Program-made: the position numbers and the translations under genes
Part shown: piece by piece, positions 1 through 34,598 of the stretch
How positions within the stretch are numbered: the stretch's first letter is position 1
Layout of the letters: each line of letters opens with the position of its first letter
Notes under the pieces: model-generated
The model's input: only the letters and a program-made list of their open reading frames with translations
What the model was told of the DNA's origin: nothing
Databases searched by the model: none
Assembly (NCBI GenBank): GCA_036381035.1
Contig: DASVDQ010000073.1
Coordinates: forward strand, 1 to 34,598
Direction: 5' to 3'
Source of the DNA: Trueperaceae bacterium
Lineage (GTDB): Bacteria > Deinococcota > Deinococci > Deinococcales > Trueperaceae
DNA length: 34,598 nt

Positions 1-189
1 GCGATGGGCCGTGAGCGCGCGGCGCGCGTAGCCGATGCGGTCTCGTGCGAGGAGCTGCGGGTCCTGGCCGAGAGCGAGATCTACTGGGACGAGATCTCGT
101 CGATCGAGCCGGACGGCGTCGAGGAGGTCTTCGATCTCACCGTCCCGGGGCTGCACAACTTCGTGGCGAACGACATCGTCGTGCACAAC
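1..189 (+). other. C-terminal end of a DnaB intein (splicing blocks F and G)
   Basis: The residues before the DnaB extein match the end of a Hint-type intein. Block F is EVFDLTVPGLHNFVANDIVV, and block G ends in the catalytic His-Asn pair, codons 184-189. Serine at 190-192 is the +1 nucleophile of the extein. All residues needed at the C-terminal splice junction are present (penultimate His, terminal Asn, +1 Ser). The N-terminal splice half and any homing-endonuclease domain lie upstream, so full-length versus mini-intein cannot be decided here. Confidence 0.9.
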
Positions 190-375
190 TCGATCGAGCA
201 GGACGCGGACCTCGTGATGTTCATCTACCGCGACGAGTACTACGACCCGCACTCCGAGAAGCACGGCATCGCCGAGATCATCATCGGCAAGCAGCGCAAC
301 GGGCCCACCGGCTCGCTCGAGGTCCAGTTCCACAACTCGCACGTGCGGTTCAACGACCTGGCGCGGACGGGGTAG
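1..375 (+). CDS. dnaB: Replicative DNA helicase DnaB, C-terminal end with intein (5' partial)
   Basis: This is the last part of a DnaB helicase gene that begins upstream of the window; the reading frame is open to base 1. Codons up to 189 are the end of an intein, and codons from 190 are the C-extein. The extein starts SIEQDADLVMFIYRDEYY, the conserved end of the RecA-like ATPase domain of DnaB, and continues through IIIGKQRNGPTG to a TAG stop. DnaB is the hexameric 5'-3' helicase that unwinds DNA at the replication fork. The junction before SIEQD is the insertion site used by the well-known cyanobacterial DnaB intein. The 61 extein residues plus stop are intact, so the helicase should be functional after protein splicing. 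The start lies outside the window. Confidence 0.93.
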   Translation, partial: AMGRERAARVADAVSCEELRVLAESEIYWDEISSIEPDGVEEVFDLTVPGLHNFVANDIVVHNSIEQDADLVMFIYRDEYYDPHSEKHGIAEIIIGKQRNGPTGSLEVQFHNSHVRFNDLARTG

Positions 376-510
376 CGCGGCCTGGCACGGCGACAGGGCG
401 CACGCGGGCCGTTCCGGCGCCGTCCGACGCCTCTGCCCGGCGCGGGAGCCATCGGCCTCGACCCGGCACGGGGCCCAGCGGGCGTCATGAACCAAGAACA
501 CCGGACCGGC

Positions 511-526
511 TAGACCGACCGGTCTA
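511..526. promoter_or_regulatory. TetR-type operator-like palindrome
   Basis: TAGACCG-AC-CGGTCTA is an inverted repeat with perfect 7-bp arms and a 2-bp centre. The two-base spacer is too short for an RNA hairpin loop and no T-run follows, so a protein-binding site fits better than a terminator. The TAGACC-N4-GGTCTA layout is what I recall for TetR-family operators of the NemR kind; this was not checked. It lies 118 bp before pilM and 135 bp after dnaB. No TetR gene is in the window. Regulation of the pil operon from this site is inference. Confidence 0.45.
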
Positions 527-609
527 CTGCGCTCTCACCGAAGCGCCGGCATCATGAGAAGGCCCGACTGCGTGGGTATTTTTCACGCGGGAAGATGAGT
601 ACTGCGTGA

Positions 610-637
610 TAGAGTCCTCCCGGTTTACGAGGAGGAG
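610..637 (+). promoter_or_regulatory. Candidate pilM -10 box and strong ribosome binding site
   Basis: TAGAGT at 610-615 fits the TANNNT -10 consensus and would start transcription near 622. GAGGAGGAG at 629-637 is a strong Shine-Dalgarno sequence six bases before the ATG at 644. No clear -35 hexamer is visible. The rest of 376-643 shows no gene. It holds the palindrome at 511-526 and a direct repeat ACTGCGTG at 567-574 and 601-608, 34 bp apart. Confidence 0.4.
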
Positions 638-643
638 ACGCCT

Positions 644-1831
644 ATGTCCTCATTGCGCGAGCGCTTGTCGCGCTGGCTGAGTCCCAGGATCGAGGCCGTC
701 GGTCTCGAGGTCGGGACGAGCGCGCTGAAGGTGGTGGAGCTGCGACCAGGCACCCCGCCCTCGCTGAGCGCGCTGGCGTTGCGGCCGATGCCGCCCGGCC
801 TCATCCAGGACGACCAGGTGACCGACGCCCAGGGCTTGGCCGAGGAGATCAAGGCCCTGTTCCACGACGCCGGCATCAGCCGGCGTTTCACGGTCACCGC
901 GGTGAGCAACCGCCAGGCGATCACGAGGAACATCCACGTGCCGCGCATGACGGTCCAGGAGCTCGACGAGGCCATCAAGTGGGAGGCGGAGCGCTACATC
1001 CCCTTCCCCATCGACGAGGTCATGCTCGACTACTTCGTCCTCGACAACCCCGAGGACGTCGAGGAGGGCGGCCAGCTCGAGGTCGTGATCGCCGCGGCGC
1101 GGCTCGACGAGGTCACGCAGCAGGTCGAGTACCTGAAGCAGGCGGGCCTCGAGCCCTACGTCATAGACGTCAAGCCGTTCTCGCTCCTCCGCTCCCTGAA
1201 GGGCTCGCTGCTCGGCGAGCACCTCACGCGGACGACGCTGGCCGGCGACCTCTACACGGAGGCCAACGAGATCGGCGTGGTCCTCGAGATCGCCGCCAGC
1301 ACCTCGACGGTCACGCTCGTGCGGGGCCAGCGCGTGCTGATGAACCGCAACATCAACGTCTCGGGCGACGACTTCACGGCCGCGATCCAGCGCGCCTTCG
1401 GGCTGGACTTCGACAGCGCCGAGGAGGTCAAGATCGAGTACGGCACCGCTACGATCCCCACCGAGGACGAGGAGGACCTCCTCAACTTCGACGCCAAGCG
1501 CGAGCAGTTCTCCCCCGGACGCGTCTACGAGGCGCTGCGCCCGGTGCTCGTCGAGCTGACGACGGAGATCAGGCGCTCGCTCGAGTTCTTCCGCGTCCAG
1601 AGCGGCGACGCGAACATCAGCCGCATGCTCGTCACGGGCGGCGGCGCCAAGCTGCGCGGGCTGCCCGAGGCCATCGGCGACGCGCTCGGCTTCCGCGTCG
1701 AGCTCGGGGACCCGTGGCTGACCATCAACGTGGACGAGAACCGCTTCGACACGCAGTACCTGAAGAAGGTCGCGTCCGAGTTCGCGGTGCCTCTCGGACT
1801 GGCGCTGCGGGGGGTGGCGGGCGTTGACTGA
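644..1831 (+). CDS. pilM: Type IV pilus assembly protein PilM (actin-like ATPase)
   Basis: This encodes a 395-residue cytoplasmic actin-fold protein of the type IV pilus machine. The N-terminal GLEVGTSALKVVELR segment is the phosphate-1 loop typical of PilM/FtsA-like proteins, and VTGGGAKLRGLPEAI near the C-terminus is the second nucleotide-binding motif. PilM binds the short cytoplasmic tail of PilN and links the cytoplasmic motor to the inner-membrane PilN-PilO complex. The length is slightly above the usual 350-380. ATG at 644 is chosen for its GAGGAGGAG ribosome binding site. It is the first gene of the pil operon. A 131-bp spacer separates it from pilN, whereas all later junctions in the operon overlap or touch. 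Confidence 0.96.
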   Translation: MSSLRERLSRWLSPRIEAVGLEVGTSALKVVELRPGTPPSLSALALRPMPPGLIQDDQVTDAQGLAEEIKALFHDAGISRRFTVTAVSNRQAITRNIHVPRMTVQELDEAIKWEAERYIPFPIDEVMLDYFVLDNPEDVEEGGQLEVVIAAARLDEVTQQVEYLKQAGLEPYVIDVKPFSLLRSLKGSLLGEHLTRTTLAGDLYTEANEIGVVLEIAASTSTVTLVRGQRVLMNRNINVSGDDFTAAIQRAFGLDFDSAEEVKIEYGTATIPTEDEEDLLNFDAKREQFSPGRVYEALRPVLVELTTEIRRSLEFFRVQSGDANISRMLVTGGGAKLRGLPEAIGDALGFRVELGDPWLTINVDENRFDTQYLKKVASEFAVPLGLALRGVAGVD

Positions 1832-1895
1832 CCTGGAGCTACTCCCCGAGACCACGCAGCCGGGCGCAGAGCGCCGTGGGGGCGGTGACCGATGA
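1824..1895 (+). CDS. Possible 23-residue leader ORF resembling the PilN N-terminus (unit 1)
   Basis: A TTG codon at 1824, overlapping the end of pilM, opens a 23-codon frame reading (M)TDLELLPETTQ..., compared with MININLLPKNL at the real PilN start. Its TGA (1893-1895) overlaps the ATG of the next mini-ORF as ATGA. A G-rich run lies upstream, but the ribosome binding site is weak and TTG is a poor start. Similarity to PilN is short (E/N-LLP-E/K). It is offered as the most degenerate of three tandem units, not as an established gene. Confidence 0.2.
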   Translation: MTDLELLPETTQPGAERRGGGDR

Positions 1896-1966
1896 CCAAC
1901 GTCCTCCCCAAGCACCACACAAGCGGCGGCGGGTTCGCGGCTCGCCCTAGGGGAGATCGTCGATGA
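1892..1966 (+). CDS. Possible 24-residue leader ORF resembling the PilN N-terminus (unit 2)
   Basis: ATG at 1892 opens a 24-codon frame beginning MTNVLPKHH. Its TGA (1964-1966) overlaps the pilN ATG as ATGA. The DNA aligns with the start of pilN: GATGA(C/T)CAAC(G/A)TC, a 6-bp gap, an identical CTCCCCAAG, and then an identical GGCGGGTTCGCG. This looks like a decayed duplicate of the pilN 5' end, offset by 71 bp. Only a weak GGCGGTG-type ribosome binding site precedes it. It could be a translated coupling peptide, a PilM-binding decoy, or simply a duplication scar. Confidence 0.3.
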   Translation: MTNVLPKHHTSGGGFAARPRGDRR

Positions 1967-2589
1967 TCAACATCAACCTCCTCCCCAAGAACCTCAGGCG
2001 GGTTCGCGAGCCCGGGTACTGGCGGCTGCTGATCGTCGTCTTCCCGCTGCTCGTGCTCGGCGTGGCGGCACTGCTGCAGTACTTCGCCAGCACCACCGAG
2101 GCGAACCTCCAGCGGGAGAAGCTGGCCCGCGAGGACCAGCTCGCGCTGCTCCAGCCCTTCCTGCGCGAGCAGCGGGACCTGCTGGCGCGTCAGCGGGAGC
2201 TCAACGAGCTGATCGCCGTCGCGCGCTCGGTCCGCGAGAACCGCATCGTGTGGACCGGTGAGATCGCCGGGCTGCTCGAGACCCTGCCCGCGCAGGGGGC
2301 GTCGGGCCGGCCGAACATCGACTTCAGGCAACTGAGCATGTCGGCGGTGGTCCCGCCGCGGGCCGACCCCAACCGCTACGAGGGAAGACCGATCGTCGCC
2401 GAGATGAACATCAGCGGCACGGTGGTCTCCACCGAGGTGCTCGCCCAGTTCATCCGCGCCCTGGAGAACTCGACCGACTACGGCGTCGCGTTCCAGAACG
2501 CCCAGCGCCAGGCCGACACGGACCTCTACGACTACTCGCTCACTGTGGGCGCCATCGCCGAGGACGCCGCCTCTGGGGGCCAGCGGTGA
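1963..2589 (+). CDS. pilN: Type IV pilus inner-membrane assembly protein PilN
   Basis: This is a 208-residue bitopic inner-membrane protein. The cytoplasmic tail MININLLPKNL carries the INLLP motif that docks into PilM in the PilN family. A transmembrane helix spans about residues 20-42, followed by a coiled coil at about 46-90 rich in Leu, Arg, Gln and Glu. A ferredoxin-like periplasmic domain then pairs with PilO. ATG at 1963 is preferred for the exact family N-terminus and an AGGGGAGA ribosome binding site six bases upstream. The start overlaps the stop of a 24-codon mini-ORF (ATGA). The stop overlaps the pilO start (GTGA). Confidence 0.95.
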   Translation: MININLLPKNLRRVREPGYWRLLIVVFPLLVLGVAALLQYFASTTEANLQREKLAREDQLALLQPFLREQRDLLARQRELNELIAVARSVRENRIVWTGEIAGLLETLPAQGASGRPNIDFRQLSMSAVVPPRADPNRYEGRPIVAEMNISGTVVSTEVLAQFIRALENSTDYGVAFQNAQRQADTDLYDYSLTVGAIAEDAASGGQR

Positions 2590-3176
2590 GGCTCGGCAAC
2601 TTCAGCTTCAGCAAGCTGCGTCAGCGCGACATCGCGATCATCACCATCGTCCTGTCGCTGGTCGCGGGGGCCCTCTGGTACTTCTACATGTACCGGCCCA
2701 CGCAGGACCGGATCACGCAGCTCGAGACCGACATCGCCCAGCTGGACATCGAGATCAGGCGCGGCGAGGACGCCAGGCGCAACCTGCCTGACCTCCGCCT
2801 CGCCGTGGCGCAGCTCGAGGAGGACCGCCGCGTGTTCCTCTCCGAGCTGCCGCGCGAGAGCGACATCTCCGGCCTCATCGACCAGCTCAGGGTGTCCGCG
2901 GCCGACGCCGACGTGACCGTCCAGAGCCTGAGCCAGGGCTCCGCCAACGAGCAGATCCAGGACGTGCGCCCGATAGGCTTCAGCGTGCAGACGCAGGGCA
3001 CCTACGGCGACACGATGCAGTTCCTCGCCGGCCTCGAGGGCCTGCAGCGCTTCACGAAGATCGGCAGGGTCTCGCTGGCGCTGGAGGACAACACCTCGAC
3101 CGACCCGCTGCTCAACGCGTCCTACGACTTCACCGTCTACGTCTACACGGGCGACGACCCAGGGGAGCTGGAGTAG
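2586..3176 (+). CDS. pilO: Type IV pilus inner-membrane assembly protein PilO
   Basis: This 196-residue protein has the PilO layout: a short cytoplasmic N-terminus, a transmembrane helix at about residues 15-35 (IAIITIVLSLVAGALWYFYM), a coiled coil at about 38-85, and a periplasmic ferredoxin-like domain. PilO heterodimerises with PilN in the alignment subcomplex between the motor and the secretin. The GTG start overlaps the pilN stop, indicating translational coupling. GGGGGCC upstream is a modest ribosome binding site. The TAG stop abuts the ATG of the next gene. Confidence 0.93.
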   Translation: MRLGNFSFSKLRQRDIAIITIVLSLVAGALWYFYMYRPTQDRITQLETDIAQLDIEIRRGEDARRNLPDLRLAVAQLEEDRRVFLSELPRESDISGLIDQLRVSAADADVTVQSLSQGSANEQIQDVRPIGFSVQTQGTYGDTMQFLAGLEGLQRFTKIGRVSLALEDNTSTDPLLNASYDFTVYVYTGDDPGELE

Positions 3177-4481
3177 ATGCGACTTTCCAGGACGGCCCGC
3201 TTCCTCATCGCCGCCCTCCTGATCGCGGCGGCGGCCTTCGTGTGGGTCAACCTCTTCAACCAGACCAGGACCGCTGAGCCGACGCAGGCCGCCGGCGAGC
3301 CCGCCCCCATAAGCGTCCCGAACGGCGCCGCCGCCCCGCCGGGCGCCGCCGCGCCGGGTGCCGCCGCGGGTCAGGCCCCGGCCGGGCCCGCGGGCGCCGA
3401 GGCGTCGGCCGGGGGCCAGGCCGGCCAGGCGGGCGCGGAAGGCGCTCAGGCCGCCGCCGGCGAGGGCCAGGAGGGCGCCGCGCCGCTGGCGCCGCCCGTC
3501 GTCGTGGCCGAGGGCGCCCAGGTGGTGACCCGCGAGCTCGTGATCGACGAGCTGCCCTTCCTCGTCCTGGGGCCGCCCGAGGGCGGCGCCGAACAGGCCG
3601 CGGCGGAGGGCGAGGGCGCATCGCGCCCGCAGGCCACGCAGCGGGCGACGATCAACCCGTTCTCCCCCGTCGTGGTGCAGGCTCCGGCCGCCCCGCGGCA
3701 GGAGGTGGCGGCCCAGCCGCCCGCGTCCACGCCGGTGGTGGAGGTCGTCGCCGAGGCGCCGCCCCCCAGGCAGCCGGTGACGCAGGCCGCGCCGCGCGCT
3801 CCGGCCGAGCCGGTCAGGGCGCCGGCGCCGCGCACGGTCGCACCGGCCGGTCCCGTGGCTGCAGACCTCCCGCGGGCGCTGCCCGGCGGCGTGCTCCCCT
3901 CGACGCCGCAGATCCTGCGCGACGCCCGCAGCCAGCCGACCGTCGTCGAGCCGGAGGCGCCCGACGTCGGCGAGCTCGCCGCCCTGCGGGAGCCCACCGA
4001 CGAGGGCGGTCCGGAGCCGCTCGGGCCCGGTGGGGCTCAGCCGGCCGAGGCGGAGGCCCCCGCGCCCGACCTCGGCGAGCTGGCAGCCATACGCGAGCCA
4101 GGCGAGGACGCCGCGGTGCAGGTCGCGCCCGTCGACGTGGCGCCGCAGGCCGCGGCCGCCGCGGTGCCCGACCCGCTCGGGCCCGGCAGGTCGGAGGAGG
4201 CGCGCGCCGACGCCAACCCGTCCAACGCCCTGCCGCTCGTCGTGGGCGCCGACCCGCTCAGCCGCTACCTGCGCGACAACGACGTGCGCTTCACGGGCAC
4301 GGTGCTCGGTCCGCTCAGCGTCGGCGTCTTCCGCTCCTCGGTCTACGCGGCGCCGGTCGTCCTGACGCTGGGACAGGCGCTGCCGGACACCGACATCATC
4401 CTCTCCGACCTGCGGGGCTACGAGGCCCGCTTCACGCAGGGAGACAGGACCCAGACCCTCTCGCTGGACCTCAGGCGGTGA
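3177..4481 (+). CDS. PilP/PilW-like pilus protein with long Ala/Pro-rich linker
   Basis: The 434-residue product occupies the pilP/pilW position between pilO and pilQ. It begins with a membrane anchor at about residues 9-29 (FLIAALLIAAAAFVWVNLF). A roughly 310-residue low-complexity linker follows, rich in Ala, Pro, Gly and Glu. It ends in a compact C-terminal domain at about 348-434 (DPLSRYLRDNDVRFTGTVLG... LTLGQALPDTDIILSDLRGY) with the beta-strand character of PilP homology domains. PilP-type proteins bridge the inner-membrane PilNO complex and the PilQ secretin; the long linker could span the periplasm. In Thermus this slot is filled by a protein named PilW, but homology here is judged by position and architecture only. 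Two 12-residue repeats occur in the linker (residues 262 and 297). Confidence 0.75.
   Translation: MRLSRTARFLIAALLIAAAAFVWVNLFNQTRTAEPTQAAGEPAPISVPNGAAAPPGAAAPGAAAGQAPAGPAGAEASAGGQAGQAGAEGAQAAAGEGQEGAAPLAPPVVVAEGAQVVTRELVIDELPFLVLGPPEGGAEQAAAEGEGASRPQATQRATINPFSPVVVQAPAAPRQEVAAQPPASTPVVEVVAEAPPPRQPVTQAAPRAPAEPVRAPAPRTVAPAGPVAADLPRALPGGVLPSTPQILRDARSQPTVVEPEAPDVGELAALREPTDEGGPEPLGPGGAQPAEAEAPAPDLGELAAIREPGEDAAVQVAPVDVAPQAAAAAVPDPLGPGRSEEARADANPSNALPLVVGADPLSRYLRDNDVRFTGTVLGPLSVGVFRSSVYAAPVVLTLGQALPDTDIILSDLRGYEARFTQGDRTQTLSLDLRR
3960..4100 (+). repeat. Internal repeat in the PilP/PilW-like linker
   Basis: PDVGELAALREP (codons 3960-3995) recurs as PDLGELAAIREP (codons 4065-4100), 35 codons apart. 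Each is followed within about 25 codons by a (E/D)PLGPG motif. Codon-level differences such as gcc/gca and gtc/ctc show that the copies have diverged. The conserved segment is predicted helix-like inside an otherwise disordered linker, so it may be a short binding motif. Confidence 0.7.
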
Positions 4482-4483
4482 TC

Positions 4484-5953
4484 ATGAAGCGAACCCTCAC
4501 ACTCCTCACCCTCCTCGCCCTGCTCGGGGCGGCCACGGCTCAGCGGGACATCGCGCCGCTGCCCGACGACCCGAGGTTCGACCAACCGGTCGAGTTCGTG
4601 ACGAGCGCTTCGGGCGAGTCGCTGCGCGCGATGGTCCTGGGCCTGGCCCGCTCCATCGGCCTCACCGCCGTCGTCGACGACGTGCCCGACAAGGTGATCG
4701 TCTACGACATCGGCGACCCGAAGCCGTTCCGGCAGGTGTGGGACCTCGTCCTCACCCTCAACGACCTCGACTACGTGCTGCTCGAGAACGACCTCGTCGT
4801 CGTGGGCACGCCGGAGTCCGTAGCGCGCCTGCGCGCGGGCGAGCCGGTCGCCGAGGCCGCTGCCGCGCCGGCCGACGAGCCCGTCGAGCAGCGCTTCTAC
4901 CGGGTGAACACCGACGCCCAGCAGGTCGTGGACGTCCTGAGGCGCGTCCTCCCCGGCCTGCAGGTGGAGGCTCTCCCCGGCAACACGATCGTCGTCACGG
5001 GCACGGCTGCCCAGCACGACCAGGTCGTGACGATGCTCGACCAGTTCGACAGGGCGCCCGAGCAGGTGGCGATGGAGCAGCGCACCTACTTCCTCTCCAA
5101 CGCCGACGCCACCCAGCTCGCCAACGTGCTCCAGCAGACGGGCCTGCTCGTCTCCGGCGGCGCCGAGGGCCAGGCCTCCCGCCTCGAGGACTTCTCGGTC
5201 GTCGCCGAGCCGCGCACGAACAGCCTCATCGTCACCGGCCCGGCCAACGTGCAGGCGCGCCTCGCGCAGCTCATCCCCGAGCTCGACCGCCCGCAGCGCC
5301 AGGTGAACATCCAGGTGCGCATCCAGGAGGTCACGCGCTCGTTCGCCCAGGACTTCGGCCTCGACTTCAGCGGCGCCTTCGGGCAGATGCAGGCGAGCCT
5401 GCTCGACACCGGCCTGTCGTTCATCTTCGACATGGCCTCCGCCGTCTCTAGCTTCAACATCATGGCCGTCCTCGACGCGCTCGAGTCGCAGGGCCTGTCG
5501 CGGCGCGTCGACGACGCGAACCTCACGCTGCTCGACAAGCAGACCGGCACGCTCATCTCGGGCGGCAACGCGCGCATCCTCCTCCCCAACGCGGCCGGCG
5601 AGGCCGTCCTCGAGGAGGTCGAGTACGGCGTGCAGCTCACGCTGACGCCGCTGATCGGCGCCGACGGGCGCATCACCATCGAGGTCAACGCCGAGATCTC
5701 CGACCTCCTGCCGCCCCCCACCCCGGACGTCGTGCTGCACACCTCCACGCGGCGCGTCTCCACGACCGTCACGCTCGAGCCGGGCCAGACGGTCCTCCTC
5801 GGCGGCCTGCTGCAGGACGAGATCGTGATCTCGAAGGACCGCCTGCCCGTCCTCGGGGCCATCCCCGTGATCGGCGAGCTGTTCGGCACCACCAGCACCG
5901 AGGAGACCTCCGGCGAGCTGCTCCTGATCGTCACCGCCGACGTCATCGAGTGA
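4484..5953 (+). CDS. pilQ: Type IV pilus secretin PilQ (short form)
   Basis: This encodes an outer-membrane secretin pore for pilus extrusion and DNA uptake. The product has about 489 residues. A signal peptide covers 1-19 with cleavage likely at ATA|Q. An STN/N0-like domain and two N1-type KH-like repeats follow (YRVNTDAQQVVDVLRRVLPG and YFLSNADATQLANVLQQTG). The C-terminal secretin domain ends with the signature LPVLGAIPVIGELFG. As I recall, Thermus PilQ is around 750 residues, so this copy has fewer N-terminal repeats. ATG 4484 is favoured because AGGCGGT lies four bases upstream. GTG 4478, overlapping the previous stop, would add Met-Ile and is a real alternative. It is the last gene of the pil operon. 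Confidence 0.93.
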   Translation: MKRTLTLLTLLALLGAATAQRDIAPLPDDPRFDQPVEFVTSASGESLRAMVLGLARSIGLTAVVDDVPDKVIVYDIGDPKPFRQVWDLVLTLNDLDYVLLENDLVVVGTPESVARLRAGEPVAEAAAAPADEPVEQRFYRVNTDAQQVVDVLRRVLPGLQVEALPGNTIVVTGTAAQHDQVVTMLDQFDRAPEQVAMEQRTYFLSNADATQLANVLQQTGLLVSGGAEGQASRLEDFSVVAEPRTNSLIVTGPANVQARLAQLIPELDRPQRQVNIQVRIQEVTRSFAQDFGLDFSGAFGQMQASLLDTGLSFIFDMASAVSSFNIMAVLDALESQGLSRRVDDANLTLLDKQTGTLISGGNARILLPNAAGEAVLEEVEYGVQLTLTPLIGADGRITIEVNAEISDLLPPPTPDVVLHTSTRRVSTTVTLEPGQTVLLGGLLQDEIVISKDRLPVLGAIPVIGELFGTTSTEETSGELLLIVTADVIE

Positions 5954-5993
5954 GCCCACGGCCGCACGAGCGGCACGCCCCTGAGGTCCAGCG

Positions 5994-6025
5994 CCCCGCC
6001 CGGCTCTCCGCCGGGCGGGGTCTCT
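5994..6025 (+). terminator. Rho-independent-like terminator after pilQ
   Basis: CCCCGCCCGGC (5994-6004) pairs perfectly with GCCGGGCGGGG (6010-6020) around a TCTCC loop and is followed by TCTCTATT. The 11-bp GC stem is very stable, though the T-tract is broken. It sits 40 bp after the pilQ stop and before the aroC promoter, separating the pil and aro transcription units. Confidence 0.8.
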
Positions 6026-6058
6026 ATTAGCCGTCTCCGACGCAACTCTGGGCCGTGC

Positions 6059-6070
6059 TACGCTGCCAGG
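6059..6070 (+). promoter_or_regulatory. Leaderless-type promoter of aroC (TANNNT-N6-ATG)
   Basis: TACGCT at 6059-6064 is followed by exactly six bases and then the aroC ATG. This places a TANNNT -10 box at -12 to -7 with transcription starting at the A of ATG, the layout described for leaderless genes in Deinococcus. There is no Shine-Dalgarno sequence before this ATG, as expected for a leaderless mRNA. No convincing -35 box is seen. Confidence 0.6.
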
Positions 6071-7228
6071 ATGCTGAGGTTCCTCTCCGCCGGAGAGTCT
6101 CACGGCCCCTCCCTCACCGTGGTCGTCGACGGCGTGCCCGCCGGCCTCGAGCTCGTCGCCAGCGAGCACATCGACCCGTGGCTCAGGCGCCGCCAGGGCG
6201 GCTACGGACGCGGCCAGCGCATGGTCATCGAGTCGGACGCCGCGACGCTGCTGGGCGGCGTGCGCGCGGGACGGACCACGGGTGCCCCCATCGCGATCGC
6301 GATCGCGAACCGCGACAACGCCAACTGGCGCGAGGTCATGGACCCGCTGCCGGGCGGGGAGCCGCGCAAGCGGGCGCTCACCGAGCCGCGGCCGGGCCAC
6401 GCCGACCTCGCCGGCGGCATCAAGTACGGCCACAAGGACCTCCGCGACGTGCTCGAGCGCGCCTCGGCGCGCGAGACGGCCAGCCGGGTGGCGGCCGGGG
6501 CGGTGGCGCTCCGGTTGCTCGAGGCGGCCGGCGTGCAGGCGTGCGCCCGGGTCGTGAGCCTCGGCGGCATCCCCTGCGACGGCGGCATGGACTGGTCGCG
6601 GGTGCCCGAGCTCGACGAGAGCCCCCTGCGCACGTTCGACCGCGCCGCCGAGGAGGAGATCATGGCCCGCATCGACGCCGCCAAGGAGGCCGGCGACACG
6701 CTGGGCGGCGTCGTCGAGGCCAGGTTCAGGGGCGTGCCGGTGGGCCTGGGGTCGTACACGCAGTGGGACCGGAAGCTCGACGGGCGCCTCGCCCAGGCCG
6801 TGATGAGCGTCCACGCCATGAAGGCCTGCGAGATCGGCGACGGCTGGCGAGGGGCGACGCTGCCGGGCAGCGAGGTTCACGACGCGGTCGTGGGCCGCCG
6901 GGACGGCCGCTACGTGCGGGAGACGAACCGCGCCGGCGGCCTCGAGGGAGGGGTCACGAACGGCGAGGACGTGGTCGTGCGGGCGGCCATGAAGCCCATC
7001 GCCACCCTCATGCGTCCCCTGCCGACCGTCGACGTCGTCAGCCACGCCGCGGCCGACGCCGCGCGGGAGCGCTCCGACGTGACGGCCGTGCCGGCCGCCT
7101 CGATCGTCGTGCTGGCGATGGCCGCCCTGGTCCTGGCCGACGCCCTGCTGGAGAAGTTCGGTGGCGACACCGTGCGCGAGCTCCAGGAGCGCGTCTCCTC
7201 CCACCGCGAGTACGCCGCGGCCTACTGA
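6071..7228 (+). CDS. aroC: Chorismate synthase
   Basis: This enzyme converts 5-enolpyruvylshikimate-3-phosphate to chorismate, the last shikimate step, using reduced FMN. The 385-residue length is typical. The N-terminus LRFLSAGESHGPSL contains the conserved GESHG signature, and the RPGHAD and RASARETASRVA motifs of the flavin and phosphate site are present. ATG 6071 is fixed by homology and by the TANNNT box six bases upstream. It is the first gene of the aroC-aroK-aroB-aroQ operon. The stop and the aroK start share one base (TGATG). A longer frame that merges aroC-region DNA with aroK is a shadow. Confidence 0.97.
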   Translation: MLRFLSAGESHGPSLTVVVDGVPAGLELVASEHIDPWLRRRQGGYGRGQRMVIESDAATLLGGVRAGRTTGAPIAIAIANRDNANWREVMDPLPGGEPRKRALTEPRPGHADLAGGIKYGHKDLRDVLERASARETASRVAAGAVALRLLEAAGVQACARVVSLGGIPCDGGMDWSRVPELDESPLRTFDRAAEEEIMARIDAAKEAGDTLGGVVEARFRGVPVGLGSYTQWDRKLDGRLAQAVMSVHAMKACEIGDGWRGATLPGSEVHDAVVGRRDGRYVRETNRAGGLEGGVTNGEDVVVRAAMKPIATLMRPLPTVDVVSHAAADAARERSDVTAVPAASIVVLAMAALVLADALLEKFGGDTVRELQERVSSHREYAAAY

Positions 7229-7809
7229 TGGCCGGGCCCTCCGCCAGGCGGCACCTCCCGCCGGAGCGGGTCGTGACCTGGCTCGCCATGGCCGGCTTCA
7301 TGGGGACGGGCAAGAGCCGCATCGGCTGGGAGCTGTCGCGGAGGCTGCAGCTGACCTTCGTCGACACGGACCGGGTCATCGAGCGCGTGAGCGCCATGCG
7401 CATCACCGACATCTTCGAGCTCTACGGCGAGGAGGTGTTCCGCGACTACGAGACCGAGGTCGTCAAGCGCTGCGTGAGGCTCGACGAGGTCGTCGTCTCC
7501 ACCGGCGGCGGCACGGTCGTGCGCCCGGAGAACAGGGCGCTGCTGAAGGCCCGCGGGCCCGTCGTCGTGCTCACCGCCAGCCCCGAGACCGTCTACAAGC
7601 GCACGCGGCGCCACCGCCGGCCGATGCTCGAGGTCGGCGACCCCCTCGAGCGCATCGGGACCCTGATGGCGAGCCGGCAGGCCGCCTACGACGAGGTCGC
7701 GACGTTCAAGGTCTCCACCGACGGACGCGCCTCCGCCGAGGTCGTCGAGGAGATCGTGGAGCGCCTCAAGCGCTGGGCCGGGGAGAGCGGCGCGCGGGGC
7801 GAGGCGTGA
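7228..7809 (+). CDS. aroK: Shikimate kinase
   Basis: This enzyme phosphorylates shikimate with ATP (fifth pathway step). The product has 193 residues. The Walker A motif GFMGTGKS spans residues 23-30. VDTD (45-48) supplies the shikimate-binding Asp. STGGGTVV forms the Walker B/GGG substrate loop, and RRHRRPML is the lid with catalytic arginines. About 18 residues precede the usual start of the fold, so an internal start such as Met21 is conceivable. ATG 7228 is favoured because it overlaps the aroC stop (TGATG). The 3' end overlaps aroB (GTGA). Confidence 0.95.
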
Positions 7810-8939
7810 GCGGGCGCGCCACGGGCGACGCCGACGCCGTCTCCGCGGGACGGCGCCGCACCGTCACCGTCGCCCTCTCCCCTCCTTACGACGTCGTCGT
7901 CGGCCCGGGCCTGCTGGGCGAGGTCGCGACGCGCGTGGCCGAGGCCACCGTGGCCGTCGTCAGCGACGACGCCGTGTGGGCGCTCCACGGGCGCCGGCTG
8001 GCCGAGCGGCTCGAGGCCGGCGGCAAGCGCGTCGCCGCCGTGACCTTCCCGCCCGGCGAGGCCAGCAAGGACCTCGCGACGCTGGGTCGCGTCCTGCGCG
8101 CCCTGGCGTCGGCGGGGCTGGGTCGCGACGGCGCCGTCCTGGCGCTAGGCGGCGGCGTCGTCGGCGACCTCGGCGGCCTCGCGGCGGCGACCTACCTGCG
8201 CGGCGTGGCCCTCTACCAGCTCCCGACCTCCCTGCTGGCGATGGTCGACGCCGCGATAGGCGGCAAGACGGGCATCGACCTGCCCGAGGGCAAGAACCTG
8301 GTCGGGGCGTTCTGGCAGCCGCGCGCCGTGCTGGCCGACGTTCAGACCCTCGCCACCTTGTCGCCGCGCGAGCTGCGTCAGGGCACCGCCGAGGTCGTGA
8401 AGACCGGCCTCATCGGCGACCCCGGCCTGGTCGACGAGGCGGAGCGCCTGCTGGTGCCGGCGGCAGCCGGCGAGGGCGCCGCTGCGGTGCCGCCCGACGA
8501 GCTCGCCGAGGTCGTGGCGCGCGCCGCCGCGGTGAAGGCCAGGGTCGTGGCCGCGGACCCCCACGAGGCCGGCGTGAGGGCGCACCTCAACCTGGGCCAC
8601 ACGCTGGCCCACGCGCTCGAGGCCGCCTCCGGCCTGGCGCTCGGCCACGGGGACGCGGTGCTCTACGGCCTCGTCTACGCCGCCGCCCTGGGCCGCGCGC
8701 GCGGGCTGACCGACCAGGTCGAGCGCCTCGCCGGCATCGTCGAGCGGCTGCGACCCGATCCCCTGCCGGACCTGCCCTTCGAGGCGCTGGTACCCTACAT
8801 GAGGCGCGACAAGAAGGCCCGCGCCGGCCGCCTGCGGTTCGTGCTGCTCGCGGAGCCGGGAAGGCCCGTGGTGGTGGACGACGTCGGCGAGGACGAGCTG
8901 CGGTCGGCCTGGCGCGCGCTCGAGGAGCTGGTGCGATGA
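7806..8939 (+). CDS. aroB: 3-dehydroquinate synthase
   Basis: This enzyme converts DAHP to 3-dehydroquinate (second step) using NAD and a divalent metal. The product has 377 residues. [19 protein letters not shown] is the NAD-binding glycine motif. [11 protein letters not shown] carries the metal-ligand Glu, and [13 protein letters not shown] plus [10 protein letters not shown] supply the metal-binding histidines. The GTG start at 7806 overlaps the aroK stop. The first roughly 20 residues are poorly conserved in character and a slightly later start is possible. The stop overlaps the aroQ start (ATGA). Confidence 0.95.
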
Positions 8940-9364
8940 TCCTTGTCCTCAACGGCCCGAACCTCGACCTCCTCGGACGGCGCGAGCCGCACATCTACGG
9001 CAGCACGACGCTGGACGACGTGCGCGCCGACCTCGAGCGCCTGGCCGCGCAGCTCGGCGCGCGGGTGGAGGTGCGCCAGTCCAACCACGAGGGCCAGCTC
9101 ATCGACTGGCTCCACGGCGCCGCGGACGAGGGCGCGCGCGGCGTGATCGTGAACCCGGGCGGCCTGAGCCACACGAGCGTGGCGCTGCGCGACGCGATCG
9201 CGGCGATCGACCTGCCGGTCGTCGAGGTGCACATATCGAACGTGCACGCGCGCGAGGAGTTCCGCCACCGCTGCCTCACGGCAGGGGCCTGCGTCGGCGC
9301 GATCACGGGCCTCGGCGTCAGCGGCTACGCCCTGGCGCTGCGCTACCTGGTCGAACGGGCCTAG
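8936..9364 (+). CDS. aroQ: Type II 3-dehydroquinate dehydratase
   Basis: This enzyme dehydrates 3-dehydroquinate to 3-dehydroshikimate (third step). The 142-residue size is typical for the dodecameric type II enzyme. [17 protein letters not shown] holds the catalytic Arg/Tyr loop. [12 protein letters not shown] and [15 protein letters not shown] bind substrate, and [14 protein letters not shown] contains the catalytic His. ATG 8936 overlaps the aroB stop (ATGA). Last gene of the aro operon. The following 93 bp lie between convergent genes and contain GC hairpins. Confidence 0.97.
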
Positions 9365-9425
9365 GACGCGGCCGGCCGCGCCGGCGGGCTCACCGGCGAC
9401 CGACGCTGCGCGGGCACGCCCCTCA

Positions 9426-9456
9426 GCCGCCCAAGGGCGGCCCGGGCACGGGCCGC
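9426..9456. terminator. Overlapping GC hairpins between convergent aroQ and scpB
   Basis: GCCGCCC-AA-GGGCGGC (9426-9441) and GCGGCCCG-GGCA-CGGGCCGC (9437-9456, 8-bp stem, 4-nt loop) overlap, so only one can form at a time. The second begins one base after the scpB stop on the minus strand. Neither has a T-run, so this is at best a weak bidirectional terminator. Confidence 0.4.
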
Positions 9457-9457
9457 G

Positions 9458-10018
9458 TCAGCCGCGCAGGAAGCCCGTCGGCGTCTCGCCCACGGGCGGG
9501 AGGTCCTCGAGCGAGGACAGCCCGAAGTCGAGCAGGAACCTCTCGGTGGTGCCGTAGAGCAGCGGCTTGCCCACCACGTCCTTCTGCCCCACCACCTTGA
9601 TCAGGCCGCGCTCCCGCAGGGTCTCGAGCGTGGACGTGCACGACGCGCCGCGGGCGGCCTCCAGCTCCCCGCGCGTGATGGGCTGGTGGTAGGCGATCAG
9701 CGCCAGCGTCTCGAGGGCGGCGGAGCTCAGCGGCGGCAGGGGCGGCGGCGACAGCAGCGTGGCCAGGGCCGGCACGAGCCGCGGCGCCACGACGAGGCGG
9801 TACCCGCCGGCCACGTGCTCCACCTCGATGCCCAGCCCCTGGGCCTGCAGCACCTCGTGGAGCGACATCACCTCGCGCGCCACGGCCTCCTCGCTCACGC
9901 CCAGCAGGCCCTTGAGCTCCTTGGCCGAGAGCGGGCGCTCCGCCGCGAGGAGCGCCGCGCACAGCAGCGCCCTCACCTCGCGCCTGGCGCTGTCCTCCGC
10001 GTCGCTCGACGGCTCCAT
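9458..10018 (-). CDS. scpB: Segregation and condensation protein ScpB
   Basis: ScpB is the winged-helix kleisin-associated subunit of the SMC-ScpA-ScpB condensin that organises and segregates the chromosome. The 186-residue product shows the diagnostic central block ALETLALIAYHQPITRGELEAARG and a second winged helix ending with VVGKPLLYGTTERFLLDFGL. ATG 10018 is preferred because a TTGACA-N17-GAGCAT promoter upstream would begin the transcript near 10032. An upstream TTG (10048) would lie inside that promoter. scpA is not in the window. It follows four minor-pilin genes but probably has its own promoter. Confidence 0.92.
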   Translation of the reverse strand: MEPSSDAEDSARREVRALLCAALLAAERPLSAKELKGLLGVSEEAVAREVMSLHEVLQAQGLGIEVEHVAGGYRLVVAPRLVPALATLLSPPPLPPLSSAALETLALIAYHQPITRGELEAARGASCTSTLETLRERGLIKVVGQKDVVGKPLLYGTTERFLLDFGLSSLEDLPPVGETPTGFLRG

Positions 10019-10038
10019 GGTCGCGATGGGCACGGGAC

Positions 10039-10067
10039 ATGCTCCCAATCCCCCGTGGCGGTGTCAA
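10039..10067 (-). promoter_or_regulatory. Candidate scpB promoter
   Basis: On the minus strand TTGACA (10067-10062) is a perfect -35 hexamer. It is followed by 17 bases and GAGCAT (10044-10039), a weaker -10. It sits in the short gap between the pilX-like stop (10073) and scpB. The predicted leader is only about 14 nt and has no Shine-Dalgarno sequence. Confidence 0.5.
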
Positions 10068-10072
10068 GGCCG

Positions 10073-10501
10073 TCACGGCGCCCTCCACTCGATGACGAGC
10101 GGCTCCGGCTCGAGCACGATCACGGCGCTGCCCTCGGCCCGCGAGCGCCCATGAGCCGCCGTCGCCGTGAGCCTGTAGGCAGGCGGCTCCGTGCCGGCGA
10201 CCTCCGCGAGCCGGGCGACGGCCGCCACGCCCGCGTCGTCCCAGGGGCCGAACTCCGTGGGCAGGGTGTCGGTGCCAGCGGACGCCATGACCTCGTCGAG
10301 CGCCAGGACGAGCGCCGCACGCGCGGCCGAACGCGCGACCGCCGCCCCCGCGGCGGAACGCGCCCCCAGGGTGACGAGGCCGGCCTCGAGGCTCGCGGCG
10401 ACGGCGACGACGCCGACCACCAGCAGGACGAGCAGGACGGCGACGAGGACGAAGCCGCCGCGGCGGTCGCGAGCCGGCACGGGCCGCCCAGTCGACCTCA
10501 C
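10073..10501 (-). CDS. PilX/GspK-type minor pilin-like protein
   Basis: A 142-residue protein with a class III-like prepilin signal: a basic leader ending RRGG, then FVLVAVLLVLLVVGVVAVAA as the hydrophobic helix. Position +5 is Ala rather than Glu, as is usual for the GspK/PilX type of tip pseudopilin. It is the fourth of four overlapping prepilin-like genes. The GTG start overlaps the preceding stop (GTGA). The role is probably in the tip or priming complex of the type IV pilus whose machinery is encoded at 644-5953. The assignment rests on signal, position and size; the globular domain is not recognised. Confidence 0.7.
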   Translation of the reverse strand: MRSTGRPVPARDRRGGFVLVAVLLVLLVVGVVAVAASLEAGLVTLGARSAAGAAVARSAARAALVLALDEVMASAGTDTLPTEFGPWDDAGVAAVARLAEVAGTEPPAYRLTATAAHGRSRAEGSAVIVLEPEPLVIEWRAP

Positions 10502-11226
10502 GGACGCACCTCGACGGTCGGCCTGGCGCCCAGCAGCACCACGGCGACCCGCTCCTCGGCGTCCGCGGCGGTGAGGCGCAGCACCACGGCGCGCGCGTCC
10601 GGGATGGTCTCGCCCGGCGCGGGTGCGCGCAGGGCGCCGGCGCCGTCTACCACCGCCTCGACCGCCAGCCCCGCCACGCCCTCGACGAGCGGCTGCCTGC
10701 TCCCCACGCCGCTGGCGCGGTAGAGCTGGGGGACGCCCCGCGCGTCGGCGCCGGCCTCGAAGGTCAGGAGACGCGCCGCGGCCGGGCCCGAGAGCCTGTC
10801 GTCGACGAACGCGACGCTCACGGCGTGTCCGGCGGGCGCGGAGCGCACGACGAGGCCCGGCGAGGCGGCACCCCCGGCGAGGCCGAACGGCGCGTGGCCG
10901 GCCAGGCCGACGTCCTCGGCCAGCAGCTCGGCGGCCAGGTCGAGGGCGCGCCGGGGCTCGGCGGCCCGCTCCTCGGCGTCTCCGGCGGCCTTGGCCGAGC
11001 CCAGCACGCCGGTCACGGCGGCGAGCAGCAGCGACGCCACGGCGAGCGCGATCAGGACCTCGACGAGCGAGAGGCCAGGGGACGCGAGGCCGCGGGCGGG
11101 CCCGCGGCGGCCCCGCGCGACGTGGCCAGGCGGCTCGCCCCGCGCGCTGGTCCGGCGCCCGCGTCCGGCCCGCGCACCGCGGCCCGCAGGGCTGGCCCGT
11201 GGGCTGGCCGGGTGCCCGCGGCTCAC
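10498..11226 (-). CDS. PilW-type minor pilin-like protein with long leader
   Basis: A 242-residue prepilin-like protein. The cleavage motif ASPG|LSLVEVLIALAVASLLLAA lies at residues 48-70 with Glu at +5 (residue 56). A leader of 51 Arg/Gly/Pro/Ala-rich residues precedes it, far longer than the usual 5-25. I see no nearer in-frame start, so either the leader is genuinely long or initiation uses an unusual codon. The mature domain of about 190 residues fits the PilW/GspJ group. The GTG at 11226 overlaps the previous stop, and its own stop overlaps the PilX-like start. Confidence 0.75.
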   Translation of the reverse strand: MSRGHPASPRASPAGRGARAGRGRRTSARGEPPGHVARGRRGPARGLASPGLSLVEVLIALAVASLLLAAVTGVLGSAKAAGDAEERAAEPRRALDLAAELLAEDVGLAGHAPFGLAGGAASPGLVVRSAPAGHAVSVAFVDDRLSGPAAARLLTFEAGADARGVPQLYRASGVGSRQPLVEGVAGLAVEAVVDGAGALRAPAPGETIPDARAVVLRLTAADAEERVAVVLLGARPTVEVRP

Positions 11227-11636
11227 GGCGCCCCTCCCGCGGGCGGCGCGTCAGCGAGCACCGCCTCGCGCGGCCCGGGCCCGACGACGGCGAGCTCGCG
11301 GCCGTCCCCGGCGGTCACGGTGACCGCGTAGAGCGGGACGCGGCAGGCGGCGTCCGGGCAGCGCGTCTCGACGCGGCACGCCGTCACGACTGCCCAGCGC
11401 GACGCCACGAGGCAGGCGCCGGCGTCGCCACCCACGGCGGACCTGAGGCGCGCCTCGGCCTCGGCCGCGGCGGCCAGCTGCTCCGTGACGAGCGCCGCGC
11501 GGGTGGCTCGCAGGCCGGCGGCCTGCAGCGCGAGCAGGGCCGCCGTCGCGACGGCGAGGACGCCGAGGGCGACGAGCACCTCCACCAGCCCGAGGCCGGC
11601 CGCGGGCCACGCCCTGACCGCACCGCCACGCGTCAC
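11223..11636 (-). CDS. PilV/GspI-type minor pilin-like protein
   Basis: A 137-residue prepilin-like protein. The leader ends WPAAG, followed by LGLVEVLVALGVLAVATAAL with Glu at +5 (residue 19). Size and position after a FimT/GspH-type gene and before a PilW-type gene match PilV/GspI. Several cysteines in the C-terminal half could form disulfides in the periplasm. The GTG start at 11636 overlaps the previous stop (GTGA). A longer upstream extension of this frame lacks a signal and is rejected. Confidence 0.75.
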   Translation of the reverse strand: MTRGGAVRAWPAAGLGLVEVLVALGVLAVATAALLALQAAGLRATRAALVTEQLAAAAEAEARLRSAVGGDAGACLVASRWAVVTACRVETRCPDAACRVPLYAVTVTAGDGRELAVVGPGPREAVLADAPPAGGAP

Positions 11637-12112
11637 GGTCCCGCCTCCACGCGCACGCGCCCCAGGCTGGAGACGACGACCGAGGCGGTGCCGCGCGGTC
11701 CCCTCAGGACGACCGTGCCGCTCACCACGCCGCCGCCCGTGCAGTCGCGACCCGAACCAGTGGGCAGCCAGTACAGCCCGCCCGACCACAGACCCTGGAC
11801 GACCGCGACCCGCGGGAAGTCGCGCAGCCTCACCGCGGCGAGCGTCTCGCCAGCCTCGCATCCGGGCTCGCCCAGCCGGGACCGCAGCGCGGCGAAGCCG
11901 CCGCCGCCCGGGAGCTCGACGACGGCCACCGGTGAACCGCTCCACAGCGCCTCGGCCCGCGCCTGCAGGAGCAGCGACCGCAGCGCGCTAGCCGCCCGGC
12001 CTTCCGGCGAGGGACGCGCCGCCGCGACGCCCAAGGAGGCGAGGAGGCCGAGGACGGCGAGGGCGACGAGGACCTCGGCCAGGGAGAGCCCGATGGCGCT
12101 GCGGCTCGTCAT
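11633..12112 (-). CDS. FimT/GspH-type minor pilin-like protein
   Basis: A 159-residue prepilin-like protein with a short leader MTSRSAIG followed by LSLAEVLVALAVLGLLASLG. The cleavage site is Gly8|Leu9 and Glu is at +5. The mature part has the length and beta-rich look of FimT/GspH proteins, which in type IV pili can bind DNA or prime assembly. First gene of the fimT-pilV-pilW-pilX-type cluster on the minus strand. ATG 12112 is supported by a TANNNT box exactly six bases upstream and no Shine-Dalgarno sequence, so the mRNA is probably leaderless. Confidence 0.8.
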   Translation of the reverse strand: MTSRSAIGLSLAEVLVALAVLGLLASLGVAAARPSPEGRAASALRSLLLQARAEALWSGSPVAVVELPGGGGFAALRSRLGEPGCEAGETLAAVRLRDFPRVAVVQGLWSGGLYWLPTGSGRDCTGGGVVSGTVVLRGPRGTASVVVSSLGRVRVEAGP

Positions 12113-12124
12113 GACGCCAGGCTA
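12113..12124 (-). promoter_or_regulatory. Leaderless-type promoter of the minor-pilin cluster
   Basis: Minus-strand TAGCCT (12124-12119), then six bases (GGCGTC), then the ATG at 12112. The spacing matches the leaderless TANNNT rule. The remaining gap up to 12300 has no ORF or clear terminator; it is GC-rich with two CCGCGCGAG copies. Confidence 0.55.
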
Positions 12125-12300
12125 GGCGGGCGAGGGTCGTCCGGCGGCCGGGCGTCGGGCCCGGGCCGAGCGGTCGTCGGTAGCTGCCGCGTCCGGCTCG
12201 GCAGCCGCCCAGCCCCCCGGCGCGGTCCGCGCTCCGCGCCCGAGCGGGCAGCCTCGCGCGGCCGGCGTTCGGCTCGCGCGGTCGGCCGTTCCCGCGCGCC

Positions 12301-12921
12301 CTAGCCTCGCCGCAGCAGCCCGAGCTCGTTGGCCCGCTTCACGGCCGTGAGCCTGTCGCGCACGTCGAGCTTGGTGAACACGCGCTCGAGGTGGTCCTTC
12401 ACCGTCTCGGGGCTCACGCCCATGGCCTTGGCGATGGCCTTGTTGCTGTAGCCCTGGCCCAGGAGCGCGAGCGCCTCGGCCTCGCGGGGCGTCAGTTCCG
12501 GCACGGCCACGTGCGGCATCCAGTCGTGGTCCGGCTCCTCGACCACGCGCCGCAGCATCCGCGCCAGCTCCTTCGGGGCCGTCTCCTTCGAGAGGAACGC
12601 CCGCGCGCCCGCCTTCCTGGCGGCGCTCACGACGCCCGGCTCGTCGTGCGTGGTCAGCATCACGACGACGGGCCCGTCTGGCCGCTCGGTCAGGCGGGCG
12701 CACGCCTCGATGCCGTCGCTGCCGGGCATGCGCACGTCCATCACGACGAGATCCGCGCCCCCGCTCCGCGCCAGCTGCACGGCCTGCTCGCCGTCGCCGG
12801 CCTCGCCGACGACCTCGAACCCCTCCGCCGTCAGGGCCAGGGACAGCCCCAGGCGGAAGAGCGGGTGGTCGTCGACGACGAGGACGCGGACCTTGCGCCC
12901 GGCGCCGCTGCCTTCGTCCAT
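12301..12921 (-). CDS. NarL/LuxR-family response regulator
   Basis: A 206-residue two-domain regulator. The receiver domain covers about 9-130 with acidic pocket Asp17/Asp18, phosphoacceptor Asp62 in VVMDVRMPG, and the conserved Lys in FLSK. The LuxR-type helix-turn-helix covers about 143-203 (LTPREAEALALLGQGYSNKA then VSPETVKDHLERVFTKL). It binds DNA as a dimer after phosphorylation. The ATG has a GGAGGTGA ribosome binding site. It lies 102 bp downstream of a histidine kinase gene on the same strand, its likely partner. Target genes are unknown; the minor-pilin cluster immediately downstream is a possible but unproven target. Confidence 0.93.
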   Translation of the reverse strand: MDEGSGAGRKVRVLVVDDHPLFRLGLSLALTAEGFEVVGEAGDGEQAVQLARSGGADLVVMDVRMPGSDGIEACARLTERPDGPVVVMLTTHDEPGVVSAARKAGARAFLSKETAPKELARMLRRVVEEPDHDWMPHVAVPELTPREAEALALLGQGYSNKAIAKAMGVSPETVKDHLERVFTKLDVRDRLTAVKRANELGLLRRG

Positions 12922-13023
12922 CCCCTCACCTCCCCCGCGCGCACCGCGTCGGCGCCCCGGGGAGGACCGCGGTCGGCGCGCGCCCGCAGAGCCGCCGGCG
13001 GGCGTGCCCGCGGCGAGAGCACC

Positions 13024-14145
13024 TCACGACGGCCCCAGGTAGGCCAGCAGGGCCGTGCCGCGCGGGCCAGACGACTCGGCGACGAGCCGTCCGCCGTGCG
13101 CCTCGAGGACCCGCCTGGCGATGAACAGGCCCAGCCCGCCTGCCCCGGCGGCGTAGCGCTTGCCCGCGATGCTCACGCCCTGGTCGTTGAAGGGCTGCGC
13201 CAGCTCGTCGAGCGGCGCGCCGAGGCCAGGCCCGTCGTCGGCGATCCGCACCAGGCCGGGGAACACCTCGATGCGGATCGTGCTGGCCGCGTACCGCACG
13301 GCGTTCGACACGAGGTTGTAGAGCGCCCTCTCGACCTCGCGCCTGTCGACGTTCGCGCGCGCCTGGCCCGTGACCTCCACCCTCACGCCGCGCTCCTCGG
13401 CGAGGGGCGCGAGGCGGTCGACGAGGAGGTCCATGAGCGCCCTGAGGTCGACCTCCTCGCGCGCCAGGGGGACCTCGGGACGCTCGAGGCGGTGGGCGTC
13501 GACCATCTTCTGCACCAGCTCGATGAGCGCCTGCAGCTCCAGGGCCGTCCGGCGCATGACCTCCACGCGCTGCTCGCGCCCCAGCCCGTCCTCGTCCCTG
13601 ACGACGCTCAGCAGGTTCGCGGCGGCGACCAGCGGGGTCTTGAGGTCGTGCATCAGCGCCGCCGAGAACGCCGCGCGCCTGCCCTGCTCGCGCGCGACCT
13701 CGTCGAGCAGCTCGTTGAACGACGCGACGAGCGCCCTCACCTCCTGCGGCTCGTCGGGCCGCACCGCCAGCCTCTCGCCGGCGAGCTGGCCGCTGACCAG
13801 CTTCATGTGCCCGAGGTCGCGGTTGAGGCGCAGCAGCGGCCCGAGGAGCTGGCCAGACACGACGTAGCCGACGAGCGTGGCCATGAGGACGAAGGCGGCC
13901 AGCCAGGCGAGGACGCTGGCGACGTCCGCGGCGGACAGCGCCCCGGTGCGCCGGTAGGCCGGGAAGACGGTGACGACGACCATCACCAGGCTGGGCAGGA
14001 GCGCGAGCAGCGCGACGACGAGCGCGAGCTGCGTGCGCAGGCTCGGCGAGCGCGTCCGCCTCTCGCCGTCCGTGGCGACGCGGGAGCCGGCGGGCGCGGC
14101 GCCGTGTCGCGCGGCGCCGAGCGTGGTCTGCCCCCTCGCGGCCAA
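13024..14145 (-). CDS. Membrane sensor histidine kinase (HisKA type)
   Basis: A 373-residue kinase. Two transmembrane helices (about 39-61 and 78-98) flank a periplasmic loop of only about 17 residues, suggesting membrane or intramembrane sensing. A HAMP-like segment covers about 95-155. The HisKA motif ALMHDLKTPL has His166 as phosphoacceptor. The ATPase domain shows the N box (NLVSNAVRYA), DDGPGLG and GAGGLGLFIARRV. The TTG start at 14145 is chosen because GAGGAG lies six bases upstream inside the lepA end and no ATG fits. It is three bases after the lepA stop, so it is likely co-transcribed with lepA and the response regulator. Confidence 0.9.
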   Translation of the reverse strand: MAARGQTTLGAARHGAAPAGSRVATDGERRTRSPSLRTQLALVVALLALLPSLVMVVVTVFPAYRRTGALSAADVASVLAWLAAFVLMATLVGYVVSGQLLGPLLRLNRDLGHMKLVSGQLAGERLAVRPDEPQEVRALVASFNELLDEVAREQGRRAAFSAALMHDLKTPLVAAANLLSVVRDEDGLGREQRVEVMRRTALELQALIELVQKMVDAHRLERPEVPLAREEVDLRALMDLLVDRLAPLAEERGVRVEVTGQARANVDRREVERALYNLVSNAVRYAASTIRIEVFPGLVRIADDGPGLGAPLDELAQPFNDQGVSIAGKRYAAGAGGLGLFIARRVLEAHGGRLVAESSGPRGTALLAYLGPS

Positions 14146-14148
14146 GCG

Positions 14149-15942
14149 CTACTCCTCGGCGCCTAGGACCGCCAGGAACGCCTCTTGCGGGACCTCGACG
14201 GTGCCGAGCTGCTTCATCCTGGCCTTCCCCTTCTTCTGCTTCTCCAGGAGCTTCTTCTTGCGCGTGATGTCGCCACCGTAGCACTTGGCCAGCACGTCCT
14301 TGCGGAAGGGCTTCACTGTGGCCCGTGCCACGATCTTCCCGCCGATCGCCGCCTGCACGGGGATCGCGAACATCTGGCGCGGGATGACCTCGGCCATGCG
14401 GTCGACGACCCTGCGGCCCACCTCGTACGCCTTGTCGCGGTGCACGATCACCGAGAGCGCGTCGACCCTCTCCTCGTTGACCAGCACGTCGAGCTTCACG
14501 AGGTCGCCCGGCCGGTAGTCGGTGAACCGGTAGTCCATCGAGGCGTAGCCGCGCGAGAGCGACTTCAGCCGGTCGTGGAAGTCGTAGAGGATCTCGCCGA
14601 ACGGGACGGCGTAGCGCAGCTCCACGCGCCGCCCGTGGTAGACCATGTCCCTCATCTCGCCCCGCTTCTCCTGGAGCAGGCCCATGGCGGCGCCCACGTA
14701 CTCCTCGGGCAGGAACACGGAGAGGTCGACCCACGGCTCGGCGATCTCGACGGTGCGGTCGGGCGAGGGCAGCTCGGCCGGGTTCTGCACCTCGACCTCC
14801 TTGCCGTCGGTGGTCTTGACGCGGTAGACGACGGCGGGCGCCGTGGCGATGAGCGCCAGGTCGAACTCGCGCTCCAGCCGCGCCTGGACGATGTCGGCGT
14901 GCAGGAGGCCGAGGAACCCGCAGCGGAACCCGAAGCCGAGGGCCTCGGACGTCTCCGGCTCGAAGCTGAAGGCGGCGTCGTTGAGCCGGAGCTTCTCCAG
15001 CGCCTCGCGCAGCCGCGGGTAGTCATCGTTGTCGGTCGGGTAGAGGCCGCTGAACACGACCGGCGTGGCGGGCTTGAACCCGGGCACCGGCGCCGACGTG
15101 GGTCGGTCCGCCGAGGTGACGGTGTCGCCGATCTGGGTGTCGGCGATGTCCTTGATGCCGGCCGTGAACCAGCCGACGTGGCCGACCCCGAGCGCGTCGC
15201 CGACCGTCGGCTGGGGGCTGAAGACGCCGACGTTGTCGACCTCGAAGACCTTGCCGGTCGACATCACCATGACCTCGTCGCCCTTCCTGATGCTGCCGTC
15301 GAAGACCCTGATGAACGCGATCACGCCCTGGTAGGCGTCGTAGACGGCGTCGAAGATCAGCGCCCGCAACGGGCCGTCCTCGTCGCCGCGCGGCGGCGGC
15401 AGGTGCGCGACGATGCCCTCGAGGACGGCCTTGACGTTCTCCCCCGTCTTGGCCGACACCGGCACCGCGTGGTCGGCCGGTATGCCGACGACCTCCTCCA
15501 GCTCGGACTTGGCGCGCTCGACGTCGGCGGCGGGGAGGTCGATCTTGTTGATGACGGGCAGGACCTCGAGGCCGTTGTCGATGGCCAGGTAGGCGTTCTG
15601 TATCGTCTGGGCCTCGACGCCCTGGGAGGCGTCGACGACGAGCAGCACGCCCTCGCAGGCGCGCAGGGCGCGCGAGACCTCGTAGCTGAAGTCGACGTGC
15701 CCGGGCGTGTCGATGAGGTTGAAGAGGTAGGTCTTGCCGTCGTCGGCGGTGTAGAAGACCCGCGTCGGCGTGGCCTTGATCGTGATCCCGCGCTCGCGCT
15801 CCAGCTCGAGGGTGTCGAGCATCTGGTCGCGGCGCTCGCGCGGCGGCACGCTCTCGGTCAGCTCGAGGATCCGGTCGGCGAGCGTCGACTTGCCGTGGTC
15901 CACGTGCGCGATGATGGAGAAGTTCCGGATCTGGTGCTCCAT
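14149..15942 (-). CDS. lepA: Elongation factor 4 (LepA) GTPase
   Basis: A translational GTPase that acts on ribosomes in initiation and back-translocation. The 597-residue length is typical. GTPase motifs are [10 protein letters not shown] (G1), DTPGHVDF (G3) and NKIDLP (G4). The C-terminus contains the LepA-specific tail with [15 protein letters not shown] and [40 protein letters not shown] at 15942 is the family N-terminus; a longer frame starting at 16002 adds 20 unlike residues and is rejected. A TACACT -10-like box (15962-15957) would give a leader of about 8 nt. Confidence 0.97.
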
Positions 15943-15956
15943 GGCGCTAGTGGCCC

Positions 15957-15962
15957 AGTGTA
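15957..15962 (-). promoter_or_regulatory. Candidate -10 box before lepA
   Basis: Minus-strand TACACT fits TANNNT, 14 bases before the lepA ATG. It lies in the 76-bp gap after tilS-tadA and could allow lepA-kinase-regulator transcription independent of tilS-tadA. No clear -35. Confidence 0.35.
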
Positions 15963-16018
15963 GCCCGCGGGAGGAGCCCGGAAGTGCCGTGGCGATGGGC
16001 ACTGGCGGCGCTGCGCCC

Positions 16019-17737
16019 TCAGCCGTGCTCCCCGCCGCGCCGCTCCGCGAAGAAGCTCCTGAGCAGCCTGGCGCTCTCCTTCGCCAGCAGGCCGCCCTCG
16101 ACCGCCGGCAGGCGCTTGAAGGCGCCGGCGCGCAGGTCCACCACGCTGCCGAGCGCTCCCTCGCGCAGGTTGTCGGCCCCGTAGACGACGCGGGCGACGC
16201 GCGTCTGGAGGACGGCGCCGAAGCACATCGGGCACGGCTCCAGCGTCACGTAGAGCGTGGCGCCCTCGAGGCGGCGGTCGCCCGCGGACGCGGCGGCGCG
16301 CAGCGCCAGCACCTCGGCGTGGGCGCTGGGGTCGCCGTCCGCCTCCGTCCTGTTGCGGGCGGCGGCCAGCAGCTCGCCGTCCCTGACGACGGCCGCGCCC
16401 ACGGGCACCTCGCCGGCGGCCGCCGCCAGCTCGGCCTCCCGCAGCGCCACGCGCATCCAGTCGGCGTCGCCCTTGGCCGCGGTGTCGAGGAGGCCCGGCG
16501 ACGCCGCCAGGCCCTCGACCCAGAAGACCTCGCCGTCCGCGGCCAGCACGCGCAGGCGGTCGCGGTCCTCCCGGGGGACCTTGAGGTCGACGAGGAGGTC
16601 GGAGAGGAGCCTCGTGCCGCCGGAGAGGCGGACGCGGTCGCCGCGGCGACGTGTCCTGACCACCAGCGCGTCGCCGCGCTGCGCCGCGAGGTCCGCCAGC
16701 GCCTCGGGCCGCACCGGAGGCACGATCTCGCCGCCGAGGACCGCTGACATGTCGGCCGGGCCCCTGACCGCCACGGGGTCCCCGCGGGCCGGCGCGGTCC
16801 CCCTGGCGACGACCTCGAGCCGGCCGTAGGCCAGGCGCAGGACCTTGCCGCCCCCGACGTCGCGCCGCCAGGGCGCCGCGCGCTCCCCAGCGGACGCCCT
16901 GGCGACGGCCGCCACGGCCTCCTCGACGAGGTCGTGGCTCGGCACCGCGCCCGCCGCCTCGAGCAGGCCCGCCACCGCCGCGCGCTGCAGCCCGGGGCGC
17001 TCCCTGGCCAGCGCCGCGGCGCTGAGGCTCCGCGTGCCGAGGCGCTGCGCCGCCAGCGCCATGAGCGCGTCGCGCGCGTCGGCGATGCCCGCCGCGGTGC
17101 GGGCGAGAGCAGGGGCGGCGCGCGGGTAACGGGTCTCGAGGAGCGGCAGCACCTGGTGCCTCAGCCAGGCGCGCTCCTGGCCGAGCACGTCGAGGTTCGT
17201 CTCGTCCTCCCGCCACGCCTGGCCGATCCCGACCAGGTACTCCCGCAGCTCGGCGCGGCTCGCCCCCAGCAGGGGCCTGACGACGAGCCCGCGGCGCGGC
17301 GGGATGCCCGCCGGGAACGCGGTGCCGCGCAGGGCCTGGCGCAGGAACGTCTCCGCCTGGTCGTCGCGCGTGTGGGCCACGACGATGCCGTCGGCGCCGA
17401 GCTCCCCGGCCGCGCGGTGCAGGAACGCGTAGCGCACGCGCCTGGCGGCGTCCTCGAGGTTCCAGCCGCGCTCGCGCGCCACGGCGGCCACGTCCACGGT
17501 CGTCGCCGCCAGTCGCACGCCCAGGCCGTCGCAGAGCTCGGCCACGAACCGCGCGTCGTCCCCCGAGGTCGGTCGCAGGCGGTGGTCGACGTGCCCCGCC
17601 ACGACGTCGCGCCCCGCCTCGAGGAGCAGCCGCAGCGCCGCCACCGAGTCGGAGCCGCCCGAGACGGCGACGAGCCACCGCCTGCCGCCCGGCATCAGCT
17701 CGTCGAGGGCGGCCGTGATCAGCGCGACCAGGGACAC
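16019..17737 (-). CDS. TilS-TadA fusion: tRNA(Ile)-lysidine synthase / tRNA adenosine deaminase
   Basis: One continuous 572-residue frame joins two wobble-base enzymes. Residues 1 to about 420 are TilS: the PP-loop SGGSDS at 26-31, [19 protein letters not shown], and a C-terminal tRNA-binding domain containing [20 protein letters not shown]. TilS makes lysidine at C34 of tRNA-Ile(CAU). Residues about 423-572 are TadA: HAE at 473-475 and PCPMC with Cys502 and Cys505, the zinc and proton-shuttle residues of A34-to-inosine deaminases. The GTG at 17737 is chosen because a TANNNT box lies exactly six bases upstream; the upstream extension is unlike TilS. All catalytic motifs look intact in both halves. 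Confidence 0.92.
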
Positions 17738-17749
17738 CTGAGAACTGTA
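17738..17749 (-). promoter_or_regulatory. Leaderless-type promoter of tilS-tadA
   Basis: Minus-strand TACAGT (17749-17744), six bases (TCTCAG), then the GTG at 17737. This is the same TANNNT-N6-start geometry as aroC and deoB, here with a GTG start. Confidence 0.55.
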
Positions 17750-17885
17750 TCGCAGGGGCGCGCGGCGGCCTCGCCACCGCGAGGGCGCGCGGCGGGCCCT
17801 GCCGTCACCGTCCCCCGCCGCCGCGGGCGGCTGTCCCGGGCGCCCCCGCCGCGGCAGCCCACCGGACGGAGCCGCGCCCAGGACG

Positions 17886-17897
17886 TAAGCTCGGCCC
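17886..17897 (+). promoter_or_regulatory. Leaderless-type promoter of deoB
   Basis: TAAGCT at 17886-17891, six bases (CGGCCC), then the deoB ATG at 17898. No Shine-Dalgarno sequence. It is divergent from the tilS-tadA box 137 bp away. Confidence 0.6.
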
Positions 17898-19082
<1,185 letters not shown>

Positions 19083-19194
19083 GCGTGGAGACGCCCGCCA
19101 GGCCCGCGGTGCGCCGCGGCGCGCGTACGGCGACCTGACGCGCCGACGGGCGCCGCGGCGTCTCCGATGAGCCGCCAGGCGCCGCGCACGAGAA

Positions 19195-19220
19195 GAGGCG
19201 CGCCCCGCTGGACGCGCCTC
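19195..19220 (-). terminator. Terminator at the end of the ribosomal superoperon
   Basis: GAGGCGCG (19195-19202) pairs with CGCGCCTC (19213-19220) around a 10-nt loop. Read on the minus strand the stem is followed by TTCTCGT, a short pyrimidine-rich tract. It is 64 bp after the rplQ stop and could also act for deoB from the other side. A smaller hairpin GGGCC-TTCC-GGCCC (19235-19248) lies between it and rplQ. Confidence 0.55.
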
Positions 19221-19283
19221 GCTCTCGACAGATAGGGCCTTCCGGCCCGGTGCCGCCGCGACCCCTGGGGCCGCGTCAGCGGC

Positions 19284-19640
19284 TCACTCGGTGACGAGCT
19301 CCACGAGCGCCTCCTGGACGCCGTCGCCGCGGCGGGTCGTCAGCTTCAGGACCCGGGTGTAGCCGCCGGGTCGCTGCGCGTAGCGCGGGGCGATCTCGTT
19401 CATCAGCTTGCGCTGCACCTCGCGGTCGTGGATCTCGCGGGCGATGAGCCTGCGGGCGTGCAGGTCGCCGCCGCGGGCCGTGGTGATCAGCTTCTCGACG
19501 TACGGCTGGAGGTTCTTGGCCTTGGCCAGCGTGGTCTTGATGCGCCCGTGGCGCAGCAGCGCCGTCGCCTGGCTGCGGGCCAGGGCGACGCGGTGGCTGC
19601 TCGACCGGCTCAGCTTGCGGCCGCTTGAGAGGTGACGCAT
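19284..19640 (-). CDS. rplQ: 50S ribosomal protein L17
   Basis: 118 residues, the bacterial size. [17 protein letters not shown] is the family N-terminus and [20 protein letters not shown] the conserved C-terminal block. It binds 23S rRNA near the exit tunnel. Last gene of the alpha part of the superoperon, three bases after rpoA. Followed by terminator hairpins. Confidence 0.97.
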
Positions 19641-19643
19641 GCT

Positions 19644-20588
<945 letters not shown>

Positions 20589-20628
20589 CTGTACCTCCTG
20601 GACTAGGCCTTCGAGGTTCACGCCGCTG

Positions 20629-21246
20629 TCAACGCGAGTAGTACTCGATGACCTGCAGCTCGTTGACGGGGACGACGATGTCCTCGCGAGCCGGGCGGTG
20701 CAGGAACCTGCCCTTGAGCGTCTCGGGGTCGAACTCGAGCCACGGGCTGAGCTTGCCGCGGCGGCGCTCCTCGACGTTGGCGCGGATCACCGGGTTCTTC
20801 TTGGCGCGCGGCGCGACCTCGATCTCGTCGCCGGGACGGAGGCGGTACGACGGGATGTCGACCCGCTTGCCGTTGACGAGGATGTGGCCGTGCGACACGA
20901 ACTGGCGCGCCTGGCGGCGCGTGTAGGCGATGCCGAGGCGGTAGACGACGTTGTCGAGCCTCGACTCGAGGAGCTGGAGGAACACGGAGCCCGTCGAGCC
21001 CTCGGCCTTGGCGGCCTCCTCGAACAGGTTCCGGAACTGCTTCTCGCTCATGTTGTAGTAGATGCGCAGCTTCTGCTTCTCGCGCAGGCGCACCCCGTAG
21101 TCGCTGGGCTTGCGGCGACGGCGCTGGCCGTGCTGCCCTGGCGGGTACGGGTGAGCCTCCATGTAGCGCTGGACCTTCGGCGTCTCGATGAGGTTCACGC
21201 CCTCGCGGCGGCAGAGCTTGACTACCGGTCCTCTGTAGCGACCCAT
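20629..21246 (-). CDS. rpsD: 30S ribosomal protein S4
   Basis: 205 residues. S4 nucleates 30S assembly by binding the 5' domain of 16S rRNA and in many bacteria represses the alpha operon. [16 protein letters not shown] is the N-terminus, and the S4 domain [20 protein letters not shown] is intact. Only one Cys (residue 12) remains in the N-terminal region, so this is the zinc-free form, unlike the four-Cys zinc form found in Thermus thermophilus. Confidence 0.97.
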
Positions 21247-21263
21247 GTCTCTCCTTCAGCTCC

Positions 21264-21659
21264 CTACGGGCGCTTCCGCTTGCGCGGCCGGCAGCCGTTG
21301 TGCGGGGTCGGGGTGTCGTCGATGATCGTGCGGACGTTCACGCCGGTGGCCTGGATCGACCTGATCGCCTGCTCGCGGCCCGAGCCGGTGCCGCGGATGA
21401 CGATGTCGACCTGCGAGATGCCCATGTTCTGGGCCTTGCGGGTCGCGTCGGCGGCGGCGAGCTGCGCGGCGTAAGGCGTGCCCTTCTTCGAGCCCTTGTA
21501 GCCGATCGAGCCGGCCGAGGACCAGGCCACGGTGTTGCCGTCCATGTCGGTGATCGTGACGATGGTGTTGTTGTACGAGGCGTGGATGAACGCCTTGCCC
21601 TCCGCGAGGTTGCGCTTGACCCGCTTCTTCGTGGTCTTGGTGGAGCCAGCCTTAGCCAT
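21264..21659 (-). CDS. rpsK: 30S ribosomal protein S11
   Basis: 131 residues. [19 protein letters not shown] and the C-terminal [16 protein letters not shown] are diagnostic. It forms the platform of the 30S subunit near the E-site mRNA path. Twelve bases after rpsM and 17 before rpsD, within the alpha operon. Confidence 0.97.
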
Positions 21660-21671
21660 GCTGCATCAGCC

Positions 21672-22052
21672 TCACTTCTTCGGCGCCTTCTTCTTGCCGG
21701 CCACGGTGCGGCGGGGGCCCTTGCGCGTCCGGGCGTTCGTCTTCGTCGACTGGCCGCGCACCGGCAGTCCGCGGCGGTGGCGCAGCCCGCGGTAGCAGCC
21801 GATGTCCATGAGCCTCTTGATGTTGAGCTGCACCTCGCGGCGCAGGTCGCCCTCGACCTTGTACTCGCGGTCGATGATCTCGCGGAGGCGCCCCACCTCG
21901 ACCTCGGTGAGGTCCTTGACCCGCGTGTCCGGGTCCACCTGCGCCTTGGCGAGGATGTCCCGCGAGCGGGACCAGCCGATGCCGTAGATGTACGGCAGCG
22001 CCGCTTCCACGCGCTTCTCGCGCGGGAGGTCGACCCCTGCGATCCTAGCCAT
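21672..22052 (-). CDS. rpsM: 30S ribosomal protein S13
   Basis: 126 residues. [20 protein letters not shown] at the N-terminus and the basic tail [20 protein letters not shown] identify S13, a head protein contacting the P-site tRNA and the B1 intersubunit bridges. Eight bases after rpmJ. Confidence 0.97.
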
Positions 22053-22060
22053 GCCTCACC

Positions 22061-22177
22061 TCACCCCTGCCTCTGCTTGTGCTTCGGGTTCACGCTGCAG
22101 ATCACGTAGACCCGTCCGTGCCGGCGGATGACCTTGCACTTGTCGCACATGGGTTTGACGGATGCCCGCACCTTCAT
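22061..22177 (-). CDS. rpmJ: 50S ribosomal protein L36 (zinc-binding form)
   Basis: A 38-residue protein that binds 23S rRNA as a zinc ribbon. It begins [20 protein letters not shown] and ends [10 protein letters not shown]. The ligands Cys11, Cys14, Cys27 and His33 are present, so this is the C+ (zinc) type. Its ATG shares one base with the TGA of an upstream 24-codon mini-ORF (TGATG) that copies its first seven codons exactly. There is no strong ribosome binding site directly before it, so coupling to the mini-ORF chain may drive translation. It occupies the standard infA-rpmJ-rpsM position. Confidence 0.96.
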
Positions 22178-22251
22178 CAGTACGCCCCCGAGACGTGCGC
22201 GCACTTGTCGCACGCGTTCACTTGCGGTTCGACGGATGCCCGCACCTTCAT
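22177..22251 (-). CDS. 24-residue L36-N-terminus-like mini-ORF (proximal copy)
   Basis: ATG 22251 to TGA 22177-22179. It begins [10 protein letters not shown], identical to L36 in its first seven residues, contains a CDKC zinc-knuckle half at residues 14-17, and stops after 24 codons. Its ATG overlaps the TGA of the distal mini-ORF, and its TGA overlaps the rpmJ ATG (TGATG at both ends). Only a GGGGG run serves as a possible ribosome binding site. It may be a translated coupling peptide or a non-functional duplicate. Confidence 0.45.
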
Positions 22252-22325
22252 CAGTACGCCCCCGAGACGTGCGCGCACTTGTCGCACGCGTTCACTTGCG
22301 GTTCGACGGATGCCCTGACCTTCAT
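22251..22325 (-). CDS. 24-residue L36-N-terminus-like mini-ORF (distal copy)
   Basis: ATG 22325 lies nine bases after the infA stop, with an AGGAG ribosome binding site formed across that stop (spacer of five). The encoded peptide is identical to the proximal copy. Its two DNA differences, GTC AGG instead of GTG CGG for Val-Arg, are both synonymous. The TGA overlaps the next ATG. It has the best initiation signal of the chain and so is the likely ribosome entry point for the mini-ORFs and rpmJ. Confidence 0.5.
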
Positions 22326-22333
22326 CCCGACTC

Positions 22334-22603
22334 CTACTTGCGGTAGACGATGCGACCCTTCTCCGGGTCGTACGTGCTGATCTCGACGACCACCCTGTCG
22401 CCAGGGAGGATCCTGATGTAATGGCGCCGCATCTTGCCCCCTACGTGGGCAAGGATCTCGGGACCGGCGTCCAGCTGGACCAAGAAGGTCGTGTTGGGAC
22501 GCGCTTCCAGGACCACGCCTTCCGTGCGGATCGTGTCTTGGGTCGTCTCTTCCTGACGGTTCTCGCGTGGCGGCCTGGGGGGACCCGAGCGTCTACGCGC
22601 CAT
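22334..22603 (-). CDS. infA: Translation initiation factor IF-1 with N-terminal extension
   Basis: 89 residues; IF-1 is usually about 72. The OB-fold core begins at [18 protein letters not shown] and ends EKGRIVYRK. About 18 extra Arg/Pro/Gln/Glu-rich residues ([19 protein letters not shown]) precede it. ATG 22603 has a strong AGGAGGT ribosome binding site, so the extension is real. IF-1 blocks the A site during initiation. It overlaps the end of map by 11 bp. A much longer upstream extension of the frame is rejected. Confidence 0.96.
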
Positions 22604-23393
22604 GTACACCTCCTGTGTGGGCGGCCGCCTCGTCTCTCCCCCCGGCGGCTCGCCGTTCCGTGAGCACCCATGGACCGTCCTCCGTGATGGCCACGGTGTG
22701 CTCGAAGTGCGCCGCCAGGGAGCCGTTCTCCGTGTAAGCGGTCCAGCCGTCGTCGGCGACGAGCACGCGGGTGCGGCTCTGAGCCACCATGGGCTCGATC
22801 GCCAGGACGAGGCCGGGACGGAGCACGGGTCCCGTGCCGGCACGACCGAAGTTGGGCACCTCGGGAGGCTCGTGGAGGTCACGGCCGATGCCGTGGCCGA
22901 CGAACTCCCTCACTACCCAGAAGCCAGCCCCCTCGACGACGTCCTGGATGGCCGCGGAGACGTCGCCGAGACGAGCTCCCGCCTGCGCGGCGGCGATACC
23001 GGCGTATAGTGACCGCTCGGTCGCCTCGAGCAGGCGCTGTGTCTCGACAGGGACCGTCCCGATCGCGTAGGTACGCGCCATGTCGGCGGCGTATCCGCGG
23101 TAGAACGTCCCGATGTCGACCGAAACGATGTCTCCGTCCTTCAGCGGCTCGTCCGTGGGGAACCCGTGGACGACCACCTCGTTGACGGAGGTGCAGAGCG
23201 TGGCGGGGAAGCCGTTGTAGCCCTTGTAGGCGGGCTTCCCGCCGCGCGAGAGTATAGCATCCTCGGCTACCCTATCGAGCTCCGCGGTCGACACGCCCAC
23301 GCGCAGCGCCGACTCCACGGCCTCGAGGGCCGCGCTGTTGATGGCGCAGGCCTCGGCCATGACCTCGAGCTCGGCGCGGCGCTTGAGTATCAC
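22593..23393 (-). CDS. map: Methionine aminopeptidase, type I
   Basis: This enzyme removes N-terminal Met from nascent proteins using a dimetal centre. 266 residues, without the N-terminal zinc finger. [20 protein letters not shown] carries the two metal-binding Asp residues, [20 protein letters not shown] the His, and LAIEP and [11 protein letters not shown] the two Glu residues. GTG 23393 overlaps the adk stop (GTGA). The start is a little upstream of the conserved region and could be a few codons later. Canonical position between adk and infA. Confidence 0.95.
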
Positions 23394-23980
23394 GCGCTCA
23401 CACCGTCCAGGACCTGCGCGATGCGCTCGTGGACCTCGTCCTCGGTACCCACGCCGTTGACCCTGTGCAGCTTGCCCTCCGCGCGGTAGTAGTCGAGGAG
23501 CGGCCTCGTCTGCTCCTGGTAGACCTGCATGCGCGTCCTGATGGTGTCCTCGTTGTCGTCGCTGCGCCCCTCGGCGGCGGCGCGACCCATGAGGCGCCGC
23601 ACCAGCTCCTCGGAGTCGACGGAGAGGACGATCACGGCGTCGATGGGAGCGCCCAGCTCCTTGAGCATCGCGTCGAGCGCCTTGGCCTGGCCGGTCGTCC
23701 GCGGGAAGCCGTCGAGCAGCACGCGCACCGGGTCCATCCGCGAGAGCTCGTCGCGCACCATGGCGACGATGAGATCGTCGGGGACCAGCACGCCCTCGTC
23801 CATCAGGCTCTTCGCGCGCAGGCCCAGCTCGGTGCCGCGCCTGACGTGGTCGCGCAGCATCTCGCCGGTCGAGAGCTTCGTCAGGCCGCGGGACGCGGCG
23901 AGCTTCGCCGCCTGGGTGCCCTTCCCGGCTCCGGGAGGGCCCATGAGCAGTACGACGGTCGGCTCGGAGGGGTGCGCCAC
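23390..23980 (-). CDS. adk: Adenylate kinase (short-LID form)
   Basis: This enzyme interconverts ATP + AMP with 2 ADP. 196 residues. The P-loop is GPPGAGKGTQ, STGEMLRDHV lines the AMP site, and LLDGFPRT is conserved. The LID segment between GRAAAEGRSDDNEDTIRTR and MQVYQEQT is short and has no zinc cysteines. The GTG start directly follows the secY TAG, with GGGAGG eight bases upstream. Coupled to map by GTGA. Confidence 0.96.
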   Translation of the reverse strand: MAHPSEPTVVLLMGPPGAGKGTQAAKLAASRGLTKLSTGEMLRDHVRRGTELGLRAKSLMDEGVLVPDDLIVAMVRDELSRMDPVRVLLDGFPRTTGQAKALDAMLKELGAPIDAVIVLSVDSEELVRRLMGRAAAEGRSDDNEDTIRTRMQVYQEQTRPLLDYYRAEGKLHRVNGVGTEDEVHERIAQVLDGVSA

Positions 23981-25297
23981 CTAGAAGCGCCTCCCGCGTC
24001 CGCGGATGCGTCCGCGCTGCACGAAGCCCTCGTAGTGGCGCATCATCAGCTGCGACTCGAGCTGCCGCAGGGTGTCGAGCGCGACGCCGACCATGATCAG
24101 CAGGCCGGTGCCGGAGAAGGCGAAGGACAGCTGCGCCGAGCCGGTGATCCAGGCGAAGACCTGGGGCAGCGCGTTGACGGCGCCGAGGAACAGGGCGCCC
24201 CACAGGGTGATGCGGGTCGTGATGCGCGTGAGGTGCTCGGTGGTCGGCTGGCCCGGACGCACGCCGGGCACGAAGCCGCCGTACTCGCGGAGGTTCTCCG
24301 AGATGCGCTTCGGGTCGAACGACACCTGCGTGTAGAAGTACGTGAACGCGATGATCAGCAGGGTGCTCACGAGCAGGCCCTGCCACTGGCCGGGGTTGAA
24401 CCAGTTCCCCAGGTTCTGCATCCACACGATGTTGGGGAACGCCCCCAGGATCGTCTGCGGGAGCACCAGGATCGCCACGGCGAAGATGATGGGGATCACG
24501 CCGGCGGCGTTGAGGCGCAGCGGGATGTAGGTGGACTGACCGCCCATCACCTTGCGCCCCACGACCTTCCGCGCGTACTGCACGGGTATGCGGCGCTCGG
24601 ACTGCTGCACCAGCACCATGCCGGCGATCGCGGCGACGAGCAGCACGAAGTAGATGAGCAGGCCGAAGACGTTGGCCTCGCCGGTGCCGATGAGCGCGAG
24701 CTGCTGGCCCAGCGCGCCGGGGAACGACGCGACGATGCCGGCGTAGATGATCAGCGAGATGCCGTTGCCCACGCCGTACTCGGTGATCTTCTCGCCCAGC
24801 CACATCACGATGGAGATGCCGGCGACCTGCGTGACGAGGACGACGAACCAGAAGAAGGGCCCGTTGCTCCAGCCGACCTTCAGCGCGCCGGACGGCCCCA
24901 GCAGCGCCACGGCGAGGAACAGCGCCTGGACGGCGCCGAGCGCCGTGGCCCCGAGGCGCGTGTACTGCGTGATCTTGCGGCGGCCTTCCTCGCCCTCGCG
25001 CGCCAGCCGCTCGAGCGGCGGGTACATCGAGGTGAGGAGCTGGATGATGATGCTCGCCGTGATGTAGGGGACGACCCCCAGCGCGGCGATCGAGAAGACC
25101 TCGAAGTTCCCGCCCGAGATGAAGTTCAGCAGCGAGAAGATGTCGCTCGAGAGCACGCCCCCCTGCAGGGCGTCGATGTCGACGCCCGGCGTGGGGATGT
25201 GCACCATCAAGCGGTAGGCGCCCAGCAGCCCGATCGTGACGAGGAGCTTCCTCCTCAGGTCGGGGATGACGAGGGCGTTGCGGAAGGCCTGGAGCAT
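23981..25297 (-). CDS. secY: Protein translocase subunit SecY
   Basis: Channel-forming subunit of the SecYEG translocon, 438 residues with ten predicted membrane helices. Recognisable blocks are LGVVPYITASIIIQLLT, the cytosolic loop around AREGEEGRRKITQYTRLG, and QSERRIPVQYARKVVGRKV with the conserved Arg of the ribosome-binding loop. The C-terminal tail is unusually Arg/Gly-rich (RGRIRGRGRRF). Three bases after rplO. Confidence 0.97.
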   Translation of the reverse strand: MLQAFRNALVIPDLRRKLLVTIGLLGAYRLMVHIPTPGVDIDALQGGVLSSDIFSLLNFISGGNFEVFSIAALGVVPYITASIIIQLLTSMYPPLERLAREGEEGRRKITQYTRLGATALGAVQALFLAVALLGPSGALKVGWSNGPFFWFVVLVTQVAGISIVMWLGEKITEYGVGNGISLIIYAGIVASFPGALGQQLALIGTGEANVFGLLIYFVLLVAAIAGMVLVQQSERRIPVQYARKVVGRKVMGGQSTYIPLRLNAAGVIPIIFAVAILVLPQTILGAFPNIVWMQNLGNWFNPGQWQGLLVSTLLIIAFTYFYTQVSFDPKRISENLREYGGFVPGVRPGQPTTEHLTRITTRITLWGALFLGAVNALPQVFAWITGSAQLSFAFSGTGLLIMVGVALDTLRQLESQLMMRHYEGFVQRGRIRGRGRRF

Positions 25298-25300
25298 CGG

Positions 25301-25792
25301 CTAGCTCTCCTCGGACCCGTCGGCGGAGCCCGCCGGCTCCTCGGCCTCGCCCTCCGGCAGCACCAGCGTGCCGCCGGCGGCGGCGACCGCCTCGGCGGCG
25401 GCGCGCGAGGCCTGGTCGACGCGGATCGTCAGGCCCTTCACCTCGAGCGCGCCGTCGCCGAGGAGCTTCACGGGGTGGTCGGCGCGCCGCACGAGCCCGC
25501 GCGCCTTCAGCGCGACGGCGTCGACCTCGTCGCCCGCGGCGAAGACGTTGAGGTCGCCGACGTTCACGACCTGCAGCGGCGCCTTGGGGCGGGTGAACCC
25601 GCGCTTGGGCAGGCGCATGATCAGCCGCGAGCGTCCGCCTTCCCAGCCCGCGCCGCCGCTGTAGCCGGAGCGGCTCTTCTGGCCCTTCTGCCCGCGTCCG
25701 GCGGTCTTGCCCCGGCCGCTGCCCACGCCGCGGCCGACGCGCTTGCGGGCCTTCTTCGCCCCCGGCGCCGGCCGTAGTTCGTTGAGCTTCAC
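25301..25792 (-). CDS. rplO: 50S ribosomal protein L15
   Basis: 163 residues. The start [20 protein letters not shown] and the glycine-rich SGRGKTAGRGQKGQKSR are diagnostic. GTG 25792 overlaps the rpmD stop (GTGA) and gives the family N-terminus; a frame four codons longer is rejected. The C-terminus carries an acidic extension (EGEAEEPAGSADGSEES), about 15 residues beyond the usual end. Confidence 0.96.
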   Translation of the reverse strand: MKLNELRPAPGAKKARKRVGRGVGSGRGKTAGRGQKGQKSRSGYSGGAGWEGGRSRLIMRLPKRGFTRPKAPLQVVNVGDLNVFAAGDEVDAVALKARGLVRRADHPVKLLGDGALEVKGLTIRVDQASRAAAEAVAAAGGTLVLPEGEAEEPAGSADGSEES

Positions 25793-25968
25793 TTGCCCTC
25801 CCACCCTTCTATGTCGAGAAGGTAGGCGACCTTCCTGAGCATCCCGCGGGTGCTGGGGTCGTCCTTCACCTCGCGGGAGTCGCCGGTCTTCCGCAGGCCC
25901 AGCGCCCGCACGGTCGCGCGCTGGTCCTTGGGCACGCCGATGAGGCTCCTGCGCAGCGTGACCTTCAT
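25789..25968 (-). CDS. rpmD: 50S ribosomal protein L30
   Basis: A 59-residue protein read from ATG 25968 to TGA 25789-25791: [20 protein letters not shown], then [20 protein letters not shown]. This is a clear L30. It overlaps the rpsE stop (ATGA) and the rplO start (GTGA), the standard rpsE-rpmD-rplO order. Confidence 0.97.
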
Positions 25969-26438
25969 CGCGCCGACTCCCGCTCCCGCTTGGCCTCCTC
26001 GTAGGTCTTGAGCTGCTTGAGGCCCTCCATCACGGCGTAGGCGACGTTCGTCTGGTTGCGGGAGCCCAGCTCCTTGGTGAGGAGGTTGCGGTAGCCCGCG
26101 AGCTCGACGATCGCGCGCGGCACGCTGCCGGCGATCACGCCGGTGCCGGCGCCGGCGGGCTTGAGCAGCACGCGGCTGGTGCCGTGCTCGCCCACTACCT
26201 CGTGCGGGATCGTGCCGGGCTCGGCGATCGGCACGCGGATGATGTTGCGGCGCGCCACGTACTGGCCCTTCTGCACGGCGACCGGCACCTCGCGGGCCTT
26301 GCCGAGGCCGAGGCCGACGCGGCCGTTGCGGTCGCCGATGACGACCATCGCGCCGAAGCGGAACCGCCTGCCGCCCTTGTAGGTCTTGGCGGTGCGGCGG
26401 ATGAAGATGACCTTGTCTTCGAAGTCGGTGTCAGCCAT
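25965..26438 (-). CDS. rpsE: 30S ribosomal protein S5
   Basis: 157 residues. [20 protein letters not shown] and [20 protein letters not shown] are the conserved double-stranded-RNA-binding and C-terminal blocks. S5 contributes to decoding accuracy and mRNA helicase activity. Its ATG overlaps the rplR stop (TGATG). Confidence 0.97.
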
Positions 26439-26791
26439 CAGAACTCGAGGCCTCCCTCGCGGGCCCCTTCGGCGAGGGCCTTGACGCGTCCGTGGTACTT
26501 GAAGGGGCCGCGGTCGAAGACCACGCGCTTGACGCCGGCCTCGAGCGCCCGCTGGGCGATGGCGAGGCCCACGGCCTTGGCCTGCGCGGTCTTGTCGCCC
26601 GAGACCTCGACGTTCTTGGTGTTGGCCTCGGCGACGGTCCTGCCCGTGCGGTCGTCGATGACCTGGGCGTAGATGTGCTTGGCGCTGCGGAACACCGAGA
26701 GGCGCAGCCTGCCGGTGTCGACCGGCCGCCTGAGGTTCCGGCGCGTCCTGTTGGTGCGGCGCAGCCTGCGTTCGTTGACGTTCATGCTCAT
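26438..26791 (-). CDS. rplR: 50S ribosomal protein L18
   Basis: 117 residues; binds 5S r[22 protein letters not shown] and [20 protein letters not shown] are diagnostic. ATG 26791 is favoured over Met3 because GAGGT lies seven bases before it. Confidence 0.96.
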
Positions 26792-26801
26792 CGCTCAGAC
26801 C

Positions 26802-27344
26802 TCAGCGCGCGGCGGCCTTGCCCGGCTTGAGACGGACCTGCTCGCCCGCGTAGCGGACGCCCTTGCCGTGGTAGGCGTCGGGCGGCCTTATCGCGCGGAT
26901 GTTGGCGGCCATCTGCCCGACGGCCTGCTTGTCGATGCCGCTCACCTGGATCTTCGTCGGCTCCGGCGCGGCCAGCGTCACGCCCTCCAGCGGCTCCACG
27001 ACGACGGGGTGCGAGAAGCCGATCGAGAGCTCGAGGTTCTGGCCCTTCATCTGGCAGCGGAAGCCCACCCCGTGGATCTCGAGGTCGCGGGTGTAGCCCT
27101 CCGACACGCCGGTCACGGCGTTCGCGATCAGCGCCCTGGCGAGGCCGTGCTGGGCGCGCTGCTCGCGGTCGTCGCCCTGCCTCGTCACGGTCAGGACGCC
27201 GTCCTCGACCGCGACGCCGAGCGAGGGGTGCACGTTCACGGTCAGGGCGCCCTTGGGGCCCTTGACCTCCACGACCCCGGGCGTGCCGGCCTTGACCTCG
27301 ACGCCCTTGGGGAGGCGGATGGGGTTGCGGCCTACGCGCGACAT
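26802..27344 (-). CDS. rplF: 50S ribosomal protein L6
   Basis: 180 residues, typical. [17 protein letters not shown] at the start, two L6 repeats, and [20 protein letters not shown] near the end. It binds helix 97 of 23S rRNA near the factor-binding site. One base after rpsH. Confidence 0.97.
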
Positions 27345-27345
27345 C

Positions 27346-27741
27346 TCACCACACCTCGCAGATGATCTCGCCGCCCACGTTCTTGGCGCGGGCCTCGCGG
27401 TCGGCGAGGAGCCCCAGGGGGGTGGAGATGATGGCGAGGCCCAGCCCGCCGCGCACGACGGGCACGCCCTTCGACTTGGTGTAGGCGCGACGGCCAGGCT
27501 TCGAGACGCGGCGGATCGAGCTGATCACGCTCTGGCGCTTCGGCCCGTACTTCAGGCCGATGCGCAGGACGCGCTTGCCGCCCTCCTCCACCTCCTCGAC
27601 GTCCTTGAGGTAGCCCTCGCGGACGAGGATCTCGGCCAGGGCCTTCTTGAACTTGCTCGCCGGCACGTCGACGCTGGGCATCGCGACCGCGGCGGCGTTG
27701 CGAATCCGCGTCAGCATGTCTGCGATCGGATCGGTCTGCAT
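27346..27741 (-). CDS. rpsH: 30S ribosomal protein S8
   Basis: 131 residues. [20 protein letters not shown] at the start and the C-terminal [20 protein letters not shown] are conserved. S8 binds helix 21 of 16S rRNA and in E. coli represses the spc operon. AAGGAAG is its ribosome binding site. It is preceded by a 122-bp gap, the largest between adjacent genes here apart from the mini-ORF-bearing gap before rpmJ. Confidence 0.97.
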
Positions 27742-27863
27742 CTAGCTTCCTTCCGTGGGGGCGGTTTCCCCGCGTGCGCGAGGACCTCTACCCCGCTTCC
27801 TTGCGACTTCTCTGTTGTCAGCCACGCCGGCCGGCCCGGGGGTGCCCCCGGGGCGGCGCCTCC
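27742..27863 (-). other. 122-bp rpsN-rpsH spacer with GC hairpin and 27-codon frame
   Basis: Eleven bases after the rpsN stop an 8-bp perfect inverted repeat CCCGGGGG-TG-CCCCCGGG (27835-27852) occurs without a T-run. Downstream, GTG 27825 opens a basic 27-codon frame (starting VADNREVARKRG) whose TAG abuts the rpsH ATG. It has no ribosome binding site and no similarity to S8, so it is not called a gene. The spacer may hold an mRNA structure. Confidence 0.5.
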
Positions 27864-28049
27864 TCACCAGCTCGACTTGACGACGCCGGGCAGGTAGCCC
27901 TTGTGCGCCATCTCGCGCATGCAGATGCGGCAGAGGCCGAAGTCGCGCAGGTAGGCGCGGGACCGTCCGCAGCGTCCGCAGCGGTTGATCTGGCGCGACC
28001 TGAACTTCGGCTGGCGCTGGGCCTTCGCGATCTGGGCCTTGGTAGCCAC
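27864..28049 (-). CDS. rpsN: 30S ribosomal protein S14, type Z
   Basis: 61 residues, the zinc-binding short S14 (also called rpsZ). Cys24, Cys27, Cys40 and Cys43 lie in [16 protein letters not shown] and GLCRICMRE. It is a head protein of the 30S subunit. Located in the standard rplE-rpsN-rpsH position, 15 bases after rplE. Confidence 0.97.
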
Positions 28050-28064
28050 TCGTCCTCCCTCTCC

Positions 28065-28613
28065 TTACTTCCTGAACGGCATGCCGATGAGCTCGAGCAG
28101 CGTCCTGGCTTCCTCGTCGGTCTTCGCCGTCGTGACGATGGTGACGTCGAAGCCGCGCGTGGCGTCGACCTGGTCGTAGTCGATCTCGGGGAACACCAGC
28201 TGCTCGCGGATGCCGAGGCTGTAGTTCCCGCGCCCGTCGAAGCTGCTCGTGGGCACGCCGCGGAAGTCGCGCACGCGCGGGAGCGCCACGTGGATGAGCC
28301 TGTCGAGGAACGACCACATGCGCACGCCGCGCAGCGTCACGCGCAGCCCCACGGGCATGCCGGCCCGGATCTTGAAGTTCGAGACCGACTTCTTCGCCCG
28401 CGTGACGGCGGGGCGCTGCAGCGCGATCTGGGCGAGCTCGCGGCTGGCGCGCTCGAGCACCTTCGAGTCCTCGCGCGCCTCGCCGAGCCCCATGTTGATG
28501 ACGACCTTCTCGATGCGCGGGACCGCCATCACGTTCCCGTAGCCGTGCCGCTCCACGAGCTGCTGGCGCACCGCCTGGTAGCGCTGCCTGGTGGGCGACT
28601 GAACCTGTTCCAT
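28065..28613 (-). CDS. rplE: 50S ribosomal protein L5
   Basis: 182 residues from ATG 28613. It binds 5S rRNA and forms the B1b bridge. [20 protein letters not shown] and VKIR-type block [20 protein letters not shown] are conserved. The C-terminus ends [16 protein letters not shown] at 28634 overlapping the rplX stop would add seven residues (MRSRVAG) and is an alternative; neither start has a strong ribosome binding site. Confidence 0.95.
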
Positions 28614-28630
28614 GCCTGCCACTCGCGACC

Positions 28631-28960
28631 TCACTCGTCCAGCTCGGCGCCGCTGCGCTTGGCGACACGCACCTTCGTGCCGTCGTCCTTGACCCTCACG
28701 CCGATGCGCGTGGGCCTGTTCTCCTGCGGGTCGACGAGCTGCACGTTGCTGATGTGGATGCTGGCCTCCTGCTCGACGAAGCCGCCGCGCGGGTTGTCCT
28801 GCGTGGGCTTGCGAGCCTTCTTGATGATGTTGACGTTCTTGACGAGCACGCGGCCCTTGTCGCGGAGGACGCTGATGACCTCGCCCTCCTCGCCCTTGTG
28901 CTTGCCGGCGATGACGCGGACGCGGTCGCCCTTCCTGATGCGGGACCTGACCGCTGGCAT
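28631..28960 (-). CDS. rplX: 50S ribosomal protein L24
   Basis: 109 residues. The KOW motif [20 protein letters not shown] and [20 protein letters not shown] identify L24, an assembly initiator near the tunnel exit. ATG 28960 overlaps the rplN stop (TGATG) and has GGAGGTGC upstream. A longer frame running into rplN DNA is rejected. Confidence 0.96.
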
Positions 28961-29328
28961 CACAGCACCTCCGGCGCGAGCGAGACGATGCGCATGAAGC
29001 GCTTCTCGCGCAGCTCGCGCGCGACCGGACCGAACACGCGCGTGCCGCGCGGCTCGTTCTGGTTGTTGATGATCACGGCCGCGTTCGAGTCGAAGCGGAT
29101 CGAGGAGCCGTCCTTGCGGTTGACTTCCTTCTTCGTCCGCACGATCACGGCCTTGACGACGTCGCCCTTCTTGATGGCGGCGTGCGGGATCGCGTCCTTG
29201 ACGGCCGCCACGATCACGTCGCCCACGGTGCCGACGAACTGCTGACCGGTGCCGAGCACCCTGATGCACTGGATCGTGCGGGCGCCGGAGTTGTCGGCAA
29301 CGTCGAGGTAGGTCTCTTGCTGGATCAT
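28960..29328 (-). CDS. rplN: 50S ribosomal protein L14
   Basis: 122 residues, the exact family length. [20 protein letters not shown] and [20 protein letters not shown] are diagnostic. It binds 23S rRNA and forms bridges B5/B8. Confidence 0.98.
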
Positions 29329-29341
29329 CGCAACTGGTCCC

Positions 29342-29587
29342 TTAGGCGCGGGCCTTCTCGACGAGGCGCGTCACGACCCAGCGCTTGCGCTTGCTCAGCG
29401 GACGGCTCGCGGCGATCTCGACGAGGTCTCCCACGCCGAACTCGTTGCCCTCGTCGTGCGCCAGGTACTTCTTGGACACGGTCACGACCTTGCCGTAGAG
29501 CGGGTGCTTGAAGCGCCGCTCGACCACGACGGTCACGGTCTTGTCGGCCTTGTCTGACACGACGCGGCCCTGCATCAGCTTCTTCAT
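29342..29587 (-). CDS. rpsQ: 30S ribosomal protein S17
   Basis: 81 residues. [20 protein letters not shown] and [19 protein letters not shown] are the S17 signature. Primary 16S rRNA-binding assembly protein. Its ATG and the rpmC stop share one base. Confidence 0.97.
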
Positions 29588-29778
29588 CAGCTCTCAGCCT
29601 TCTCCTTGGCGATCGTGAGGAGCCGCGCGATCTCGCGCTTGGCGGCCCTGATCCGGCGCGGGTTGGAGGTCTGGCCGATCGCGGACTGGATGCGGAGGTC
29701 GAGGAGCTCCTGGCGGCGCTTCTCGACCTCGGCGGCGATCTCGTCGCCGCTCAGCCGGCGAGCCTCACTGGACCTCAT
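29587..29778 (-). CDS. rpmC: 50S ribosomal protein L29
   Basis: 63 residues of two-helix L29: [20 protein letters not shown], then [10 protein letters not shown]. Located at the tunnel exit, where it helps dock SRP and trigger factor. Its start overlaps the rplP end by 14 bp. Confidence 0.96.
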
Positions 29779-30190
29779 CGTAGATCTCCCGCTTGACCAT
29801 CTTCGTCTTGATGGGCAGCTTGTGCGACGCCAGCCTGAAGGCCTCGCGCGCCTGCTCCTCGGTGACGTTCGAGACCTCGAACATCACGCGGCCGGGCTTG
29901 ACGACGGAGACCCAGTACTCCACGGCGCCCTTGCCCTTGCCCATGCGCACTTCCTGCGGCTTCTTCGTGATCGGCTTGTCGGGGAAGATCCTGATGTAGA
30001 TCTTGCCGCCGCGCTTGAAGAAACGGCTCATCGTGATGCGGCACGCCTCGATCTGGTTCGACTTGATCCAGCCCGGCTCCAGGGCGACGAGGCCGTAGTC
30101 GCCGAAGGCGACGTAGTCCCCGCCCTTGGTGCTGCCGGTCATGCGGCCGCGCATCTGCTTGCGGTACTTGACGCGTTTGGGTAGCAGCAT
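29765..30190 (-). CDS. rplP: 50S ribosomal protein L16
   Basis: 141 residues. [20 protein letters not shown] and GYWV-type segment [20 protein letters not shown] are diagnostic. Contacts the A-site tRNA elbow and completes the peptidyl-transferase region. Confidence 0.97.
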
Positions 30191-30195
30191 CTTCC

Positions 30196-30954
30196 TCAGT
30201 CCCTACGGGCCCGGGGGCGGGCGTCGCGCCCGCGTCCGTCGCGGCGGCGAGCCTGCGGCCGGCGGCGCTTCTTCTTGTCGTCGTCGGTCTTCGGGCGCGG
30301 CACGACGGCGGCGCGGCGCTGCTTGTCCCCGACGATCTCGCCGTGGAACACCCAGGCCTTGACGCCGATGACGCCGTAGGTCGTGTTGGCCTCGGCGGTG
30401 CCGTAGTCGATGTCGGCCCTGAGCGTCTGCAGCGGCACGCGGCCCTCGGCGTACCACTCGGGGCGGGCCTGCTCGGCGCCGCCGAGGCGGCCCGAGCAGC
30501 GCACCTTCACGCCGCGCGCGCCGGACTCCATCGTGCGCTGCACGGCCTGCTTCATGGCGCGGCGGAACGCGAAGCGCCGCTCGAGCTGCTCGGCGATGCG
30601 CTGGGCGACGAGCGTGGCGTTCGTGTTCGGGTTCGGGACCTCCTGCACGTTCACGGCGACGTTGCCGCCGATGAACTTGCCGAGCTTCGCGCGCAGCGAC
30701 TTGATCGACTCGCCGCCGCGGCCGATGACGACGCCGGGCTTGGCGGTGTGGATCGTGACGTTGACGTTGTGGGCCGCGCGCTCGATCTCGATGCGCGAGA
30801 TGCCCGAGTGGCCGACGTCCTCGGTCACGACCTGCCTGATCTTCTCGTCCTCGGCCAGCAGCTTCGGGTAGTCCTTCGCGCTGGCGTACCAGTGGGCGGA
30901 CGGCTGCTTGTTCACGCCGAGGCGGAAGCCGACAGGATTGATCTTATTTCCCAC
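30196..30954 (-). CDS. rpsC: 30S ribosomal protein S3
   Basis: 252 residues. [16 protein letters not shown] at the start, a KH domain with [14 protein letters not shown], and the S3 C-terminal domain with [16 protein letters not shown]. The tail of about 40 residues is extremely basic ([18 protein letters not shown]), longer than in many bacteria. Lines the mRNA entry tunnel. Its start overlaps the rplV end by 11 bp. Confidence 0.97.
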
Positions 30955-31294
30955 TGCGTTCCTCCAGGGTGATCGACACGTGGCAGGTCCGCTTCCGCAC
31001 GAGGTCGGCTCGTCCGCGGGCGCGCGGCATGGCGCGCTTCAGCGTGGGCCCGTCCCCGACCTGGATCTCCTTCACGAACAGCCTGTCGTCGAACATGTCG
31101 TGGTTGTTCACGGCGTTCGCGCGGGCGCTCTTGAGGAGCTTCAGGAGCGGCTCGGCGGCGCGCTTGTCGGTGTACTTGAGGATCGCCTCGGCCTGCGCGA
31201 CGTCCTTGCCGCGGATCAGGTCCGCGACGAGGCGCGTCTTGCGTGGCGTGACGCGCAGCATCCTCAGCGACGCCTTGGCCTGCGGCACGGTCAC
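30944..31294 (-). CDS. rplV: 50S ribosomal protein L22
   Basis: 116 residues. [20 protein letters not shown], and the beta-hairpin tip [19 protein letters not shown], which reaches into the exit tunnel. GTG 31294 overlaps the rpsS stop (GTGA); a second GTG two codons later is possible. Confidence 0.96.
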
Positions 31295-31560
31295 TCCTTG
31301 CGGTTCCCGCCGTGGCCGCGGAACGTGCGGGTGGGCGAGAACTCGCCGAGCTTGTGGCCGACCATCGTCTCCTGCACGAACACGGGCACGTGCTGCCGGC
31401 CGTTGTAGACGCCGATCGTGTGCCCGACCATCTCGGGGACGATGGTGGAGCGCCGGCTCCAGGTCTTGATGACGCGCCTGTCGCCGGAGGCGTTGGCGGC
31501 GTCGATCTTCTTCAGCAGGTGCTCGTCGACGAACGGCCCCTTCTTCAGGCTACGAGCCAT
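31291..31560 (-). CDS. rpsS: 30S ribosomal protein S19
   Basis: 89 residues. [20 protein letters not shown] and [20 protein letters not shown] are diagnostic. Head protein binding with S13. Three bases after rplB. Confidence 0.98.
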
Positions 31561-31563
31561 GGC

Positions 31564-32397
31564 TCACTTCCCCTTCCGGCGGCGGACGATGAAGCGACCG
31601 GAGACCTTGCGCTTGTCGCGGGTCTTGTAGCCCTTCGCCTGCTGGCCCCACGGGCTGACGGGCGGCCTGCCGCCCGTCGAGCGACCCTCCCCGCCGCCGT
31701 GGGGGTGGTCGACAGGGTTCATGGCGCGGCCGCGCTGGTGCGGCTTGCGGCCCAGCCAGCGCTTGCGGCCGGCCTTCCCGAGCACGATGTTCTTGTGCTC
31801 GGCGTTGCCGACCGTGCCGATGGTGGCGTAGCAGTCGCCGTGCACGCGTCGCAGCTCGCCCGAGGGCATGCGGACGGTCACGTAGGCGCCGTCGCGCCCC
31901 TGGATCTGCAGGCTGGTGCCGGCGGACCTGGCGAGCTGGGCGCCCTTGCCCGGCACCAGCTCGACGGCGTGCACGACGCTGCCGACGGGTACCAGCCTCA
32001 AGGGCATGGCGTTGCCGGGGTTCGGCTCGGCGCTCTCGCCGGCCAGCAGCGTGGCGCCCACCGAGACCTTGTCCGGTGCCAGGATGTAGCGCTTCTCGCC
32101 GTCGGCGTAGTGCAGCAGGGCGATGTTCGCGCTGCGGTTCGGGTCGTACTCGATGGCGGCGACCCGCGCCGGCACGCCGGACTTGTCGCGGCGCTTGAAG
32201 TCGACGACGCGGTAGCGGCGCTTGTGGCCGCCCCCGCGGAAACGCGAGGTGATGCGGCCCATGTTGTTGCGCCCGCCCGACTTCTTGATCGGCTTGAGCA
32301 GCGACTTCTCGGGCTTGCTGCGCGTGACCTCGCCGAAGTCGGACGTGGTCATGAAGCGGCGGGAGGGGGTGTACGGTCGGTACTTCTTGGTAGGCAC
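31564..32397 (-). CDS. rplB: 50S ribosomal protein L2
   Basis: 277 residues. [18 protein letters not shown] at the start; [20 protein letters not shown]; and [15 protein letters not shown] with the conserved His near the peptidyl-transferase centre. Essential for subunit association. 16 bases after rplW. Confidence 0.98.
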
Positions 32398-32413
32398 TTC
32401 TCTCCCTCCCTCC

Positions 32414-32701
32414 TTACGAGAGGCCCTCGAGCTGCTCGATCCTCTGACCGGGCCTGAGGGTCACGATGGCCTTGAGCCTGTTCTCCGTGCGGCCGGAGAA
32501 GCGGCCCATCCGCTTCACCTTGCCGCGCACCTTGACGAGGTTCACCCGCGTGACGTCGACGTCGAAGACCGTCTCCACGGCCTCCTTGACCTGCACGCGG
32601 TTCGCGCGCGGGTGGACGTAGAAGGTGTACTTGCCCGTCTGCATGGCCGTGACTGCCTTCTCCGACAGGACCGGGCCGATGATGACCTCGCTCGCGTTCA
32701 C
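32414..32701 (-). CDS. rplW: 50S ribosomal protein L23
   Basis: 95 residues. [20 protein letters not shown] and [20 protein letters not shown] are typical. It is the tunnel-exit docking site for trigger factor and SRP. The GTG start overlaps the rplD stop (GTGA). Confidence 0.97.
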
Positions 32702-33291
32702 CGCGGCCCCTCCCCGTCGAACAGGGCGGCGTCCGCGACGACGCGGTCGGAGCGGAGCACGTCGTAGACGTTAAGGCCCGCGTTGGGCAGCACGTCGACC
32801 CAGGGCAGGTTGCGGGCGGCGCGGCGGGCCAGCTCGTCGTCGGTGACGAGGAGCACGCGCTCGCTGCCGTCGATGCCGTTGGCCTTGGCCCAGGCGACGA
32901 ACTCCTTGGTCTTGCCGCTGATGCCGAACGACTCGACGAGCGTGAGCTTGCCGGCGTTGGCCCTGGCGGCGATGGCCATCTGCAGGCCGAGCCGGCGGAC
33001 GCGCTTGGGCAGCGTGTAGGAGTAGTCGCGGGGCTGCGGACCGAAGACCGTGCCCCCGCCTACGAAGATAGGGGCCTTGCGGTCGCCGTGGCGCGCGCGA
33101 CCGGTGCCCTTCTGAGGCCAGATCTTGGCGGTGGAGCCGGTCATCATGCCGCGCGTCTTCGTCGCGGCCGTGCCGCGGCGCCGCTTGGCGAGCTGCCAGG
33201 CGACGACCTCGTGCAGCACGGACTCCTTCGGCTCCGGCAGGTCGAGCGTGACCTTGCGGTCGCTCCCGATGACGTCGATCGTGACCGCCAT
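32698..33291 (-). CDS. rplD: 50S ribosomal protein L4
   Basis: 197 residues. The extended tunnel loop contains KTRGMMTGSTAKIWPQKGTG, RARHGDRKAPIFVGGGTVFG. In E. coli L4 also represses the S10 operon. ATG 33291 overlaps the rplC stop (TGATG). A longer frame into rplC DNA is rejected. Confidence 0.97.
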   Translation of the reverse strand: MAVTIDVIGSDRKVTLDLPEPKESVLHEVVAWQLAKRRRGTAATKTRGMMTGSTAKIWPQKGTGRARHGDRKAPIFVGGGTVFGPQPRDYSYTLPKRVRRLGLQMAIAARANAGKLTLVESFGISGKTKEFVAWAKANGIDGSERVLLVTDDELARRAARNLPWVDVLPNAGLNVYDVLRSDRVVADAALFDGEGPR

Positions 33292-33911
33292 CAGCTCACC
33301 TTCCTCTTGGAGGCGCGCACCTCGACGAGCCCGCCGTTGGGTCCGGGTACCGCGCCCTTGACGATGAGGAGGTTGTCCTCCGGGCGGACCTCGACGATCT
33401 CGAGGCCGACGGTCGTGACGCGCTCGGCGCCGTAGTGGCCCGCCATGCGCTTGCCCTTGTAGACGCGCCCGGGGAGCTTGCGCTGCCCGATCGAGCCGGG
33501 GTGGCGGTGCTTCTTCTTCGTGCCGTGGCTGGCGGGCATGCCGGCGAAGTTCCAGCGCTTCATCACGCCGGCCGTGCCGCGGCCCTTGGACGTGGCGGTG
33601 ACGTCGACCTTCTCGCCGGCGGCGAACGACTCCACCGTCACCTGGTCGCCGTCGGGCTCGAAGTCCCTGAACTCGACGAGGTGGCGGACCGGCGCCACGC
33701 CCGCCTTCTTGAAGTGGCCGGCGAGGGGCTTGCTCACCGCCTTCTCGCTCTTCTCGCGCCAGCCCAGCTGGACGGCCGCGTAGCCGTCCGTGGCCGTCGT
33801 CTTGCGCTGCACCACGGGGCACGGGCCGGCCAGCAGGACCGTGACCGGGACGAGCCGGTCGCCCTGCCAGACCTGGGTCATGCCCACCTTGGTGCCGAGG
33901 ATGCCCTTCAC
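33291..33911 (-). CDS. rplC: 50S ribosomal protein L3
   Basis: 206 residues. [20 protein letters not shown] and the central loop [19 protein letters not shown] identify L3, whose loop reaches the peptidyl-transferase centre. GTG start three bases after rpsJ. Confidence 0.98.
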
Positions 33912-33914
33912 GTG

Positions 33915-34235
33915 TTATCGGCCTCCGACCGTCTTGATCTCGATGTCGACCCCGGTGGGGAGGTCGAGGTGCATGAGCGAGTCGATCGTGCTCTTGGTCG
34001 GCGTCTTGATGTCGATGAGCCGGTTGTGCGTGCGGATCTCGAAGTGCTCGCGGCTGTCCTTGTCGACGAACGGGCCGCGGAGCACGCAGAACCGCCGGAT
34101 GCGCGTGGGCAGCGGCACCGGGCCGGCCACCTTGGCGCCCGTGCGCCTGACGGTCTCGACGATCTTCGTCGCCGAGCTGTCGAGGCTACGGTGGTCGAAC
34201 GACTTGAGCTTGATGCGGATGCGGGGTGTCGCCAT
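33915..34235 (-). CDS. rpsJ: 30S ribosomal protein S10
   Basis: 106 residues. [20 protein letters not shown] and [20 protein letters not shown] are diagnostic. It also acts as transcription factor NusE with NusB. Starts three bases after the tuf stop and opens the S10 cluster; no separate promoter is visible, so it is probably co-transcribed with tuf. Uses TAA as stop. Confidence 0.98.
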
Positions 34236-34238
34236 GGC

Positions 34239-34598
34239 TTACTTCGTGACCTTGGTTACGACGCCCGCCCCAACGGTACGCCCACCCTCACGAATCGCGA
34301 AACGAAGACCCTCCTCCATCGCGATCGGCTTGATCAACTCAACCGACAACTCAACATTATCCCCCGGCATCACCATCTCAACATCCGAAGGAAGAGTCAC
34401 AACCCCAGTCACATCCGTAGTCCGAAAGTAGAACTGCGGACGATAACCCGTGAAGAACGCCGAATGACGCCCACCCTCCTCCTTCTTCAAGATGTACACA
34501 GACCCAGAAAAACCCGTATGCGGCGTGATCGAACCAGGCTTAGCCAGAACCTGACCCCGCTCGATATCATCACGACCCACACCACGCAACAACACACC
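34239..34598 (-). CDS. tuf: Elongation factor Tu, C-terminal part (5' partial)
   Basis: About 119 C-terminal residues of EF-Tu, running off the right edge of the window. [20 protein letters not shown], the domain 3 block [15 protein letters not shown], and the end [16 protein letters not shown] are unmistakable. EF-Tu delivers aminoacyl-tRNA to the ribosome. The stop is TAA. Codon use is unlike the rest of the window: GGT, CGT, GAT, GTT, TTG and ACT are frequent, and sampled 60-base lines are about 52% GC against about 68% in adjacent rpsJ. The last ten or so codons look like their neighbours. Gene conversion, transfer or special selection are possible. Confidence 0.98.

Follow-up and report, generated by a model that had tools for sequence, protein, structure and literature searches.

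Termination-reinitiation couples the translation of neighboring genes over short distances. According to PMC10666635, the final 15 nt of the gene upstream are sufficient for it, and a gap of ~20 nt nearly abolished coupling in both E. coli and Haloferax. The pilM-pilN pair in the stretch of DNA analyzed here (34,598 nt, hereafter the window) lies outside this range. The two genes, which are members of a type IV pilus operon, are separated by a gap of 131 nt, and they fall within the coupling range only link by link, via two mini-ORFs in the spacer called unit 1 and unit 2. The spacer very probably consists of tandem duplications of a pilM-pilN junction that once overlapped by 8 nt, with unit 1 and unit 2 as decayed copies. 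The features of the locus are as follows.

644..1831, + strand: pilM, 395 aa (TIGR01175, 2.8e-103; PF11104 PilM_2, 1.4e-57; PDB 2ych PilM, 5.7e-110)
1809..1817, + strand: GGGGGGTGG, Shine-Dalgarno-like site within pilM (LRGV codons), serving the ancestral pilN start
1824..1831, + strand: TTGACTGA, ancestral overlap, 8 nt, between the pilM stop and the start of pilN (from the alignment of 96 genomes)
1824..1895, + strand: unit 1, apparent relic of the original pilN start, TTG start, 23 aa, MTDLELLPETTQPGAERRGGGDR
1892..1895, + strand: ATGA junction of unit 1 and unit 2, read from the sequence
1892..1966, + strand: unit 2, second worn pilN-start copy, ATG start, 24 aa, MTNVLPKHHTSGGGFAARPRGDRR
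1949..1955, + strand: AGGGGAG, Shine-Dalgarno-like site ahead of the current pilN start, duplex -8.4 kcal/mol
1963..1966, + strand: ATGA junction of unit 2 and pilN, read from the sequence
1963..2589, + strand: pilN, 208 aa, ATG start (PF18222, 3e-16)

The present PilN has an intact MININLLPK motif and is up to 76% identical to the PilN of relatives. The duplex energy of its AGGGGAG site is similar to those of pilO (-8.4 kcal/mol) and of the gene after pilO (-9.2 kcal/mol). The GGGGGGTGG site within pilM has a duplex energy of -13.9 kcal/mol, and that of relatives ranges from -8.5 to -15.7. In positions 1600-2200, Rfam gave no match and a consensus search gave no promoters and no terminators; the RNA structure of positions 1800-2000 was not more stable than that of shuffles (z=0.39). 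Two other frames in the window deserve mention. Within the pil operon, pilO and the secretin flank a 434-aa frame rich in Ala, Pro, and Gly (3177-4481); it has no Pfam or NCBIfam match and is probably a PilP-like or scaffold protein. Positions 4-375 hold the 3' part of an intein-containing dnaB helicase gene; here the DnaB C-terminus comes directly after the intein's C-terminal splicing region (TIGR01443, 4.3e-09).

Both mini-ORFs resemble the start of pilN. The original prediction placed two short frames with ATGA joins in the spacer and aligned unit 2 with the 5' DNA of pilN, and both observations hold. The block CTCCCCAAG is found at 1904-1912 and again at 1981-1989, and GGCGGGTTCGCG at 1928-1939 and again at 1997-2008. 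In local alignment with the pilN 5' end, unit 2 scored z=8.5 and unit 1 scored z=5.9, and in neither case was any of 2000 dinucleotide shuffles as good. Relative to pilN, unit 2 has lost one ATCAAC hexamer and gained 8 nt ahead of GGCGGGTTCGCG. When gene starts were scanned for upstream matches, pilN scored top in the window and second among 307 predicted genes in 327 kb. Further evidence comes from a profile built from the pilM-pilN junctions of the seven nearest relatives and searched against the 34.6-kb window. The best match was the pilN copy (1942-2031, E 7.6e-20), the second best was unit 1 (1785-1853, E 1e-10), and the third was a weak match at unit 2 (1884-1938, E 0.094). Counted from the TTG at 1824, unit 2 starts at +68 nt and the present pilN ATG (1963) at +139 nt. 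Pfam found nothing in either mini-ORF peptide.

What did the junction look like before it was duplicated? Across the family and the phylum Deinococcota, 96 pilM-pilN junctions were read. The two genes overlap in 94 of them, by 8 nt in 91 and by 4 nt (GTGA) in three. The 8-nt overlap reads TTGATTAA in 45 junctions, TTGATTAG in 39, TTGGTTAA in six, and GTGGTTAA in one. The present genes do not overlap in just two cases, the window and G001; the latter is a draft genome from another genus of the same family (locus L029). However, the TTG of unit 1 still forms an 8-nt overlap with the pilM stop, reading TTGACTGA where most relatives read TTGATTAA or TTGATTAG. Unit 1 is thus the original pilN start, and the present start has been displaced. 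In agreement with this, unit 1 sits in the orthologous position (GTTGACTGACCTGGAGCTACTCCCC vs GTTGATTAACATCAACCTGCTCCCC in relative L005). The claim that the spacer holds tandem copies of the pilN start stands, but unit 1 occupies the original start position and is not an extra copy.

The window and G001 are also the only junctions with an ATG-started pilN; the remaining ones use TTG or GTG. As long as the genes overlap, the penultimate codon of pilM also supplies the initial two bases of the pilN start (CTT GAT TAA), so that an ATG would alter a PilM residue (e.g. Leu to His). Duplication of the junction would remove this tie between the pilN start and the PilM codon. The 8-nt TTG overlap has been kept nearly phylum-wide, a pattern suggesting that translational coupling of PilM and PilN is under selection.

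Unit 2 and the pilN of the window have the block GGCGGGTTCGCG in common, and in the nearest relatives the sequence is AGGCGCGTGCGCG or similar, indicating that the copy derived from the pilN of this lineage. The pilM side of the duplicated unit is less clear. The window's own pilM tail matched the spacer at only z=0.9, so this part of the unit is worn and the upstream breakpoint is uncertain; an alignment to the L005 junction, however, continues beyond the pilN part and reaches into the tail of pilM. Together, the junction comparisons demonstrate the origin, the direction, and the lineage-specificity of the duplication.

G001 went through a similar change on its own. A junction duplication of 67 nt gave it a spacer of 59 nt and one 24-aa mini-ORF ahead of an ATG-started pilN. 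The spacer holds a copy of the genome's own pilM tail ending GAGGTGTTAGCC (z=7.5, 0/2000 shuffles) and a degenerate pilN start (LIKFNLLSRTF...); the stop of this mini-ORF and the new ATG of pilN overlap by 8 nt. The PilM tree places the window as sister to genus g8 (support 95/99), in which the overlap is kept in all six genomes, and G001 sits on a long branch outside the group formed by the window and g8. The window and G001 therefore represent two separate events.

The arrangement is very probably explained by duplications of ~68-71 nt each that spanned the pilM-pilN junction. Such a duplication keeps both genes whole because the first copy carries the end of pilM plus a truncated pilN start, and the last copy retains the complete pilN. 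At least two duplications took place in the window lineage; its genus is represented by one genome, and intermediate stages are not visible. Replication slippage or unequal exchange may have made the copies. Unit 1, which has the original TTG, and unit 2, the intermediate copy, then decayed; pilN now begins at ATG 1963, has a separate ribosome-binding site, and presumably can initiate on its own.

The window contains a parallel case. Tandem Repeats Finder identified a 74-nt repeat at 22152-22326 (97%), which corresponds to copies of the start of rpmJ behind infA.

22251..22325, - strand: first copy of the rpmJ start, a mini-ORF of 24 aa, at the ancestral rpmJ position behind infA
22177..22251, - strand: second mini-ORF copy of the rpmJ start, identical to the first in 72/74 bases, with TGATG junctions
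22061..22177, - strand: rpmJ (ribosomal protein L36), downstream of the two start copies

The two copies encode the same 24-aa peptide twice, each stop overlaps the next start as TGATG, and the copy adjacent to rpmJ matched the head of rpmJ with z=10.1. The infA-rpmJ spacer is 156 nt long in the window vs 7-30 nt in 28 relatives. In other words, duplication of a gene start is not tied to PilM. Is it then a genome-wide habit? Most of the other tight co-directional junctions of the window were unchanged relative to close relatives. In the window and ~292 kb of stretches sampled from the genome, 307 predicted genes were scanned for start duplications. The scan, which misses rpmJ because it needs clearly gene-like frames, returned only pilN and two further hits that were weak or unclear, L151:5511 (an exact repeat of 29 nt) and L163:1766 (within a 36-nt tandem array). 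A rampant habit was therefore rejected, with no clear further case in the ~292 kb sampled. The mini-ORFs at pilN in the window, at pilN in G001, and at rpmJ all have 23-24 codons, in units of 67-74 nt. Given only about three independent events, these common sizes may be a coincidence.

Do the joins and the peptides indicate a function? One possibility is that they form a translational relay, in which ribosomes would reinitiate in turn at TTG 1824, ATG 1892, and ATG 1963, each of which overlaps the preceding stop. The mini-ORFs would then be kept for the passage of ribosomes and not for their peptides, an idea compatible with an origin by duplication. We consider it possible, though less likely than relics with independent initiation of pilN. 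The phylum-wide 8-nt overlap suggests selection for coupling, which a spacer of 131 nt would otherwise break, as reinitiation nearly fails at gaps of ~20 nt in model organisms (PMC10666635). Moreover, every mini-ORF in the window, in G001, and at rpmJ ends at the next start, and each pilN-type start has a Shine-Dalgarno-like site ahead of it. However, such joins need no selection. When all 55-90-nt duplications spanning the junctions of relatives were simulated, 63-69% yielded a mini-ORF that stopped at or beside the next start, a frequent outcome because the TTGATTAA start sequence has stops in both other frames. The chance that a shuffled spacer keeps an open frame up to the next start is 0.60 for unit 1, 0.83 for unit 2, and 0.13 for G001. 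Furthermore, pilN is equipped with an ATG and a Shine-Dalgarno-like site of its own, and ribosomes should be lost at every reinitiation step. The broader proposal that duplication of tight or overlapping junctions is a recurrent loosening route in this family, with mini-ORFs of 23-24 codons relaying ribosomes and the start freed to change from TTG to ATG, is distinctly doubtful.

The favored reading is that the mini-ORFs are relics and that pilN is initiated independently, as its AGGGGAG site and ATG would allow. The mini-ORFs would then be leftovers of tandem duplication whose peptides have no function, and the peptides have the properties that decay predicts. In the N-terminal motif [ML]IxxNLLPK, N5, L6, and P8 were invariant in 95/95 PilN N-termini. 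Unit 1 (LTDLELLPE) has N5 changed to E and K9 to E, unit 2 is two residues short and has L6 changed to V, and the G001 copy has P8 changed to S. The codon score per codon was -0.18 for unit 1 and -0.27 for unit 2, as compared with 0.40 for the first 24 codons of pilN; among 24-codon windows of real genes the 5th percentile is 0.14, and both units score lower. A decayed duplication had also been offered in the original prediction as a fallback, and the altered motif, the codon use, and the single overlapped junction of relatives bear it out.

The same results speak against the peptides that the original prediction put first, which would be translated from the mini-ORFs and occupy the PilN site of PilM as a decoy or chaperone. 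In favor of this idea, the mini-peptides resemble the PilN N-terminus, PMC5805733 is cited for it, and unit 2 keeps NVLPK. However, residues that never vary in PilN are changed in unit 1, unit 2, and the G001 copy, the codon use of both units is outside the range of real genes, and the infA-rpmJ case involves no PilM. Conservation of mini-ORFs in pilM-pilN spacers across Deinococcota, the comparison proposed along with this idea, was not found: the frames are absent from 94 of the 96 junctions, so that they do not behave as a conserved small protein gene. A PilM-docking function is thus very improbable. False tandem copies introduced by the assembler are just as hard to credit. The genome is a 170-contig draft, and errors are known to arise at tandem repeats; however, the three pilN-type starts of the window have diverged from one another, unlike a misassembly of identical reads, and the independent genome G001 has its own version. 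Chance similarity, which runs of G and C can make common in G+C-rich DNA, is refuted for unit 1 and unit 2 by the shuffles and by the rank of pilN in the genome sample.

A decayed tandem duplication makes the locus a clear example of a conserved overlap within one complex that was lost via junction copying with both proteins intact. This copying separates the pilN start codon from the last codons of pilM. It also carries a caution, as short frames that look like the N-terminus of the next gene can be relics and not regulatory peptides. The two independent pilN cases together with infA-rpmJ make the passage of ribosomes via leftover mini-ORFs testable, and if ribosomes do pass in this way, pilM-pilN coupling would outlive the loss of the overlap.

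How does the locus compare with known systems? The pilM-pilN stop/start overlap of the phylum, in genes of one complex, is like the overlapping co-directional pairs and termination-reinitiation pairs treated in PMC6728339 and PMC10666635. Unlike in those coupled pairs, it is a relic start that takes part in the overlap in the window; pilN itself follows after another 131 nt, and any coupling would need two extra steps. The mini-peptides derive from the same segment as the PilM-PilN docking motif seen in PDB 2ych and in the PilM-PilN fusion 5eou, but PilN-invariant residues are changed or missing in them. As in the losses of gene overlap described in PMC4161906, a conserved overlap has been lost in one lineage. 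The mechanism in that study is movement of the start or stop codon, and the word 'duplication' is absent from its text, whereas the overlap in the window was resolved by tandem duplication of the junction. The head-to-tail copies of ~70 nt, with those at rpmJ 97% alike, otherwise resemble the short tandem duplications generated by replication slippage or unequal exchange. What sets the copies in the window apart from ordinary short tandem duplications is that they sit exactly on gene junctions, which may reflect survivorship, as this would favor duplications that leave both genes intact.
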